NCBI RefSeq assembly: GCF_009712035.1
Contig: NZ_VILB01000013.1
Coordinates: forward strand, 247,555-311,554
Length of the DNA: 64,000 bases
DNA from: Anabaena sp. UHCC 0187
Lineage (GTDB): Bacteria; Cyanobacteriota; Cyanobacteriia; Cyanobacteriales; Nostocaceae
Direction of reading: 5' to 3'
Notes under the pieces: generated by a model
What the model was told of the DNA's origin: nothing
The model's input: the letters and a program-made list of their open reading frames with translations, nothing else
Databases searched by the model: none
Shown: positions 1 through 64,000 of the stretch, piece by piece
Layout: each line of letters starts with the position of its first letter
Position numbering within the stretch: position 1 is the first letter of the stretch
Made by a program: the position numbers and the translations under genes

Positions 1-838
1 TTGCTGTATTCATGCCAATAACTTCACCACGAGCATTCAGCAATGGTCCACCAGAATTACCAGGATTAATTGCTGCATCTGTTTGCAGATAATCAACACG
101 TTTATCACTAGCACCAATATCACTACTAGAACGATCTGTGGCACTGATAATTCCGGAAGTAACAGTATTATTTAAACCCAAGGGATTACCAATAGCAATA
201 ACGGCTTCTCCTGGTTGCAACGTATCAGATTTACCTAAAGCTAGGGTGGGTAAGTTGTTCGCATCAATTTGAATTACTGCAACATCTGTTACCGCGTCTT
301 CACCTAATACCTTACCCTTAAAAGTCCGGCCATCTTTGAGAGTGACTGTGACTAAATCAGCGCCGTCTACAACATGGGAATTGGTCAAAATTTGTCCAGA
401 TGAATTAATGATAAATCCAGAACCGCTACCTCTTACTACTCTTTCTCTTGGTTGTGATGGCACTCTATTGCCAAAAAAGCCGCGAAAAAGGGGATCAGCA
501 AATTCGCCGGGAACTTGAGTGGTGACGGTTTTAGTGGAATCAATGCGAACAACCGCACCTCCCGCTTTTTGTACTACTTTCACAACAAAGTTAGGATCTC
601 CAGAAGAAGAGAAGATTGCTGGAGGAGCAATTTCTGTTGTGGGTGCAGTAGTTTTTTGTGTTTGAGCATTACTAGGTTCGATTTCTGAGGTGGTTTTTTT
701 CAGACTGGTACAACCTCCCAGCATAAAAACCGCCACACCACACACTGCGATCCATTTTTTACCTTTATTTCCCAAGTTTTGCCGTAAAAATCTAGTATTA
801 ATATTGTTAGCTGCTAGGTTATGATTATTAATCTTCAT
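1..838 (-). CDS. HtrA/Deg-type trypsin-like serine protease (3' end outside window)
   Basis: This is an HtrA-family periplasmic or lumenal serine protease of the cyanobacterial HhoA/HhoB/HtrA group, which degrades misfolded exported proteins. About 279 codons are visible. The catalytic triad is readable as His155 (in [10 protein letters not shown]), Asp185 (DVAVIQI) and Ser262 ([11 protein letters not shown]). The N-terminus has a hydrophobic stretch ending at MLGGC (Cys43), which looks like a lipobox, so the protein may be a lipoprotein. A low-complexity linker follows, and the protease domain starts near residue 85. The PDZ domain expected at the C-terminus would lie outside the window. The gene is divergent from dnaA. 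The family is certain; which paralogue it is cannot be told. Confidence 0.93.
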
Positions 839-971
839 GATGTGATTATTGCTGGTGTATTCGTTAGTAGGTGTTAGGATATTGGCTACCTGGTTTTTAT
901 CAGGCTGATTATAGATGACATAGAAGTAATTACGAATTAAGAATGACGAATTACGGAGGAAGGTGGTGTGA
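839..971. promoter_or_regulatory. Divergent promoter region between the protease gene and dnaA
   Basis: A 133-bp AT-rich gap separates two divergent genes and must hold both promoters. A purine-rich ribosome site (ggagga) lies about 11 bases before the dnaA start. No perfect TTTTCCACA DnaA box was seen here, in contrast to the downstream side of dnaA. Confidence 0.4.
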
Positions 972-2348
972 ATGGAAATTCCCATAGATGGTTTGTGGAA
1001 TCATGTATTAGAACGTTTACAGTTAGAGTTAGCTCCTCCTACCTTTAAAACTTGGATTAAGACAGCTTATGCACAGCAGTTAGAAAACAACTGCTTGGTC
1101 ATATATGCCCCTAATCCTTTTGCTCGCAATTGGCTGCAAAAATATTACATCCATACTATTGCTAATGTAGTCCAAGATATTGTGGGTTATCCAATAGAAA
1201 TTTATATTACTGTAGTTGAAGATGAGGAAGTTTCTCATTTAGGTAAACAGGAAGGAGGAGGAAAATTACTACCAATAAATCATATTTTGGCAAATGCCCC
1301 CATAAATAAACAAAAGACCTCAGATTTAAATTCTAAATATGTTTTTTCGCGGTTCGTTGTCGGTGCTAATAATCGCATGGCTCATGCTGCTTCTTTAGCT
1401 GTAGCTGAATATCCGGGGAGGGAATTTAATCCGTTATTTTTATGTGGTGGTGTGGGTTTGGGAAAAACTCACTTAATGCAAGCTATTGGTAATTATCGCT
1501 GGCAAATCTGTCCTAATTCTAAGATATTTTATGTGTCTACGGAGCAGTTTACAAATGATTTAATTACCGCAATTCGTCAGGATAGTATGCAAACTTTCCG
1601 AGAACATTATCGGGCTGCTGATGTGCTGTTGGTTGACGATATTCAATTTCTTGAGGGTAAGGAATATACTCAAGAGGAATTTTTTCATACGTTTAATACT
1701 TTACATGAAGCAGGTAAGCAAGTTGTCATTGCTTCAGATCGTCCTCCTAACCAAATTCCCAGTTTGCAAGAACGGCTTTGTTCACGGTTTTCTATGGGGC
1801 TAATTGCAGATATTCAAACCCCGGATTTAGAAACAAGAATGGCAATTTTGCAGAAAAAAGCTGAATATGAAAATATTCGTTTACCACGGGAAGTAGTTGA
1901 ATATATTGCTTCTAATTGTACTTCTAATATTCGGGAGTTGGAAGGGGCGTTAATTCGGGCTTTGGCTTATATTTCTATTTGGGGTTTACCTATGACTGTA
2001 GAAAATCTGGCCCCGATTTTAGGAACTCCTACCAAGAAAATAGCCGCAACTCCAGAGATAATCTTAAATATAGTCGCAGATGCTTTAAATGTTTCTATTG
2101 AAGACTTAAAAAGTAATTCCCGTCGTCGGGAAATTAGTTGGGCTAGACAAATAGCAATGTATTTAATGCGACAACTTACAAGCTTAAGTTTACCCAAAAT
2201 AGGGGAGGAGTTTGGTGGTAAAGATCATACGACAGTGATGTATAGTTGTGAGAAAATTACCCAGTTACAAGAGAGTGATCAGAGTTTAATTCAAACTTTA
2301 CACCAATTGAGCGATCGCATCCACATGGCTACTCGTTCGCAAAAATAG
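972..2348 (+). CDS. dnaA: Chromosomal replication initiator protein DnaA
   Basis: DnaA binds DnaA boxes at the origin and opens it using ATP-dependent oligomerisation. The 458-residue product has the usual domains: an N-terminal domain I starting [16 protein letters not shown], a short variable linker (about 85-120), the AAA+ core with Walker [10 protein letters not shown] (159-167) and Walker [10 protein letters not shown] (218-226), and the C-terminal helix-turn-helix domain IV with the signature [15 protein letters not shown] near residues 415-429. Length is normal for cyanobacteria. A ribosome site ggagga precedes the ATG. The gene is followed by a cluster of DnaA boxes and a deaminase gene; dnaN is not adjacent. 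Confidence 0.98.
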
Positions 2349-2632
2349 AATTAATTTCCTTGATGTTTTCCACAACCAAGAAACTAATTTATCAAATTAA
2401 AATCTGTCCTATTGAGTCCGAATTTTAAGAAAAATATAATAAATCATTAATTTTTATTTAAAATTGCGGTAAAAATCCAAATTTTTGCGGAAAAGCTGTG
2501 GAAAACTTTAATTTATTATTTATCAGTTTCATGGAGTATCATCACTTTGTGAAAAGCTAAGATACTTTTCCACAGTTTTTCCACAGGGAAGTATCCATAG
2601 TAGTTATTTTTTTAGATCAGGAGTATTGATAA
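2349..2632. other. Candidate replication origin (oriC): DnaA-box cluster
   Basis: The 284-bp AT-rich gap after dnaA holds four perfect copies of the cyanobacterial DnaA box TTTTCCACA: 2366-2374 (+), 2497-2505 (- strand), 2566-2574 (+) and 2577-2585 (+). The last two are separated by only 2 bases. A long run of A/T lies between the first and second box (about 2380-2495), which would suit a duplex-unwinding element. Four exact nonamers in 220 bp next to dnaA are unlikely by chance. Assignment as oriC is inference from box density and position; GC skew was not computed. Confidence 0.65.
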
Positions 2633-3064
2633 ATGGACGAATTTATGAATGCTGCAATTTGTGAGGCTCAACAAGGTAGACAAGAAGGGGGAATTCCTAT
2701 TGGTTCTGTTCTGGTTAAGGATGGTAAAATTGTCGGCAGAGGACATAATAAGCGCGTACAGGATGATGATCCTGTTACCCATGCAGAAATTGATTGCCTT
2801 CGTAATGCGGGGAGAATTGGTAACTATAGAGGTACAATACTTTACTCCACATTAATGCCATGCTATCTGTGTGCTGGTGCTGTGGTGCAATTTGGCATTA
2901 AAAAAGTAATTGTGGGAGAATCAAAAACTTTTCCTGGTGCTAAGGATTTTATGATATCTCACGGCGTGGAAGTAGTTGATTTAAATTTAGATGAATGTGA
3001 AAAAATCATGAGTGATTTTATTGAAACTAACCCGGAACTTTGGCATGAAGATATTGGTAATTAA
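2633..3064 (+). CDS. Cytosine deaminase, yeast Fcy1-like (CDA fold)
   Basis: A zinc-dependent deaminase of the cytidine/deoxycytidylate deaminase fold, 143 residues. Zinc and catalytic residues are visible as His50-Ala-Glu52 and Pro76-Cys77-Tyr-Leu-Cys80. The sequence resembles yeast cytosine deaminase rather than TadA: it shares the GGIPIG start, the RGHN motif, the VGE segment after the PCxxC helix, and above all a C-terminal ending of the form F-I-[DE]...W-x-EDIG. That tail closes the active site in the yeast enzyme. It would convert cytosine to uracil (salvage). A TadA-like or other nucleoside deaminase role is less likely. The gene starts 48 bases after the last DnaA box. Confidence 0.85.
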   Translation: MDEFMNAAICEAQQGRQEGGIPIGSVLVKDGKIVGRGHNKRVQDDDPVTHAEIDCLRNAGRIGNYRGTILYSTLMPCYLCAGAVVQFGIKKVIVGESKTFPGAKDFMISHGVEVVDLNLDECEKIMSDFIETNPELWHEDIGN

Positions 3065-3065
3065 A

Positions 3066-3983
3066 CTAAGTTTTATCATTTAGATGATGGAATTTTCTAG
3101 AGAACCTGATTTTTAGAAATAACTGCCAAGCAGGAGGGGAAAATATGGCTTGGCTGAGTATTTGCCAGCTTTCTGGGAAGTTCTTATTTTTAGCACTGAT
3201 AAAACCCCAGTGCAGCCTTAAATATTCCTCAATTGTCTTCAAGGTAGGTAAGATATTTGTGTATTTACTAGAAACTAAAGGCATAATTTTTTGTTTAATG
3301 AGAATATTTTTGTTTAATCGTTCCTGAAATGATATTTTTTTGTTAATTGAACCTGGCCAAACCATTCTGTAAGCTAGATATTTATCCAGTAAAATAGCAT
3401 CACCATATTCAGCTATTTTTATCCAACAAATAATATCATCATAGTTATAATCAAAGGCAGAATCCCAACCTCCCGATTTCATGAACGCATCTTTTTGGAA
3501 TGCCACTTGAGTTGGTGTTCCAAATGGTAATAAGTCTAGCAACATGAGATAATGAATATCTATTTGGGGAATATAACGGATATTTCCAGTTGCTATTTTA
3601 GCTTGGCCGATAACATTACTATTAATATCTACTTGCAATGCTTGACAAGAGCAAATCACAATATCAGGATTATTGGTAATAATCTTGTCCATAGTCTCCA
3701 TACATTCATTGCTGAGATAATCATCATCATCTAAGAGTTTAATCCAGTCTCCAGAAGCAATATCTACACCAGCATTAACACTGGCTGAATGACCCATATT
3801 CCTGGGGTGACGATGGTAGATAACCTGATTCCCTAAGCTCTGAATATACTCTTCTGTACCGTCAGAAGAACAATCATCAACAATAACAACTTCACAAGGT
3901 AAGGTTTGCTGTAACGCTGAGTTAATTGCTCGTTTTAGTAAATTTAAACGATTGTAAGTTGTAATAACGATACTATATTGCAT
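3066..3983 (-). CDS. Glycosyltransferase family 2
   Basis: A 305-residue GT-A fold glycosyltransferase. The N-terminus MQYSIVITTYNRLNLLKRAI is the typical nucleotide-sugar binding start, followed by VVIVDDCSSDGTEEYI and the acidic metal-binding motif KLLDDDDYLS near residues 87-96. The C-terminal third is less conserved. Family 2 enzymes transfer sugars to polysaccharides, glycolipids or proteins; the substrate cannot be told. It ends only 2 bp from the stop of the deaminase gene on the other strand, so the two genes converge with almost no gap. Confidence 0.9.
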   Translation of the reverse strand: MQYSIVITTYNRLNLLKRAINSALQQTLPCEVVIVDDCSSDGTEEYIQSLGNQVIYHRHPRNMGHSASVNAGVDIASGDWIKLLDDDDYLSNECMETMDKIITNNPDIVICSCQALQVDINSNVIGQAKIATGNIRYIPQIDIHYLMLLDLLPFGTPTQVAFQKDAFMKSGGWDSAFDYNYDDIICWIKIAEYGDAILLDKYLAYRMVWPGSINKKISFQERLNKNILIKQKIMPLVSSKYTNILPTLKTIEEYLRLHWGFISAKNKNFPESWQILSQAIFSPPAWQLFLKIRFSRKFHHLNDKT

Positions 3984-4385
3984 AATGTGTCAACCATTGA
4001 TTATCTACGTGCAATTCAGGAAAATTATATACATAAAATACATACTAATACACAATATCCTCATTTATCCAAAATATTAATCCCTGAATTTAAATTGAAA
4101 AATTCGTGCCAATCTTCTTCACTTACGTTATCATGGCGATCGCAAGCCTAAAAACCTTGTAACCTGAATATTGCCACGACTGTTCAGCATAAATAGCGGC
4201 TAGTGGTGGTAATTACCGTACAAAACCTCATTCCCAAGCAACTTACTCTTGTTATTTATGGTATAGTGAAAAAGTTAGAACTCGCTTTGCCAAACCATAA
4301 TTGCTCTACGCACAGGTAATAATTGCAAACGGAAAGCTGTTTTAATCAAGCATTTACACACAAAAATCTGAAATACACCGAGGTT
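3984..4385. other. Intergenic region without a recognised gene
   Basis: About 400 bp between the divergent glycosyltransferase and DUF4327 genes. It contains one HIP1 octamer GCGATCGC at 4136-4143 and a TATGGTATAGTG stretch near 4257-4268 that could be a -10 region for the downstream gene. Nothing else was recognised. Confidence 0.4.
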
Positions 4386-4604
4386 ATGATTCAGCAAGTA
4401 ATTCACCCAATGGTGAAATTGCAGCGTAACGTGCAATCACTCGTAGAATCCAATATTATCAAACCCAATGATAGGATTTGGAAAATTGCCTTACTCTACG
4501 GCGATGAATGGCAGCATTGGAAACAAGAGTTGCTAGACTTTGGATTTAGCACCCAAGATCCTATTAGCGACTTACTAGCGGTAGAAAATTGGGACGACGA
4601 CTAA
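4386..4604 (+). CDS. DUF4327 family small cyanobacterial protein
   Basis: A 72-residue acidic protein beginning MIQQVIHPMVKLQRNVQSL and ending in AVENWDDD. The internal motif IKPNDRIWKIALLYGDEW and the short length match the DUF4327 family, which I know only from cyanobacteria and whose function is unknown. An in-frame upstream TTG would lengthen it by 21 residues, but that extension does not look like the family, so the ATG at 4386 is chosen. It stands alone between a divergent glycosyltransferase gene and a gene remnant. Confidence 0.8.
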   Translation: MIQQVIHPMVKLQRNVQSLVESNIIKPNDRIWKIALLYGDEWQHWKQELLDFGFSTQDPISDLLAVENWDDD

Positions 4605-4780
4605 AATATCTAAACTATAGCAGCTATATCTAGTACAACTTGGCGCAAGTACGCCTACCTTTGACAATGATAGCCTTTGATCCTTGTTTTAATGGTGGGT
4701 TAACTTTCGCCATAATTCTATTATAGATTTAGCACAACAACGATCTGGCATTCAGTGTCCTAAGATACTCAGACACTTTT

Positions 4781-4948
4781 GGTACTTCTAAATTCGTTGG
4801 TGAACCAAAACAGCCGACTATGTCAGTTTGTTCTATAATTGGTAATGAGTATCAAATTAGCCAATTCAAAGACAACGATCAAGTAGTTTCACGTATTTTT
4901 CCCGAACTACAATTAACAGCTAACCAGAATTTTTTAGTTGCTAACTGA
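4781..4948 (+). pseudogene. Remnant of an Uma2-family (DUF820) endonuclease, C-terminal end
   Basis: An open stretch of about 55 codons without a start reads G-T-S-K-F-V-G-E-P-K-Q-P-T and then ..NEYQISQF.., ..RIFPELQLTANQ.. before a TGA at 4946-4948. This pattern (KQPTxSVY, YQIxxF, FPELxLTAxQ) is the C-terminal end of Uma2-family restriction-endonuclease-like proteins that are very numerous in cyanobacteria. The catalytic core is absent upstream, where the frame is broken. The fragment overlaps the end of the convergent kinase gene by 15 bp. Family assignment rests on the tail only. Confidence 0.55.
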
Positions 4949-6190
4949 TATTAATGCCTGAGCTAACTCTTGTGCAGTATGATAGCGATCGCGTGGTAAA
5001 GGTTCTGTAACACACTCAATTACTTGTCTTAATTGATTGGTAATGGTAGGTATAGCTTTAACATCAAAGCGAAAATTGCGTCCTCTTTGACGATAGAATT
5101 TTAAAGGATTTTCCCCAGTTAATAAAAAAATTAGCGTTGGACCAATAGCATATAAATCAGATTGGGTTAGAGGTTGTCCCCGTTCCTGTTCAGGAGCGCA
5201 ATAACCCTCAGCACCAATTCTTGTCCCTGGTTTCGTGCCAATTTCCTTAACAGCACCAAAATCTAAGACAACAATACTATTATTACCACCCCGCACCATT
5301 AAATTAGCCGGCTTAATATCCCGGTGAATTAGTGGTGGTTCTTGGTGATGAAGATAATCTAGAATATCACAAGTTTGCACCATCCAAGCGATCGCCTGTT
5401 TAGGTGTTACAGGTCCAGTTAATAAAATCCGTTTTTCCAAATCTTGTCCATGAATTAATTCCATAGCCAAGTATTTTTTACCATCTTCCACAAAAAAATC
5501 ATAATATTTGGGAATTCCTGGCTGATTAAGGTATTTAAGAATACTAGCTTCTCGTTCAAATAATTCTTGAGCCTTGGGAATTTTCACCATATCAGCATTC
5601 ATTTGCTTGAGTACCAGCAGTTGTGGTACACCAGTAATTTCACCTACGGCATCCCAAGCTAAATAGGTAGTACCCATTCCTCCCTTGCCCAGAGTGCGTA
5701 ATACCTGATAGTCACGAATAGTTTTTTGCACCAAAATTGGTTGGCCACAGTGAACACAAAAGACATTCCCCGGATAATTCCCTTCATGAGTACAACTAGA
5801 ACCAGAAAATCCTAGTGTGAACCCCTGACTAATTTCCCCCCCACCTGACTGTGAAGGCAGAGTAAAGACAGGGGATAGTTGCTGAATTTGTACCTGGAGT
5901 AAAGGACCACCCTGAGCCAATTGCAGTAAAGAATTATCAGTCAGGGTACACTTGGTTACTAAAGAGCTATTGAGAAAAGTGCCATTAGTTCCTTGACTAA
6001 TTACCTCCCAATCATCTCCCCTGGCGGTAGTAACTAATTTCAGTTCCAAATGATAGCGGGAAACTAAATTATCAGCCAAAACAACGTGATTATCTACCGC
6101 CCGACCAATGCGAATGACGGTAGAACCCTCAAAGCACCACTGCTTGAGCGGTGTTTTTGTGCTTTTTTCTAATAGGGTCAGAGTAATCAC
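4934..6190 (-). CDS. FHA domain-containing Ser/Thr protein kinase with zinc ribbon
   Basis: A 418-residue Hanks-type kinase. Residues about 5-100 form an FHA domain (IGRAVDNHVVL at 28-38 and SRYHLEL at 44-50), which binds phosphothreonine. A CxxC pair at 145-148 (FCVHCGQP) suggests half of a zinc ribbon. The kinase domain spans about 160-415, with glycine loop LGKGGMGTTYLAWD, Lys195, HRDIKPANL (289-297), DFG (310-312) and GYCAPEQ. All catalytic residues are present, so it should be active. No transmembrane segment is visible. The PP2C gene lies 35 bp upstream on the same strand, so kinase and phosphatase are probably co-transcribed and act on shared targets. Confidence 0.94.
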   Translation of the reverse strand: MITLTLLEKSTKTPLKQWCFEGSTVIRIGRAVDNHVVLADNLVSRYHLELKLVTTARGDDWEVISQGTNGTFLNSSLVTKCTLTDNSLLQLAQGGPLLQVQIQQLSPVFTLPSQSGGGEISQGFTLGFSGSSCTHEGNYPGNVFCVHCGQPILVQKTIRDYQVLRTLGKGGMGTTYLAWDAVGEITGVPQLLVLKQMNADMVKIPKAQELFEREASILKYLNQPGIPKYYDFFVEDGKKYLAMELIHGQDLEKRILLTGPVTPKQAIAWMVQTCDILDYLHHQEPPLIHRDIKPANLMVRGGNNSIVVLDFGAVKEIGTKPGTRIGAEGYCAPEQERGQPLTQSDLYAIGPTLIFLLTGENPLKFYRQRGRNFRFDVKAIPTITNQLRQVIECVTEPLPRDRYHTAQELAQALISVSN

Positions 6191-6225
6191 AATACAACCT
6201 AAAATCTCAAAACAAAAAACTAAAT

Positions 6226-8154
6226 TCAGAAAAAACCTTGCTGAGATGGGCGGACTTTTACTCGTACCAGTATAGCCGTAATATTGTCATGACCATTGTG
6301 TTCATTGCCCAATTCAATTAAATCTTGAATACCCTTTTCCAAATTACTAGCGGAACTCAGTAAAGGTTGAAGATGAGTTTGCCAATGAGTCTCCAGGCAA
6401 TCATTATCTGATAAACCATCTGATACCAACAACAGCAGCATATCTTCATTAATATCCAAAAACTCCACTTGAGGATGGAGGGAATTTTCATTGCGCGGAC
6501 CCAAAGCTTGGGTCAGTTGGTAAGCATCGGCGCGGCCATAGGCGATACTGGGTTCTACACCTCTAGCAATTTCCCGTTGACCAACTTCATGATCTATAGT
6601 TAGTTGTTCTAGTCCTCCCTTGCGAGTCAGACAATAAAGACGACTATCTCCCACATGAGCAATTGCTGCCTGATTATCCTGAAGTAACAACATAACCAAA
6701 GTAGTACCCATGCGCCCAATGCCAGAACGAGCTTCTTGTTGATTAAGCTCATAAATAGCTTGATTGGCTAAATAAACCGACTCTCGAATACTTTCCTTTC
6801 TAGGTAATTCTGTATCTGTCCAGGTTTCTTGGAAGTATTTACGGATAGTATTCACAGCCAATTCACTGGCCACTTCACCTCCAGCATGGCCACCCATCCC
6901 ATCACAAAGAATATATAAACCTTGTGCTGTCACAACCCGATTTTTTGGTAATTCTAGCTTGTGAACTTGACTATCAATGCCAAAATAGTCTTCATTATGA
7001 TCGCGTTGACGACCAACATCAGTATATGCAGCATATTCCAAACTATTTAGCTGCATAGACAGCACCATGGTTGGCGCATCATCATTTTTGGCAATGACAT
7101 CTTCTACTTCAGCGTTTTCTTGCAAGATATTTGCAGCAGAATGGGATATTTCCGCAGTAGATACTTCTTCTATTTCTGCGGCCATTTCTTGCAACCGCAA
7201 TTGCAATTGTGTCAGAGTTTGAATATTCCCAGATTCCACATCCTCCAACATTTGCACAACACAGCCAAATTGAGTGCGTTGGGATTCTCTAAACAAATTT
7301 TGCCATAGCTGACCCAAACTTTTAATTGTTAAAGCTTGTTTCCCATCCTGCGGTAATTCCGTAATCAATGGCTCTATATATAACCTTTGCAATACCAAAG
7401 ATTGGTCTTCATCTAATCGCAAATTTGATAACTCTAACAAACTTTGGCGACAACCCACACCCTCTAATAACTCCCAGAGTTGAGTCATCTGATAAAACCA
7501 ATATAAAATTTCCAACATACTTGTTGTGTCTTTTTGCCAGACATCAAGCAACATTGGCCAATCGGATCTATCTTCTAATAACACCACTTGTAAATCATCT
7601 TGCTGCCAAGCATCGTGAATCTTGGGTATTGCTGGGTGCATCTCCACCTGCAATTCTAAATAAGCCTTGGCTAAATCAGGAATTGTATTTGTATCTATCT
7701 TGGTTTCATGCTGAAGCATGGCCTCAATTGGTGATACTTGGTAAGGTTGGCAATCTAAGACCCTCGCTTTTACGAATCTATTAGCCGCAGTAACTTCCGG
7801 AGTTGGTAGGGATTCTAATAAACGATAACGCTGTTGCGGATCTAAATAGGAATCTATGGCAAATTTTAAGAACGGACTAGAATCACTGTCACCATTTACT
7901 ATATTTTCATTTTCTGGATTTTGAATTAATTCCCCAGTTTCTGCTGTTGCGGAAACTACTATAGGTAATGCCTGGGTAATGATAGTCCACCAAATCGGGC
8001 CACATTCTGCACTACATTTATGACAAAACCGTGCATTTAAAGCTACATCAGCACTGCATTCAGGGCAGATTTTATGAGCTAAGGACGTACCACAGCTTTG
8101 ACAAAACTTATTACTGTCAGGGTTTTCAAATTTACACTGGGGGCAAATCAGCAT
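6226..8154 (-). CDS. PP2C-family Ser/Thr phosphatase with N-terminal double zinc ribbon
   Basis: A 642-residue protein. The first 50 residues contain two CxxC...CxxC zinc ribbons (Cys4/7/18/21 and Cys30/33/44/47). A long middle part (about 60-370) has no recognised domain. The C-terminal PP2C phosphatase begins near residue 375 and shows the metal-binding motifs RDHNEDYFG, CDGMGGHAGGE, VGDSRLY, VSDGLSDND and HDNITAILV. It should remove phosphate from Ser/Thr in a manganese- or magnesium-dependent way. It is the first gene of an apparent operon with the FHA-kinase, so the pair likely forms a reversible phospho-switch. Confidence 0.93.
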   Translation of the reverse strand: MLICPQCKFENPDSNKFCQSCGTSLAHKICPECSADVALNARFCHKCSAECGPIWWTIITQALPIVVSATAETGELIQNPENENIVNGDSDSSPFLKFAIDSYLDPQQRYRLLESLPTPEVTAANRFVKARVLDCQPYQVSPIEAMLQHETKIDTNTIPDLAKAYLELQVEMHPAIPKIHDAWQQDDLQVVLLEDRSDWPMLLDVWQKDTTSMLEILYWFYQMTQLWELLEGVGCRQSLLELSNLRLDEDQSLVLQRLYIEPLITELPQDGKQALTIKSLGQLWQNLFRESQRTQFGCVVQMLEDVESGNIQTLTQLQLRLQEMAAEIEEVSTAEISHSAANILQENAEVEDVIAKNDDAPTMVLSMQLNSLEYAAYTDVGRQRDHNEDYFGIDSQVHKLELPKNRVVTAQGLYILCDGMGGHAGGEVASELAVNTIRKYFQETWTDTELPRKESIRESVYLANQAIYELNQQEARSGIGRMGTTLVMLLLQDNQAAIAHVGDSRLYCLTRKGGLEQLTIDHEVGQREIARGVEPSIAYGRADAYQLTQALGPRNENSLHPQVEFLDINEDMLLLLVSDGLSDNDCLETHWQTHLQPLLSSASNLEKGIQDLIELGNEHNGHDNITAILVRVKVRPSQQGFF

Positions 8155-8324
8155 AGTGGAAGTTCCTTGATTTTCCTGCTAAGGTGCTTCTAGCCACTAA
8201 TATCCACAGTGCCACAATTAGTTGACCCAGCCTAGACTAGACTTACATTCATATTGTGGTTTCACTAGGAAATTAAGTGGTATTGTTGATACTCACTGGT
8301 ATACTGATATTACAGTACCTTACT

Positions 8325-8909
8325 CTAGTTTTCCGGTGAATAATTTAGCCTTTTGAGTTCTAAGGGAGTGAGTTCTCGCCATTGTCCTGGGGCTAAATCC
8401 TGTAATTGAATATTACCAATACTCACCCTAATTAACCGCAAAGTCGGGAAACCCACAGCCGCCGTCATGCGACGAACTTGGCGGTTTTTGCCCTCAGTTA
8501 AGGTCATTTCTAGCCAAGCGGTGGGAATACTTTGACGAAATCTAATGGGTGGAGTGCGTTGACCTACCGATGGTTCTTCTAACAATAACCTAACTTGAGC
8601 AGGGGCAGTCCGGTAATCTTGAATTTCTACCCCAGTTTGTAGCTTATGAATTGCATCAACATCGGGAATGCGTTCTACCTGCGCCCAATAGGTACGTTTA
8701 TGACCAAAGCGGGGATGTGCTAAACGATGCTGTAACTGTCCATCACTAGTTAACAACAGCAATCCTTCACTATCCCAATCTAAACGCCCTACAGCATAGA
8801 CATTAGGAACATCTATATACTCTTTCAGGGTGATATGTTTAGGACTTTCTTGAGTAAATTGACTCAAAACTCCATAGGGTTTGTGAAAAATAATATACCG
8901 ATTATTCAT
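8325..8909 (-). CDS. rluE: 23S rRNA pseudouridine synthase, RluE type
   Basis: A 194-residue RsuA-family pseudouridine synthase without an S4 domain, as expected for RluE, which modifies 23S rRNA (U2457 in E. coli numbering). The catalytic motif [17 protein letters not shown] gives catalytic Asp44, and the family motifs [10 protein letters not shown] (9-18) and [10 protein letters not shown] are present. Site specificity is inferred from family resemblance. It stands alone, with a GA-rich short repeat just upstream of its start. Confidence 0.88.
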
Positions 8910-8939
8910 AAAGTATAGGAGGAGTCAGGAGTCACCGAG

Positions 8940-8978
8940 TCAGGAAGAAGAAAGAAGAAAGAAGAAAGAAAGAAGAAT
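8940..8978. repeat. GA-rich 7-base short tandem repeat
   Basis: A purine-only stretch made mostly of the 7-base unit AAAGAAG in imperfect tandem copies, lying between two divergent genes. It belongs to the heptamer repeats seen across this window. Confidence 0.6.
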
Positions 8979-8993
8979 TAATCACCATCAATT

Positions 8994-9866
8994 ATGACAA
9001 TTACTAAAATCAGCCGTAGATCCTTTTTATTCCTTGGTGGAGCCACCTTAGCACAAGGATTAACATTAACATTACCTAGTTACGCCCAAGCTGTACAGGT
9101 AAGAAAAAGTCAGATTAATGGTATCCCTTTTTATCAAACCATAGTTGACCTCACAGATCCAAAAACCTTTATTACCATGGGTTTAGCTAAAAACGCCGGT
9201 TTTGCTAACACAATTCAAAAAACCAGTGGTGATGAAGAATTTAACAAATTAGTGGCGCGTTATCGAGCTACCGTAGTTGCTAACGGCACATTTTTTGCCA
9301 AAAATGCCCAGAAAACCGTCATGGGTAACATGATAGCCGGAGGCAAATTTCTTAAATACAGTCGTTGGGAAAACTTTGGGACGACCTTGGGATTAGGAGT
9401 TGGCAACAAACCAGAAATGGTGACAGCAAGAGTAGACGGTAAACCAGAATGGGATAAACATTGGTTTTCCCTAACTTGTGGACCGAGATTATTGCGACAA
9501 GGAAAAATTTGGCTCAACCCCAAAATTGAAGGTTTTAAAGATCCCCATGTTTTAGGTAGTGGCGCACGGACAGCCATTGGTTTTACCCAGGACGGTAAAA
9601 AGCTGATTTTAGCGAACTTTGAAATTAACCTTTCTTTAAAGCAAGAAGCGGAAGCCATGAAAGCAATTGGTTGTTACGAAGCCATGAATTTAGATGGTGG
9701 AGCATCTAGAGCCTTAGCCAGCAAGAATAATATTGTAGTTCCTGCTGGTAGACCATTGACCAATGTAATTGTCATTTATGATGCCACGAATCCCGCACCC
9801 ACAGCCCTGCAACAGTCATGGCTCAAATTTCAAAAAGGGGAACGTCCTGGTATACCTGCTTCGTAA
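8994..9866 (+). CDS. Exported phosphodiester glycosidase (NAGPA/DUF2233) family protein
   Basis: A 290-residue protein with a twin-arginine signal: SRRSFLFLGG at residues 8-17 followed by a hydrophobic stretch and a cleavage-like site after YAQA near residue 33. The mature part has the NAGPA/DUF2233 features VVANGTFFAKN, a basic-glycine-rich middle, GARTAIGF and the end motif NLDGGASRALA. Members of this family cleave phosphodiester-linked sugars (uncovering-enzyme type) or are uncharacterised exported proteins. Tat export implies that it folds before crossing the membrane. The substrate is unknown. Confidence 0.82.
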   Translation: MTITKISRRSFLFLGGATLAQGLTLTLPSYAQAVQVRKSQINGIPFYQTIVDLTDPKTFITMGLAKNAGFANTIQKTSGDEEFNKLVARYRATVVANGTFFAKNAQKTVMGNMIAGGKFLKYSRWENFGTTLGLGVGNKPEMVTARVDGKPEWDKHWFSLTCGPRLLRQGKIWLNPKIEGFKDPHVLGSGARTAIGFTQDGKKLILANFEINLSLKQEAEAMKAIGCYEAMNLDGGASRALASKNNIVVPAGRPLTNVIVIYDATNPAPTALQQSWLKFQKGERPGIPAS

Positions 9867-9870
9867 ATAA

Positions 9871-9917
9871 GGCAGGGGGCAGGGAGCAGGGAGCGGGGAG
9901 CGGGGAGCGGGGAGCAG
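9871..9917. repeat. Heptamer tandem repeat GGGGAGC
   Basis: Three perfect consecutive copies of GGGGAGC (9895-9915) are preceded by degenerate copies. They lie directly after the stop of the exported glycosidase gene and are of the STRR type known in heterocystous cyanobacteria. Confidence 0.75.
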
Positions 9918-10098
9918 AGGAATAATTACCAATTAGCAATCCTCTTATTACGGAGTAAGGGGTATAATTTTTAATTTTTAATTCTTAATTTTTAATTCCC
10001 GACAGGGTTTGACGGCAAATACGACTATAAAGTTACGGTTCACCCCAATTCATGAAAGTATTAATTCCCATACATTAGTCAATGTGAAAGCACATTAA

Positions 10099-10480
10099 TC
10101 CATGAAACCACTAAACATAATTTATAAAATTCACCGTTCCCCTAACGGTTCGGTAAACCACCCTTCATGGAATACCACTGAGTTTATGTCAGTAACCCAG
10201 CCCTAAAGGGACTGAGCTTGCAAGAGTAATCAAGCAAGCTGTACTGACCAGTCTAAGTCTTCACTGACTACGTTTTTTGAGTCACGACACCGGGCGAATG
10301 CGTAGCTAGTTCCCTGCTCTGTCGCTTGTGATTAAACAGTTTCAAGGTCACTGAAACAGTGTTGCAAGCCTAACAAGCTCTTAAAACATTGACGTTCGCG
10401 CAAGCGTGCCGGAGGCATCTAGCTAACATTACCCCAGAAATGGGAGGCTCTTCGGAGCAATACATTATGCGTACAGAGTT
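10099..10480 (+). ncRNA. Candidate structured RNA (nested inverted repeats) upstream of dnaK
   Basis: This non-coding stretch holds many perfect complementary segments in nested order: TCCATGAA/TTCATGGA (10099-10106/10164-10171) around ACCGTT/AACGGT (10133-10138/10144-10149); then GTCAGTA/TACTGAC (10188-10194/10242-10248) closing over CAGCCC/GGG-A-CTG (10198-10203/10208-10214) and AGCTTGC/GCAAGCT (10215-10221/10234-10240), a three-way junction. Further on, GACA/TGTC plus TCAC/GTGA (10282-10331) crosses CTACG/CGTAG (10268-10272/10301-10305), a possible pseudoknot. A GTTTCA/TGAAAC hairpin and a GCTC-TTCG-GAGC tetraloop (10447-10458) follow. It could be a HEARO/omega-type RNA without its protein, another RNA, or the dnaK leader. 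Strand and ends are guesses. Confidence 0.4.
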
Positions 10481-10576
10481 GGGAAATTTGAATCGGTTTG
10501 TTATTGACAGTTAGTTAATGCAATTTTATATTCTCTCTGATTCATTTAGTAATTTTATACGGAGCAAACACCCAAA

Positions 10577-12484
10577 ATGGCAAAAGTAGTTGGAATTGAT
10601 TTAGGTACGACAAACTCTTGCGTGGCAGTAATGGAAGGTGGTAAACCCACCGTTATCGCTAACGCTGAAGGTTTTCGGACAACACCCTCAGTAGTTGCGT
10701 TTGCCAAAAATGGCGACAATTTAGTTGGTCAAATCGCTAAACGCCAAGCGGTAATGAACCCCGAAAATACTTTTTATTCTGTAAAACGCTTTATCGGTCG
10801 TCGTTTTGAAGAAATTACCAATGAAGCTACAGAAGTTTCTTATAAAGTTCTCAGTAGCGGCGGTAACGTTAAAGTAGATTCTCCCGGTGCTGGTAAACAA
10901 TTTGCGCCTGAAGAAATTTCTGCCAAGGTTCTTCGCAAATTAGTGGAAGATGCTAGTAAATACCTGGGTGAAACCGTTACCCAAGCTGTAATTACTGTTC
11001 CTGCTTACTTCAACGATTCCCAACGTCAAGCCACAAAGGACGCGGGAAAAATCGCTGGTATTGACGTTCTCCGCATTATCAACGAACCTACCGCTGCTTC
11101 CCTAGCTTATGGTTTTGATAAAAAGAGCAACGAAACCATTCTTGTATTTGACTTGGGTGGTGGTACTTTCGACGTATCCGTGTTGGAAGTAGGTGACGGT
11201 GTATTTGAAGTATTATCAACATCCGGTGATACTCACTTAGGTGGTGACGACTTTGATAAAAAAATCGTTGACTTCCTAGCTGAACAGTTCAAAAAAGACG
11301 AAGGGATTGACCTGCGTAAAGACAAACAAGCTTTACAACGTCTGACTGAAGCCGCAGAAAAAGCCAAAATTGAACTTTCTAGCGTTAGCCAGGCAGAAAT
11401 TAACCTGCCATTTATTACCGCTACCCAAGAGGGTCCCAAGCATTTAGATACAACTTTAACTCGCGCTAAGTTTGAAGAACTTTGTTCTGATTTAATTGAC
11501 CGTTGCCGCATTCCTGTAGAAGATGCGCTCAAAGGTGCGAAGTTAAATAAAACCAATATTGACGAAGTTGTTCTCGTTGGTGGTTCTACCCGGATTCCCG
11601 CAGTTCAAGATGTGGTCAAACGGGTATTAGGTAAAGAACCTAACCAAACTGTTAACCCTGATGAAGTGGTAGCTGTTGGTGCTGCTATTCAAGCGGGTGT
11701 TTTGGCTGGTGATGTTACAGGTATCTTGTTGTTAGACGTAACACCATTATCCTTGGGTGTAGAAACCTTGGGTGGGGTTATGACTAAGATTATTCCTCGC
11801 AACACTACAATTCCTACCAAAAAATCAGAAGTGTTCTCTACTGCGGTGGACGGACAAAGCAATGTGGAAATTCACGTTCTCCAAGGTGAGAGAGAATTTG
11901 CCAATGATAACAAGAGTTTAGGAACTTTCCGTTTGGATGGTATTCCTCCTGCTCCCCGTGGTGTTCCCCAAATTGAAGTAACTTTTGATATTGACGCTAA
12001 CGGTATTCTCAACGTTGCGGCTAAGGATAAGGGAACTGGTAAGGAACAATCTATTAGTATCACTGGTGCTTCTACTCTGGATAAGAATGATGTAGAACGC
12101 ATGGTGAGAGAAGCTGAACAAAATGCTTCTTCTGATAAGGAACGTCGTGAAAAAATTGAACGCAAAAACCAAGCTGATTCTTTAGCTTATCAAGCCGAAA
12201 AGCAGTTGGAAGAGTTGGGTGATAAAGTCCCTGCTGCTGATAAGACTAAGGTTGAAGGTTTGGTCAAGGAAGTCAGAGAAGCGGTTGCTCAAGAAAATGA
12301 TGCTCAAATTGAGAAGTTGATGCCAGAACTGCAACAAGCTTTGTTTGCTATTGGTAGCAATATCTATCAACAAGCTGGTGATGCTGCTGGCGCTGCTGGT
12401 GCTGAACCTCAAGGTGGCGGTTCTACTCCTCCTTCTGGTAGTGGTGATGATGTCATTGATGCTGATTTCACTGAAAGCAAGTAG
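10577..12484 (+). CDS. dnaK: Molecular chaperone DnaK (Hsp70)
   Basis: A 635-residue Hsp70 chaperone that binds unfolded peptides and releases them in an ATP cycle with DnaJ and GrpE. The ATPase domain starts [17 protein letters not shown], with [13 protein letters not shown] and the [11 protein letters not shown] motif. The substrate-binding domain follows the linker [18 protein letters not shown]-like sequence near residue 385. The C-terminus ends in [12 protein letters not shown], close to the conserved EEVxD type tail after a Gly-rich linker. Length is standard. The start has an upstream ggag. It stands alone, unlike the second dnaK at 57.2 kb, so this may be the main housekeeping copy. 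That ranking is inference. Confidence 0.97.
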
Positions 12485-12499
12485 TAATAAATTCTCATC

Positions 12500-12563
12500 G
12501 AGGGACGGGAAACCCCATCAAGGGCGGGGAGACCCATCAAGGGCGGGGAGACCCCGCCCCTAC
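12500..12563. repeat. Dispersed GC-rich repeat, about 2.5 copies
   Basis: Near-repeats of a roughly 21-base unit (catcaagggcggggagaccc) end in a palindrome-like GGGCGGGGAGACCCCGCCCCTAC segment at 12541-12563. The reverse complement of that 23-base segment recurs with one mismatch inside rsgA at 61184-61206, so it is a mobile or dispersed element of this genome. Confidence 0.7.
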
Positions 12564-12569
12564 AAGATT

Positions 12570-12606
12570 AATACCCACCCAGGGCAATGACTGGATGGGT
12601 ATTTTT
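12570..12606 (+). terminator. Rho-independent terminator after dnaK
   Basis: An 8-bp stem AATACCCA/TGGGTATT (12570-12577 and 12596-12603) is followed by a run of T. It lies 86 bp after the dnaK stop and is the likely end of the dnaK transcript. Confidence 0.75.
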
Positions 12607-12922
12607 TATGGTAGTTAAAATATTTATTGCGAGATAGTTCTTCCTTATCGATTTCATGATAACAAATTTAAAATCAAATGTCAACCCTCTTGATCTCCTT
12701 TATTGGCTTTTTTTGTAAGTGTCACAATAATTGATTTGAATAATTATTATATTCAGGAGTTAAACAAGATTTTAGGTAGTTTATGTCAAGAAATTTAGGG
12801 TTAAAAGAATTTGAACGAATATATTTTTAATCTTGGCATCTTACTGATGCTTGTTTATTTTTTCTCAGGTGTTCTAAATCAATATGCTAAAATAAAAAAT
12901 ACGCTTTAATCAGGTGATTAAG

Positions 12923-13240
12923 ATGACACAATCTACACCCCAAAGAGTTGTCCGTCGTGGTCGAGTATTTCCCGAAATTCAGTGGACTGATGAACAAAAA
13001 GCTCAAGATAGAGCTAGAAGACAGGCATTTTCTGATCATTGTTGGGTAATTTTTGAGCGGTTAAAACCAGAAATATTAGATAAATATTCTGGTTGGTATA
13101 TTGCTATTGAACCTGATAGTGGGGATTATTTTATTGATCAAGATCAAGAAGTAGCCAGTAAAATGGCTAGAGAAAAGTATCCTCATGTCATTCATCATAT
13201 TTATGGCATTAATGAAACGGGAGTTAGTGGCAGAATATGA
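12923..13240 (+). CDS. Small conserved hypothetical protein, partner of a retropepsin-like gene
   Basis: A 105-residue soluble protein, start at ATG 12923 (an in-frame GTG nine bases upstream is possible). It is basic at the N-terminus (VVRRGRVFPEIQW), has a charged helical part, and a motif WYIAIEPDSGDYFIDQDQE near residues 57-75. I do not recognise a named family with certainty. Its stop overlaps the ATG of the next reading frame (ATGA at 13237-13240), and in cyanobacteria such small genes often precede an aspartic-protease-like gene. A regulatory or antitoxin-like role is only a guess. It opens the accessory stretch after dnaK. Confidence 0.65.
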   Translation: MTQSTPQRVVRRGRVFPEIQWTDEQKAQDRARRQAFSDHCWVIFERLKPEILDKYSGWYIAIEPDSGDYFIDQDQEVASKMAREKYPHVIHHIYGINETGVSGRI

Positions 13241-13344
13241 TTGAGGGTAAATTTGGAGAAAATGGACAAGTTTATTTTGAAATTGATTTAATTGGTGGGG
13301 ATAATTTCAGTTTTCCTGTAGAAACAATGTTAAACCCCGTCTAG
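13237..13344 (+). pseudogene. Truncated retropepsin-like (clan AA) aspartic protease, N-terminal stub
   Basis: A 35-codon frame begins MIEGKFGENGQVYFEIDL and stops at TAG 13342-13344. The stub resembles the first strand of clan AA retropepsin-like proteins, whose next element would be the catalytic D-T-G. Here the sequence reads ETMLNPV and stops before any Asp-Thr-Gly, and no continuation was found after the stop. The start overlaps the preceding gene by 4 bases, showing that the pair was once translationally coupled. It is most likely a broken gene. Confidence 0.5.
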
Positions 13345-13549
13345 GTTGAAACCTATAGTTTTTTCTATGGCAAAACTCAAGTTTTCAAGATGGATGCGGT
13401 ATATTTACTTTATTTTACAAAAATTTACATTTCCATTTGTATAAAATTTACAAAAATAGTATAAAATCATATACTAAATGCAAAATATATTGCTTGTTTC
13501 AAATTTCTCAATAAAAAATATTTTATATTTTGGATAAAACTGAATTTGC

Positions 13550-14170
13550 ATGAATCAAATTACATTACTTAATCAACAAGAAATTGAACAAAAAATTTAT
13601 AAATTCCAGTCAGCTTTAAACGATGAAACCTTGACCGATGAAGTTATAGTACAAAAATATATAATACATGGTACTCCTTACGTATTTAAAAATAATGAAG
13701 ATGGATATTTTGACTTAAAATCAAATATTGCTAATTTCTTTGATGAAAAACCAGAAAATATTCACATGGTTGGATCAGGTAAATTAGGATTTAGTATCTC
13801 TCCAAATATAAAACAGAATAAATTATGGAGGCCGTTTTCAGAAGAATCAGATATAGATATTGTGATTGTATCCGAAAAGGGGTTTGTAAAATTTTGGGAA
13901 GAATTATATAATTTTAACATTTCTCTAACTAGCAGAAATAACAAAGAAGAAGAGAAATATCAAAATTTCTTAAAATACTTTTTTAAAGGTTGGCTTAGAC
14001 CGGATCTATTTCCATTTAGATATTATAATAAAGATAGATGGCATGATTTTTTTAGAGCTATTTCATATAAATATACTGATCATAAAATAAGTGCTGCTGT
14101 CTATTATAATTATAACTTTTTTGAAAAATATCATATCCAAAACATAAAAAACTTAAGGAGTGTTAAATGA
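13550..14170 (+). CDS. Nucleotidyltransferase-like protein, first gene of a two-gene module
   Basis: A 206-residue protein that I cannot assign to a named family. Residues 74-80 read VGSGKLG and residues 100-107 read SDIDIVIV, which together look like the GS...DxD catalytic signature of the polymerase-beta nucleotidyltransferase fold (candidate metal ligands Asp101 and Asp103). The spacing between them (about 25 residues) is longer than usual, and a third acidic residue is not obvious. The rest is rich in aromatic, Lys and Asn residues (KYFFKGWLRPDLFPFRYYNKD). The gene is markedly AT-rich. It overlaps the DUF262 gene by 4 bases (ATGA), so the two are coupled. A defence role is inferred from the partner. 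Confidence 0.65.
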   Translation: MNQITLLNQQEIEQKIYKFQSALNDETLTDEVIVQKYIIHGTPYVFKNNEDGYFDLKSNIANFFDEKPENIHMVGSGKLGFSISPNIKQNKLWRPFSEESDIDIVIVSEKGFVKFWEELYNFNISLTSRNNKEEEKYQNFLKYFFKGWLRPDLFPFRYYNKDRWHDFFRAISYKYTDHKISAAVYYNYNFFEKYHIQNIKNLRSVK

Positions 14171-15195
14171 GTAAAAATGGCATAGCTACAAATAAAAAAA
14201 TTATAGAACTATTTAATGACATGAAAAATGGAATTTTAATATTAGCTCCATCTTTTCAAAGAAATTTAGTATGGAATGATTCTCACAAAGAAAAATTTAT
14301 AGACACGATTTTAGTTAAATTACCTTTTCCTGAAATTTATTTAGCTGATGGTGATATTGATCTTGAAACCCAGACATCCAAAACACTTGTAGTAGATGGA
14401 CAACAGAGACTCAGTACTATTTATGAATATATAACTGCATCACCTAAGTTTAAAATAAAAAAAATACCTAAGTTTTTAGACTTAAGTTCATCAGAAAAAA
14501 CAAGTTTCTTTGATTATATAGTTGTTGTAAGAGCTTTAGGAAGAATACCTGAAGATGAAATTCGTGAGATATTCAAGAGAATAAACTCTGTACAATACGC
14601 CTTAAATGCTATAGAAATAAATAATTCTTTATACGAAGGTGAATTTATTACAACTGCTAAAACCATAGCAGAAAATAATCTTCTTTTTGAGAAATTAGAA
14701 ACCTTTAGCACTGGTGAATTCTCACGAATGAAAGATTTAGAATACATTTTAATTATTATGTCAACTGTAGAAGAAGGAGGTTATTTTGCCAGTGATAAAG
14801 AAGTTAAAGAATATGTAACTAAATATGATAATGACTATCCTAATAATAAAATAATGATTCAAAATTTTAATGAAGTTTGTGAGTTAATAATTAATTGTAA
14901 TGTACCTTCAGATAGCTTATGGATTAGAAAATCTAGTTTGTTCAGTTTAATAGTTGAATTAATAAAATTTAAAATTAAATATGAAATTTTACCAAATAAA
15001 GAAATTCTAAAAACTAAACTAAATTATTATAGTGAGCTAATTTTTGATAGTAGAAAGGAAGAAAATAATGCTAATGATTATGCACAGTATTATTACTATA
15101 CACATCAAAGTACTGCTAGTAGAAAAGCTCGTATTATTCGTGGAAAAGTTATAAATAATTTTTTAGAAGAAATTTTAAAAGAACAGAGCAGTTGA
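14167..15195 (+). CDS. DUF262 domain protein (GmrS/ParB-like), second gene of the module
   Basis: A 342-residue DUF262 protein. The domain motifs are PSFQRNLVWND (28-38), the hydrophobic F-I-D-T-I-L segment, VVDGQQRLSTIYEYI (75-89) and IFKRINS (135-141). In GmrSD-type restriction systems this N-terminal domain binds and hydrolyses nucleotide and is fused or paired with a DUF1524 HNH nuclease domain. No HNH motif is seen here; the C-terminal half is of unknown fold. The gene is AT-rich like its upstream neighbour and starts inside that gene's stop. Fragments of other genes lie on both sides, so the pair sits in a variable site. Confidence 0.85.
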   Translation: MSKNGIATNKKIIELFNDMKNGILILAPSFQRNLVWNDSHKEKFIDTILVKLPFPEIYLADGDIDLETQTSKTLVVDGQQRLSTIYEYITASPKFKIKKIPKFLDLSSSEKTSFFDYIVVVRALGRIPEDEIREIFKRINSVQYALNAIEINNSLYEGEFITTAKTIAENNLLFEKLETFSTGEFSRMKDLEYILIIMSTVEEGGYFASDKEVKEYVTKYDNDYPNNKIMIQNFNEVCELIINCNVPSDSLWIRKSSLFSLIVELIKFKIKYEILPNKEILKTKLNYYSELIFDSRKEENNANDYAQYYYYTHQSTASRKARIIRGKVINNFLEEILKEQSS

Positions 15196-15196
15196 T

Positions 15197-15442
15197 ATAG
15201 AGGGTGCGTCAAACTATAGCCGTCAGGAGTTAGAAGCAATGTTTGGATTAACAGAATGGCAGCAAACTCGATTTTATCAAGAAGTAAAAGAAGAGACGGA
15301 GTTAAAAACGGAGTTAGAAACTAAGTTAAAAACGATTCCTAGACTGTTAAGTGAGGGACTAACTGTAGAACAAATTGCTCGTATATTTGAGTTAGATATC
15401 GAAGTGGTAAAACAAGCAATTAAAAAGCAAAGTAGTAAATAG
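15197..15442 (+). pseudogene. C-terminal remnant of an Rpn-family (PD-(D/E)XK) nuclease/transposase-like gene
   Basis: The reading frame is open from the end of the DUF262 gene and contains N-Y-S-R-Q-E-L-E-A-M-F-G-L, a charged coiled stretch (EVKEETELKTELETKLK) and a helix-turn-helix-like tail LSEGLTVEQIARIFELD. This is the standard C-terminal end of cyanobacterial Rpn-type proteins, where NYSRxELEAMFGL and the E-x-I-A-x-x-L tail are common. The nuclease core is missing; the fragment begins where the DUF262 gene ends. The ATG at 15239 could give a 67-residue product, but it would be only the tail. Confidence 0.65.
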
Positions 15443-15493
15443 ACATCTGATGAATAAATGTAGGGGCAATTAACCTGTTTCTGGATCTAAATA

Positions 15494-15564
15494 GCGGGCA
15501 AGACTTGTACTGAGCTTGTCGATAGCGCAGCGTGGCGTTAGCCATAGTATGCCCGCACCACAAG
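15494..15564. repeat. Palindromic dispersed repeat carrying a 46-bp insertion
   Basis: The left half GCGGGCAAGA (15494-15503) and the right half TGCCCGCACCACAAG (15550-15564) match the uninterrupted repeats at 40996-41023 and 44376-44400. Between them lies a 46-bp segment (15504-15549) that itself looks like a cyanobacterial small repeat (GCGCAGCGTGGCGTTAGCC). Confidence 0.7.
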
Positions 15565-15635
15565 AGTATTTCTCCAGATTAATAACTGGGTAAATACTTT
15601 TTTGCTAGATTGTGCAATTTGTTGTTTGCATATTC

Positions 15636-16433
15636 CTAGCGCAAAACTTTAACTTTTGACCAAACTCCATTTTCATCTTCATCAAATTGTTTGTGAACTT
15701 CATCCCAAGCCATTTGTTCAGATGTAAGTTCGTCCATATTTTCATTCAGTGCAATATTATAACGTTGCATGAATACCCGCTGGGCTTCTGGGGAAAGATG
15801 GGTGCGAACTTCAGGAGATAAATCATCTGCACTGTTGCAGATTCCCGGACAAGGATGAGGTAGTGTTTTTTCAATTGTGTTAATTTCTTCACCACCAGCA
15901 CTTTCGAGAATTAATTGAAATTCGCCACTGCGATCGCTCGGTACTTCTACCATCACCAAAAATTCACCAGCTTCTAAGCGGGTTTGATAGAGTGTAGCTT
16001 TGTCTTCTGGCATTCCTAAAGCAGTGAAAACTGATACCAATCCTGCACCAGCACTACCAGCGAGCGCTCCACTTGCAGCCCCCAATAATATCGCCCCAAT
16101 CGGACCTGCTGCCACAATTGGCCCCACAAAGGGAATAAACAATACACCTACACCTGTGAGCAAACTCAGGAACGAACCAAACAAAGAACCAAAAATTGCT
16201 CCTGTTCGCAAACCTCCGAGAATCACATCTCGCTTCGTAATAAAACCAGAAATTCGCGTTTCTGACTGGAAATTTCGCCCCATTACCGAAATATGATCCT
16301 TGGGGACATTTCTATCTAGTAACCGCCGAATTACAGTATCAATTTGTTTCTGTTCTTTAAATACAGCGGAGATGGTACGCTCTGCTTGATATGCTTCTGG
16401 CACTTCTTTACTCCTAATACTTGATGTTGACAA
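15636..16433 (-). CDS. Stress-type membrane/glycine-zipper protein with C-terminal ChaB domain
   Basis: A 265-residue fusion-like protein. Residues about 18-55 ([20 protein letters not shown]..) resemble the start of general-stress/DUF1269-like proteins. A glycine- and alanine-rich hydrophobic stretch (about 85-150) could form membrane or zipper helices. A second alpha-beta part follows. The final 65 residues, from about [17 protein letters not shown] to WSKVKVLR, match the ChaB domain (AQ..F...YN.A.....SE..AW..V...F....G.W). Its start lies 7 bp after the dps stop on the same strand, so both are probably transcribed together as a stress-response operon. The biochemical role is unknown. Confidence 0.75.
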
Positions 16434-16440
16434 TGATCAA

Positions 16441-16986
16441 TTACACAGCCACCGGAACTTTAGTTGCTGCTGGTTGTTTTTTACCATCCGGTTCTACTGC
16501 TTCTCCTTCAATAAATGAACGCAACATCCACGCCATTTCTTCATGTTTTTCCATCAAATCAGTTAAAAAGTCAGCAGAACCTTGATCATGAAATTCTTCA
16601 CTACACTGATCTATATGATTTCTTAAATTGCGAATAATCTGCTCATGATCTTCCACCAATTGAGTCACCATCTTGGTTGCTGTAGGAATTTTATCGCTAT
16701 GTTCTTTGAGGGTTGCAATCTTGAGAAATCCTGCCATTGTGCCAGTTGGATAACAGCCCAGAGTCCGAATTCTTTCAGCTATTTTATCAATATTGATTGT
16801 CAGTTCTTGATAGTGTTCTTCCCAAAGTTTATGCAAGGTGCGAAACTGCGGACCGACAACATCCCAATGATACTTTTTCGTTTTTACTAGCAGTATATTG
16901 GCATCTGCTAAATCTTGGTTTAACAAATTCATCACACCGTGACGCTGCTGTTCTGTCAAACCAATGTTTATTTTATGTATGGTCAT
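16441..16986 (-). CDS. dps: Dps family DNA-protecting ferritin-like protein
   Basis: A 181-residue Dps protein, which forms a 12-subunit shell that oxidises and stores iron and protects DNA under stress. The inter-subunit ferroxidase ligands are visible: His40 (KKYHWDVVGP), His52 (LHKLWEEHY), Asp67 and Glu71 (INIDKIAERIR). The C-terminal tail (EPDGKKQPAATKVPVAV) is a short Lys-containing extension. It heads a two-gene unit with the ChaB-domain gene. Which of the several cyanobacterial Dps paralogues it is cannot be told. Confidence 0.93.
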   Translation of the reverse strand: MTIHKINIGLTEQQRHGVMNLLNQDLADANILLVKTKKYHWDVVGPQFRTLHKLWEEHYQELTINIDKIAERIRTLGCYPTGTMAGFLKIATLKEHSDKIPTATKMVTQLVEDHEQIIRNLRNHIDQCSEEFHDQGSADFLTDLMEKHEEMAWMLRSFIEGEAVEPDGKKQPAATKVPVAV

Positions 16987-17254
16987 TATTATTAATTCCG
17001 ATTAGCACGTAAACACCTTACATATTCTCAAAATACAGACATGATCCACATCAATCAAAGGTAAGATTAATGTTTAGTTACTTTTATATATTTAGAAATA
17101 TGCTGATTATTTTCTTTTGTAATCAAGCCCAAGCTGAAAATAATCCATATCCCCAAAATCTTTGTAATTTAGGTAATAGACAGAGATATTTAATAAATAA
17201 ATCTAGGGGCGATTCAGCTTGATTAGCCATCGCCCACAATATGATATTAAAACC

Positions 17255-18403
17255 CTAACCTTTCACAGGTGTACCGCAGGGATAAGTAGCTGCTTTTTCC
17301 TGACTACCCTCACTCACAGGCTTGTCCTTAGCCGCTAGATAATCTTTTTGCAAAGTATCTAATAAAGCTTCCCGTCCATCATACAACCGCTTCAGGGGAC
17401 GAGGTGGACATTGATTGAGAGTGTATGCTGTTACCAAAGGCAAAGCGATTGTACTATCGGTATAACAAACAATAGCACTAGGTAACTCGTCGGGGTCAAT
17501 TTTCCCCCAACTCACGGCTTCGGCTGGAGTTGCACCCGATAACCCACCGGTATCAGGACGGGCATCAGTAAACTGGACAAAGAAATCATGTCCTCGTTCT
17601 TCCAATCCTAGAACCTCGTGAAGCTGCGGTTGTGTTTGTAATAAAAAGTTCTTAGGACTACCACCACCAATAATTACCGCTGCACTTGTACCGTCGTTTT
17701 CTCTTGCCCCATAAACGATAGCTGCGGTTTCATTTACGTCAATAGAAGGATCTATTACCAGCTTTGAACCCTCTAAAGCCAAAGCCGCCACATTCATGCC
17801 AATGGAACTATCTCCAGGAGAAGAAGTATAAATAGGTACGCCACATTCATAGGCTGTCGCTAATAAACAGGAATTTTTGACACCCAATTGTTTTTCTATT
17901 TCCCAGACGCACTTACCCAGTAAATGATGAAATTCAGCAGTTCCCATACGCTTTTGGAAAGGCTCTGCTTGGAGAACTTTGCGAATAAAAGCGTCCGTTT
18001 CTAGCAGTACATCGTAACCAAAAATAATGTCATAAATTCTGATTGTCCCTTCTTCCCGCAATTTGACATCATCTAAAAAGGGACTACCCGCAAATAGTTC
18101 AAACCCCAAACCATAGTGCATATCATGGTAAAGATTCGCACCTGTGCAAATCATCCAATCAATAAAACCATTGCGAATTAGGGGCGCAAGGGCGGAAACC
18201 CCAAAACCTGCTGGTGTCATCGCCCCAGACAGGCTAACTCCGACGGTGACACCCTCTTGAAACACTTCCTTGGTTAGCAGTTGACAGGCTTCCCGCAACC
18301 GGGCTGAGTTGTAAGCGGTAAAATAGGTATCAATCAAGTCAACCACGCTAACATTGTTAGACATGGGAATAGGTGCAATTTTCTTACCTGGCTTTTGTGA
18401 CAT
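17255..18403 (-). CDS. Deoxyhypusine synthase-like protein (probable homospermidine synthase)
   Basis: A 382-residue member of the deoxyhypusine synthase fold, an NAD-dependent enzyme that transfers the aminobutyl group of spermidine to a lysine of eIF5A in eukaryotes. Recognisable parts are [34 protein letters not shown], the GSPFLDD segment, [11 protein letters not shown] and [11 protein letters not shown] with the catalytic Lys301. Bacteria lack eIF5A, and bacterial homologues are reported to make homospermidine or act on small polyamines, so that role is more likely here. The N-terminal 14 residues are family-variable. The gene is monocistronic. Confidence 0.85.
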
Positions 18404-18497
18404 TTTTGGTTACTCTCAAATAGTAAATACCCTGAATATAATGTTATATAGATTTCAGCTAATTTTAGCAATATTTCTCAATCATTTTTTAACAACA

Positions 18498-18530
18498 AGA
18501 TCCCCGACTTCTTGAAGAAGTTGGGGATCT
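18498..18530. repeat. 16-bp near-perfect hairpin (dispersed repeat)
   Basis: AGATCCCCGACTTCTT pairs with the following AAGAAGTTGGGGATCT across a single central G, with one G.T wobble. It lies between divergent genes, so it is not an obvious terminator for either. It has the look of a dispersed cyanobacterial palindromic repeat. Confidence 0.65.
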
Positions 18531-18618
18531 GATAAAAAACTCACACATTTTTAAGATTGTTTAGTGTAATGTAAATAGATATATGGATAATACAATTATT
18601 TCTAGAAGAGATTAATTT

Positions 18619-19305
18619 ATGAAAAGCGACACACCAGAAGAATTAAATCCAGATCAAGCAGATCAAGAAATTTCCCGGTTAATTGATGACGTAATATCAT
18701 CATCCCAAACTGATGAAAAATACCGTCAAAAAATGCAGCGACGGAAAGAAGTCCAAGATCAAAGAATAGCTAAAGCCATACCCGAAAAAGGCTTAATTAT
18801 TGTCAATACTGGTCATGGTAAGGGTAAAACTACGGCGGCTTTGGGAATGGTGTTGCGATCGCTCGGTCATGGACATAAAGTAGCCATAGTTCAATTTATT
18901 AAAGGTGCATGGGAACCAGCAGAAAAACGCGCTTTTAGCCATTGGGAAAACCAACTAGAATTTCACGCTATGGGTGAAGGCTTTACATGGGAAACTCAAG
19001 ATCGGGATCGGGATTTGGATAAAGCTGCTGCGGCTTGGGAAAAATCCCTAGAATTTATCAAGAACCCAGATTTTAAATTAGTCCTCTTAGATGAAATTAA
19101 TATTGCTCTGAAACTGGGTTATTTGCAAGTTGAAGAAGTGTTAGCAGGTTTAGCCCAAAAACCATCAGACAAGCACGTAGTTCTCACTGGCAGAGGCGCA
19201 CCACCGGCATTAATTGAAAAGGCCGATTTAGTAACTGAAATGACTTTAGTTAAGCATCCTTTTAAGGATCAAGGTGTGAAAGCTCAAGCGGGAATTGAGT
19301 ATTAA
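18619..19305 (+). CDS. cobO: Cob(I)yrinic acid a,c-diamide adenosyltransferase
   Basis: A 228-residue CobO/BtuR-type ATP:corrinoid adenosyltransferase that forms the adenosyl ligand of cobalamin. The P-loop NTGHGKGKTTAALGM (63-77) is the family signature; WEPAEKRAF, HAMGEGFTWETQDRDRD and VLLDEINIALKLGYL follow in the expected order, as does VVLTGRGAPPALIEKADLVTEM. The first 55 residues are an acidic/charged helical extension also typical of this family. It is transcribed alone, divergent from the deoxyhypusine synthase-like gene. Confidence 0.95.
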   Translation: MKSDTPEELNPDQADQEISRLIDDVISSSQTDEKYRQKMQRRKEVQDQRIAKAIPEKGLIIVNTGHGKGKTTAALGMVLRSLGHGHKVAIVQFIKGAWEPAEKRAFSHWENQLEFHAMGEGFTWETQDRDRDLDKAAAAWEKSLEFIKNPDFKLVLLDEINIALKLGYLQVEEVLAGLAQKPSDKHVVLTGRGAPPALIEKADLVTEMTLVKHPFKDQGVKAQAGIEY

Positions 19306-19319
19306 AAAAGAAGTATCGT

Positions 19320-19979
19320 TTACTTAATACTATTAGCTTCCTGTTTACACATATTCAACATTTCTTGATCATTAGCACTCAAAGAATTTAGTTGATGATA
19401 GTCTTGTAAACTTATTGAATGAGCATAAGTTGTTGATTGATCATCACTAATTTTAGGGATTGTACTTGTTGTAGAAACTTCTATCGCACCAACTTCACCA
19501 GGGGAACTTTTCACTGTCATTGCTAATTCTCCCGACTTGGCTAAAGTTCCTTGAAAACAACTAAATTCAGATTGAGGAACATACAAAGCACCAATAATTT
19601 TACTTTGCTGTTTTTGAAAGAGGATGTAACCTTGTCCTAATTGATTTGGTGTTGATGATTGTCCATAAAGATAAATACCATCTTGTTCGGGAAATTGGAC
19701 TTTTTCTCTTCTCCCTAATTCCCTGGAATTTGTAGATAATGTTGTAATATTTTCTGTCAATTGATCAGCAGATACCTGATTAGAAGGATTAAGTTGTGAT
19801 GGTTGAATACTGTGATGGGTAGGTACTACATAATTAACAGCAAAGGCTGTTGATGAGAATAGTTTTTGATGTTGTTCACTAGCATAACTAACACCTAAAA
19901 ACCCAACAGAAATAATCAAGCTCAGAAGGGGAACTTGTAATTGGCTAGAAGTAATATATTTGGAAATATGATTAAGCAC
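19320..19979 (-). CDS. Hypothetical exported protein
   Basis: A 219-residue protein of unknown function. An N-terminal hydrophobic segment at about residues 15-32 (VPLLSLIISVGFLGVSYAS) looks like a signal peptide or membrane anchor. The following part is Ser/Thr/Gln-rich and then contains QDGIYLYGQSSTPNQLGQGYI and QSEFSCFQGTLAKSGELAM, a pattern seen in uncharacterised secreted cyanobacterial proteins. Two cysteines (in FSCFQ and NMCKQ) could form a disulfide. It converges with cobO, 14 bp apart. Confidence 0.7.
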   Translation of the reverse strand: MLNHISKYITSSQLQVPLLSLIISVGFLGVSYASEQHQKLFSSTAFAVNYVVPTHHSIQPSQLNPSNQVSADQLTENITTLSTNSRELGRREKVQFPEQDGIYLYGQSSTPNQLGQGYILFQKQQSKIIGALYVPQSEFSCFQGTLAKSGELAMTVKSSPGEVGAIEVSTTSTIPKISDDQSTTYAHSISLQDYHQLNSLSANDQEMLNMCKQEANSIK

Positions 19980-20474
19980 CTGATTTCTCCTGTAACAAAC
20001 TTAACTTTTATTTTTTAGCTTCCTGAAATAATAACTAAAGATCAACTACTTAAGATTCCCTCAAAAGTTTTATCTATATATCTTGACTTTAAATAATCAA
20101 AAAATCGCTGTTTATGGAATTTTCGGGAATAATCTCACATTATCATTACTTTATAAATCCATGCTTCACTCAATCAATTCATCCATTTGGGGGATGTAAA
20201 ATCAAGATTTAGGATTTTTTTACTTTGTCATTAGAATTATGTGTTTTTCAATAATGAATAATACGTTTAATTTCTTTATGAGCATTTGCGAACAAATTGT
20301 CAAAATCCTCCTAAATTTCCTTACCCTGTAAATAGATACAACGCCTAATCCACAGATTTCGCACAATAAAATCAAAAAAATCAAAAAAACCAAAAAAATC
20401 GCCCCCTGCGTTGAACTCAGGAGGCGCATCACCAAGAGGGATGTTTTAAAATACGCTGTTTCGCGTTTACATTC
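19980..20474. other. Intergenic region between the exported protein gene and the sigma factor gene
   Basis: About 500 AT-rich bases. The right part holds the sigma-factor terminator (20388-20426). A 71-codon open frame on the minus strand across 20220-20435 is low-complexity and runs through that terminator, so it is not accepted as a gene. The promoter of the exported protein gene should lie at the left end. Confidence 0.45.
20388..20426 (-). terminator. Rho-independent terminator of the sigma factor gene
   Basis: On the minus strand CGCCTCC pairs with GGGGGCG (one wobble) over a 13-base loop and is followed by a long T-rich run. It lies about 50 bp after the stop of the sigma factor gene. 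Confidence 0.75.
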
Positions 20475-21458
20475 CTAGCTGGCAATGTATTCTTTAACAT
20501 TAGCGCGGCGGCGACGTAAATGTGCAAGAGCTTGATGCTCTAATTGACGAACTCGTTCCCGACTGAGGTTCAAGCGTTCACCAACTTTGGCCAAGGACAT
20601 TTCATTTCCATCTTCTAAACCAAAGCGTAAAGCCACAACTTGGCGCTGTTGGGGTGTGAGTTCTGCAAGCAAATTATTCAAGTCTTGACGCAAAAACTCC
20701 TGAGTAGTGTAATACTCTGGTGATGGCCCGTCATCTTCCAACATTTCTTGCAATTCAGTATCTTGGTTCTCACCGACGCGCACATCTAAAGAGACTGGTT
20801 GACGCGCCATATTCAGATATTCACGAATCTGAGCGGGTTCTAACTCTAGTTCTTTGGCGATTTCTGTAGGTGTTGGGGATCTTCCTAACTTTTGCGCTAA
20901 CTCCCGTTGAACTTTTTTAATTTTGTTCAGTTTCTCGGTAATATGGATTGGTAGGCGAATTGTCCGCCCTTGTTGAGCGATCGCTCTGGTAATTGCTTGA
21001 CGAATCCACCAGTAAGCGTAGGTGGAAAACTTGTAACCCCGCATAGGATCAAATTTCTCCACACCCCGTTCTAATCCCAAAGTTCCTTCCTGGATTAAAT
21101 CCAGAAATTCCATGTTCCGCTTTTGATATTTTTTCGCAATAGCCACAACCAAGCGCAAATTCGCTTCAATCATTTTTTGCTTGGCTCGCTTACCTTGAAC
21201 CATCAAATGATTTAGTTCTGTTTCCGATTGGTTAATATGAGCAGCCCATTCTGATAGACTAGGTTCATGATCAAGTTCCTTGCTTAAAGCTTCTTTAGCT
21301 TCTAGCAGCACCATCATTTGCTGTACTTGCTTACCGTAGACAATTTCTTGCTCGCGGCTTAACAAAGGTACACGACCAATTTCCCGCAGATAGGTTCGCA
21401 CCATATCAGCCGTGAATTTGGCATTGATATTTTCTGTATGATTTTTAACGGTAGGCAT
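20475..21458 (-). CDS. Group 2 sigma-70 family RNA polymerase sigma factor (RpoD-like)
   Basis: A 327-residue sigma factor of the cyanobacterial non-essential group 2 class (SigB/SigC/SigD/SigE type). Region 1.2 starts DMVRTYLREIGRVPLL; region 2 has ANLRLVVAIAKKYQKRNMEF, DLIQEGTLGLERGVEKFDP and KFSTYAYWWIRQAITRAI; region 3 includes RTIRLPIHITEKLNKIKK; region 4 ends with LNLSRERVRQLEHQALAHLR. Region 1.1 is absent, as is usual for group 2. These factors adjust transcription to light, carbon or nitrogen state. Which paralogue it is cannot be fixed without alignment. Confidence 0.94.
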   Translation of the reverse strand: MPTVKNHTENINAKFTADMVRTYLREIGRVPLLSREQEIVYGKQVQQMMVLLEAKEALSKELDHEPSLSEWAAHINQSETELNHLMVQGKRAKQKMIEANLRLVVAIAKKYQKRNMEFLDLIQEGTLGLERGVEKFDPMRGYKFSTYAYWWIRQAITRAIAQQGRTIRLPIHITEKLNKIKKVQRELAQKLGRSPTPTEIAKELELEPAQIREYLNMARQPVSLDVRVGENQDTELQEMLEDDGPSPEYYTTQEFLRQDLNNLLAELTPQQRQVVALRFGLEDGNEMSLAKVGERLNLSRERVRQLEHQALAHLRRRRANVKEYIAS

Positions 21459-22087
<629 letters not shown>

Positions 22088-23818
22088 CTAAAAACCTAAG
22101 TCTGCTTTTGCTAGTTCAGCAGCAGTGAATACTTCCTCATCCGACTTTTCTTCCCAAGCTATATCGCCAATTTCGGTGTAAAAAGTGGAATCATAGGGAC
22201 GGGTACGCACAACCACTGGCATAGGAACAGCATGACCTAAAATTAATGCTTGTTGCTTAGAGTCTAACTTAGCTAAGACTGAACGTAAACCACCGGCACC
22301 AGATACACCTGTAAAAATAGCATCAATATCTTTTTCATCATTGAGCAAGGCGGTGATGCGAGTTCCGATCTGAGACATGATTTCATTATCTATGCCTGAT
22401 GGACGTTGATCAACTACCAAAAGTGTGACAAAATATTTTCGCAGTTCCCTAGCAATAGTTCCAAAAATTGTACTTTGGACAACTCCTGGGTCAAGGAAAC
22501 GGTGCGCTTCCTCTATTGTAATCATTAATGGTGTCGGCCGATCTAAAGGATTTTTACTTTGAAGAAATTTATCGGCTTTTTTCACATAATGCTCATGTAT
22601 CCGTCTAGTGATCATATTTGTCACCAACATATATGAAAGCATATTTGACTGCGAACCAAATTCAATAACTACGTTTTTCCCAGCTTCTAAAGATTGGACG
22701 ATATTTTGAATATAATTTTGCGAAGATGATCCACATATATATTTTAAACTATTTAATCGGAACAGCTTCCGCTGTAATGCCATAATTGAGCCTTTATGTC
22801 CGCGTTTTTCTTCACAAAACATCTCAATTTCTTCATTACTCATACTCAGTAACTTAATAATCCAAGATTTACCCAATTCAGTAGATAGAATATTGGCATT
22901 ATCTAAAGCCACTTCGGAAAGTCCTAAATCACGATTACATAAGTTAAGATCCTGAACGTCAATTTGCTCATAACTAAGATAGAGTTCTTTCGCATCACGG
23001 ACACCTCTGCGCTTAGTTGAATCTGGATCAAGTGTGTAAACTTCGACTTGTCCAGGAAATAACTGTTTTAAGCCTTTAACAGTATTAACGTTTTTTCCTT
23101 CTGCCACTGCTTCCCAACCATATTCCGAGTGCATATCAAAAATCAAGTTGACAGCCGCATTTTTACGAATTACACCAGCTAAAATTAAGCGAGTCAGGAA
23201 AGATTTACCAGTACCAGATTTACCAAAAATACCGTTACTTCGTTCAACAAAGCGGTTTAAATCAATACAAATCGGCACATCCATATCTAAGGGTTTACCG
23301 ATAGAAAAGTTTTTGCGTTGAGGATCATCTTCCCAACCAAACACTTTCCGAAAATCTTCTTCATTGGCTTCGTAAACTTGGCTAAAGTGACTAGGAATAG
23401 TTTTAACAGGTAATAATTCCATCGTCGTACTGGTTTGGGGTTGAAAGGATGCTAAACCAGTGGACGATGGTACAAAAGAATTAGGGGATTTACCATTGCT
23501 GGAAAAATCAGGTTCTTGAGATTCAGGGGTAAACATCAACATGGGTGCAAGATTGATCATCCCATAAGTACCGCTACCTGCTAATACCTCGCGCAAAAAA
23601 CTATCTTCCCAACTAGGAGGACTAGCTGTAATGCGGTCATTTGCCATGCCCAAGGATACATCTGTTAGCATACAGAAAAAACGCGATCGCATTCCCTGTA
23701 CCACGAGAAATTTACCCACCCGCATATCTTCTACAGAAACATCTGGGTGTAATCTGACTTCTAAACCCCCAGTCAGAGAACCTTGAATAACTGAACCTAA
23801 TGGCAATCCCAAATTCAT
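22088..23818 (-). CDS. HerA-like ATPase (DUF87, HAS-barrel)
   Basis: A 576-residue P-loop ATPase of the HerA/FtsK group. An N-terminal HAS-barrel-like part (residues about 1-60) precedes a linker. The Walker A motif is GKSGTGKSFLTR (199-210); Walker B is LMITIEEAHRFLDPG, and an arginine-finger-like DQRPSGIDNEIMSQIGTRI follows. Archaeal HerA works with the nuclease NurA in end resection; no NurA-like gene is adjacent, and cyanobacterial members are conserved but uncharacterised. The start is ATG, 39 bp after the GST-like gene on the same strand, so the two may share a transcript. Confidence 0.9.
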   Translation of the reverse strand: MNLGLPLGSVIQGSLTGGLEVRLHPDVSVEDMRVGKFLVVQGMRSRFFCMLTDVSLGMANDRITASPPSWEDSFLREVLAGSGTYGMINLAPMLMFTPESQEPDFSSNGKSPNSFVPSSTGLASFQPQTSTTMELLPVKTIPSHFSQVYEANEEDFRKVFGWEDDPQRKNFSIGKPLDMDVPICIDLNRFVERSNGIFGKSGTGKSFLTRLILAGVIRKNAAVNLIFDMHSEYGWEAVAEGKNVNTVKGLKQLFPGQVEVYTLDPDSTKRRGVRDAKELYLSYEQIDVQDLNLCNRDLGLSEVALDNANILSTELGKSWIIKLLSMSNEEIEMFCEEKRGHKGSIMALQRKLFRLNSLKYICGSSSQNYIQNIVQSLEAGKNVVIEFGSQSNMLSYMLVTNMITRRIHEHYVKKADKFLQSKNPLDRPTPLMITIEEAHRFLDPGVVQSTIFGTIARELRKYFVTLLVVDQRPSGIDNEIMSQIGTRITALLNDEKDIDAIFTGVSGAGGLRSVLAKLDSKQQALILGHAVPMPVVVRTRPYDSTFYTEIGDIAWEEKSDEEVFTAAELAKADLGF

Positions 23819-23857
23819 GTTAATTTTGTTAGTTGTCCGTTGTCAGTTGTCAATTAA

Positions 23858-24652
23858 TTAGTCAATTTGAATAGTTGTGGGTGCATTTCCAACTGGAGGT
23901 GTGATTCCTGGTAATGGTTTTCTAAATTGCGTGTAGATGCGATCGCGCCAGGCGAAAAATGCTTCATACTCAGGATTATCGGCTATGGTAGATAAACCCT
24001 TGCCTCTAAGAGATACGGGTAAATCTAAATAAGCACCATCAGGAAACTTCAAAAGCATTGACAGACTGGCTACTGTTAAATCAGCTAAAGTTGGTTCATC
24101 ACCAGTTAAATAAGGACTACCTACCAACAATTCGGTAATAATGTCTAAATCTTGTTTTAAGCTAGTAATTGCTGCATTTACAGCATCAGTCGTAAAGCCG
24201 ACACCAAAACCCAGTGCAGACAGAAAATCACCAGGAACACCTTCCACAAAACTTCTGAGAATATCTGGAGTGGAAACCGGTAACAATGACTTACGAAAAT
24301 TCTGATCTTGACTAATAGCTGCAAATAGTGCTTTTCTACCTTTAACACCTATGGACTCATCGGCCCAATCTTCTAACAATAAAGTCAAAGCCCGTTTTTT
24401 AGGTTCTGTGGGTATCAACGGCCGATCTGGATATTCGGAATCTAAATACTTAGCGATTTCTGTAGAATCAATAATATATCTATTTCCATCCTTTAAAACT
24501 GGTACTTGTTTCTGTCCAGTCAACCGAAATAATTCTAGCTGTCCAATTCCTGGTGCAACTTCGATTTTGCGATACTCTAGCCCTTTATAATCCAAGAGTA
24601 AACGGACTTTTTCGGAAAATTGAGATAGTTCCCACTGATATAGTTCTAGCAT
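23858..24652 (-). CDS. Glutathione S-transferase family protein
   Basis: A 264-residue GST. The N-terminal thioredoxin-like domain begins MLELYQWELSQFSEKVRLLL, has the cis-Pro region GQKQVPVLKDGNRYI and the glutathione-binding DSTEIAKYLDSEYPDRPLIP. The C-terminal helical domain contains LTGDEPTLADLTVASLSML, the usual N-capping and Asp motif. The catalytic residue is likely Ser11 or Ser14 in SQFSEKV. The substrate is unknown. It may be co-transcribed with the downstream HerA-like gene. Confidence 0.88.
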   Translation of the reverse strand: MLELYQWELSQFSEKVRLLLDYKGLEYRKIEVAPGIGQLELFRLTGQKQVPVLKDGNRYIIDSTEIAKYLDSEYPDRPLIPTEPKKRALTLLLEDWADESIGVKGRKALFAAISQDQNFRKSLLPVSTPDILRSFVEGVPGDFLSALGFGVGFTTDAVNAAITSLKQDLDIITELLVGSPYLTGDEPTLADLTVASLSMLLKFPDGAYLDLPVSLRGKGLSTIADNPEYEAFFAWRDRIYTQFRKPLPGITPPVGNAPTTIQID

Positions 24653-25038
24653 ATTGTATATTCTGCAACTTGTGTAGTCGTTAATTTTATAATTGTATCT
24701 TTAATTCTTAGCATTTTTCCTGTGAATTTGTCATTTTCTGGGTTGAGTTATTGCCTATCAAGTTGAAAATTATTCAAATTTGTGTGAAAATTAAATTCGG
24801 ATTGCTATGCTCGTCAATTGATTTAGCATTTTTCCAGATACTTGAGATTTTTCAAATAGGTTCATAGCATAAAATAGCATAAAGTTGTTTAACTTGTTGG
24901 ATATTATAAATATTCCTACTCCTGATTACCGATTTCTAAATTATTTAATAACTTTACCTAAATTTTTGCAAAAATTCTTGTTCCTCAGTCAAGAACCTTT
25001 TTAGTTGGCAAAATGTCATAAATCTTGGTATAACTTGT
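24653..25038. other. Intergenic region between GST and fasciclin genes
   Basis: A 386-bp AT-rich gap between divergent genes. It should hold both promoters. No repeat, hairpin or small frame of note was seen. Confidence 0.4.
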
Positions 25039-25725
25039 ATGCAATCAATACAAACAAAATTTATGAACGCTAATTACAGCAAATTGTTGACCAAAATCAC
25101 TGCAATCATGGGATTAATGAGTATCGGTCTTTTGACTACTATCCCATCTCCAGCGCAAACCCAACAGAGACGCAATACAACTACCAGACCAAGTATTTTC
25201 AACGAACCACCTTATAATCGCGGTAGGAAACCTAGTGAAACCGCACCAGTCAGCGAACCCAGCCAGCCAGAAACAGAAGTTCCCACTGCACCAGTCAGCA
25301 AACCTATGCAGTCAACATTAGTGGATTTGGCTAAAAATAATAAATCTTTTACAACTCTCGCTAAAGCTTTAGAAGCAGCAGGACTTACAGAAACCTTACA
25401 AGGAGCAGGTCCCTTTACTATTTTCGCGCCCACAGATGCAGCATTTGCAAAACTACCAGCAGACGCATTAAAGGATTTATTGAAGCCAGAAAATAAGGAA
25501 GTATTGGTGAAAATTTTAACCTATCATGTAGTCCCTGGTAAGGTATTTTCCACTGACTTAAAATCTGGGGAAGTAAAAAGCGTAGAAGGGGGTGCTATTA
25601 TTGTTAAAGTTGATCCGGCTAAAGGTGTAACTGTCAATGATGCTAAGGTAACTCAGGCAGATATCGAAGGTAGTAACGGTGTTATTCATGCCATTGATAA
25701 CGTGATTTTGCCTCCTGATTTATAG
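25039..25725 (+). CDS. Exported fasciclin (FAS1) domain protein
   Basis: A 228-residue protein with a signal peptide (hydrophobic LTKITAIMGLMSIGLLTTI near residues 17-35, cleavage-like PSPAQT after it). A Pro/Thr/Ser/Glu-rich linker with two APVSxPxQ repeats (about 68-93) leads to one FAS1 domain: LVDLAKNNKSFTTLAKAL, GPFTIFAPTDAAFAKLP, LTYHVVPGKV and the end NGVIHAIDNVILPP. FAS1 domains act in adhesion or at the cell surface. An internal ATG at residue 9 is an alternative start. Two hairpin terminators follow. Confidence 0.93.
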   Translation: MQSIQTKFMNANYSKLLTKITAIMGLMSIGLLTTIPSPAQTQQRRNTTTRPSIFNEPPYNRGRKPSETAPVSEPSQPETEVPTAPVSKPMQSTLVDLAKNNKSFTTLAKALEAAGLTETLQGAGPFTIFAPTDAAFAKLPADALKDLLKPENKEVLVKILTYHVVPGKVFSTDLKSGEVKSVEGGAIIVKVDPAKGVTVNDAKVTQADIEGSNGVIHAIDNVILPPDL

Positions 25726-25760
25726 ATTTTTGAGATTTGAGTGATAAAAATTCGCAAATT

Positions 25761-25800
25761 AAAATCCCCGAATTATGGAAAAAACCGGGGATTTTATTAG
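25761..25800. terminator. Bidirectional-type terminator, first hairpin
   Basis: A perfect 10-bp stem AAAATCCCCG/CGGGGATTTT (25761-25770/25786-25795) has a T-rich right side and an A-rich left side. It can terminate the fasciclin gene from the left and the DUF892 gene from the right. Confidence 0.85.
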
Positions 25801-25802
25801 AT

Positions 25803-25841
25803 AAAAACCCAATTCAAATATGATATTTAAACTGGGTTTTT
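25803..25841. terminator. Bidirectional-type terminator, second hairpin
   Basis: A perfect 9-bp stem AAAAACCCA/TGGGTTTTT (25803-25811/25833-25841) lies 8 bp after the first hairpin and 20 bp from the stop of the convergent DUF892 gene, so it best fits the minus-strand transcript. Confidence 0.8.
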
Positions 25842-25860
25842 ACTATCGATACCAATCAGA

Positions 25861-26412
25861 CTAACGAGCTTTAGCCGTAGTTTTTCCTTCAGTTTGCTTT
25901 GCCTCTTGAACTAACTGCATCATCAACTGCTCAAGCTTTTGTGCTACCTGTTCCTCTTGGTGTAAGTTTTGCTCTAACATCTGGACAACTTGGTTTTGTC
26001 CCATCTGTTCCGCCACCTTAATTAAACTACGATAACAAGCAATTTCCAGTTGTTCAATTTTACAATGCCATTCTGCTAGTCCTAAGTCTAGAATTTTGGG
26101 ATTATCAGCAGATAGAAGTGCAAATTTTTGACATTCACTAATTAAACCAGCCGCAAGATCACAAGTAATCCGTTGTGGTTTCTCTCCTAAAGTGCTTAAT
26201 ACCTGTGTGAGGTTTTCAATGTGTTGTTCAGTTTCTTGAAGATGTGGCTCAATCAATGCCTTCAATTTACTATTTTGACAACATTGCCACATCATTTGCT
26301 GGGCTTCTAAAAAGCGATTCTCAGCATCGTACATCGTGTTAATTTCATAGATAAACTTCTGTTGTAAGCTGGTGATTTTTTTTGTGCCTGGACGCTCGCT
26401 AACTAAAACCAT
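25861..26412 (-). CDS. DUF892 (YciE/YciF) ferritin-like protein
   Basis: A 183-residue helical protein of the DUF892 ferritin-like superfamily. The pattern KFIYEINTMYDAENRFLEAQQ, LKALIEPHLQETEQHIENL, EWHCKIEQLEIACYRSL and the C-terminal QNLHQEEQVAQKLEQL gives the repeated ExxxxE/H carboxylate and histidine positions expected of a di-metal four-helix bundle. Stress-linked in enteric bacteria; function not defined. The last residues are a short Lys/Thr-rich tail. It is transcribed alone. Confidence 0.83.
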   Translation of the reverse strand: MVLVSERPGTKKITSLQQKFIYEINTMYDAENRFLEAQQMMWQCCQNSKLKALIEPHLQETEQHIENLTQVLSTLGEKPQRITCDLAAGLISECQKFALLSADNPKILDLGLAEWHCKIEQLEIACYRSLIKVAEQMGQNQVVQMLEQNLHQEEQVAQKLEQLMMQLVQEAKQTEGKTTAKAR

Positions 26413-26711
26413 GATGATTCTCCTAATGGTATTTCGCTGTCTTTAACAGTCGTTCCATTAACCCTACGTCTAGTCCGATCTATTCTCTTCTTACTAAGGA
26501 CACAGTGGAGGTATGAAATCTGATTACTATTTAAGTCACAAAAATCATCAAAAGTCTGAACTATGATTTGTTTGATTAATTTGATTTAAATGATTAATGG
26601 GTTTGTTAGAGCCAAAATTATCATAAAAATCATCAAAATCACAAGAATCACAGTTTAGACTGCCCTAATTAAGTTAAAGTAAAGATAAGTTAAGAAAATG
26701 CTGTCAAATAA

Positions 26712-27392
26712 ATGGCTGCTCCAAGTTTAGAAGTAATTTCGGCTCAATTAGAAAGTCCAAATTTGCGCGATCGCATGATAGCTCTTGCTAGTTTGCGTCA
26801 AATAGCCGCTGAGGACGCAGTACCTTTAATTATAAAGGTTTTAAATGATCAATCCCTGCAACTGCGATCAATGGCCATATTTGCCCTAGGAATCAAAAAA
26901 ACCCCAGAGTGTTATTCTATTCTGGTGAAAATTTTAGAAACAGATCCAGATTATGGTATCCGTGCTGATGCGGCTGGGGCGTTGGGATATCTTGAGGATA
27001 ATAGGGCCGTAGAAGTGTTGTCACGGGCATTTTATGAGGATACAGACTGGTTAGTCAGGTTTAGTGCTGCCGTGTCTTTAGGTAATATTAAAGACCCTCG
27101 CGCCCGTGATATTCTCATCCAGGCACTAAATAGTGAAGAAATAGTTATTCAACAAGCGGCTATTTCGGCTTTGGGAGAAATCCGGGATCTAGATTCTGTC
27201 ACCCATATTCTGCGTTTTGCTCAATCAGAGGATTGGTTAGTGCGGCAACGTCTAGCTGAGGCTTTAGGCAATTTACCAACTCCGAAAAGTATCTCAGCCT
27301 TAAAATATCTAGAAAAAGATAGTCATGACAACGTTGCTGAAGCAGCCAGGATTTCTCTACAAAGAATTGAGGAAAGCAACAACCTCAGTTGA
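26712..27392 (+). CDS. HEAT-repeat protein (phycobilisome lyase/NblB-like)
   Basis: A 226-residue all-helical HEAT/PBS-lyase repeat protein. About six repeats of the pattern A..LG...D..AV..L...L.D....VR..A..ALG are visible (for example IRADAAGALGYLEDNRAVEVL and VRFSAAVSLGNIKDPRARDIL). Related cyanobacterial proteins attach or detach bilins or help degrade phycobilisomes (CpcE/F, NblB). The CpcS-type lyase gene starts 71 bp downstream on the same strand, which supports a phycobilisome-related role, though this is inference. Confidence 0.8.
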   Translation: MAAPSLEVISAQLESPNLRDRMIALASLRQIAAEDAVPLIIKVLNDQSLQLRSMAIFALGIKKTPECYSILVKILETDPDYGIRADAAGALGYLEDNRAVEVLSRAFYEDTDWLVRFSAAVSLGNIKDPRARDILIQALNSEEIVIQQAAISALGEIRDLDSVTHILRFAQSEDWLVRQRLAEALGNLPTPKSISALKYLEKDSHDNVAEAARISLQRIEESNNLS

Positions 27393-27463
27393 AATTAAAG
27401 TCGCTTCCTAGTTTTTAATAATAAAAGAGATCGTTAAAATTGTGATGCAGGACAACTTTATTC

Positions 27464-28039
27464 ATGAACATTGAAGAATTTTTTGAATTAAGTGCTGGCA
27501 AGTGGTTTTCCCATCGCACCAGTCACCATTTAGCGTTTAAGCAGTCAGAAGACGGCAAATCAGACATCGTGATTGAGATGTTAGCCGCTGATCATCCAGA
27601 AGTAATTAAACTGTGTGAACAGTATGAAATTGCGCCGAATACAGCTTCCTGTGGGGCGCGAGTTACCTGGAATGGCACAATGGAATGGGATGAAGAAAAA
27701 CATGAGGGTTCTACTGTTTTAGCCACAGTCCCCAATGCAGATAACCCAGATGAAGGTAAATTACTCCGAGAGATGGGTTATGCCGAAAAAGCCCCCGTTG
27801 CTGGCAGCTATAAAATCGGTGATGATGGGGCTTTAACTCTGATTACTGAGTATGAAACCATGTGGTCTGAAGAAAGACTATGGTTTGCTAGTCCTAATTT
27901 GCGGATGCGGGTAAGTGTTCTGAAGCGATTTGGTGGCTTTAGTATGGCTTCCTTCACTTCCGAAATCCGTATGGGTAGCACCGATGCCTCTAAAAAGGCT
28001 ACGGAAGCCGCTAATTCAGTTAATACACCCGCAGTCTAA
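27464..28039 (+). CDS. cpcS: Phycobiliprotein lyase, CpcS/CpeS family
   Basis: A 191-residue lipocalin-fold bilin lyase of the S type, which attaches phycocyanobilin to a cysteine of phycocyanin or allophycocyanin beta subunits. Family features seen are [23 protein letters not shown], the [15 protein letters not shown] strand, [19 protein letters not shown] and [19 protein letters not shown]. The C-terminal tail after [10 protein letters not shown] is a short variable extension. It sits directly after the HEAT-repeat gene. The family is firm, but choosing between cpcS and cpeS naming is not possible from this sequence alone. Confidence 0.9.
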
Positions 28040-28051
28040 AACATTCAACTA

Positions 28052-28124
28052 CAATACTGAGGCTGGTAATTGGTAATTGGTCAAAATTCTTGCCTCTTGC
28101 CTCTTGCCTCTTGCCTCTTGCCTC
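28052..28124. repeat. Heptamer tandem repeats (GGTAATT, then five copies of TTGCCTC)
   Basis: About two copies of GGTAATT are followed by five perfect copies of TTGCCTC at 28090-28124. They occupy nearly the whole gap between two convergent genes (cpcS and the site-2 protease). Confidence 0.8.
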
Positions 28125-28136
28125 TTGATCACACTT

Positions 28137-29615
28137 TTAAAGCTGCAAAAAATTAGCTAAAGCTTGGGGTAATGGTAAAACAATTAACAATAACAAAGCC
28201 ATAGACATTAATCCCATAAAATCCCGTTTATTATCTAATTCCGTGACATCGTTTAAAGCAGGTTCATCAATTAAGGGAACGAATAATAAAATAATTGCCC
28301 ACAATAAAAATTCTTCTCTGATAAACGAAAGCATTAGTAATAATAATCTGGCAATTTGACCAATAATAACAGCAGTCCGTTGTCCAAACATAGCATGAAC
28401 AATGTGACCACCATCTAGTTGTCCCACGGGCATCAAATTCAAAGCTGTGACAATTAATCCTAAGAAACCTGCAACTGCAATTGGATGTAAATCAATGGCA
28501 GATTTTGCAGTTAATTCAGTTCCTAAAGCTAATTTTGAGAGTAAAGCTAATAAAATCGAATATTTAGGATTAAGTGCATTGGGGTTTAACATTCCGGCTT
28601 TTTCCGGTAAAGCTACTATTTCCGAATGAGCTAAACCCCAGAGTAATAAAGGTATAGTTGCAATAAACCCCGCTAGAGGTCCAGCAATACTCACATCAAA
28701 TAAAGCTTTGCGGTGAGGTATGGGACTCTGCATTTTAATAAAAGCACCAAATGTTCCTAAGAAAAAAGGTACAGGAATAAAATAAGGTAATGTGGAGCGA
28801 ATTTTATAGAATCTTGCTGTTAAATAATGACCTAGTTCATGAGTTCCTAAAATAGTCATTAACCCTAAAGCATAAGGTAAACCCTGAAAAAATAATGTGA
28901 AATCTGATTCTAGTTGGGTGACTTGAAAACCGGCAATTCTCAATCCTACAAAGGTAGTGCTGAATAAAGTTGCTACTAATAATAGCAATGCTAAAACTGG
29001 TTGAGTAATTTTTTCGGAATCTCGGTGGTTATTTTGTTTAACTGCTTGAGGATTGGGAACTAAAACAAAGAAAGGTTTCCCATTCATTCCTTCTTGAAAT
29101 ATGACTAAAAAGCGATCACCAAATTGTCCTTCAATATTAGTTTTAATCTGCTCGTAAGCATTACTAGCCATAGTTCGCAACTGTCCCCGACAAATTACTG
29201 CTTGGGGACGATACTCAATATTTTGGACATAATATACAGACCAGGGAAAACAATTTCGTAGTTGAGTTTCTTCTGCTAAGTCAATGGGACGAACTGGCGC
29301 TATTTCTGCGGGAGAATTGTTATTTGATTGTTCTTGATTTTCTGGAGATTGATTTTGTGGATCTGCGGGTAATTGCCGCCCCCAATGAAATAATAGCCAA
29401 TATAACAATAAACAACCCGCTGATACCCAAAGAATTAGTGCTGATGGGGGAGCTTGTTTGATACCATATATCAGCGTCCAACCAGTCAATATAAATGCCG
29501 GTGTCATTAAAACCAACCACAACAACCACACAGGGGTTCTTGTAGCCCGTGCAACACTGTATTGCATCATTAAATAAGTCAATGACCCCAGAAGGAGGAG
29601 AAACCAAAATGCCAT
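28137..29615 (-). CDS. Site-2 protease family (M50) membrane metalloprotease
   Basis: A 492-residue membrane protein of the site-2 protease family, close to the chloroplast EGY type. The zinc motif HELGH lies near residue 257 (THELGHYLTARFYKI), and the third ligand motif LMPVGQLDGGHI lies near residue 398. Several hydrophobic segments flank them. Two N-terminal membrane segments and a soluble part with YRPQAVICRGQLR are also present. Such enzymes cut membrane-bound regulators or chloroplast-type substrates. The substrate is unknown. Confidence 0.92.
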   Translation of the reverse strand: MAFWFLLLLGSLTYLMMQYSVARATRTPVWLLWLVLMTPAFILTGWTLIYGIKQAPPSALILWVSAGCLLLYWLLFHWGRQLPADPQNQSPENQEQSNNNSPAEIAPVRPIDLAEETQLRNCFPWSVYYVQNIEYRPQAVICRGQLRTMASNAYEQIKTNIEGQFGDRFLVIFQEGMNGKPFFVLVPNPQAVKQNNHRDSEKITQPVLALLLLVATLFSTTFVGLRIAGFQVTQLESDFTLFFQGLPYALGLMTILGTHELGHYLTARFYKIRSTLPYFIPVPFFLGTFGAFIKMQSPIPHRKALFDVSIAGPLAGFIATIPLLLWGLAHSEIVALPEKAGMLNPNALNPKYSILLALLSKLALGTELTAKSAIDLHPIAVAGFLGLIVTALNLMPVGQLDGGHIVHAMFGQRTAVIIGQIARLLLLMLSFIREEFLLWAIILLFVPLIDEPALNDVTELDNKRDFMGLMSMALLLLIVLPLPQALANFLQL

Positions 29616-29780
29616 ATTATCTTCACTATGTTTGATAGAATGCCTTACCTATAATTTCTGTTACAGATTTTGATGACAAATAAGACTGCACGCCTTAATT
29701 TTTCAATCACAGTTCACAGTTATGGTAAATACACTGTAACCTGATTGTTCACCACTCCTGCTGTTTTAGTTTTTTCATTT

Positions 29781-30533
29781 ATGTCTTCTTTTCCTCAACA
29801 GTCGATTCATAAGACTAAACAACCACGTTCTATATTTGTGGAAGCAACATCAACAGAGAAAAATCCTCTGACTTTGACACCCAAGAGCATTTTTGCCTTT
29901 CCACCAAATCGGGACACCTTAGGAGGAACATCTTACTTCATTGTCACAAATGAAGGGAATATTCTCATAGATTGCCCAGCTTTAGAACAGATAAACCAGG
30001 ATTTTTTGTCTTTGCATGGGGGAGTCAGGTGGTTTTTTATCAGTCATCGTGGTGCTATTGGTAAAGCAGCAGAATATCAACAAATCTTAAATTGCGAAAT
30101 TCTGATTCAAGAACAAGAAGCTTATTTATTGCCTGGTTCAACTGTCACCACTTTTACTAATGAGTTCACTCTCAATGCCACAACACAAATAATTTGGACA
30201 CCAGGCCATTCTCCAGGCTCTTCTTGTTTATACTATCGTGAATTTGACGGCGTGTTATTTTCTGGACGGCATTTAGTTCCTAACCAGCATGGCGAACCTG
30301 TGCCACTACGCACTTCTAAAACTTTTCATTGGCCACGACAACTTAAAAGCACTCAGTCTTTGAGCGATCGCTTTACAGCACAAACTTTAACTTATTTATG
30401 CCCCGGTGCTAATACAGGCTACCTCAGAGGTAAACCTTGTATAGATCAAGCTTACCAAAAAATCACAAACTTGAATTTAGCAACTTTACGGGAACAGGGA
30501 ACAGAGAAAGAAATTCTTCCCACTAACAACTGA
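29781..30533 (+). CDS. Metallo-beta-lactamase-fold protein with altered metal motif
   Basis: A 250-residue MBL-fold protein when started at ATG 29781; an upstream in-frame TTG (29745) would add 12 residues with no family support. The fold features are GGTSYFIVTNEGNILIDCP, WTPGHSPGSSCLYY and DGVLFSGRHLVP. The key first motif, normally SHxHxDHxG, reads SHRGAIGKA, so the second His, the Asp and the next His are absent. The PGHSPG motif is kept. It may therefore not bind two metals or may be non-catalytic. It converges with ctpA. Confidence 0.78.
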   Translation: MSSFPQQSIHKTKQPRSIFVEATSTEKNPLTLTPKSIFAFPPNRDTLGGTSYFIVTNEGNILIDCPALEQINQDFLSLHGGVRWFFISHRGAIGKAAEYQQILNCEILIQEQEAYLLPGSTVTTFTNEFTLNATTQIIWTPGHSPGSSCLYYREFDGVLFSGRHLVPNQHGEPVPLRTSKTFHWPRQLKSTQSLSDRFTAQTLTYLCPGANTGYLRGKPCIDQAYQKITNLNLATLREQGTEKEILPTNN

Positions 30534-30547
30534 CAACTGACCACTGA

Positions 30548-31798
30548 CTAATGATCCATTACCAAGCTTTTACTCAAAAGTTCTATAGCCGCTTGATATT
30601 GAGCATCTGCCTTTGTGCCGATTTGCTCCCGGTTAAGTGATGCTTGGGGAATAATTTGATCAGGCTTAATTCCCAATTTGTTAATGTCTCGATGGTTAGG
30701 AGTTTCATATTTAGCAATTGTTACCGCCAAACCAGAACCGTCCGATAATTCAAACAAAGATTGAATTAAGCCCTTACCAAAGGTAGTTTCCCCAATTAAC
30801 TGGGCGCGATGATTATCTTGTAAAGCCCCTGCGAGAATTTCGCTGGCACTGGCAGTTCCTTGATTAACTAAAATTACTAAAGGATCTTTTGTTATTGCCG
30901 GACCGAAGGCTTCATAAGTTCCCTGAATGCCTTGACGGTTGGCAGTGTAAACGATTGTGCCAGAGTCCAACCACAAACGGGCAGTTTCAATTCCCGCTTG
31001 TAAGAGTCCACCGGGATTATTTCTTAAATCAAGAATATAGGCATCTGCGCCTTTTTTTTCTAAAATAGAAATAGCGTGTGCCAACTCAGTAACGGCATTG
31101 GCACTAAATTGACTCAGACGGAGATAGCCAATCTTGCTTCCTTGGGGGGATAATCGCAAGTCAGATATAACAGGATTAAGAGCAATGCGATCGCGCACCA
31201 AGATAACTTCCTGGGTTTTTTCTCCTTCTCGGCCAATTAAAAGAGTGACAACACTGCCCCTTGGTCCACGCATCTGCGCCGCAGCCTCATCAAGAGTCAA
31301 ATTCTCTGTGGATAAGCCTTCAATTTTCAAAATGCGATCGCGTGGTTTTAAACCCGCTTTCTCGGCTGGTGAATCTTCAATAGGTGTAATTACTTCCAAA
31401 ATGCCAGTTTGGGCATTGAGAGCAATTTGTAAACCCACACCCGTAAGTTCTCCAGAAGTGCTAACTTGTAAACTGCGATATTTCTCAGGTTCAAGAAACC
31501 GGGTAAAAGGATCATCCAGGCTCTTGAGCATCTCCTGGATTGTGGCATAGGCCGCTTCATGGTTGGCAAAATGACTTTTCAGTGCCTTTTGTCGTACATC
31601 AACCCAGCTTTGATGGTTGAAAGTGCCATCCAGATAAGAGCGATTAACAATTCGCCACACTTCATAAACTAGCTTCTGTTCTGGGGTTAAAGCTGAAGCG
31701 GGAGGAACATATCCTCCAAACACCAGGGAAAAAAGCAATAGTAGTAAACATCCTAGCCGCCAAAACCGTTTGTGAATGAACCCTAATTTCAGTGCCAT
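30548..31798 (-). CDS. ctpA: Carboxyl-terminal processing protease CtpA (S41 family)
   Basis: A 416-residue S41 protease. A signal peptide (LGCLLLLLFSLVFGGYVPPASA, residues 16-37) directs it to the lumen or periplasm. A PDZ domain (about 115-195) is followed by the protease core with the catalytic pair Ser317 (QGTASASEILAG) and Lys342 (TFGKGLIQS), at the 25-residue spacing known from the plant D1 protease. It should remove the C-terminal extension of photosystem II D1. Divergent position upstream of petB is also known from other cyanobacteria. CtpB/CtpC cannot be formally excluded. Confidence 0.88.
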   Translation of the reverse strand: MALKLGFIHKRFWRLGCLLLLLFSLVFGGYVPPASALTPEQKLVYEVWRIVNRSYLDGTFNHQSWVDVRQKALKSHFANHEAAYATIQEMLKSLDDPFTRFLEPEKYRSLQVSTSGELTGVGLQIALNAQTGILEVITPIEDSPAEKAGLKPRDRILKIEGLSTENLTLDEAAAQMRGPRGSVVTLLIGREGEKTQEVILVRDRIALNPVISDLRLSPQGSKIGYLRLSQFSANAVTELAHAISILEKKGADAYILDLRNNPGGLLQAGIETARLWLDSGTIVYTANRQGIQGTYEAFGPAITKDPLVILVNQGTASASEILAGALQDNHRAQLIGETTFGKGLIQSLFELSDGSGLAVTIAKYETPNHRDINKLGIKPDQIIPQASLNREQIGTKADAQYQAAIELLSKSLVMDH

Positions 31799-32191
31799 CT
31801 CAGACTCAAATTCCCTAAAACTTTCTTTAATGCTCAGTTGCTGATGAAATCTATCTCTCGACTATGTTACTTTTTTTATAGAAGAAGTGCATTCTTCTCA
31901 TAAAGTTGCTAGTCCAACTTGATGAGATTTCCATTCTTCCTGATCAACGATAAAATCTTCTTTGGGGTCAACATTGTTAGCGTTGGCTGGCAAAGACGAG
32001 AGACAGGAAGATTTCTCAAAAATAGGGTGAGTTACACCCAAATTGACGCTCGTGGACAAATAGAAGCCCATTCTCTTGGATGAAGCGAGAAGCGAACCCT
32101 CTAACTGAGGTTAGTTGAATAGTCAGCCATGACTAAGATTCGCATAACAAAACTTATCAACCGCAATCTATTTTTAGGACCTTAAGATTGT
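31799..32191 (+). promoter_or_regulatory. Divergent ctpA-petB promoter region and long petB leader
   Basis: About 390 bp between ctpA and petB. Short hairpins are visible near petB: GGGTG/CACCC (about 32025-32039) and CTAAC-TGAG-GTTAG (about 32101-32114). No ribosome site of classic strength precedes petB. The segment around 32045-32130 has a look I associate with ends of IS605-type elements, but no open frame supports this, so it is not called. Confidence 0.4.
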
Positions 32192-32839
32192 ATGGCTAAC
32201 GTTTATGACTGGTTTGAGGAACGCTTGGATCTCCAAGAGATTGCTGATGATATCACCACCAAATACGTTCCTCCCCACGTTAACATTTTCTACTGTTTAG
32301 GTGGCATTACCCTAGTCTGCTTCCTGATCCAGTTCGCTACTGGATTTGCGATGACATTCTACTACAAACCTACCGTCGCCGAAGCTTTCTCCTCCGTAGA
32401 GTACATCATGAATGAAGTCAACTTCGGTTGGTTAATTCGCTCCATTCACCGCTGGTCAGCCAGCATGATGGTATTGATGATGATTTTGCACACCTTCCGC
32501 GTTTACCTCACAGGTGGCTTCAAAAAGCCCCGTGAACTTACCTGGATCAGTGGTGTCATCCTCGCAGTTATCACCGTTTCCTTTGGTGTAACAGGCTACT
32601 CTTTACCCTGGGATCAAATTGGTTACTGGGCTGTAAAAATTGTGAGTGGTGTACCCGAAGCAATTCCCGTAGTCGGCGTGCTGATTTCCGATTTACTTCG
32701 TGGTGGTTCTAGTGTTGGTCAAGCTACACTCACCCGCTACTATAGCGCTCACACCTTCGTTCTGCCTTGGTTAATTGCTGTCTTCATGTTGTTCCACTTC
32801 TTGATGATTCGCAAACAAGGTATTTCTGGACCTTTGTAA
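32192..32839 (+). CDS. petB: Cytochrome b6
   Basis: The 215-residue cytochrome b6 subunit of the cytochrome b6f complex, which carries electrons from plastoquinol to plastocyanin in thylakoids. The heme ligands His86, His100, His187 and His202 and the covalent heme cysteine Cys35 are all in place (SIHRWSA, MILHTFR, SAHTF, FHFLM). Four transmembrane helices are clear. petD follows after 200 bp on the same strand, the usual pair. Confidence 0.99.
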
Positions 32840-33038
32840 TTAAAGTTATTAGCAAACAGGCATAACTTGTGTTTCCAGATCATCGTAGTTTGTTTTAAAC
32901 TGAGAGAAAATAACTTGTAAGTTTTAGACATAAACTACTATCTGAAACTTGAGCTAGTTGAAAGCAATAAGTTGCCTGTATAGCTGATAGCTTTCACCAA
33001 TGCTTTAACCTCACTTCAGCCGGAGAGCGCATTTAAAA

Positions 33039-33521
33039 ATGTCAACGCAAAAAAAACCGGATCTGAGCGATCCCAAATTGAGAGCTAAACTTGCCCAAGG
33101 CATGGGTCACAACTACTATGGTGAACCAGCTTGGCCTAACGATTTGCTCTACATCTTCCCAGTCGTAATTATGGGTTCTTTCGCCTGTATAGTGGCTCTA
33201 GCAGTTCTAGATCCCGCTTTAGTAGGTGAACCAGCTAATCCTTTTGCTACTCCTTTGGAAATTTTGCCAGAGTGGTACTTGTATCCTGTATTCCAAATTC
33301 TCCGCTCACTACCTAGTAAACTATTAGGTGTGTTAGCAATGGCTGCTGTACCTTTGGGACTAATTCTCGTTCCCTTCTTGGAAAACGTGAATAAATTCCA
33401 AAACCCCTTCCGTCGTCCCGTCGCAACAACAGTATTTCTTTTTGGTACTCTTGTTACCCTGTGGCTAGGTGTGGGTGCTGCACTCCCATTGGATAAATCC
33501 TTAACTTTAGGATTGTTCTAA
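33039..33521 (+). CDS. petD: Cytochrome b6f complex subunit IV
   Basis: The 160-residue subunit IV, which completes the quinol-oxidising site of the b6f complex. The conserved P-E-W-Y motif is at residues 77-80 ([13 protein letters not shown]), followed by [13 protein letters not shown]. Three transmembrane segments are visible, and the length is standard. It lies 200 bp after petB; the two are normally co-transcribed, and the gap holds no other gene. Confidence 0.99.
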
Positions 33522-33751
33522 GGTAGTTGAGTCAAAACTAAATCTGATAACGTCTGTGGTTTTCAAGAGCGTATACGGGATAATATCTGACAAACAACTA
33601 GCCGCAAGTCTTTTCTGGTCTACTTGTTAATGATATTTCAAAAGGGATATGCTTTTGAAAACCCACAGGCGTTAACTAATCTGGGATTGATGATTAAATC
33701 ACCAAAAAACGCAAATACTGTTTCACTTACTTTCTATTCAAGTTACGGTCA

Positions 33752-34195
33752 ATGCTTAGCATAGTGCAGCAAGACCATAGAATGGTAGGGAGCGATCTTA
33801 AGCTCCTGAACCAAGTACAACAATGGTTTGAAGAATTTTGTCAGCAATATTTACCTAAATATGGCTGGTCAGATAGCCAACTTTATCGTCTTAACCTAGC
33901 ATTAGCAGAAGGTTTTACCAACGCAGTTCGTCATGCTCATCATTCCTTACCACCAGAAACAACTATAGAAATTCAAGTCAGTCTCTGGATTGATAGACTG
34001 GAAATAAGAATTTGGGATTATGGAAAACCATTTAATCCTGATGTCATCACTGAGCCAGAACCGGGTACTCTACAAGTAGGTGGGTATGGATGGTTTTTAC
34101 TCCGACGCTTGGCAGATAAAGTTGTTTATGAACGTGATTCAGATACTAGAAATTGTCTGTTAATTGTCAAATATTGTTTAGAAGAACAACATTAG
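33752..34195 (+). CDS. Anti-sigma regulatory-type ATP-binding protein (HATPase)
   Basis: A 147-residue single-domain GHKL ATPase of the RsbW/SpoIIAB type. The N-box is visible as LALAEGFTNAVRHAH (Glu and Asn Mg/ATP ligands), and the following LEIRIWDYGKPF and GGYGWFLLRRLADKV correspond to the G1 and G2 boxes. Such proteins are serine kinases that bind sigma factors or act within partner-switch systems. No partner-switch partner is adjacent, so the target is unknown. The gene follows petD with a 230-bp gap. Confidence 0.85.
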   Translation: MLSIVQQDHRMVGSDLKLLNQVQQWFEEFCQQYLPKYGWSDSQLYRLNLALAEGFTNAVRHAHHSLPPETTIEIQVSLWIDRLEIRIWDYGKPFNPDVITEPEPGTLQVGGYGWFLLRRLADKVVYERDSDTRNCLLIVKYCLEEQH

Positions 34196-34612
34196 AGACT
34201 AGTACCGCAGGGCAGAATTAAAAATTAAAAAAGCAAATTCAGACAGGCTTTTTAGGAAATTTTTAATAGTTGATTAAATTACGCCACTCTGTACTATTTA
34301 TGATACTTAAAAGTGGATGTATAGGAGGAGTTGGGATCAAACCCCTATTGTGGATGTAGTTTCATGATAAATTGATGCCCTAACCTCCTTATCTGTTGCT
34401 ATATATGTTCAATAAATTGAGACAAAGGGATCAATTTAAAAGAACTTTTCTTCTTTATCAATAATAATATTTAAAATACTAAGTAGGTGGGCATGAGATA
34501 ATCTAAATATGTAACAAAATGGAAAAATGCCCAAGACTTCTTCACTCTTATATGAGTGCCTCTTACCTTGCCATAAAGACAATTTTTAACACCAACCTAC
34601 TTAATTACCAAA
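34196..34612. other. Intergenic region with a short inverted-repeat-bounded segment
   Basis: About 417 AT-rich bases without a gene. The segment 34480-34601 is bounded by inverted TAAGTAGGT / ACCTACTTA and may be a small non-autonomous element. The promoter of the glycosyltransferase gene is expected within or after it. Confidence 0.4.
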
Positions 34613-35782
34613 GTGGCAGATCAACTTACAGAGAGTAAAATAGTTAAAAATACAACTAATCATGTATTCCTGTTTTTAGAGATTTTCCTACAGGAAGGTG
34701 GAGTTCAATCCTATGTCAAGGATATTTTCGGGGCGTATTTACAGTTAGACGAAATTTATCAAGCAGATGTATTTATCTTGCGAGATAGTCCCGACTGTAA
34801 AAATCCTTTTGCATCAGAACGGTTAAAATTTCACTATTTCCAGAGTAATTCTCCTGCGGTGGGAAGAGTTAAATTAGCATTTTCTTTACTCTGGTTTTTA
34901 TTACAAAAAAGACCTGAACACGTTTTCTGTGGTCATATTAAACTAGCAATTTTAACAAAAACTTTGTGCCAGTTATTAGGAATTCCCTATACTGTTCTCA
35001 CCTATGGAAAAGAAGTCTGGAAACCACTCAACAGTCAAGAAAGACAGGCTTTAGCTTCATCCTCTAACATTTGGACAATTAGCCGTTACAGTCGAGATTG
35101 CGCTTGTGCTGCTAATGGTATAGACCCTAATCAGGTTGAGATGTTACCTTGTGCCATTGACGGGAATAAATTTACTCCTGGTCCTAAGTTACCAGAATTT
35201 ATTGAAAAGTATAATTTAAGTAATACCAAAGTATTAATGACCGTGGCGCGGCTGTGGTCTGGGGATATTTACAAGGGTGTAGATGTCACAATTAGGGCAT
35301 TACCACAAATTCTGCAAGTATTCCCAGATGTTAAATATTTAGTTATTGGTCGCGGTGATGACCAACCACGATTAGCCCAGTTAGCAAAGGATTTAGGTGT
35401 GAGTGATCACGTCATCTTTACTGGATTTGTCCCTACAGAAGCATTAATATTTCATTATCGTCTAGCTGATGCCTATATTATGCCCTCACAAGAAGGCTTT
35501 GGCATTGTCTACTTAGAAGCAATGGCTTGTGGGATACCTGTGTTATCAGGAGATGATGATGGTTCTGCTGACCCTTTACAGGATGGTAAACTGGGATGGA
35601 GAGTCCCACACCGTGATTCTGGGGCAGTAGCAGCAGCTTGTATAGAAATTTTGCAAGGTAATGACCAACGTTGCGATGGAAAATGGCTTAGAGAACAGGC
35701 TTTAGCCGCATTTGGGATAGATACGTTCCCTCAGCGGTTACAACAAATCCTGCTTTGCTCATCTGACCTAACCAAAAACTAA
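34613..35782 (+). CDS. Glycosyltransferase family 4
   Basis: A 389-residue GT-B glycosyltransferase starting with GTG. The acceptor-side N-terminus (FLFLEIFLQEGGVQSYVKDIF) and the C-terminal donor-binding domain are typical: MTVARLWSGDIYKGVDVTI, VIGRGDDQPRL, VIFTGFVPTEALIFHYRLADAYIMPSQEGFGIVYLEAMACGIPV with the E-x7-E motif. The sugar and acceptor are unknown. Family 4 members often make cell-envelope or exopolysaccharide units. The following small membrane protein gene starts 38 bp later on the same strand. Confidence 0.9.
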   Translation: MADQLTESKIVKNTTNHVFLFLEIFLQEGGVQSYVKDIFGAYLQLDEIYQADVFILRDSPDCKNPFASERLKFHYFQSNSPAVGRVKLAFSLLWFLLQKRPEHVFCGHIKLAILTKTLCQLLGIPYTVLTYGKEVWKPLNSQERQALASSSNIWTISRYSRDCACAANGIDPNQVEMLPCAIDGNKFTPGPKLPEFIEKYNLSNTKVLMTVARLWSGDIYKGVDVTIRALPQILQVFPDVKYLVIGRGDDQPRLAQLAKDLGVSDHVIFTGFVPTEALIFHYRLADAYIMPSQEGFGIVYLEAMACGIPVLSGDDDGSADPLQDGKLGWRVPHRDSGAVAAACIEILQGNDQRCDGKWLREQALAAFGIDTFPQRLQQILLCSSDLTKN

Positions 35783-35819
35783 ACTCGTTATCCTAGAGTC
35801 AGCAGCACAAATTTGAGAT

Positions 35820-36191
35820 ATGAGCTTTAAAAACTTACAATTCAATGTTGAAAAAATCCGTCCTTGGCTAACCCTGTTAGCAATTGCCTGGTTATTAGCA
35901 TCATTGGGATTGGGCTGGTTAGTCAATTCCTTAGTTATTATTTTGGGGTTATTGTTATTCTTACCTGTGGTAGCCTTCTTTGGCTTTCGCTGGTGGTTAG
36001 CAAAGAACCTAATCACTGATCAATGTCCTGTCTGTGGATATGAATTAACAGGTATAAATAATAGTCAAGTACAGTGTACCAACTGTGGTGAGCGGCTATT
36101 AGTTAATAACCGCCAATTTCAACGCTTTACACCAGAAGGGACAATTGATGTCACCGCAGTTGAAGTTCAAGCCCAATCACTAGAAGATTAG
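35820..36191 (+). CDS. Small membrane protein with C-terminal zinc ribbon
   Basis: A 123-residue protein. Two hydrophobic helices (about residues 15-55, LTLLAIAWLLASLGLGW and LVIILGLLLFLPVVAFFGF) are followed by a cytosolic CPVCGYEL...CTNCGE zinc ribbon with paired CxxC motifs. The C-terminal tail (about 100-123) is acidic. The fold suggests a small membrane-anchored zinc-ribbon protein of unknown function, common in cyanobacteria. It may share a transcript with the upstream glycosyltransferase. Confidence 0.78.
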   Translation: MSFKNLQFNVEKIRPWLTLLAIAWLLASLGLGWLVNSLVIILGLLLFLPVVAFFGFRWWLAKNLITDQCPVCGYELTGINNSQVQCTNCGERLLVNNRQFQRFTPEGTIDVTAVEVQAQSLED

Positions 36192-36216
36192 TCAGTTGTC
36201 AGTTGCCATTTGGAAT

Positions 36217-36738
36217 TTAGAAGGGTGAATTTATTAAACTTGCCGATTGATCCAGATTTTTGAGAAAATATGGTTGCTGTAGTTCAGAAAGCCAAAGAAT
36301 CAAAGCGTCTTCATTGTTATCTTTGTAATAACCCCGTCGTTTTCCTGCTGTTTTGAAACCAAACTTTTGATACAAGGAGATAGCAACGTGGTTAGAATCT
36401 CGGACTTCGAGAGTAGCTCTCTCCAAGCCAATGTCGGCAGCAGTCCGTAATAGGGCATACAATAAAGCCTTTCCTAACCCTTGTCCATGATATTGGGGGT
36501 GAACAGCTAAAATTGTAATGTGTGCCTCTTCTAAAATTGACCAAAAGCACCCCATTCCTAAAAGTTCGGAGTCATTAAAGGGGGAAAATAAACCCAAAAA
36601 ATGACTATTAGGACTTTCTAACTCCCGCAGGTAGCCTTCCATAGTCCACAAACCATCGAAACAGGCTTTATCCAGTTCTAACAGTTCCGTTAAATTGTCT
36701 GTGGTTAAAGATTGAATTTTTAAGTCTGATGAAATCAC
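36217..36738 (-). CDS. rimI: Ribosomal protein S18 alanine N-acetyltransferase (RimI family)
   Basis: A 173-residue GNAT acetyltransferase. The acetyl-CoA binding motif is visible as VHPQYHGQGLGKALLYALL (Q/RxxGxG/A), and the preceding ITILAV strand and LEVRDSNHVAISLYQKFGF are typical RimI parts. RimI acetylates the N-terminal alanine of ribosomal protein S18. The C-terminal 25 residues are a variable tail. It converges with the small membrane protein gene, 25 bp apart, across a heptamer repeat (GTCAGTT). Confidence 0.85.
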   Translation of the reverse strand: MISSDLKIQSLTTDNLTELLELDKACFDGLWTMEGYLRELESPNSHFLGLFSPFNDSELLGMGCFWSILEEAHITILAVHPQYHGQGLGKALLYALLRTAADIGLERATLEVRDSNHVAISLYQKFGFKTAGKRRGYYKDNNEDALILWLSELQQPYFLKNLDQSASLINSPF

Positions 36739-36778
36739 AATTTTTGAGGATTTGAGGATTGAGGAAGGTTAATTAGCA

Positions 36779-36806
36779 ATTACCCATTACCCATTACCCA
36801 TTACCA
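36779..36806. repeat. Heptamer tandem repeat ATTACCC
   Basis: Three perfect copies of ATTACCC and one with a final A lie between the divergent rimI and lysA genes. Confidence 0.85.
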
Positions 36807-36878
36807 ATGAGGGGGTAAACTGGGAATAAGGACATATACTCATGTCCTAATTTTTTACAAAGACAACTCTTATTAATT

Positions 36879-38291
36879 ATGGTATCGACTCACCCCGTTG
36901 AAGTTCAACTTTCTGGCCGTCAATATTTACAGCCAACAAATAGTAACAGTGCTGATATTTCTCCTAACCAACAACTCTTACCCTTGACAGCTAGAGTTAA
37001 TCGTCATGACCACCTAGAAATCGGTGGGTGTGATGTCACAACCCTAGTTGAACAGTTTGGTTCACCTTTATATATTTTAGATGAAGAAACCCTGCGAACA
37101 GCTTGTAAGCAATATCGAGATACCTTCAAGGAATTTTACCAAGGGGAATCTCAGGTACTTTATGCTTCTAAGGCTTGGAATTGTTTAGCAGTTTGTGCCA
37201 TTGTGGCCTCAGAAGGGTTAGGAATTGATGTAGTATCTGGTGGCGAACTTTATACTGCGCTGAATGCGGGTATGAGTCCAAACAAAATCTACTTACATGG
37301 AAATAACAAATCTCATGATGAGTTAATTTTAGCAATTGAATCTGGTTGTACTATTGTTGCGGATAACTGGCACGAATTACATACCTTAGTCAAGATAGCA
37401 GCAGAACAAACCGAAAATGCTGCTGCTTTGCCCATTCGGATTATGCTCCGTTTAACCCCTGGGATAGAATGCCATACTCACGAATATATTCGCACTGGAC
37501 ACTTAGATAGTAAATTTGGGTTTGACCCTAATGATTTACAAGCAGTGTTTGCTTTTGTGAGTAAACAGCCTAGTTTAAACTGTGTGGGGTTACACGCTCA
37601 TATTGGGTCACAAATTTTTGAACGTCAACCACATAGGGATTTAGCGGCTGTCATGGTGCAGTGGTTAAGGGATGCGGCTCAACATGGCTTGACGGTGACA
37701 GAATTAAATGTTGGTGGTGGTTTAGGAATTAAATATATAGAATCTGATGATCCCCCAAGCATTACTGAATGGTCAAAGGCGATTTGTGAGGTAGTGCAAG
37801 CAGCTTGTATATCAGAAAATCTGCCTTTACCAAAGTTACTCTGTGAACCAGGGCGATCGCTTATTGCGACATCTTGCGTTACTGCTTATACCGTTGGTGC
37901 TACCAAAGTTATTCCCGAAATTCGGACTTACGTGGCGATTGATGGCGGAATGTCGGATAATCCCCGCCCTATCACCTACCAATCAGTTTATCGGGCGGTA
38001 GTTGCCAATAAAATATCTACCCCTTGTACCGAAACAGTGACATTGGCGGGTAAACATTGCGAATCAGGAGATATTCTGATTAAAAATGCCCAACTGCCAA
38101 AAACTGCACCAAATGATATTCTCGTAGTTATGGGAACTGGTGCATACAATTACAGTATGGCATCTAATTACAATCGTCTTCCTCGACCGGCAGCGGTTGT
38201 TGTGGCAAATGGCGAAGCAAATTTAATTTTGCAGCGCGAAACTTATCAAGACTTGATTCGACAAGATTGCCTACCAGACAGACTTAAATAG
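36879..38291 (+). CDS. lysA: Diaminopimelate decarboxylase
   Basis: A 470-residue PLP enzyme that removes CO2 from meso-diaminopimelate to make lysine. The PLP lysine is Lys98 in VLYASKAWNC. The barrel includes VVSGGELYTALNAG, LHGNNKSHDEL, HAHIGSQIFE and LNVGGGLGIKY; the C-terminal domain has CEPGRSLIA, CESGDIL and GAYNYSMASNYNRLPRPA. An N-terminal extension of about 45 residues is longer than in E. coli but common in cyanobacteria. cdaA follows after a 93-bp gap of heptamer repeats. Confidence 0.96.
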   Translation: MVSTHPVEVQLSGRQYLQPTNSNSADISPNQQLLPLTARVNRHDHLEIGGCDVTTLVEQFGSPLYILDEETLRTACKQYRDTFKEFYQGESQVLYASKAWNCLAVCAIVASEGLGIDVVSGGELYTALNAGMSPNKIYLHGNNKSHDELILAIESGCTIVADNWHELHTLVKIAAEQTENAAALPIRIMLRLTPGIECHTHEYIRTGHLDSKFGFDPNDLQAVFAFVSKQPSLNCVGLHAHIGSQIFERQPHRDLAAVMVQWLRDAAQHGLTVTELNVGGGLGIKYIESDDPPSITEWSKAICEVVQAACISENLPLPKLLCEPGRSLIATSCVTAYTVGATKVIPEIRTYVAIDGGMSDNPRPITYQSVYRAVVANKISTPCTETVTLAGKHCESGDILIKNAQLPKTAPNDILVVMGTGAYNYSMASNYNRLPRPAAVVVANGEANLILQRETYQDLIRQDCLPDRLK

Positions 38292-38294
38292 TTC

Positions 38295-38360
38295 GTGGTC
38301 AGTGGTCAGTGGTCAGTGGTTGAAAAATCACAACTGACAACTGACAACTGACAACTGACA
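38295..38360. repeat. Two heptamer tandem repeats (GTGGTCA x3 and ACTGACA x4)
   Basis: Three perfect copies of GTGGTCA (38295-38315) and four of ACTGACA (38333-38360) fill the gap between lysA and cdaA. The second array ends 25 bp before the cdaA start. Confidence 0.85.
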
Positions 38361-38384
38361 AATGACTATAAGAATCCAGATGTC

Positions 38385-39353
38385 ATGAGAGATTGGTGGA
38401 AGCAATGGCTGATAAACCTGGGAGATTGGTCACAGTCCTTGCTCCTTGGGACTCTGGATATGATGTTGGTGCTGGCACTGACATACATGATCCTAGTGAT
38501 TATTAGTGAACGGCGCACCTTATGGATGGTGCGAGGATTTATAGTCTTAATGCTCTGCTCGGCACTGAGTAGTAAATTAGGATTACCTCTGCTAAATTTT
38601 GTCCTGGAAAAATTGGTGATTGGCTGTGCTGTGGCCATGGCAGTAGCACTCCAATCAGAATTTCGTCGCTTTTTGGAACAATTGGGACGTGGTGAATTTT
38701 GGCAGTTGTTTCAAAATAATCGCTTGGCAATTCCTAAGTCGGATAGTGTAATTGATGAAATTGTGGATGCAGTTAAGGAATTATCAAAAAATCGCATTGG
38801 GGCTTTACTAATTTTAGAAACCACAGGACCTATTGAAGAGCAAGATTTTTCAGTCCCAGGAGTCAAGCTAAATGCCGAAGTTTCTAAAGAACTGATCCAA
38901 ACTATTTTTCAACCCAAAACCCTGTTACACGATGGAGCAACGTTAATTCGTGGTTCACGCATTGTATCATCAGGTATAATTTTACCACTTTCAGGACGGA
39001 CAGCTTCGCGCCAGTTGGGAACACGCCATCGAGCAGCTATGGGAATTACGGAAAGAGTTGAAAATTGTATTTGTGTCGTTGTATCTGAAGAAACGGGTTC
39101 TATTTCCTTAGCGGAACGAGGAACTCTATATAGACCACTAACTATTAAAAAGCTCAAAGAGTCTTTAGAGGCTCGATTTTCTCCCACTGTAGATCGGGAA
39201 GCTGTGGCCCCTGGTCTTTTGAGTTTAGTTCGTCAACTTGGTAGTCAGTCACTAAAATTAATTTCCCGATTACCTGGATTACCTTGTATTCGTCACGCTA
39301 TCCGTAGCTTGCCTACCCGTAGGGGTACGACCGCTTCTCAAGATAAAAAATGA
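38385..39353 (+). CDS. cdaA: Diadenylate cyclase CdaA
   Basis: A 322-residue enzyme that makes cyclic di-AMP from two ATP. Three hydrophobic N-terminal helices (about residues 18-85) precede the DAC domain with the DGA motif ([18 protein letters not shown]) and the RHR motif ([13 protein letters not shown]). Cyclic di-AMP controls potassium and osmotic balance and night survival in cyanobacteria. A CdaR-type regulator is not adjacent. The uppS start overlaps the stop by 4 bases, so the two are translationally coupled. Confidence 0.95.
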
Positions 39354-40099
39354 TAACACAACAAACTGAATTGCAATATTTACCCCCTGATTTAAAGCGA
39401 GAATTACTACCCCAGCACGTTGCCGTAATTATGGATGGCAATGGTAGATGGGCCAAAAGTCGTGGTCTACCCCGAATTATGGGGCATAAAGCTGGTGCTG
39501 ATACCCTCAAAAATTTACTTCGTTGTTGTGAAGATTGGGGAATTCAGGCATTAACTGTCTATGCTTTTTCTACAGAGAACTGGAAAAGACCACGGGAAGA
39601 GGTGAATTTTTTAATGGCTTTGATTCGCCGATTTTTGCGCCAGGAACTCAAGGAAATGGTTCAGAAGAATGTCCATATTGAGTTTATGGGAGTTTTATCT
39701 GAGTTGCCGCTATCGCTACAACAAGAAATTTCTCGCTCAACTGAGGCCACTCGTCATAATACAGGGATACGTTTCTCAATTGCGACTAATTATGGTGGTA
39801 GGCAAGAAATTTTACAAGCTTGTCGAGCGATCTCTCAAAAGGTCCAGAACGGGTTAATAAAGCCTGAAGACATCTCCGAAGAAGTATTTGAAGCTCATTT
39901 ATATACAGCCGGAGTAGCAGATCCAGATTTATTAATTCGCACCAGTGGAGAAATGCGATTATCGAATTTCTTACTTTGGCAAATGGCTTATGGTGAAATT
40001 TATATTACTGATGCTCTTTGGCCTGATTTTGACCGGAATGAGTTTCATCGGGCTTTATCTGCTTACCAACAACGAGAACGCCGGTTTGGGAAAGTCTGA
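39350..40099 (+). CDS. uppS: Isoprenyl transferase (undecaprenyl diphosphate synthase)
   Basis: A 249-residue cis-prenyltransferase that makes undecaprenyl diphosphate for cell-wall synthesis. Catalytic Asp29 sits in [19 protein letters not shown]; further motifs are [30 protein letters not shown] and the C-terminal [19 protein letters not shown] with the RTSGExRxSNF motif. The ATG overlaps the cdaA stop (ATGA at 39350-39353), linking cell-wall lipid synthesis to c-di-AMP signalling at the expression level. Confidence 0.97.
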
Positions 40100-40147
40100 T
40101 AGTTTTTCATTTTAGATGCGGTCATGAATCCAAAATCTAAAATTAGA

Positions 40148-40414
40148 TTATGGTCCAGCAAAAACGGCTTCTTCGATATCTTCCCGACTCAGAGAATATT
40201 TAAAGGAACGTTGAATATCTTGACGGTTTTCTCCTGATTGAAAATACCGGACTGTGATTTGTTCAGTATCTAACCAAAGTTCTGCTTCCCAACTAGATCG
40301 TTGTACACGCCAACAATGTAGCTGGGTATCATCTTGTTGACAACCTTGGTTTTTTAGCCATTGTTCAATTTGTGGTAAAGAATGACTATATAGGGGTGTA
40401 TCAGAGGGAAGCAT
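40148..40414 (-). CDS. DUF3143 family protein
   Basis: An 88-residue soluble protein found in cyanobacteria and plastid-bearing lineages. Recognisable parts are LPSDTPLYSHSLPQIEQWL, CWRVQRSSWEAELWLD and ITVRYFQSGENRQDIQRSFKYSLSR. Function unknown. It lies 57 bp downstream of the membrane J-protein gene on the same strand, an arrangement consistent with joint expression. Confidence 0.82.
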   Translation of the reverse strand: MLPSDTPLYSHSLPQIEQWLKNQGCQQDDTQLHCWRVQRSSWEAELWLDTEQITVRYFQSGENRQDIQRSFKYSLSREDIEEAVFAGP

Positions 40415-40471
40415 AAGTAGTTCAATTCAATTCAAAATTATTTGGTTATTTTTAGAGGTGGGAAGTTGAGT

Positions 40472-40951
40472 TTAATTAATTACTTCTCCACGCAGGATAG
40501 CGATGGCGATCGCTAATAGCATACAACCAACAATGGTCAATCCCAAAATAAATAATACAAATATTTCCCCAGAAGACAAGGGGCGATCTGTAGCATCGAG
40601 ATACATTGATTTGGAAAAATCGTAGGGCTTATGTACAGACTGGTTTAAATCAGGTGGGACTTGAATTACACCAAAACGGGAATAGCCAATTTTTAAATCA
40701 TAGCTTAAGCGCCGTTCTGGGTTACAGAGAGTAGCGTAAGCTTCGTTGATTTGCTGAAATTTAGCAGTAGCAATATTAGCAACTAATTCTGTCGTATCTG
40801 GATGATAGAGTTTGCTTAGTTCTCGGTAAGCGCGACGGATATCAATTACTGATGCTCCAGGATGGAGTCCTAGTAGGGAGTAATAGGTAGTTTCGCTGCT
40901 TTGTGGAACTTCCCCATGATGATGTACTGTTTTTTGAGTCACGTTGCTCAA
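40472..40951 (-). CDS. Membrane-anchored J-domain protein
   Basis: A 159-residue protein with an N-terminal DnaJ domain at about residues 22-85, with the HPD motif in ELSKLYHPDTTELV, and a C-terminal hydrophobic helix (GEIFVLFILGLTIVGCMLLAIAIAILR) that likely anchors it to a membrane. It has no zinc fingers. It should stimulate an Hsp70 at the membrane. The upstream neighbour on the same strand is clpB, 83 bp away. Confidence 0.88.
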   Translation of the reverse strand: MSNVTQKTVHHHGEVPQSSETTYYSLLGLHPGASVIDIRRAYRELSKLYHPDTTELVANIATAKFQQINEAYATLCNPERRLSYDLKIGYSRFGVIQVPPDLNQSVHKPYDFSKSMYLDATDRPLSSGEIFVLFILGLTIVGCMLLAIAIAILRGEVIN

Positions 40952-40995
40952 ATATCTTTATTTATATTCTAAATCATCTTGATAAAATTATTTAG

Positions 40996-41023
40996 GCGGG
41001 CAAGATGCCCATCCCACAACAAG
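40996..41023. repeat. Dispersed palindromic repeat GCGGGCAAGATGCCC
   Basis: GCGGGCAAGATGCCCATCCCACAACAAG is a slightly diverged copy of the repeat at 44376-44400 and of the interrupted one at 15494-15564. It lies between clpB and the J-protein gene, which are on the same strand. Confidence 0.7.
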
Positions 41024-41034
41024 TATCTACTTGT

Positions 41035-43704
41035 TTACACTTCTGATGATACTTCCAATAACTTGAGAGTAGCAGGTACAGAGATAGGTACTTTTTTATT
41101 AAAAGTTAACCCATTCTCACCCATATCAATCATGATGGTATCACCAGAAATAAAGGTATTTTCCAGTAACTTTGTCGCTAAGGGATTTTCTATCTCTCGC
41201 TGAATTGACCGTTTTAGAGGACGTGCGCCGTAAACTGGATCATAACCAGCTTCTACAAGATGATCACAAGCGGCTTGGGATATTTCAAAAGAGATTTTTT
41301 GTTCTTTCAGAAGATTTTCCACCCGTTTGAGTTGAATACGGATAATATGCCCCATTTCTGAACGGTTAAGAGTGTGGAAAAGGATCAGATCATCTACACG
41401 GTTCAGGAATTCGGGACGGAAGTGACTTCGCAAACCTTCCATAACTCTATTTCGCATCATATCATACTTGGAATCATCTCCAGATACATCCAAAATATGT
41501 TCACTGCCGATGTTGCTAGTCATTACTATGACAGTATTACGGAAATCTACAGCCCGTCCTTGGGAATCAGTAACTCTACCATCATCCAATACTTGCAACA
41601 AAATATTAAATACATCGGGGTGAGCTTTTTCTACTTCATCTAAAAGCACCACAGAATAAGGATGTCGGCGAATTGCTTCCGAAAGTTGTCCCCCTTCTTC
41701 ATAGCCGACGTATCCTGGAGGCGCACCCACTAGACGGGAAACTGAGTGTTTCTCCATGTACTCGGACATATCCAAACGCACCAAAGCATCATCCGAATCA
41801 AAAAGAAACTGAGCCAAAGCGCGGGCAAGTTCAGTTTTACCCACGCCAGTTGGTCCCATAAACAAAAATGAACCAATGGGTCTAGAGGGGTCTTTCATCC
41901 CCGCACGGGCGCGACGAATCGCCGCAGAGACGGCGGAAACTGCTTCTTCTTGACCGATTACCCGTTCATGTAAATGACTTTCTAATTGCAGTAATTTTTG
42001 TCGTTCTGATTCTAAAAGCCGATTTACAGGGATTCCTGTCCATTTAGCGACAATTTCGGCAATATCGGCTTCGGTGACTTGTTCGCGCAGCAGAGTCGAA
42101 CCTTGGGTTTGCATTTCTAAAAGTTTCGCTTCTTTAACTTCTCGTTCTCTTTGCACTCCCTCCAATTTACCGTACTTCAATTGAGCAGCTTTATTTAAAT
42201 CATAATCACGCTCTGCTTGTTCAATTTGTACCCGCATTGCATCTTCTTCTTTCTTCAACCCGCTGATGGATTCTAAAATCTGCTTTTCCCCTTGCCATTG
42301 TTCATTAAATATTTGCTGTTTAACTGTTAAAGTAGCAATTTCTTGCTGAATCCGTTCTAATCGTTCTCTAGTTGGGGAAATACTCTGTTCTTCTCCAGAT
42401 AATGACAGCTTTTCCATTTCTAGCTGCATTAAACGCCGGTCAATGGTTTCTAATTCCGCAGGTTTGGAAGTAATCTCCATTTTTAATTTCGCTGCGGCTT
42501 CGTCAACCAAGTCAATAGCTTTGTCTGGTAGAAACCTATCGGCAATATACCGCGCTGATAAGGTTGCCGCAGCAACTAAAGCGGAATCGGAAATTTTGAC
42601 GTTATGATGCACTTCATAACGCTCTTTCAACCCTCGCAAAATCGAAATTGTGTTTTCCACGGTTGGTTGATCTACATATACTTGTTGAAATCTTCTTTCA
42701 AGGGCAGCATCTTTTTCAATATATTTGCGATATTCATCTAAGGTAGTTGCACCAATACAACGCAACTCGCCCCGTGCTAACATAGGTTTAAGCAGATTCC
42801 CGGCATCCATTGATCCTTGTTGATTAGAACCAGCCCCAACAACGGTATGGAGTTCATCAATAAATAGAACTACCTGCCCATTTGATTCAGTAACTTCACG
42901 GAGAACATTTTTTAAACGGTCTTCAAACTCACCTCTATATTTTGCGCCTGCAATCAAGCTACCGATATCTAAAGAGATTAATTGGCGGTTCTTCAAAGAT
43001 TCAGGAACGTCACCATTAACCATTCTTTGGGCTAAAGCTTCGGCAATGGCGGTTTTACCAACTCCCGGTTCACCAATTAACACAGGGTTATTTTTACTAC
43101 GACGAGATAAAACCTGAATTACCCGGCGAATTTCATCATCTCTACCAATGACTGGATCTAATTTTCCTGCTTTTGCTTGTTCTGTCAAATCTCGTCCAAA
43201 TCTTTTTAAAGCCTCCTCCTGGACATCCGCTTCTACCTTTGATGATGCTTTTATTTTGGGACTATTGCGAGCAGATTTAACCCCAAGTTCTACTTGAGCA
43301 ATATCTATATTTAAGCTTTTAAATAATCTTCTACCAATACGTTCATCATCACCAAAAGCTAGGATTATATGCCCTTCCGAGATTTCCTCCTCTCTCATTT
43401 TGGCTCTAATTTCATTGGCTTTGTCTAAGAGTAAATCTAAATTCCGCCCCAGGTAAAGTTGATCACTTTTCCCAACCTTGGGTTGACGTTGGGTAAAAGC
43501 CTCTAGTTGTTGTTTAAATCGGACAGAATCAACTGCCGCACGGGTGAGAATAGCTGTAGCTAGGCTTGTAGGTTCTTCTAAAAGCGCGAGAATTAAATGT
43601 TCAACTTCTAATTGTTGTTGTTTATAAGCACGAACCACGTCTTGGGATTTTGTTACCGCTTCCCAGGCTGTATCAGTAAATTTATCAGGATCTGTAGGCT
43701 GCAT
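41035..43704 (-). CDS. clpB: ATP-dependent disaggregase ClpB
   Basis: An 889-residue Hsp100 disaggregase. It has the N-terminal Clp_N repeats, the first AAA+ module with [17 protein letters not shown] and [14 protein letters not shown], a middle coiled-coil domain (about 410-530) that marks ClpB rather than ClpC, and the second AAA+ module with [19 protein letters not shown] and [15 protein letters not shown]. ClpB resolves aggregated proteins together with DnaK. Cyanobacteria carry two clpB genes; which one this is cannot be decided. Confidence 0.97.
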
Positions 43705-43795
43705 TTGTAAAATTTTAGATTTTAGACTTGTGATTTTAAGTTTAGGGGGGATTGGTAATGGGTAAAGAAGTTCTCTTCCTACCCTCTACCCTAGA

Positions 43796-44188
43796 TTATC
43801 CTGGAATTTTCAACTGAATCAATTCAACTTTATAACCATCTGGATCTTCGACAAAAGCAATGACTGTGGAACCGTGTTTCATGGGGCCTGGTTCTCGGAC
43901 TACTTTACCACCCAGTTGTTTAATGGTCTCACAGGTAGCGTAAATATCATCCACACCCAAAGCGATATGACCATAGGCATTACCTAAATCATACTTTTCT
44001 ACGCCCCAGTTGTGGGTGAGTTCCAAAACTGAGTGATCACTTTCTTCTCCATAACCGACAAAAGCCAGGGTAAATTCTCCTGCTGGATAATCTTTCCGTC
44101 GGAGTAACTTCATTCCCAGTACATCACAGTAAAATTTTAAGGAATCTTCTAAATTTCCTACCCGCAGCATGGTGTGTAGTAATCGCAT
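43796..44188 (-). CDS. gloA: Lactoylglutathione lyase (glyoxalase I)
   Basis: A 130-residue glyoxalase I, which converts the hemithioacetal of methylglyoxal and glutathione to lactoylglutathione. The sequence begins [20 protein letters not shown] (metal His5), then [28 protein letters not shown] (Glu metal ligand), [13 protein letters not shown] and [14 protein letters not shown]. All metal ligands are present. Full length for the bacterial nickel-type enzyme. It lies between clpB and the ThiO-ThiG gene on the same strand. Confidence 0.95.
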
Positions 44189-44375
44189 ATTTACCCTTTA
44201 TTCAATTCTTATATTTTATCTAAAAGAATACAGGAGTCAGGAGTCAGAATGAATTATCATCTTGGTAATATTTGGTGATGACAAAAACATTAAAATCTTT
44301 GATATATCTAGATTTTAGAATTAAGAAATTATGGTTGTGATTCCCCGTTTGACAGCAGCGGTTAAAAAGATAAAA

Positions 44376-44400
44376 GCGGGCAAGATGCCCGCACCACAAG
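44376..44400. repeat. Dispersed palindromic repeat GCGGGCAAGATGCCCGC
   Basis: GCGGGCAAGATGCCCGC (44376-44392) is an inverted repeat with a short loop, followed by ACCACAAG. It is the cleanest copy in the window and lies just after the stop of the thiO-thiG gene. Confidence 0.75.
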
Positions 44401-44411
44401 ATTAATGAAAA

Positions 44412-46367
44412 CTATCCAGTAATCGTTCCCGTTAAGGGTGAACTAGCACTAGCGTAATTCTTCATGGGCATTCTTCCTGCTAAATAAGCCATGCGACCGG
44501 CTACCGTTGCTAGATTCATCGCATAAGCCATAGCTGGGGCATTCTGAGCCAGGGCAATGGCACTATTAATTAATAACGCATCTGCCCCCAATTCCATCGC
44601 CTCAGCGGCTTCTGAAGGCGCACCAATACCGGCATCTACCACCACAGGGATATTGGCATTTTCAATAATAATCTGAATATTGGCAGTAGTTTGCAGCCCT
44701 TGTCCTGAACCGATAGGGGCAGCTAAAGGCATGACGGTGGCACAACCTACCTCCTCTAACCGCTTGGCTAACATGGGATCAGCATTAATATAAGGCAAGA
44801 CGGCAAAACCTTCTTTAACTAACTGTTCCGCAGCTTGCAAAGTGCCAAGGGGATCTGGTAATAAATATTTAGAATCAGGTATCACTTCTAACTTGACAAA
44901 ATTATTATCTTCCTGTCCTAATAACTTGGCCATTTCCCGGCCTAACCGAGCTACTCGAATGGCTTCTTCTGCGGTTTGACAGCCAGCGGTATTGGGTAAC
45001 ATCCAAATTTTACTCCAATCTAGAGCCTCTGCTAAACCTTCATGTCCTGGGGCGTTGGTTTGTACCCGTCGCACAGCTACTGTGACAATTTGACAACCAC
45101 TAGCAGCGACACTTTTCTGCATTTCTTGGATATTGCGATATTTACCAGTTCCCGTCATTAATCGAGATTTAAAGCTTTTTCCCGCAATAATTAATTGTGA
45201 ATCTTGAACAGTAGTTTCGATTTGGGAGTTACGGTATCCGTTGGTAACAGGAGTAGGGTGAATTAACATCGGTGTAGTAGTAGATGACACAGCAGAAAAG
45301 CGAGAATAGTGAAAATTAGCTAAAAGAGGATCTGCCTTTTGTTCGCAAATCAAATCAGCAATTAATGTTGCTGTAATTGGTGCAAGTAAAATTCCATTGC
45401 GGTAATGACCAGTAGCTAAGGTTAAATTATCACAATAACTATGACCCAAAATAGGTAATTCATCGGGGGTGGCTGGACGAAATCCCCACCAAAGTTCTTG
45501 TAGAGGATAATTCTCTAATTGGGGATATAGCCGCATAGCTGATTGTAGTAAACTTTGAATCCCGGCTGGGGTATTATCAGCAGCAAACCCTACATTTTCG
45601 CTAGTTGCACCAATAATGATAGAACGATTGCGGCGGGGAACAATGTACGTATTTTCTCCAAATAATACTCTGGTTAAAGGTAATTCCGTCACAAAATCTG
45701 GGACTCGCAAACTCAACATTTGCCCTTTGCGGGGACTCACTGGTAAAGGTAATAATTGATTTGTCCAAGCACCAGTAGCTAAAAGGTAATGGTCAGCGCG
45801 AAGTAACCCAGCATTAGTTTGTACACCAATAACCTTTCCCTGTTGTTGCGGAATCGCTTCGACTTTAATGCCATCTTTAAAGACAATACCCAAGGAATCG
45901 GCCGCAGCCCGGAGAACTTTAATTAAAGCCCGGTTATCAACTTGCCCATCTTCAGGATACCACCAGCCACCGACCACATCTGCACCCAAACCTGGTTGAT
46001 ATTGATTAATAGCATCTTGATCTAACCAGTTAGAGTTTCGGTGTTGCTGATTTTCTGGTTTTTGATAAACTGGTGCGAGGATACCGCAAGGCCAATAACC
46101 TGTATTATTTAAATCTTTTTCGGTAGTTAACTTTGCTAATTTTTCCGTCCAGTCTAAATATAAATTACGCGATCGCCAACATAAAGACAACATCGCTGCA
46201 TTAGTAATATTTTCCGCATCAGGCGCTAACATTCCCGCTGCGGCGTGGCTGGCTGCGGCAGTAAAATCACGGCAAAGTACAGTTACATTTGCACCGCGTA
46301 ATTTTAGTTCAACACTGCAAGCCAACCCGATAATACCACCACCAATAATTAAAACATCATTAGTCAT
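44412..46367 (-). CDS. thiO/thiG: Bifunctional glycine oxidase / thiazole synthase (ThiO-ThiG fusion)
   Basis: A 651-residue fusion of two thiamin enzymes. The N-terminal FAD domain (about 1-365; [18 protein letters not shown] and [12 protein letters not shown]) is ThiO, which oxidises glycine to the imine. After a linker of about 25 residues, ThiG begins near residue 390 ([18 protein letters not shown]), with [15 protein letters not shown] holding the lysine that forms the Schiff base. The fusion hands dehydroglycine to the thiazole synthase. It is a known cyanobacterial arrangement. The start codon lies within a heptamer repeat array (see 46358-46392). Confidence 0.94.
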
Positions 46368-46392
46368 TAGTCATTAGTCATGAGTCATTAGT
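46358..46392. repeat. Heptamer tandem repeat CATTAGT overlapping the thiO start codon
   Basis: CATTAGT occurs at 46358-46364, 46365-46371, 46372-46378 and 46386-46392, with a variant CATGAGT at 46379-46385. On the minus strand each unit reads ACTAATG, and the third and fourth codon region of ThiO (M-T-N-D) comes from it. Several ATGs therefore occur in different frames around the start. Confidence 0.8.
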
Positions 46393-46495
46393 AAATAACT
46401 AATAACTCATAAATGGCGCGGAAGGGGTGAAAATTGGTCATTGGTCATTAGTTCTTTAATTTTGAGTTTTGACCTTTGACTTGATTTGTCCCTAA

Positions 46496-46951
46496 CTACC
46501 ACAAAGCGCGAATCGGTTCTTTCTCTTGACTATTATTACTACTGGAATTTGAGCTACTCTCTGTAGTCGAAGTTTCATTAGTAGAACTGGAACTGGAACT
46601 GGAATTGGAACTAGAATTGTCAATACTACCACTAGTTTCCTGTGTACTGTTAGAAGAATTGCCTGAAGTCTCCGTCGAAGCATTACTTTGAGCTACACTG
46701 GTACGGCGGCTTTCAGCGACAGCATCACTATTGCTAGTAGTTGCTGACTCATTGCTAAAATTATTTTCCGCATCATCCCTATTAGCACTGCTATTAACAT
46801 TAATATTAGCTGGGAGGACGCTGGATGCTCTGCGTCCTGGTGGAACATTAGCACTTTGTTGTCCGCCCATAGGAAAGTTAATTCCCAGTAACGTACCTAG
46901 CAAAATCGCTACACCGCCAGCCATTAAAATCAAGGGTGTCCATCTACCCAT
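46496..46951 (-). CDS. Membrane-anchored Ser/Asn-rich low-complexity protein
   Basis: A 151-residue protein. Residues 7-25 (LILMAGGVAILLGTLLGIN) form one hydrophobic helix. From residue about 45 on, the chain is dominated by Ser, Asn, Thr and Glu with poly-Ser runs (SSSNSSSSSSSTNE), which suggests a disordered outward-facing tail, and ends in EPIRALW. No domain recognised. It begins 16 bp after the ferredoxin stop on the same strand. The repetitive codons make expansion or contraction of the tail likely. Confidence 0.65.
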   Translation of the reverse strand: MGRWTPLILMAGGVAILLGTLLGINFPMGGQQSANVPPGRRASSVLPANINVNSSANRDDAENNFSNESATTSNSDAVAESRRTSVAQSNASTETSGNSSNSTQETSGSIDNSSSNSSSSSSSTNETSTTESSSNSSSNNSQEKEPIRALW

Positions 46952-46967
46952 CTTATTTCTCTCCTTG

Positions 46968-47306
46968 TTAACCTTCTGGTGTCCAAACTAATTGAGAACC
47001 TTGACCCCAAAACCCATGAAATTTAGTTACTTTGACATTACCTAAAACCTGAGTTTGACAAGCTAAACGCAGGCCATTTGTAGGAGAATGGGGAGGAAGG
47101 GAACGCCGTGTTTGATCACGCCAATTGACTGCGGACACTTCGCCTTCTACCTTAACCGCACAAGTACCACAAGTGCCAATGCCTCGACAGTTGATAATTC
47201 TAGAACTGCCATTGTAGAGGTCAATACCATGTTCTAACAGAACTTTGCGTAAATTGGCTTGACTTTCACACTCAATTAATTTACCTTGCGCTACTATCTG
47301 AGGCAT
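46968..47306 (-). CDS. 2Fe-2S plant-type ferredoxin-like protein
   Basis: A 112-residue ferredoxin when started at the Met 47306 (MPQIVAQGKLIECESQANL). An upstream in-frame ATG at 47354 would add 16 residues that overlap the divergent gene start and look unlike the family. The [2Fe-2S] ligands are NCRGIGTCGTC (three Cys) and RLACQTQVLG (fourth). It differs from photosynthetic PetF by its longer C-terminus ending QLVWTPEG. Electron transfer partner unknown. The Ser/Asn-rich membrane protein follows on the same strand. Confidence 0.82.
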   Translation of the reverse strand: MPQIVAQGKLIECESQANLRKVLLEHGIDLYNGSSRIINCRGIGTCGTCAVKVEGEVSAVNWRDQTRRSLPPHSPTNGLRLACQTQVLGNVKVTKFHGFWGQGSQLVWTPEG

Positions 47307-47404
47307 ATTGAAATTACCAACATAGCTTTTTGTTGTATATTGGCACATCGCCACAAAGTTGTCTCTTAGGTGTCAGTGTTGAACCAACGGTTCACCAAAT
47401 TTTT

Positions 47405-49084
47405 ATGACTATGACTCCCTCAAATCAACTTTGGATCTATGACACTACCCTCCGCGACGGAACGCAACGGGAAGGACTGTCAGTCTCCATAGAAGATAAG
47501 TTACGCATTGCTCACAGACTCGATGAATTAGGTATTCCCTTTATTGAAGGTGGTTGGCCGGGAGCAAATTCTAAAGACGGGCAATTTTTCCAGCAACTTC
47601 AACAAAATCCCCTCAAGCAAGCAGAAGTTGTTCCTTTTTGCTCCACCCGTCGCCCTCATACCAAAGCTAGAGATGAACCCATGCTCCCAGCGATTTTAGC
47701 GGCAGGTACGCGCTGGGTGACAATTTTCGGTAAATCCTGGGATTTGCACGTTACAGCCGGACTCAAGACCAGTCTGGAGGAAAATTTAGCCATGATTGCT
47801 GACACAATCGAGTATCTGCGTTCTCAAGGACGACGGGTAATTTACGATGCTGAACATTGGTTTGATGGTTATAAGCAAAATCCTGATTATGCTTTACAAA
47901 CGCTCAAAGCAGCAGTCACAGCAGGTGCAGAATGGTTAGTTTTATGTGATACCAATGGTGGGACTTTACCTCATGAAGTTTCGCAAATTGTTAAAGATGT
48001 TGTGCAAGTGACTGGGGACTGGGGACTGGGGACTGGGAATGAGGAAAAAACTCTTACCCAATCACCAATCACCAATCACCAATTACCCATTCCCCAAATA
48101 GGAATACATACTCATAATGATTCAGAAATGGCGGTTGCTAATGCCTTAGCAGCAGTTATGGCTGGAGCTAAAATGGTACAAGGGACAATTAACGGTTATG
48201 GGGAACGTTGCGGTAATGCTAATCTGTGTTCTGTGATTCCTAATTTACAGCTAAAGCTGGGTTATAGTTGTATCGGTGAACACCAGCTAAATCAACTTAC
48301 AGAAGCTAGTCGGTTTGTCAGCGAAGTTGTTAATCTTGCACCTGATGAACACGCACCTTTTGTGGGACGTTCGGCTTTTGCTCATAAAGGCGGGATTCAT
48401 GTCTCTGCGGTAGAACGTAATCCTTTAACCTATGAACATATTCAACCGGAATTGGTAGGAAATCACCGCCGCATTGTTATTTCTGAACAGTCTGGTTTAA
48501 GTAATGTCTTAGCTAAAGCCCGAACTTGTGGGATTGAATTAGATAAGGATCATCCCCAAGCTAGACAAATTCTCCACCGCATGAAGGAATTGGAAAGTCA
48601 AGGCTATCAATTTGAAGCCGCAGAAGCTAGTTTTATTCTGTTGATGTATGAGGCTTTATCATGTCGTCAACAGTTTTTTGAAGTTCAAGGTTTTCAAGTC
48701 CATTGTGATTTGGTGGAGATGAAAGAATCTACTAATTCTTTAGCTACGGTAAAAGTAGCTGTTAATGGTAAAAATATTCTCGAAGCCGCAGAAGGTAATG
48801 GACCAGTAGCGGCTTTGGATGCGGCTTTGCGTAAGGCTTTGGTGAACTTCTATCCGCAAATTGCCGATTTTGAGTTGACTGATTACAAAGTTAGAATTCT
48901 TAATGGACATACAGGGACATCTGCAAAAACTCGCGCTTTAGTAGAATCGGGGAATGGTCAACAACGATGGACTACTGTAGGAGTTTCTTCAAACATTTTG
49001 GAAGCTTCCTATCAAGCTGTAGTTGAAGGTTTGGAATATGGTTTACTACTGCATTTCCAAGCAGAAAAAGTTCTGAAAGTTTAG
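47405..49084 (+). CDS. cimA: Citramalate synthase / 2-isopropylmalate synthase family (LeuA/CimA-like)
   Basis: A 559-residue DRE-TIM metallolyase when started at ATG 47405 (the frame is open 25 codons further up, overlapping the ferredoxin gene's 5' end). Catalytic core motifs: YDTTLRDGTQREGLSVS, HFDG-like EHWFDGYKQNP, CDTNGGTLPHEV, GIHTHNDSEMAVANALAA, TINGYGERCGNANLC and HKGGIHVSAVERNP. The C-terminal regulatory domain is present (from about residue 430). Its size and HKGGIH motif fit citramalate synthase, which feeds isoleucine synthesis. An in-frame repeat-derived insertion lies between CDTNGG and GIHTHND (see 48011-48088). The exact substrate is inferred. Confidence 0.85.
   Translation: MTMTPSNQLWIYDTTLRDGTQREGLSVSIEDKLRIAHRLDELGIPFIEGGWPGANSKDGQFFQQLQQNPLKQAEVVPFCSTRRPHTKARDEPMLPAILAAGTRWVTIFGKSWDLHVTAGLKTSLEENLAMIADTIEYLRSQGRRVIYDAEHWFDGYKQNPDYALQTLKAAVTAGAEWLVLCDTNGGTLPHEVSQIVKDVVQVTGDWGLGTGNEEKTLTQSPITNHQLPIPQIGIHTHNDSEMAVANALAAVMAGAKMVQGTINGYGERCGNANLCSVIPNLQLKLGYSCIGEHQLNQLTEASRFVSEVVNLAPDEHAPFVGRSAFAHKGGIHVSAVERNPLTYEHIQPELVGNHRRIVISEQSGLSNVLAKARTCGIELDKDHPQARQILHRMKELESQGYQFEAAEASFILLMYEALSCRQQFFEVQGFQVHCDLVEMKESTNSLATVKVAVNGKNILEAAEGNGPVAALDAALRKALVNFYPQIADFELTDYKVRILNGHTGTSAKTRALVESGNGQQRWTTVGVSSNILEASYQAVVEGLEYGLLLHFQAEKVLKV
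48011..48088. repeat. Heptamer repeats inside a coding sequence (GGGGACT x3, CACCAAT x3)
   Basis: Within the LeuA/CimA-like gene, GGGGACT is repeated three times at 48014-48034 and CACCAAT three times at 48063-48083. They are translated in frame as T-G-D-W-G-L-G-T-G and S-P-I-T-N-H-Q-L-P. The same heptamers occur between genes elsewhere. Confidence 0.85.
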
Positions 49085-49511
49085 GGGGTTATCGGTTGGT
49101 GTAGAGACGTTTTATTAAATGTCTCTACAAGTTCTCCTTTCAATTCGTAAAAAATTAGTTTCAAACGATATTGAATAATTCCGGAACACATTTAACAATT
49201 ACCTCTTAGTCCTGATATTGTCGGTTATTTATTTAGATATTGTCAGAATCAGGATTTACAGGATTTGAGGATTTACAAGATTGTGATTTATGAATTTATT
49301 GAGATTTTCATCCAAAAATAAGTAAAAAATATTATTTCCTAAACCATTCTATTGCGCGATTATGTGCATCTGGCAAATTTCCCAAATAGAACTGCACAAC
49401 TGGAGAATCCAAATTGATATATAATAATAGTTTTCGCAATCAGGTAGATTTTTACAGCATAACTAGCTATTATACGGAAAATTTAGGTTTATACGCCCTA
49501 CTAAAATAACT
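49085..49511. other. Intergenic region with hairpin and dispersed repeat
   Basis: About 427 bp without a gene. A perfect 9-bp inverted repeat TGTAGAGAC/GTCTCTACA at 49100-49129 follows the upstream stop and may end that transcript. A dispersed repeat (49244-49282) recurs inverted at 50561-50600. A promoter for the next gene lies at the right end, where a TATACGG is seen. Confidence 0.5.
49244..49282. repeat. Dispersed repeat, copy 1 (AATCAGGATTTACAGGATTT type)
   Basis: A 39-base segment of imperfect GGATTT units. Copy 2, inverted, lies at 50561-50600 and forms the 3' end of a gene. The two copies differ at a few positions only. Confidence 0.75.
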
Positions 49512-50519
49512 ATGAACACACAACCAACCAACCAACCTATCCGCGTCGGAGTCCTAGGATTTGGTGGACTCGGCCAAGCAGCCGCAAAACTCCTGTCCAG
49601 CAAACGAGAAATGATCTTAGTTGCAGCCGCAGACCAAAAAGGCTACGCTTACTCCACCGAAGGCTTAAACACCCAAGCTTGTATTACCACCTACCAAAAT
49701 CAAGGTACAGTCGGTTATTTAGAACCAGTTGGCACATTAAGCAATAACAGCATTCAGGATTTAATTCAAGCCACTGGTAACGCTGTAGATGGTTATTTCC
49801 TAGCTTTACCCAACCTCCCCAACGACTTTATCCCCTCGGTAGCCAAAGAATTTATTCAAGCGGGTTGGAAAGGTGTCCTAGTGGACGCAATTAAACGCAC
49901 CAGTGCAGTTGAACAACTTTTAACCATGAAAGACGAACTGCAAGCTGCGGGAATTACATACATGACAGGCTGTGGTGCTACTCCTGGACTGTTAACCGCC
50001 GCCGCCGCATTAGCCGCCCAAAGTTACGCCGAAATTCACAATGTGGAAATTACCTTTGGTGTGGGAATTGCTAACTGGGAGGCTTACCGCGCTACCGTCC
50101 GCGAAGATATTGGTCATATGCCCGGTTATAGTGTAGAAGCTGCTAGAGCCATGACAGATGCAGAGGTGGAAGCATTACTAGATCAAACCAACGGCGTGTT
50201 AACTTTGGCAAACATGGAACACGCTGATGATGTGATGTTAGAAATTGCCGGAATTTGTTCACGGGATAGAGTCACAGTTGGTGGTGTCGTTGATACCCGC
50301 AACCCCAAAAAGCCCCTGAGTACCAATGTGAAAGTTACAGGACGCACCTTTGAGGGGAAAATATCCACCCACACCTTTACATTAGGCGATGAAACCAGCA
50401 TGGCCGCCAATGTCTGTGGTCCAGCCTTTGGTTATCTTAAAGCTGGTCAGGAATTGCATCAACGGGGCATTTCTGGCTTATTCACGGCGGCGGAAATCAT
50501 GCCTAAGTTTGTAAAATAG
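49512..50519 (+). CDS. Saccharopine dehydrogenase-like oxidoreductase
   Basis: A 335-residue Rossmann-fold protein. The dinucleotide-binding motif [16 protein letters not shown] lies at residues 13-28. The middle part ([50 protein letters not shown]) resembles saccharopine dehydrogenase-like NAD(P) oxidoreductases and diaminopimelate/homoserine-dehydrogenase-type folds. The C-terminal part has no clear catalytic signature known to me. Cyanobacterial members are conserved; the substrate is unknown. It is transcribed alone. Confidence 0.75.
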
Positions 50520-50558
50520 GAGATTGGGGACTAGGGACTGGGGATGAAAAACATGATA

Positions 50559-51149
50559 TTAATCTTGAAAATCCTTAAATCCTGAAAATCCTGATTCAGA
50601 CTCTAAGCTGCTAAAGGACTCAATAGCCGCTTCTTCTATGACAGTGGTAGGTGCTTGGATGATAAATGGCAAATCAGCACCTACCAAACCCCGTTGGATA
50701 CGTTCTGATGTTTGATGAAAAACTACAAACAGAGGATAAATGGTATTAGCACCTTCACTCAAAATATGACTGTGACGAGGGTGCATGATCCATTCGTATT
50801 CCCTATCTAACAACACTTGACTTTTGCGCCATCTTCCTAATACATCAGAAAAGTCCTCATGGGGACGATGAATAAAAACTAAAATCTCCGCACCGGTTTT
50901 AATTTTCCATTCTGGGTCACACATGATAATGGCGATATCACAGGGTAAACTTGTGGTTTGTGAGGTCTTAGTTTCTAGATCACGGATGCGGACTATGGGT
51001 AGAGGGATAGTAATGACACTTTCCGAAGGACGACGGAGACTAGGAATCATCTCCAAATAGGGACGATGTTGTTTGAGGAGAGCGATCGCTGATATATGAT
51101 TACTGTAATCAGCTAAACTAGCTTCATAAAGAGATTTTTGTACAGACAT
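50559..51149 (-). CDS. Conserved hypothetical protein with repeat-derived C-terminus
   Basis: A 196-residue soluble protein that I cannot place in a family. It has a basic/proline N-terminal part (SLRRPSESVITIPLPIVRIRD), then DIAIIMCDPEWKIKTGAEILVFIHRPHEDFSD, VLLDREYEWIMHPRHSHIL and PLFVVFHQTSERIQRGLVG. The last 13 codons and the stop (S-E-S-G-F-S-G-F-K-D-F-Q-D) come from a dispersed repeat whose other copy is intergenic at 49244-49282, so the natural C-terminus may have been replaced. It lies between convergent and co-directional neighbours without an obvious operon. Confidence 0.65.
   Translation of the reverse strand: MSVQKSLYEASLADYSNHISAIALLKQHRPYLEMIPSLRRPSESVITIPLPIVRIRDLETKTSQTTSLPCDIAIIMCDPEWKIKTGAEILVFIHRPHEDFSDVLGRWRKSQVLLDREYEWIMHPRHSHILSEGANTIYPLFVVFHQTSERIQRGLVGADLPFIIQAPTTVIEEAAIESFSSLESESGFSGFKDFQD
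50561..50600 (-). repeat. Dispersed repeat, copy 2, inverted, forming a gene 3' end
   Basis: This is the reverse-complement copy of the repeat at 49244-49282. It supplies the final codons and the stop TAA (50559-50561) of the hypothetical gene. Confidence 0.75.
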
Positions 51150-51218
51150 AATTTTGTTTATTTAGAAGTGTAAAGGATGAAAAATGAAGGTTTTCATTCT
51201 CCATTTTTCAACTTTTAA

Positions 51219-52442
51219 TTAACCCATCTTTTCAAATACTTTGAACATCGGCAGATACATAGCCAGCAAAATTGTCCCTACCATTCCCCCCAGTACGACA
51301 ATCATTATTGGTTCTAAAATACTGGTGAGTGATTTAACAGCTTGTTCTACTTCATCTTCATAGAAATCGGCAACTTTCATTAACATTCCATCTAGTTGAC
51401 CCGTTTCTTCCCCGATACTCATCATCTGAATTGCCATAGCCGGAAAAACAGCCGCTTTGAGTAAAGCCACACTAATCATCCCCCCCTGTTGAACCTCTTC
51501 ACGAGCATCATCAATAGCATTAGCAATAACTTGGTTTCCTGATGTATCCCGCACAATTTCTAAACAGGTTAAAATTGGGACTCCAGAGCGAGTTAATGAA
51601 CCAAAAGTCCGACTAAACCGGGCAATGGAAGATTTTTGAATCAAATCACCAAACAAAGGTAGCTTTAGAGAAATACTATCAATATTTAACCTACCAATGG
51701 GGGTTTTGTAATATTGCTTATAGACAAAAGACAATGCAATGAGAATCCCAATAATCAATAAAGACCAATAACTTCGTAATATTTCACTACAAGTCATCAA
51801 AAATTGTGTGAGTGGTGGTAATTCTATGCCTATATCTTTGAAGATTTTAGCAAAAATAGGAATCAGAAAAACTGTCATTCCCACAAAAATAGCAGTTGCT
51901 AAAAAACCGACTACTACTGGATAAGACATAGCTGATTTAATTTGGTTTTGTAATCGTGCCATGTCTTCTAATAATTTAGCTAGACGATTTAACACCTCAT
52001 CTAACACACCCCCAATTTCTCCAGCTTGTACCATACTCACATACAAACCATCAAAACAATCAGGATGTTTACGCATGGCATCTGAAAGGCTAATTCCAGT
52101 TTGCACATCGGCACTAAGTTCCATCAAAGCCGCTTTCAGCTTAGGATTACTACACTGTTCAGATAGTACACCCAAACCCCTGACTATGGCCACACCTGCA
52201 TTCACCAAAGCAGCAAATTGACGGGAAAAAACCGCTTTATCTTTTACAGAAACCTTAACAAAGGAATTCTGAATTTTCTTGATATCAAACCGAGAAGCCA
52301 AGCTTTGAGATTCTTTTAAATCTTGAACCACAAAACCTTGATCTCTAAGATTAGTTCGAGCGTCAGTCAAGGAATCAGCGGTAAATTTTTCAGTTCTAGA
52401 TTTTCCTTGAGAGTCACGAATACGCGCAACATAGGTAGGCAT
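51219..52442 (-). CDS. pilC: Type IV pilus inner-membrane platform protein PilC
   Basis: A 407-residue type II secretion F-domain protein that forms the platform of the type IV pilus motor. Two GspF repeats are visible (FSRQFAALVNAGVAIVRGL and FSRTFGSLTRSGVPILTCL) with transmembrane helices at about 170-190, 220-240 and 375-400. The N-terminus has the short ARIRDSQGKSRTEKF part usual for PilC. It is the last gene of the pilB-pilT-pilC run, whose products drive twitching motility and DNA uptake. Confidence 0.96.
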   Translation of the reverse strand: MPTYVARIRDSQGKSRTEKFTADSLTDARTNLRDQGFVVQDLKESQSLASRFDIKKIQNSFVKVSVKDKAVFSRQFAALVNAGVAIVRGLGVLSEQCSNPKLKAALMELSADVQTGISLSDAMRKHPDCFDGLYVSMVQAGEIGGVLDEVLNRLAKLLEDMARLQNQIKSAMSYPVVVGFLATAIFVGMTVFLIPIFAKIFKDIGIELPPLTQFLMTCSEILRSYWSLLIIGILIALSFVYKQYYKTPIGRLNIDSISLKLPLFGDLIQKSSIARFSRTFGSLTRSGVPILTCLEIVRDTSGNQVIANAIDDAREEVQQGGMISVALLKAAVFPAMAIQMMSIGEETGQLDGMLMKVADFYEDEVEQAVKSLTSILEPIMIVVLGGMVGTILLAMYLPMFKVFEKMG

Positions 52443-52462
52443 AATATTAATTTAAATTTTTG

Positions 52463-52572
52463 TAATTGGTAATTGCTAATTGGTAATTGGTGATTGGGAA
52501 AATTCTTTCTCCCTTTGCTCCCCTGCTCCCTGCCCCCTGCTCCCTGCCCCCTGCCCCCTGCCCCCTGCCCCG
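52463..52572. repeat. Mixed heptamer repeats between pilT and pilC
   Basis: Repeats of the TTGGTAA/TAATTGG type (52463-52496) are followed by CCCTGCC/CTCCCTG-type units (about 52518-52570). They fill most of the 136-bp pilT-pilC gap, inside what should be one transcript. Confidence 0.7.
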
Positions 52573-52578
52573 TTCCCT

Positions 52579-53697
52579 TTAACGTACTTTAGTTCCTGCG
52601 GGGGCTGTTGCACCAATTAGACGCTGGACTTCATCTGGTTTAGAGGTTTTAGATATTGCTGCTTCAAAAGAAATAGTTCCAGCTTTGTATAAATCAGCTA
52701 AAACTTTTTCTAGAGTTTGCATTCCCACTTTACCCCCGGTTTGAATAGCTGAGTAAATTTGTGCTGTTTTTCCTTCCCGAATCAAGTTAGAAATAGCGGG
52801 AGTGATCACCATAATTTCTTGAGCCATTACCCGACCATATTCACCTGGTTTGGGATTTTTCTTAGATACTAAAGTTTGGCTAAAAACTGCTACTAAGGAG
52901 TTAGATAACTGTACCCGCACCTGAGTTTGTCTTTCTGAGGGGAAAACGTCAATAATCCGGTCAACAGTTTGTGCGGCTGAACTAGTATGTAATGTGCCAA
53001 ATACTAAGTGACCTGTTTCGGCTGCGGAAATTGCCAAAGCAATGGTTTCTAAATCCCGCATTTCCCCTACTAGAACAATATCAGGATCTTCCCGTAAAGC
53101 TGCTTTTAAAGCATTAGCAAAACTTTTTGTATCTTCCCCTAATTGGCGTTGGTGAACTAGGCTTTTAATTGGTTCATAAACAAATTCAATGGGGTCTTCA
53201 ACTGTTAAAATATGCTCTGCTCTAGTGCGGTTAATTAAATCAATCATCGCCGCTAGGGTAGTGGTTTTACCAGAACCTGTAGGACCAGTAACTAGAATTA
53301 ATCCTCTCGGTTTTTCCGTCATTTCTCGAACTATATCTGGCAACCCTAATTTTTCAAAGTTAGGAATTTTAGAACTTAATGCTCGTAAACAAGCAGCATA
53401 AGCACCACGTTCTTTATAGACATTCACCCGGAACCGCGCCAATCCTTTCACACCATAGGAACAATCTAATTCCCATGTCTGCTCTAGGGTTTTGCGCTGA
53501 GTGTTATTGAGCATACTAAAAATTAGCCTTTGGCACTCATCGGCGGTGAGGCTTTGGTCACCAATAGGCGTAAGATGGCCACTGATCCGGAAATAGGGAG
53601 GCAAACCAGCGGATAGGTGCAGGTCTGAACCACCCCGATCAATAAGTTGTTCCATCAAGTCTTCAATCATCATTTCCATAGTGTTCTGCTGCTCCAA
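52579..53697 (-). CDS. pilT: Type IV pilus retraction ATPase PilT
   Basis: A 372-residue secretion ATPase that depolymerises pili. Walker A is LVTGPTGSGKTTTLAAM, with the Asp box (TVEDPIEFV), Walker B region REDPDIVLVGEMRDLETI and the His box AAETGHLVFGTLHTSSAAQT. The N-terminal MEMMIEDLMEQLIDRGGSDLHLSAG is typical of PilT, and its size excludes PilB. It lies 41 bp after pilB and upstream of pilC. Confidence 0.96.
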   Translation of the reverse strand: MEQQNTMEMMIEDLMEQLIDRGGSDLHLSAGLPPYFRISGHLTPIGDQSLTADECQRLIFSMLNNTQRKTLEQTWELDCSYGVKGLARFRVNVYKERGAYAACLRALSSKIPNFEKLGLPDIVREMTEKPRGLILVTGPTGSGKTTTLAAMIDLINRTRAEHILTVEDPIEFVYEPIKSLVHQRQLGEDTKSFANALKAALREDPDIVLVGEMRDLETIALAISAAETGHLVFGTLHTSSAAQTVDRIIDVFPSERQTQVRVQLSNSLVAVFSQTLVSKKNPKPGEYGRVMAQEIMVITPAISNLIREGKTAQIYSAIQTGGKVGMQTLEKVLADLYKAGTISFEAAISKTSKPDEVQRLIGATAPAGTKVR

Positions 53698-53737
53698 TTA
53701 ATTAACAATAAAAACCTCAAAAACCAAAAATAAGCGC

Positions 53738-55741
53738 CTAATCTGTAAACCTGGGTGTCATACAGTAAGGACAATCTAACCATTCTGGTTTTAGTTCTCC
53801 ACTACAAGTTAGGCAAGTCAGACCACTTTTCCGTTTAGCTTTTAATTCAGCCTCTAAACCGGTATCTGTAAATGTAACCCGTTCTACTTCTTCTAGGGTA
53901 GTTGCACCTTGACGGACTAGGTCTAAACTGTACGCTAGTAAGGTTTTCATCCCCTCTTCAACAGCTACTTCTTTAATCCGTTCTGTAGGTGCTGCCTGAT
54001 TGATGAGGGTTTGTAAATTTTCAGTAATCCGCATCACTTCATAAACGCCACAACGGCCTTTGTAGCCAACACCATTACATTTTGGACAAAGATTTGCGTT
54101 GGTGGCTATTTCTTCCGGTGGGATGATGTTAGCTTTGTAGAAAGTCACCTGAGCCTCTTGGGAAGCGGATAGACCATAGCGAGCTAGTTCTTCAATGGTG
54201 GGAGTATAGGCAATCCGGCATTCAGAACAAACACGACGAACTAGACGTTGTGCTAAAACCCCAATCAAAGAACTGGAAACCATGAAAGGTTCGATGTCCA
54301 TTTCTCCTAATCGAGCGATCGCTCCAGGCGCATCATTAGTGTGTAAGGTAGTTAATACTAAGTGACCTGTTAATGCGGCTTCAATCGCCGTTTTTGCTGT
54401 TTCCTTATCTCGTGTTTCCCCCACCAGTAACACATCTGGATCTTGACGTAAGAAAGCCCGCAATGCCGTCGAGAAATCTAAGCCTTTTTCCCGAATTACC
54501 TGTACTTGAGTAATCCCTGGCAAACTGTACTCAATGGGATCTTCTACGGTACTGATATTAATACCAGGATCATTTTTTTCTGATAGTGCTGAATACAAAG
54601 AAGTGGTTTTACCCGAACCAGTTGGGCCTGTCACGAGAATCAAGCCGAATGGTTTACTAACCATATCCTTGACTATATTCAATGTTTCTGGATCAGTGAT
54701 TAACTTATCCAAACCCAATTGGGTGGAGGAGTTATCTAAAATCCGTAACACTACTTTTTCGCCATAGCGACTAGGGAGGGTATTTACCCGGAAATCTACT
54801 TTCCTGCCCGCAAATATGCGGCGAATCCGTCCATCTTGAGGTAAACGCCTTTCAGCAATATCTAGGTTAGAAATAATCTTAAATCGGGCTGTTACCGCAG
54901 GAATGATTTTTTTCGGCATATTTTCAAATGCCTCACGCAATACCCCATCTTTACGGAAACGCACCCGTAAATATTCTTCCTGTGGTTCAATGTGAATATC
55001 GGAAACACCCTCGTTTAAAGCTTTCAACAAAATTTTATTGACAAGTTTAATGATGGGTGCATCATTAGCATTCTGTGTATTATCTAAATCAACATCATTA
55101 TCAGAAACTTCCTCTATGTCTTGATTGCCTAAATCTTCTAAAGCCCCTTTAACATCATAAGATTTTTGCTGGTCTATGACCTTTTGACGGACAGCTTGTT
55201 CATCTAAGTATTGATTAATAATTTTCTGGTAATCCTCCTGGGTAATAACAATCCGTTGCAAAGCCAAGCTTTGAGGACGTAAGATGCGGTTAAGATCATC
55301 AGAAGCTTCCAAATTATCTGGATCAACCATCGCCACCAACACAAAAGGTGGATTTTGGTGATCATTTCTTGACAATGGGACTAACCGATGCCGACGACAG
55401 ATATCAACAGGGATAAGGGATTGAATTAAAGTCCCTACGTTTGTTGTATCAATTTCGCTGACTTCCGGATCAAGGGACTCAATGCCGTAAAGGATTTTTA
55501 GTTCAAATAAATGTTGTTTTTTGTATTCCCTGACAAACTCAGGTGATAATTTCCGCTCAGTGATTGACTCTAATACATCTGTCAGTGGTCTACCAGACTT
55601 GCGGCTTTCAATTACAGCCTGTCTCATTTGTTCATTATTAACAAAGCCAGATTGTACTAGCTTATTACCGAAAGGCGAAAACTCAGTTCTTGTCGTTAGA
55701 GCGGTGCTGCGCCGTTGTGGTGATGAGTAAGTCATAAGCAA
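53738..55741 (-). CDS. pilB: Type IV pilus assembly ATPase PilB (GspE family)
   Basis: A 667-residue extension ATPase of the type IV pilus. The N-terminal MshEN-type part precedes the C-terminal ATPase domain (about 210-580) with LVTGPTGSGKTTSLYSALSE, NISTVEDPIEYSLPGI, LRQDPDVLLVGETRDKETA and ALTGHLVLTTLHTNDA. The tetracysteine zinc site is CSEC...CPKC (VRRVCSECRIAY and NLCPKCNGVG). An extra C-terminal zinc ribbon (CLTC...CPYC) is an addition seen in cyanobacterial PilB. First gene of the pilB-pilT-pilC operon. Confidence 0.97.
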   Translation of the reverse strand: MLMTYSSPQRRSTALTTRTEFSPFGNKLVQSGFVNNEQMRQAVIESRKSGRPLTDVLESITERKLSPEFVREYKKQHLFELKILYGIESLDPEVSEIDTTNVGTLIQSLIPVDICRRHRLVPLSRNDHQNPPFVLVAMVDPDNLEASDDLNRILRPQSLALQRIVITQEDYQKIINQYLDEQAVRQKVIDQQKSYDVKGALEDLGNQDIEEVSDNDVDLDNTQNANDAPIIKLVNKILLKALNEGVSDIHIEPQEEYLRVRFRKDGVLREAFENMPKKIIPAVTARFKIISNLDIAERRLPQDGRIRRIFAGRKVDFRVNTLPSRYGEKVVLRILDNSSTQLGLDKLITDPETLNIVKDMVSKPFGLILVTGPTGSGKTTSLYSALSEKNDPGINISTVEDPIEYSLPGITQVQVIREKGLDFSTALRAFLRQDPDVLLVGETRDKETAKTAIEAALTGHLVLTTLHTNDAPGAIARLGEMDIEPFMVSSSLIGVLAQRLVRRVCSECRIAYTPTIEELARYGLSASQEAQVTFYKANIIPPEEIATNANLCPKCNGVGYKGRCGVYEVMRITENLQTLINQAAPTERIKEVAVEEGMKTLLAYSLDLVRQGATTLEEVERVTFTDTGLEAELKAKRKSGLTCLTCSGELKPEWLDCPYCMTPRFTD

Positions 55742-56134
55742 TTGGGTTAGGGTAGGGGAACCTCTCTTTTAAGTATTCCCATACTGTGGTTAATAATTCT
55801 CATTGATACCGTATTAAATTTAAGTCAACAACCTTTGTCCGTAAAAATTTTGATGATCGGGGAGTTAGGCAATAGGCCATAAGCAATAAGCAGTAGGCAA
55901 TTGGGGGAAGTTTTCGGCAATCTGGAATTGATTTATCTTCCTTTACTATTCTATTCACCATTTGTCACCAGAGGATGACAGTGATATCACTTCCTGTCAA
56001 AATATCAGTAATTAAATTTCTGCTGTTAAAAGCATCTGGGATGAGTAGATAATAGTAAACGAAAATAAACAGGTAAACTATATAAGCCAGCAATGAGGCG
56101 AACCCACTGAGTTTCCCACTTACCACATATTCTT
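55742..56134. other. Divergent region between pilB and grpE
   Basis: About 393 bp holding the promoters of pilB and grpE. A degenerate repeat of ATAGGCCATAAGCAATAAGC type is seen near 55868-55900. No other feature was recognised. Confidence 0.4.
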
Positions 56135-56794
56135 ATGAAAAGTGATTCCCCATCTGAAATTAACTCCAACGAATCTAGCACCGAGATGACTGAGCAAATA
56201 GCAAACCAAATGAATGAACAAGAAGATACTATACTGACTGAAGAAAGTGGCGACGCTACGGCACAGCCCATAGAAATTGATATCGCTGCTTTGTCAGATT
56301 TAACTCAACAAATTGAGTCTCTAAAAATTCAATTAGAAGAACGTAGCACTCAATATATGCGAATTGCCGCAGATTTTGAGAATTACCGCAAACGAACTGC
56401 CAAGGAAAAAGAAGAATTAGACCTACAGGTAAAGCGAAACACAATTACAGAATTGCTGCCTGTAGTTGATAATTTTGAGAGAGCGCGAGCGCACCTCAAA
56501 CCCCAAGGGGACGGTGAAATGACAATTCACAAGAGCTATCAAGGCGTTTACAAGCAGTTGGTAGATTGCCTGAAACGGCTAGGAGTAGCACCCATGCGCC
56601 CTGAAGGTCAAGAATTTGACCCGAACTTACATGAAGCAGTGATGAGAGAACCGACAGATGAACATCCAGAAGGAACAGTTTTAGAAGAGTTAGTTCGTGG
56701 TTATTATTTTGGAGAGCGCGTATTACGCCATGCCATGGTGAAAGTAGCTGCTCCCAAGGAAGATGTATCTTCTTCCCCAGAAGATTCAGTCTAG
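56135..56794 (+). CDS. grpE: Nucleotide exchange factor GrpE
   Basis: A 219-residue GrpE. An acidic disordered N-terminus (about 1-65) is followed by a long coiled coil ([21 protein letters not shown]), then the conserved motif [18 protein letters not shown] and the C-terminal beta-wing with [17 protein letters not shown] and [26 protein letters not shown]. GrpE releases ADP from DnaK. It heads a grpE-dnaK-dnaJ series on the same strand. Confidence 0.96.
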
Positions 56795-56855
56795 GCAAAA
56801 TCATGCTACTCGCTTAAGCAGCTTCAGCTAGGACTGGATGTAGGGGTGTGGGGAT

Positions 56856-56902
56856 ATAAGGGTTTAGGGAAACCAGCACTTTTCTTTCCCTTAAACCCTT
56901 AT
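56856..56902. terminator. Hairpin after grpE (terminator-like)
   Basis: ATAAGGGTTTAGGGAAA pairs with TTTCCCTTAAACCCTTAT over about 12 bases with one bulged A (arms 56856-56872 and 56885-56902). It follows the grpE stop by 62 bp. It lacks a T run, so termination is uncertain and it may be a dispersed palindromic repeat. Confidence 0.55.
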
Positions 56903-57016
56903 CCTCAATAAACTATGGGGTTTTTAAGCACAGCCAGTATTGTATATTTTAAACAGCATAGGGCTGTTGATACATAGTATGCTGTTTGGTTATTTTGAAT
57001 GGTTGTGTAATGTGCT

Positions 57017-57044
57017 TTTTTAATTTTTAATTTTTAATTTTTAA
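57017..57044. repeat. Heptamer tandem repeat TTTTTAA
   Basis: Four perfect consecutive copies of TTTTTAA. A similar array (TAATTTT-type units) occurs at about 9967-9998. Confidence 0.8.
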
Positions 57045-57207
57045 TTCCGCCCTGGGGTACTAGTTCTTTACAACAGTAAACTCTATGTGTATAATCGCTT
57101 ATAATATAATTTACATAAGTTTTGCTATAAGTTTTGTATCCTGTAGCTGAAACACAACCGTCCGTAAATAATTACGGTAAAATATTTGCACTAAAAATAC
57201 TTTAAGT

Positions 57208-59166
57208 ATGGGAAAAGTTATTGGCATTGATTTAGGTACTACTAATAGTTGTGTTGCTGTTTTGGAAGCTGGACAACCAATAGTAATTGCTAACTCCGAA
57301 GGGGGACGCACTACTCCTAGTATTGTGGGCTTTGGTAAAGGGAATGATCGCCTAGTCGGACAACTGGCCAAGCGACAATCTGTAACTAATGCAGAAAACA
57401 CAGTCTACAGTATCAAAAGATTTATTGGCCGTCGTTGGGAAGATACAGAATTAGAGCGCGAACGTGTTCCTTATAACTGCATCAAAGGTAGAGATGATAC
57501 CGTGGATGTGCAAATTCGCGGGCGGAACTACACACCCCAAGAAATCTCCTCTATGGTCTTGCAAAAGCTCAAGCAAGATGCAGAAAATTTCTTAGGTGAG
57601 GCGGTAACAAAAGCAGTAATTACCGTACCAGCATATTTTACAGATGCCCAAAGACAAGCCACCAAAGATGCTGGGACTATTGCTGGCTTAGAAGTCTTAA
57701 GAATTATCAACGAACCCACCGCCGCCGCCCTAGCCTTTGGCTTAGACAAGCAAGATCAAGAGCAGTTAATTTTAGTATTTGATTTAGGCGGAGGGACATT
57801 TGACGTATCCATTCTTCAACTTGGAGACGGAGTTTTTGAAGTTAAAGCCACCTGTGGGAATAACCACCTAGGAGGAGACGACTTTGATAATGCCATTGTT
57901 CGCTGGATGGTAGAGCGATTTAAGGCAGAAGAGAAAATAGATATTGCCCTCGATAAAATGGCATTACAACGACTGCGGGAAGCAGCGGAAAAGGCCAAAG
58001 TTGAACTATCCAACATGGTTAGTACCTCCATTAACCTGCCATTTATCACTGCTGATATCACAGGACCCAAGCATCTGGAAATGGAACTCAGTCGTTCTCA
58101 ATTTGAAGAACTGACAGGGAGTTTAATTGAGGGGACTATCGAGCCAATGATCCAAGCCCTCAAAGATGCAGAACTCAAACCCCAACAGATAGATCGGATT
58201 ATTTTAGTAGGTGGTTCTACCCGTATTCCTGCCGTTCAAAACGCTTTAATTAAGTTTTTTAATGGCAAAACCCCAGATCGTTCTGTCAACCCTGATGAAG
58301 CGGTAGCCCTGGGTGCAGCTATCCAAGCCGGGGTTTTGGGTGGAGAAATAGATAATCTGTTGCTTTTAGATGTCACACCCCTATCCCTAGGGATTGAAAC
58401 CCTAGGAGAAGTATTCACAAAAATCATTGAACGTAATACCACCATTCCCACTAGCAAATCTCAAGTATTTTCTACAGCCGTTGATGGTCAAACCTCCGTG
58501 GAAATTCATGTCCTCCAAGGAGAACGGGCAATGGCAAAAGATAATAAAAGTTTGGGTAAGTTTCTCTTGGGTGGGATTCCCCCTGCACCTCGTGGTGTCC
58601 CGCAAATTGAAGTAGCTTTTGAAATTGATGTTAATGGCATCCTCAAAGTTGCGGCTCAAGATAAAGGTACAGGTAGAGAACAAAGCATCCGTATTACCAG
58701 TACAGGTGGCTTAAGTAACACCGAAATTGAGCAAATGCGGAAACAAGCCGAATTGTTTGCCGAAGAAGATCAAAGACGTAAAGAACTGGTAGAACTCAAA
58801 AACCAAGCTGATAACTTGTTATTCAGTTATGCTTCAACATTACGGGATAATCGTAATTTACTCAGTGAGTCACTCATAGTCTTGGCCAATGATAAGGTTG
58901 AGCAATTGCAGAAGGTAATGAATAATCCCCATACGTCCCCGGCTGACTTTAAGACACTTTTAGAGGATTTCCAACAAACTCTGTTTGCTATTGGTACAGA
59001 TGTTTACAAACAAGCTAATAACGAGGAATTAGCACCAGAGGATTTAACGGAAATAGCTGTTCCCGAAGAAAATCAGCTTTCTGTGAATAGCACACAAATA
59101 CCACAATTCAACTTTGATTTTGACAATGAAAGTACCACACAAGCTGATTATGAGGCAATAGACTAA
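57208..59166 (+). CDS. dnaK: Molecular chaperone DnaK, second copy (grpE-dnaK-dnaJ cluster)
   Basis: A 652-residue Hsp70. ATPase motifs [34 protein letters not shown] and [14 protein letters not shown] are intact, and the substrate-binding domain follows [14 protein letters not shown]. The C-terminal region diverges from the 10.6 kb copy: after about residue 540 it has [20 protein letters not shown] and ends in a [16 protein letters not shown] tail instead of the DVIDADF tail. It is a distinct paralogue. Cyanobacteria carry several DnaK proteins with different partners; the neighbouring dnaJ suggests specific pairing. Confidence 0.97.
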
Positions 59167-59670
59167 AAGTTCAGTAGATATAATACTTCCCTTGTTCCCT
59201 ATTCCTTTCTCGTTCCCTATTCCTTTCTCGTATTTCTGGCAAGTTGGACTAAAAACTTCCATACCATAGATACAACTAAAAGTATAGGTCGGTTTTTCAC
59301 ATCTAATGGTACGGCTAGTCCCTATAATCAATGGGTGGGTTTTTTCACACCTAAATAGCACAATGATAAAAGATTAATCAACAGTAGCAATAATCATGGA
59401 TGCTATGATTTAATCAAAAATAGAAATATGGTCTATCTTGATCTTGCTATAAGAAAAAATAGGTCAAAGATGAAAACCAAGTCTACTTAAAATAACGAGT
59501 GTATGTTGATACGCATTCGTCATGAAAATCCTGGTTTGTGTACTTTTGAGTAAGTTCTAGCAAAAAAGTATCAGTAAAATAAATTATTAACAAAAATTAA
59601 AGTGTTACCTTAAACCTATTAGCTACTATTTTCCGTACTTCTGCTTCCTTCTAATTCTTAACCTTGCTAT
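59167..59670. other. dnaK-dnaJ intergenic region
   Basis: About 504 bp, long for genes that act together. An 18-bp tandem repeat (TTCCCTATTCCTTTCTCG, two copies near 59193-59230) is present; the rest is AT-rich without recognisable genes. dnaJ probably has its own promoter near 59600. Confidence 0.45.
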
Positions 59671-60828
59671 ATGGCCCGAGACTATTATGAAACCCTGGGT
59701 GTCTCTCGTGACGCCGACAAAGAAGAGATTAAACAGGCTTATCGCCGCCTAGCCCGAAAGTATCACCCAGATGTAAATAAAGAATCTGGGGCAGAGGAGC
59801 GATTTAAGGAAATTAACCGCGCCTATGAAGTCCTATCCGAGCCGGAAGTTCGCGCTCGTTATGATCGTTTTGGTGAAGCTGGTGTTTCCGGTGCGGCTGC
59901 GGCTGGTGCTGGTGCTGGTTTCCAAGATATGGGTGACATGGGTGGTTTTGCCGATATCTTTGAAAGCATTTTCAGCGGCTTTGCTGGTGGTGCGGGTGGA
60001 GGTGGAGGTGGACAACCCCAACAAAGACGGCGTAGTGGACCAGTACGGGGCGATGATCTCCGCCTAGACCTGAAATTAGAGTTTCGGGAAGCGGTATTTG
60101 GTGGAGAAAAAGAAATTCGCATTTCCCATTTAGAAAGCTGTGACGTGTGTAGTGGTTCTGGTGCTAAACCAGGAACTCGTCCGCGAACTTGCAGCACTTG
60201 TAGTGGTTCAGGCCAAGTCAGACGGGTAACAAGAACTCCATTTGGGAGCTTTACCCAAGTTTCCACTTGTCCCACCTGTGATGGCACAGGCACGGTTGTT
60301 GAGGATAAATGTGATGCTTGTGATGGCAAAGGCGCAAATCAGGTTACAAAGAAACTCAAAATCAATGTTCCTGCTGGTGTAGACAATGGCACAAGATTAC
60401 GGATTTCCCAAGAAGGAGATGCGGGTCAACGTAGTGGTCCTCCGGGAGATTTATATGTCTACTTGTTCGTTAATGAAGATGAAGAATTTCATCGAGAGGG
60501 AATTAATGTTAACTCGGAAATTAAAATTAGCTACCTACAAGCAATTTTAGGTTGCCGTTTAGAGGTAAATACGGTAGATGGTCCAGTGGAGTTGATTATT
60601 CCCGCCGGAACTCAACCGAATACGGTGATGAAATTGGAAAATCGTGGTGTTCCCCGTCTGGGTAATCCTGTGAGTCGCGGTGATCATATGTTGACGGTGT
60701 TAATTGATATTCCTAGCAAGATCATCCCAGAGGAGCGGGAACTGCTGGAGAAACTGGCTAAGATTAAGGGAGACAGGACAGGTAAAGGTGGTTTAGAAGG
60801 ATTCTTAGGAAGCTTGTTTAAGTCATGA
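59671..60828 (+). CDS. dnaJ: Molecular chaperone DnaJ (Hsp40)
   Basis: A 385-residue class A J-protein. It has the J-domain with HPD ([10 protein letters not shown]), a Gly/Ala-Phe-rich linker (about 75-130), and the zinc region with four CxxCxGxG motifs ([24 protein letters not shown] and CDACDGKG). The C-terminal substrate-binding domains follow. It delivers substrates to DnaK. The downstream tusA-like gene starts inside its stop (ATGA at 60825-60828), an unusual coupling of chaperone with sulfur carrier-type gene. Confidence 0.97.
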
Positions 60829-61082
60829 GTGCATCTTCTGTGTTAACCCCTGACGCTCAACTCGATTTGCGTGGTACTCCTTGTCCGATTAATTTTGTGC
60901 GGACAAAACTATATTTGGAAAAAATGCCCCCTGGAGGTTTACTGGAAGTCTGGTTAGATCCAGGTGAACCGATAGAACAAGTTCCTGATAGTCTGACCAT
61001 GGCTGGTTATCAAGTAGAACAAATAACGGATTGTGCTGGCTATTTTTCCCTGGTTATTCGCCGTCCGGTTACTGCGGCATGA
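60825..61082 (+). CDS. TusA-family sulfurtransferase-like protein
   Basis: An 85-residue TusA/SirA-fold protein. The motif [25 protein letters not shown] has the CP motif with the candidate sulfur-carrying cysteine; [19 protein letters not shown] is the next typical part. In other bacteria such proteins carry sulfur for tRNA thiolation or other uses. It overlaps dnaJ upstream and rsgA downstream by 4 bases each, so the three are translationally coupled. Its partner is not known. Confidence 0.85.
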
Positions 61083-62248
61083 CAGGGGAAAATGTTGCTA
61101 ATGGACAGTTATTGGGTACGGTGTTAGCTGTACAGGCCAATTTTTATCGCGTGCAGATGGATGAAGTGGCAAGGAGTCAGGAGGTAGGGGCGGGGTTTCC
61201 CCGCCCAGTCAGGATTTCAGAAGAAATCAGAAATCAGAAATCAGAAATAAATTTCTCCCCTGCCCCCTGCCCCCTGCCCCCTGCCCCCATCCTCCTCTGT
61301 ACGCGGAGGACACGCCTCAAAAAGATTGGTCAACAGGTGATGGTGGGCGATCGCGTGATTGTGGAAGAACCCGATTGGGCTGGGGGTCGGGGCGCTGTTG
61401 GTGAAGTTTTATCGCGTCATAGTCAATTAAATCGCCCCGCGATCGCTAATGTCAATCAAATTCTCCTGGTTTTTGCGGTGGCTGACCCTCCTTTAGAACC
61501 TATTCAATTGAGTAGATTTTTAATTAAGGCTGAGTCTACAGGAGTTGATGTGCTGTTATGTTTGAATAAATGTGATTTAGTTTCTTTAGAGGAAAAACAG
61601 CAAATTAGCGATCGCTTACTGGCTTGGGGTTATCAACCTTTATTTATTAGCGTTCAAAACAATATTAATATTGACCAAATAGCAGAATATTTGCAGGATA
61701 AAATCACTGTGATTGCTGGCCCTTCTGGTGTGGGGAAATCCAGCTTGATTAATAGTTTGATTCCCGATATCAACCTGCGCGTGGGGGAAGTTTCTGGTAA
61801 ATTAGCCCGTGGTCGTCATACCACCCGTCATGTAGAATTATTTGAAATGCCTACAGGTGGGTTATTAGCAGATACTCCTGGTTTTAATCAACCGGATTTA
61901 GATTGTAGTCCTGAAGAATTAATTCACTATTTCCCAGAAGCAAGAGAACGCCTAGCTGCGGCTCATTGTCGCTTTAGTGATTGCATACATAAAGATGAAC
62001 CAGACTGTGCTGTTAGTGGTGACTGGGAACGATATCAGCATTATTTAGAATTTCTGGATGATGCGATCGCTCAACAAACCCATCTTAACCAACAAGCTGA
62101 CCCCGAATCAAGTCTGAAATTAATATCTAAAGGTAAAGGTCAGAGTCAGTACGAGCCAAAACTGGAAAGTAAAAAATATCGCCGAATTTCTCGAAAAACT
62201 CAATTACAGGACTTACAGAATTTGTATCAAGATAGTGAAGAAGAGTGA
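61079..62248 (+). CDS. rsgA: Ribosome small subunit-dependent GTPase RsgA, with repeat insertion
   Basis: A 389-residue RsgA when started at ATG 61079, which overlaps the upstream stop. RsgA is a circularly permuted GTPase that helps 30S subunit maturation. The order is an N-terminal OB fold (GTVLAVQANFYRVQMDE), then G4 LCLNKCDLV, G1 VIAGPSGVGKSSLINSL, G3 ADTPGFNQPDLD, and the zinc knuckle HCRFSDCIHKDEPDC. The OB fold is interrupted by about 40 residues encoded by repeats (see 61167-61296); the frame is kept. The C-terminus is a basic tail (KYRRISRKTQLQDL). Confidence 0.93.
   Translation: MTGENVANGQLLGTVLAVQANFYRVQMDEVARSQEVGAGFPRPVRISEEIRNQKSEINFSPAPCPLPPAPILLCTRRTRLKKIGQQVMVGDRVIVEEPDWAGGRGAVGEVLSRHSQLNRPAIANVNQILLVFAVADPPLEPIQLSRFLIKAESTGVDVLLCLNKCDLVSLEEKQQISDRLLAWGYQPLFISVQNNINIDQIAEYLQDKITVIAGPSGVGKSSLINSLIPDINLRVGEVSGKLARGRHTTRHVELFEMPTGGLLADTPGFNQPDLDCSPEELIHYFPEARERLAAAHCRFSDCIHKDEPDCAVSGDWERYQHYLEFLDDAIAQQTHLNQQADPESSLKLISKGKGQSQYEPKLESKKYRRISRKTQLQDLQNLYQDSEEE
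61167..61296. repeat. Composite repeat inside rsgA
   Basis: Within the OB-fold coding part lie, in order, a GC-rich palindrome-like segment GTAGGGGCGGGG..CCCCGCCC (61184-61206), three copies of AAATCAG (61224-61244) and four of CCCCTGC (61257-61284). All three types also occur between genes elsewhere. The translation is R-S-Q-E-V-G-A-G-F-P-R-P-V... and P-A-P-C-P-L-P-P-A-P. Outer limits are approximate. Confidence 0.85.
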
Positions 62249-62691
62249 CAGATGACGAGCGGGGGAGAAATTTCGTTCTTTTCTCTTGGGTAGAAGAAAA
62301 GCAAATATGGAGTTAAAATGTGACTGTTTATGTCCAACTAGAAGTTGTACATCAAAAAGCCATAATCTAGACCTAGCAAAGCCTTCCCGACCAGGTAAGT
62401 AAGTTTTTACTAGAATATGAGTTTACTGCCTAGATCCAAAATTTTTTGGCTCTTCGGTACTTTTTATGGAAAACTATTAATTAAAAATCAAAAATGCGTT
62501 GAAAAATAAAGGTAAAAACCGAAATCCACGAAAAAACTCTAAAATTTTAATAAAAAATACCTGTTTTTATTGTATTGCAAGAGTTTTACGGTTTTTGCAA
62601 CCTACATTTAGCATACTATGTATGGCAATACTGTAGGTATGGAAGAGCCAATTTTTTTGATGTCTGGGAAAAATTATCAAAATTGCGAAAA
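62249..62691. other. Intergenic region upstream of the transporter gene
   Basis: About 440 bp after rsgA. It is AT-rich near the right end and should hold a promoter for the transporter-EctC pair. An in-frame TTG at 62575 would extend the transporter by 39 residues, but the extension does not look like a membrane protein and is not used. Confidence 0.45.
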
Positions 62692-63702
62692 ATGCAAAAC
62701 TCTCCTGATATAAAACGTTGGCAAAGTATTATTGCTTTTTTGCTTGTTACTGTACTATTTGGATCACTTCCTCCTGTCACAAAACAGGTTGTTGCCTCCT
62801 TAACGCCCTCAGTCCAATTAGCGGTTCGCTACCTTTTTGCAGTATTGTTCTTAATGCCATGGATTGCTAAAATTTCATTTAATCTTGCTCCTGTTAAAGC
62901 TTGGAAAAATCATCTAAAGTCTTATTTAACAAATAAGCCAAAGGCATATGATATTAATATTTTTTCCGAAGATGTTATTCAAAATAGCCTAATAATTGAT
63001 AGTAAGTTATTGCGCGATGGATTTGTACTAGGAATATTGACATTTGGAATTCACATTTGCTTAAGTTTTGGGGTGAAAACAATTTCTGCAAATCGAACTT
63101 CCTTTTTGTTTGGACTGTGCATTATTTTTGTAACGCTTTTAGATTTAGTCTATCGAAACCGCTTTTCTCTTCGATTTTTTCTGTCTGCAATTTTAGCATT
63201 TAGCGGTAGTTATTTAATGTCTTGGGAACAAAGTTCCGAACCCCTAATTGGGACATTGTGGATTTTAGGAGCAGTTTTTTGTGAAGCCATGCTGCTGATT
63301 ATTCTTGAAGATATTGCATCCTCTCACTCTCCCATGAATTTGTCTATTGTCAGACTAGGAGTTGCAACTTTCCTAGCTTTGAGTTTTGGGATAAGTGAAC
63401 TTCCAAGTCAGCTAACAGTGATTCAGGCGAATTTAGGGCAATTGTTATATTTAGGAAGTGCGACAGCCGCGACGACCTGGTTAGTCGTTTTTTCCTTGCA
63501 AAGATTACCTGCTGTTGAAGCATCATTAATTCAAGGCTTAGAGCCAATTGTTGGGGCTGTAATTTCTTTTTTAATGCTTGGGGAAGTATTTGGTTTGCGT
63601 GGTTTGATCGGGTCTGGTTTAATATTACTAGGAACTATAATAGCCATCTTGAATCCGTTAGGGAAATCGGCTGACAGCAAGAATAACTTAAATTTTGAAT
63701 GA
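62692..63702 (+). CDS. DMT-superfamily (EamA) transporter
   Basis: A 336-residue membrane protein with two EamA repeats and about ten hydrophobic helices. First repeat: SIIAFLLVTVLFGSLPPVTKQV and QLAVRYLFAVLFLMPWIAK; second repeat: IGTLWILGAVFCEAMLLIIL and LEPIVGAVISFLMLGEVFGLRGLIGSGLILLG. The segment between helices 2 and 3 (about residues 70-105) is longer than usual for the family. It likely exports or imports a small metabolite. Its stop is 8 bp before the EctC-like gene, so the two are almost certainly co-transcribed, which hints at the substrate. Confidence 0.88.
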   Translation: MQNSPDIKRWQSIIAFLLVTVLFGSLPPVTKQVVASLTPSVQLAVRYLFAVLFLMPWIAKISFNLAPVKAWKNHLKSYLTNKPKAYDINIFSEDVIQNSLIIDSKLLRDGFVLGILTFGIHICLSFGVKTISANRTSFLFGLCIIFVTLLDLVYRNRFSLRFFLSAILAFSGSYLMSWEQSSEPLIGTLWILGAVFCEAMLLIILEDIASSHSPMNLSIVRLGVATFLALSFGISELPSQLTVIQANLGQLLYLGSATAATTWLVVFSLQRLPAVEASLIQGLEPIVGAVISFLMLGEVFGLRGLIGSGLILLGTIIAILNPLGKSADSKNNLNFE

Positions 63703-63710
63703 TTAAAACG

Positions 63711-64000
63711 ATGATAATACGAACTTTAGAACAATTAATTGAAACTGATCGTGATGTAGCGTGGGGAAATGGTCAGAGCCGCAGATTTTTAACAGAAAGT
63801 GATGGTATGGGATATTCTTTAACTGATACCATCATTAATACAGGAACTGAATCATTGTTGCAATATACAAATCATTTTGAAACTTGTTATTGTATTCAAG
63901 GTGAGGGAGAAATTGAAGCCACTGATGGGACAGTATACCCCATCAAAGTTGGGACAATGTATGCCCTTGATCAGCATGATAAACATTATTTACGCGCAAA
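63711..64000 (+). CDS. ectC: L-ectoine synthase-like protein EctC (cupin; 3' end outside window)
   Basis: The first 96 codons of a gene begin MIIRTLEQLIETDRDVAWGN. Later parts NHFETCYCIQGEGEIEATDG, TVYPIKVGTMYALDQHDKH and the expected LRA are close to ectoine synthase, which closes N-gamma-acetyl-diaminobutyrate to ectoine. The cupin metal and substrate residues (Glu in HFE, Tyr-Cys-Ile, Gly-Glu-Gly-Glu, DQHD-x-H) are present in order. No ectA or ectB is seen upstream, so it may be an orphan EctC, or those genes may lie beyond the window. Low-level promiscuous cupin activity is an alternative. Confidence 0.85.
   Translation, partial: MIIRTLEQLIETDRDVAWGNGQSRRFLTESDGMGYSLTDTIINTGTESLLQYTNHFETCYCIQGEGEIEATDGTVYPIKVGTMYALDQHDKHYLRA

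Follow-up and report, generated by a model that had tools for sequence, protein, structure and literature searches.

A number of described immune systems bring a DUF262 protein together with a further domain or gene. Menshen (NsnABC) is made of three genes, NsnA presumably being one of its components, and small nucleotidyltransferases (NTases) of the polymerase-beta type occur in the two-gene operons of MNT-HEPN toxin-antitoxin systems. According to the accessible part of one report (PMC10952713), Menshen comprises a DUF262 gene and a putative OLD nuclease, the other domain of the anti-phage system PD-T4-2 is a HEPN domain, and the DUF262 domain of BrxU and SspE binds or hydrolyses NTPs, forming the NTPase half of these enzymes rather than the nuclease; in the case of SspE, it activates the nuclease upon sensing a DNA mark. 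Operons in which a HEPN_MAE_28990 family gene accompanies ParB and DNA methylase genes were noted in 2013, as the available text of that study records (Anantharaman et al. 2013; PMC3710099). DUF262 does not occur in the accessible portion of a 2025 survey of ParB-CTPase folds (PMC12704722).

In this study, we have analysed a stretch of 64,000 nucleotides from Anabaena sp. UHCC 0187 (the window), which holds a pair of genes, A and B, encoding an NTase-like protein and a DUF262 protein (Table 1). As originally predicted, both genes are AT-rich and overlap at an ATGA: the 1-kb bins holding most of the pair (13001-15000) have a GC content of 25-28%, most bins nearby being at about 40%.

Table 1. 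Coordinates in the window of the A-B pair, its motifs and adjoining features
Feature	Position	Strand	Remark
Gene A, NTase-fold protein, 206 aa	13550..14170	+	Proposed effector
Gene B, DUF262 / GmrSD_N protein, ParB/Srx-like NTPase fold, 342 aa, without DUF1524	14167..15195	+	Proposed sensor/switch
ATGA overlap, A stop / B start	14167..14170	+	
GS motif of A (G75-S76)	13772..13777	+	Invariant in 67/67 aligned A proteins, window included
DID motif of A (D101, D103)	13850..13858	+	Both Asp invariant, 67/67
QR motif of B (Q31-R32)	14257..14262	+	Invariant in 66/66 aligned B proteins, window included
DGQQR nucleotide-pocket motif of B (D77-R81)	14395..14409	+	Invariant, 66/66
FKRIN motif of B	14572..14586	+	F136, R138, N140 invariant, 66/66
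Stretch replaced in sister genomes L165, L166, L167	13275..15213	.	Left junction 13265-13274 by genome; right junction 15214
35-aa ORF, left edge, outside module, earlier labelled a putative retropepsin stub	13237..13344	+	
Tail of Rpn-like/DUF2887 gene, right edge, outside module	15239..15442	+	TIGR01784 positions 223-272 of 273

The assignment of B as a DUF262 protein without DUF1524 holds. Its Pfam match is GmrSD_N (PF03235, E 3.1e-22), with a score of 80.1 bits where the cut-off is 33.2. Since no other family is matched at E ≤ 1, no DUF1524 domain is detected in B; neither A nor the two small flanking ORFs match DUF1524 at this threshold. The best PADLOC model for B is NsnA (PDLC03877, 1.3e-30, residues 10-338), the PD-T4-2_A (1.8e-22) and Type II REase (2.1e-11) models being matched as well, and BrxU and SspE are among the best structure matches of B predicted alone.

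Gene A carries the motifs GSGKLGFS (G75, S76) and ESDIDIVIV (D101, D103), from which a likeness to polymerase-beta-type NTases had been proposed. This likeness is borne out by the retention of GS and DxD in all 67 aligned A proteins, window included, down to about 20% identity, the DxD following GS on the next strand (102-107 by DSSP). The sole Pfam match of A at E ≤ 1 is NTP_transf_2 (E 0.053, below the cut-off), a family reached at E ≤ 0.1 by 27 of the 67 members, and Pfam finds no HEPN match in A. For the active site, two or three aspartates had been set as the mark of an NTase: two are invariant, and the third is not evident. D152 and E192 are present in 55 and 56 of the 67 proteins, respectively, and a conserved acid is not found in strand 180-185 of the same alignment. 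Comparison of the fold with NTases gives low Z only. Judged by its sequence, A looks like a divergent polymerase-beta-type NTase with no clear sign of the customary third acid. The missing acid is also what would be seen if A were a catalytically dead NTase that binds nucleotide and regulates B, the ParB/Srx-like B then being the DNA-acting effector; in this regard PtuX, a short DUF262 protein, is given a putative nuclease function in the accessible part of PMC11980606. We consider this very unlikely, however, as D101 and D103 are invariant in all 67 A proteins and what DUF262 provides in BrxU and SspE is the NTPase half rather than the nuclease (PMC10952713, same portion of the text).

Searches with A alone return little. 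Foldseek against the PDB and a viral structure library gives no match at E ≤ 0.001, PDB sequence searches with A and with B give nothing useful, and window A matches no model of PADLOC-DB 2.0 (2023) at E ≤ 1. In PHROGs, A matches an unnamed family (phrog_32008, 6.8e-11); no homologue is found in INPHARED phage records with the window protein (E ≤ 0.01) or with a Pantoea A protein (E ≤ 1e-4). The best viral structure match falls within a Fadolivirus protein of 1147 aa that is uncharacterised (BFVD A0A7D3V5N9, E 4.8e-3, 19% identity). A-like NTase genes are also seen in other settings. They lie directly 3' of a short transglycosylase gene in L109:4486-5737 (PF00912, 6e-32) and L004:5298-6552 (by annotation), with a DUF4365 gene next in L004, and may belong there to a different NTase module; in a Myxococcota bin (L089:5938-6591), one lies beside no DUF262 gene at all.

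Each of the closest systems shares part of this arrangement. Like PD-T4-2, A-B contains a DUF262 protein within reach of the PD-T4-2_A model, but its partner is an NTase and not a HEPN domain, and B fits NsnA better. With Menshen it shares an NsnA-type DUF262 protein but not the OLD-type partner: window A, like the two ORFs flanking the pair, has no match to any PADLOC model at E ≤ 1, NsnB and NsnC included, and the whole set of 67 A proteins gives no Nsn match at E ≤ 0.01. The type IV enzymes GmrSD, BrxU and SspE show the same DUF262 fold and DGQQR pocket, whereas A-B is devoid of the DUF1524 HNH nuclease and has a separate NTase partner. The HEPN_MAE_28990-ParB-DNA methylase operons likewise unite a DUF262/ParB protein, a small effector-type gene and the C5 methyltransferase (C5-MTase) subfamily described below, but with a HEPN effector instead of an NTase and in another gene order, while MNT-HEPN resembles A-B in its small polymerase-beta-type NTase within a two-gene operon and differs in that the partner is HEPN rather than DUF262. 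CBASS was rejected, as window A matches no cyclase model and its partner is DUF262, not a CBASS effector; two cyclase models are reached weakly, by one of the 67 A proteins each (0.0043 and 0.0074). Since GmrSD, PD-T4-2, Menshen and CBASS each fail a tested feature, we file A-B as a variant of DUF262-based defence, and it probably represents an undescribed variant of this immunity. No description of an NTase-DUF262 pair was found in the accessible parts of the DUF262/GmrSD literature covered (PMC12409362, PMC12839542, PMC3710099, PMC10952713, PMC11980606, PMC12707154), the 2025 Menshen domain paper (gkaf357) lying outside this coverage.

A and B form a real unit that travels together through many bacteria, prophages and plasmids. 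Homologues of A, sought independently of B, are present in 20 of 388 genomes of the order Cyanobacteriales, the own genome included, and absent from the 12 other same-genus genomes of this draw. A scan with one genome per species yielded 70 A loci, and 68 of them have B immediately 3' of A and in the same orientation, so that the expected proximity of A homologues to DUF262 genes is confirmed; of the other two, one is ended by the contig (L064) and one has no B (L089). The 68 include an in-frame A-B fusion (L060), a broken B (L035) and a B that runs past the contig end (L090), and the gap between the genes, with starts picked mechanically, falls between -29 and +11 bases in 62 of 66. Of 15 viral contigs with A, 14 have B immediately downstream of it; these contigs were found with an alignment query, single-protein queries having found no A there. 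Two of three A-bearing plasmids carry the pair, including a 6.2-kb Cronobacter plasmid, and the third A-like gene adjoins a DUF4365 gene. Searching from the B side gave 45 matches in 41 of the 388 genomes: all 19 strong ones (at least 165 bits) adjoin an A gene, be it intact, broken or reduced to a remnant, and A is absent beside all 11 examined (L129-L139) of the 26 weaker ones. Between the identity matrices of A and of B the correlation is 0.94 (63 loci and the window), a value reached in none of 2000 permutations. Of eight pairs used for dN/dS, one was saturated, and the other seven have values of 0.16-0.31 in A and of 0.09-0.20 in B. The B tree has 81 rows, of which 65 carry a phylum label from nine phylum-level groups; on it these labels need 20 changes, compared with a minimum of 8 and a shuffled mean of 35.5, a pattern that suggests, without proving, horizontal transfer. 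Linkage across phyla, co-divergence and natural fusion thus rule out a chance neighbourhood.

The partner of a DUF262 gene is not always A. The own genome has eight full-length DUF262 genes, not counting two half-length PF03235 matches and a third that falls short of the cut-off, and every one of the eight has a partner next to it. This partner is a PF18737 HEPN gene in three cases, a P-loop ATPase gene in another three, a HEPN-like gene in one and A in the last, the HEPN-like and ATPase partners being called by eye from motifs. One of these loci (L208, G000:C33:162191-165100) is a DUF262 - HEPN_MAE_28990 - C5-MTase operon, with an MTase of a subfamily also linked to A-B, and is likely a second DUF262 defence module. 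Six further loci of the same genome pair DUF262 with HEPN, HEPN-like or ATPase genes (G000: C4:239378, C5:390393, C53:80736, C55:73227, C56:94460 and C21:1747), the C4 pair lying a little beyond the edge of the window, some 21 kb upstream of A-B. Among the 11 weaker loci, eight have HEPN-like genes (Pfam, run on four of these, gives weak support for two and none for two), two have RelA_SpoT genes (PF04607, 1e-10, in L136, L136:1486-3553; by similarity in L135), and L129 is a fragment of a B of the A-B type. In L136 and L135 the RelA_SpoT-domain gene lies 3' of DUF262, a possible alarmone-type module.

The partners come from families (HEPN, RelA/SpoT, ATPase and NTase) that are known for effectors which arrest growth or attack nucleic acids. 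As the partners vary, the DUF262 gene is the constant part, and from the eight DUF262 genes and the two examined RelA/SpoT-paired relatives we read B as a shared sensor and A as an interchangeable effector. This bears on the suggestion that A-B is a compact defence or toxin-antitoxin system. A stabilising toxin-antitoxin pair that addicts its host, with A as the toxin NTase and B as its antidote (or the reverse), would suit two small overlapping genes on a small plasmid and in a prophage, and a costly A would be expected to be lost more readily: A is broken or lost beside an intact B in five cases (L008, L074, L078, L124, L101), and the converse is seen in one (L035). This excess is suggestive of A as the costly part, but it is not significant; several of the genomes are draft or binned, so that some breaks may be sequencing errors, and L035 keeps an intact A with a broken B. 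Moreover, B carries invariant NTPase motifs, several unrelated partners pair with DUF262 genes, and we know of no DUF262 protein acting as an antitoxin. A classical toxin-antitoxin role is thus distinctly unlikely, and, given that the partners change (NTase, HEPN, RelA/SpoT, ATPase) while DUF262 stays, it has less support than an arrangement of sensor plus effector.

A further group of neighbours raises the question of DNA modification. C5-MTases make up 9 of the 129 nearest neighbours of A-B versus none of the 114 distant genes of the same loci; because the PADLOC scan of the distant genes listed 25 of 94 families, they were recounted with a profile of the linked C5-MTases, with the same result (p 0.003). 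By clustering, a C5-MTase is beside A-B at 12 of 88 loci (adjacent, or next but one in L063), and this linkage needs 6 changes on the B tree. A-B might therefore be the restriction half of a system resembling restriction-modification (R-M), in which self DNA would carry the mark of the C5-MTase and unmarked DNA would be the target of A-B, an MTase elsewhere in the genome serving the loci that have no linked one. At six of the 12 loci the MTases belong to one subfamily (42-78% identity) and are found with two distant A-B clades in two gene orders, convergent to A-B in L030, L031 and L034 and directly upstream of it in L079, L087 and L106 (gaps of 33, 8 and -6 bases). An MTase of this subfamily is the one that shares an operon with HEPN_MAE_28990 and DUF262 in the own genome, an arrangement given in the available text of PMC3710099, and the match of B to the Type II REase model points the same way. 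However, a C5-MTase stands beside the pair at just 12 of 88 loci, and five of these adjoin a SmaI- or NaeI-type enzyme (L075 and L083 by Pfam; L063, L076 and L080 by similarity), 25 of 63 families being listed in the REase scan of the remaining MTase loci; a sixth, L102, seems to adjoin a DruE-like gene, assigned by eye to L102:10058-12538. Owing to these conventional enzymes and the apparent DruE-like neighbour of L102, the link is weakened as proof of R-M. Only 6 of the 20 A-bearing Cyanobacteriales genomes have the MTase at E ≤ 1e-60, and we regard the R-M-like reading as unlikely. A Vsr gene adjoins L087.

Dependence of A-B on a core cyanobacterial MTase was considered as well and is unsupported. 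The linked MTase family is present in 119 of the 388 genomes, and the 30 best-matching copies of the order have neither A nor HEPN_MAE_28990/DUF262-type genes alongside; the six genomes with both MTase and A belong to a family with the MTase in 56 of the 71 genomes listed.

The site of the pair had been described as variable, with the tail of an Rpn gene after the pair, and the sister genomes confirm both points. In the three that keep both flanks (L165, L166, L167), the place of A-B is taken by a large gene, which belongs to the same family in all three, together with the 5' portion of an Rpn-like gene that is split into frames in L165. The large gene matches a PADLOC Type IIG enzyme-methyltransferase (1.2e-289) and, in L166, whose genes were the ones run against Pfam, Type ISP R-M (PF18135, 1e-94); the longer right-edge gene of L166 encodes 260 aa with DUF2887 (PF11103, E 2.6e-74). 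The right flank alone matches in L169, with the same two genes, and in L168, which has no large gene. The ORF left at the right edge of A-B is an Rpn-like C-terminal tail (30 bits, below the TIGR01784 cut-off of 52.1). Stretches of about 75 bp flanking A-B (13330-13405 and 15492-15567) have many matches in same-genus genomes, each occurring at full length once within the window, and the segment 12914-13344, with a 108-aa gene and the adjoining 35-aa ORF, matches several places in those genomes.

In E. coli, A-B was found in 1 of 5426 genomes at the sensitivity used (strain 1500, NZ_CP040269 3286-4880), where it lies in a P2-like prophage between the replication endonuclease and the portal, that is, at the P2 gpA-gpQ site. 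This hotspot comprises 18,150 loci and 1,650 gene arrangements, with old and tin in P2 itself (accessible part of PMC9122126), and it also harbours four of the systems from a functional screen (PMC9519451, likewise from the portion available). Of five other E. coli sampled from 1639 portal-gene records, one has an ATPase pair at this site, one a retron and one a DUF7380 gene, and two (L204, L207) have a C5-MTase accompanied by a ParB-N protein and a hypothetical 330-aa protein, neither of which matches Pfam at E ≤ 0.05 in L204. A-B is thus found at sites of phage-defence genes, and this context points to defence. The defence half of the suggested function is supported by such positions, as far as genomic context can indicate a role.

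All together, we lean with modest confidence towards A-B as a mobile two-gene anti-phage (anti-foreign-DNA) module, with B as an NTP-driven sensor and A as an NTase effector working with no recognised nuclease. Other NTase toxins act by nucleotidylation of tRNA or protein, and our guess at the substrate of A is based on them. B, as a ParB/Srx-like DUF262 NTPase, would bind or hydrolyse an NTP and read some state of the DNA, most likely its modification state. By analogy with BrxU and SspE, whose DUF262 domains work on NTPs, and with the activation of the nuclease in SspE, the triggered B would release or activate A, which would thus be an effector rather than an inhibitor. A may then attach a nucleotide to an essential molecule of the host or the phage, the obvious candidates being tRNA or protein, and infection would be stopped, probably through cell arrest, by a module that has no nuclease of its own.

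A broader proposal, possible and yet doubtful, is that DUF262 is a general sensor of DNA modification state wired to interchangeable killers, which would be NTase, HEPN, RelA/SpoT, ATPase/OLD and HNH; together with a linked C5-MTase, A-B would then be an R-M system in which nucleotide transfer onto RNA or protein replaces DNA cleavage. The pair is a widespread two-gene module, present in nine phylum-level groups of the B tree, on plasmids and in viral contigs, and its NTase gene has no PADLOC model. Our results suggest a simple rule for "orphan" DUF262 genes, namely that the effector is the adjacent gene, and what DUF262 senses can be tested across modules that share the same sensor and carry a different killer.
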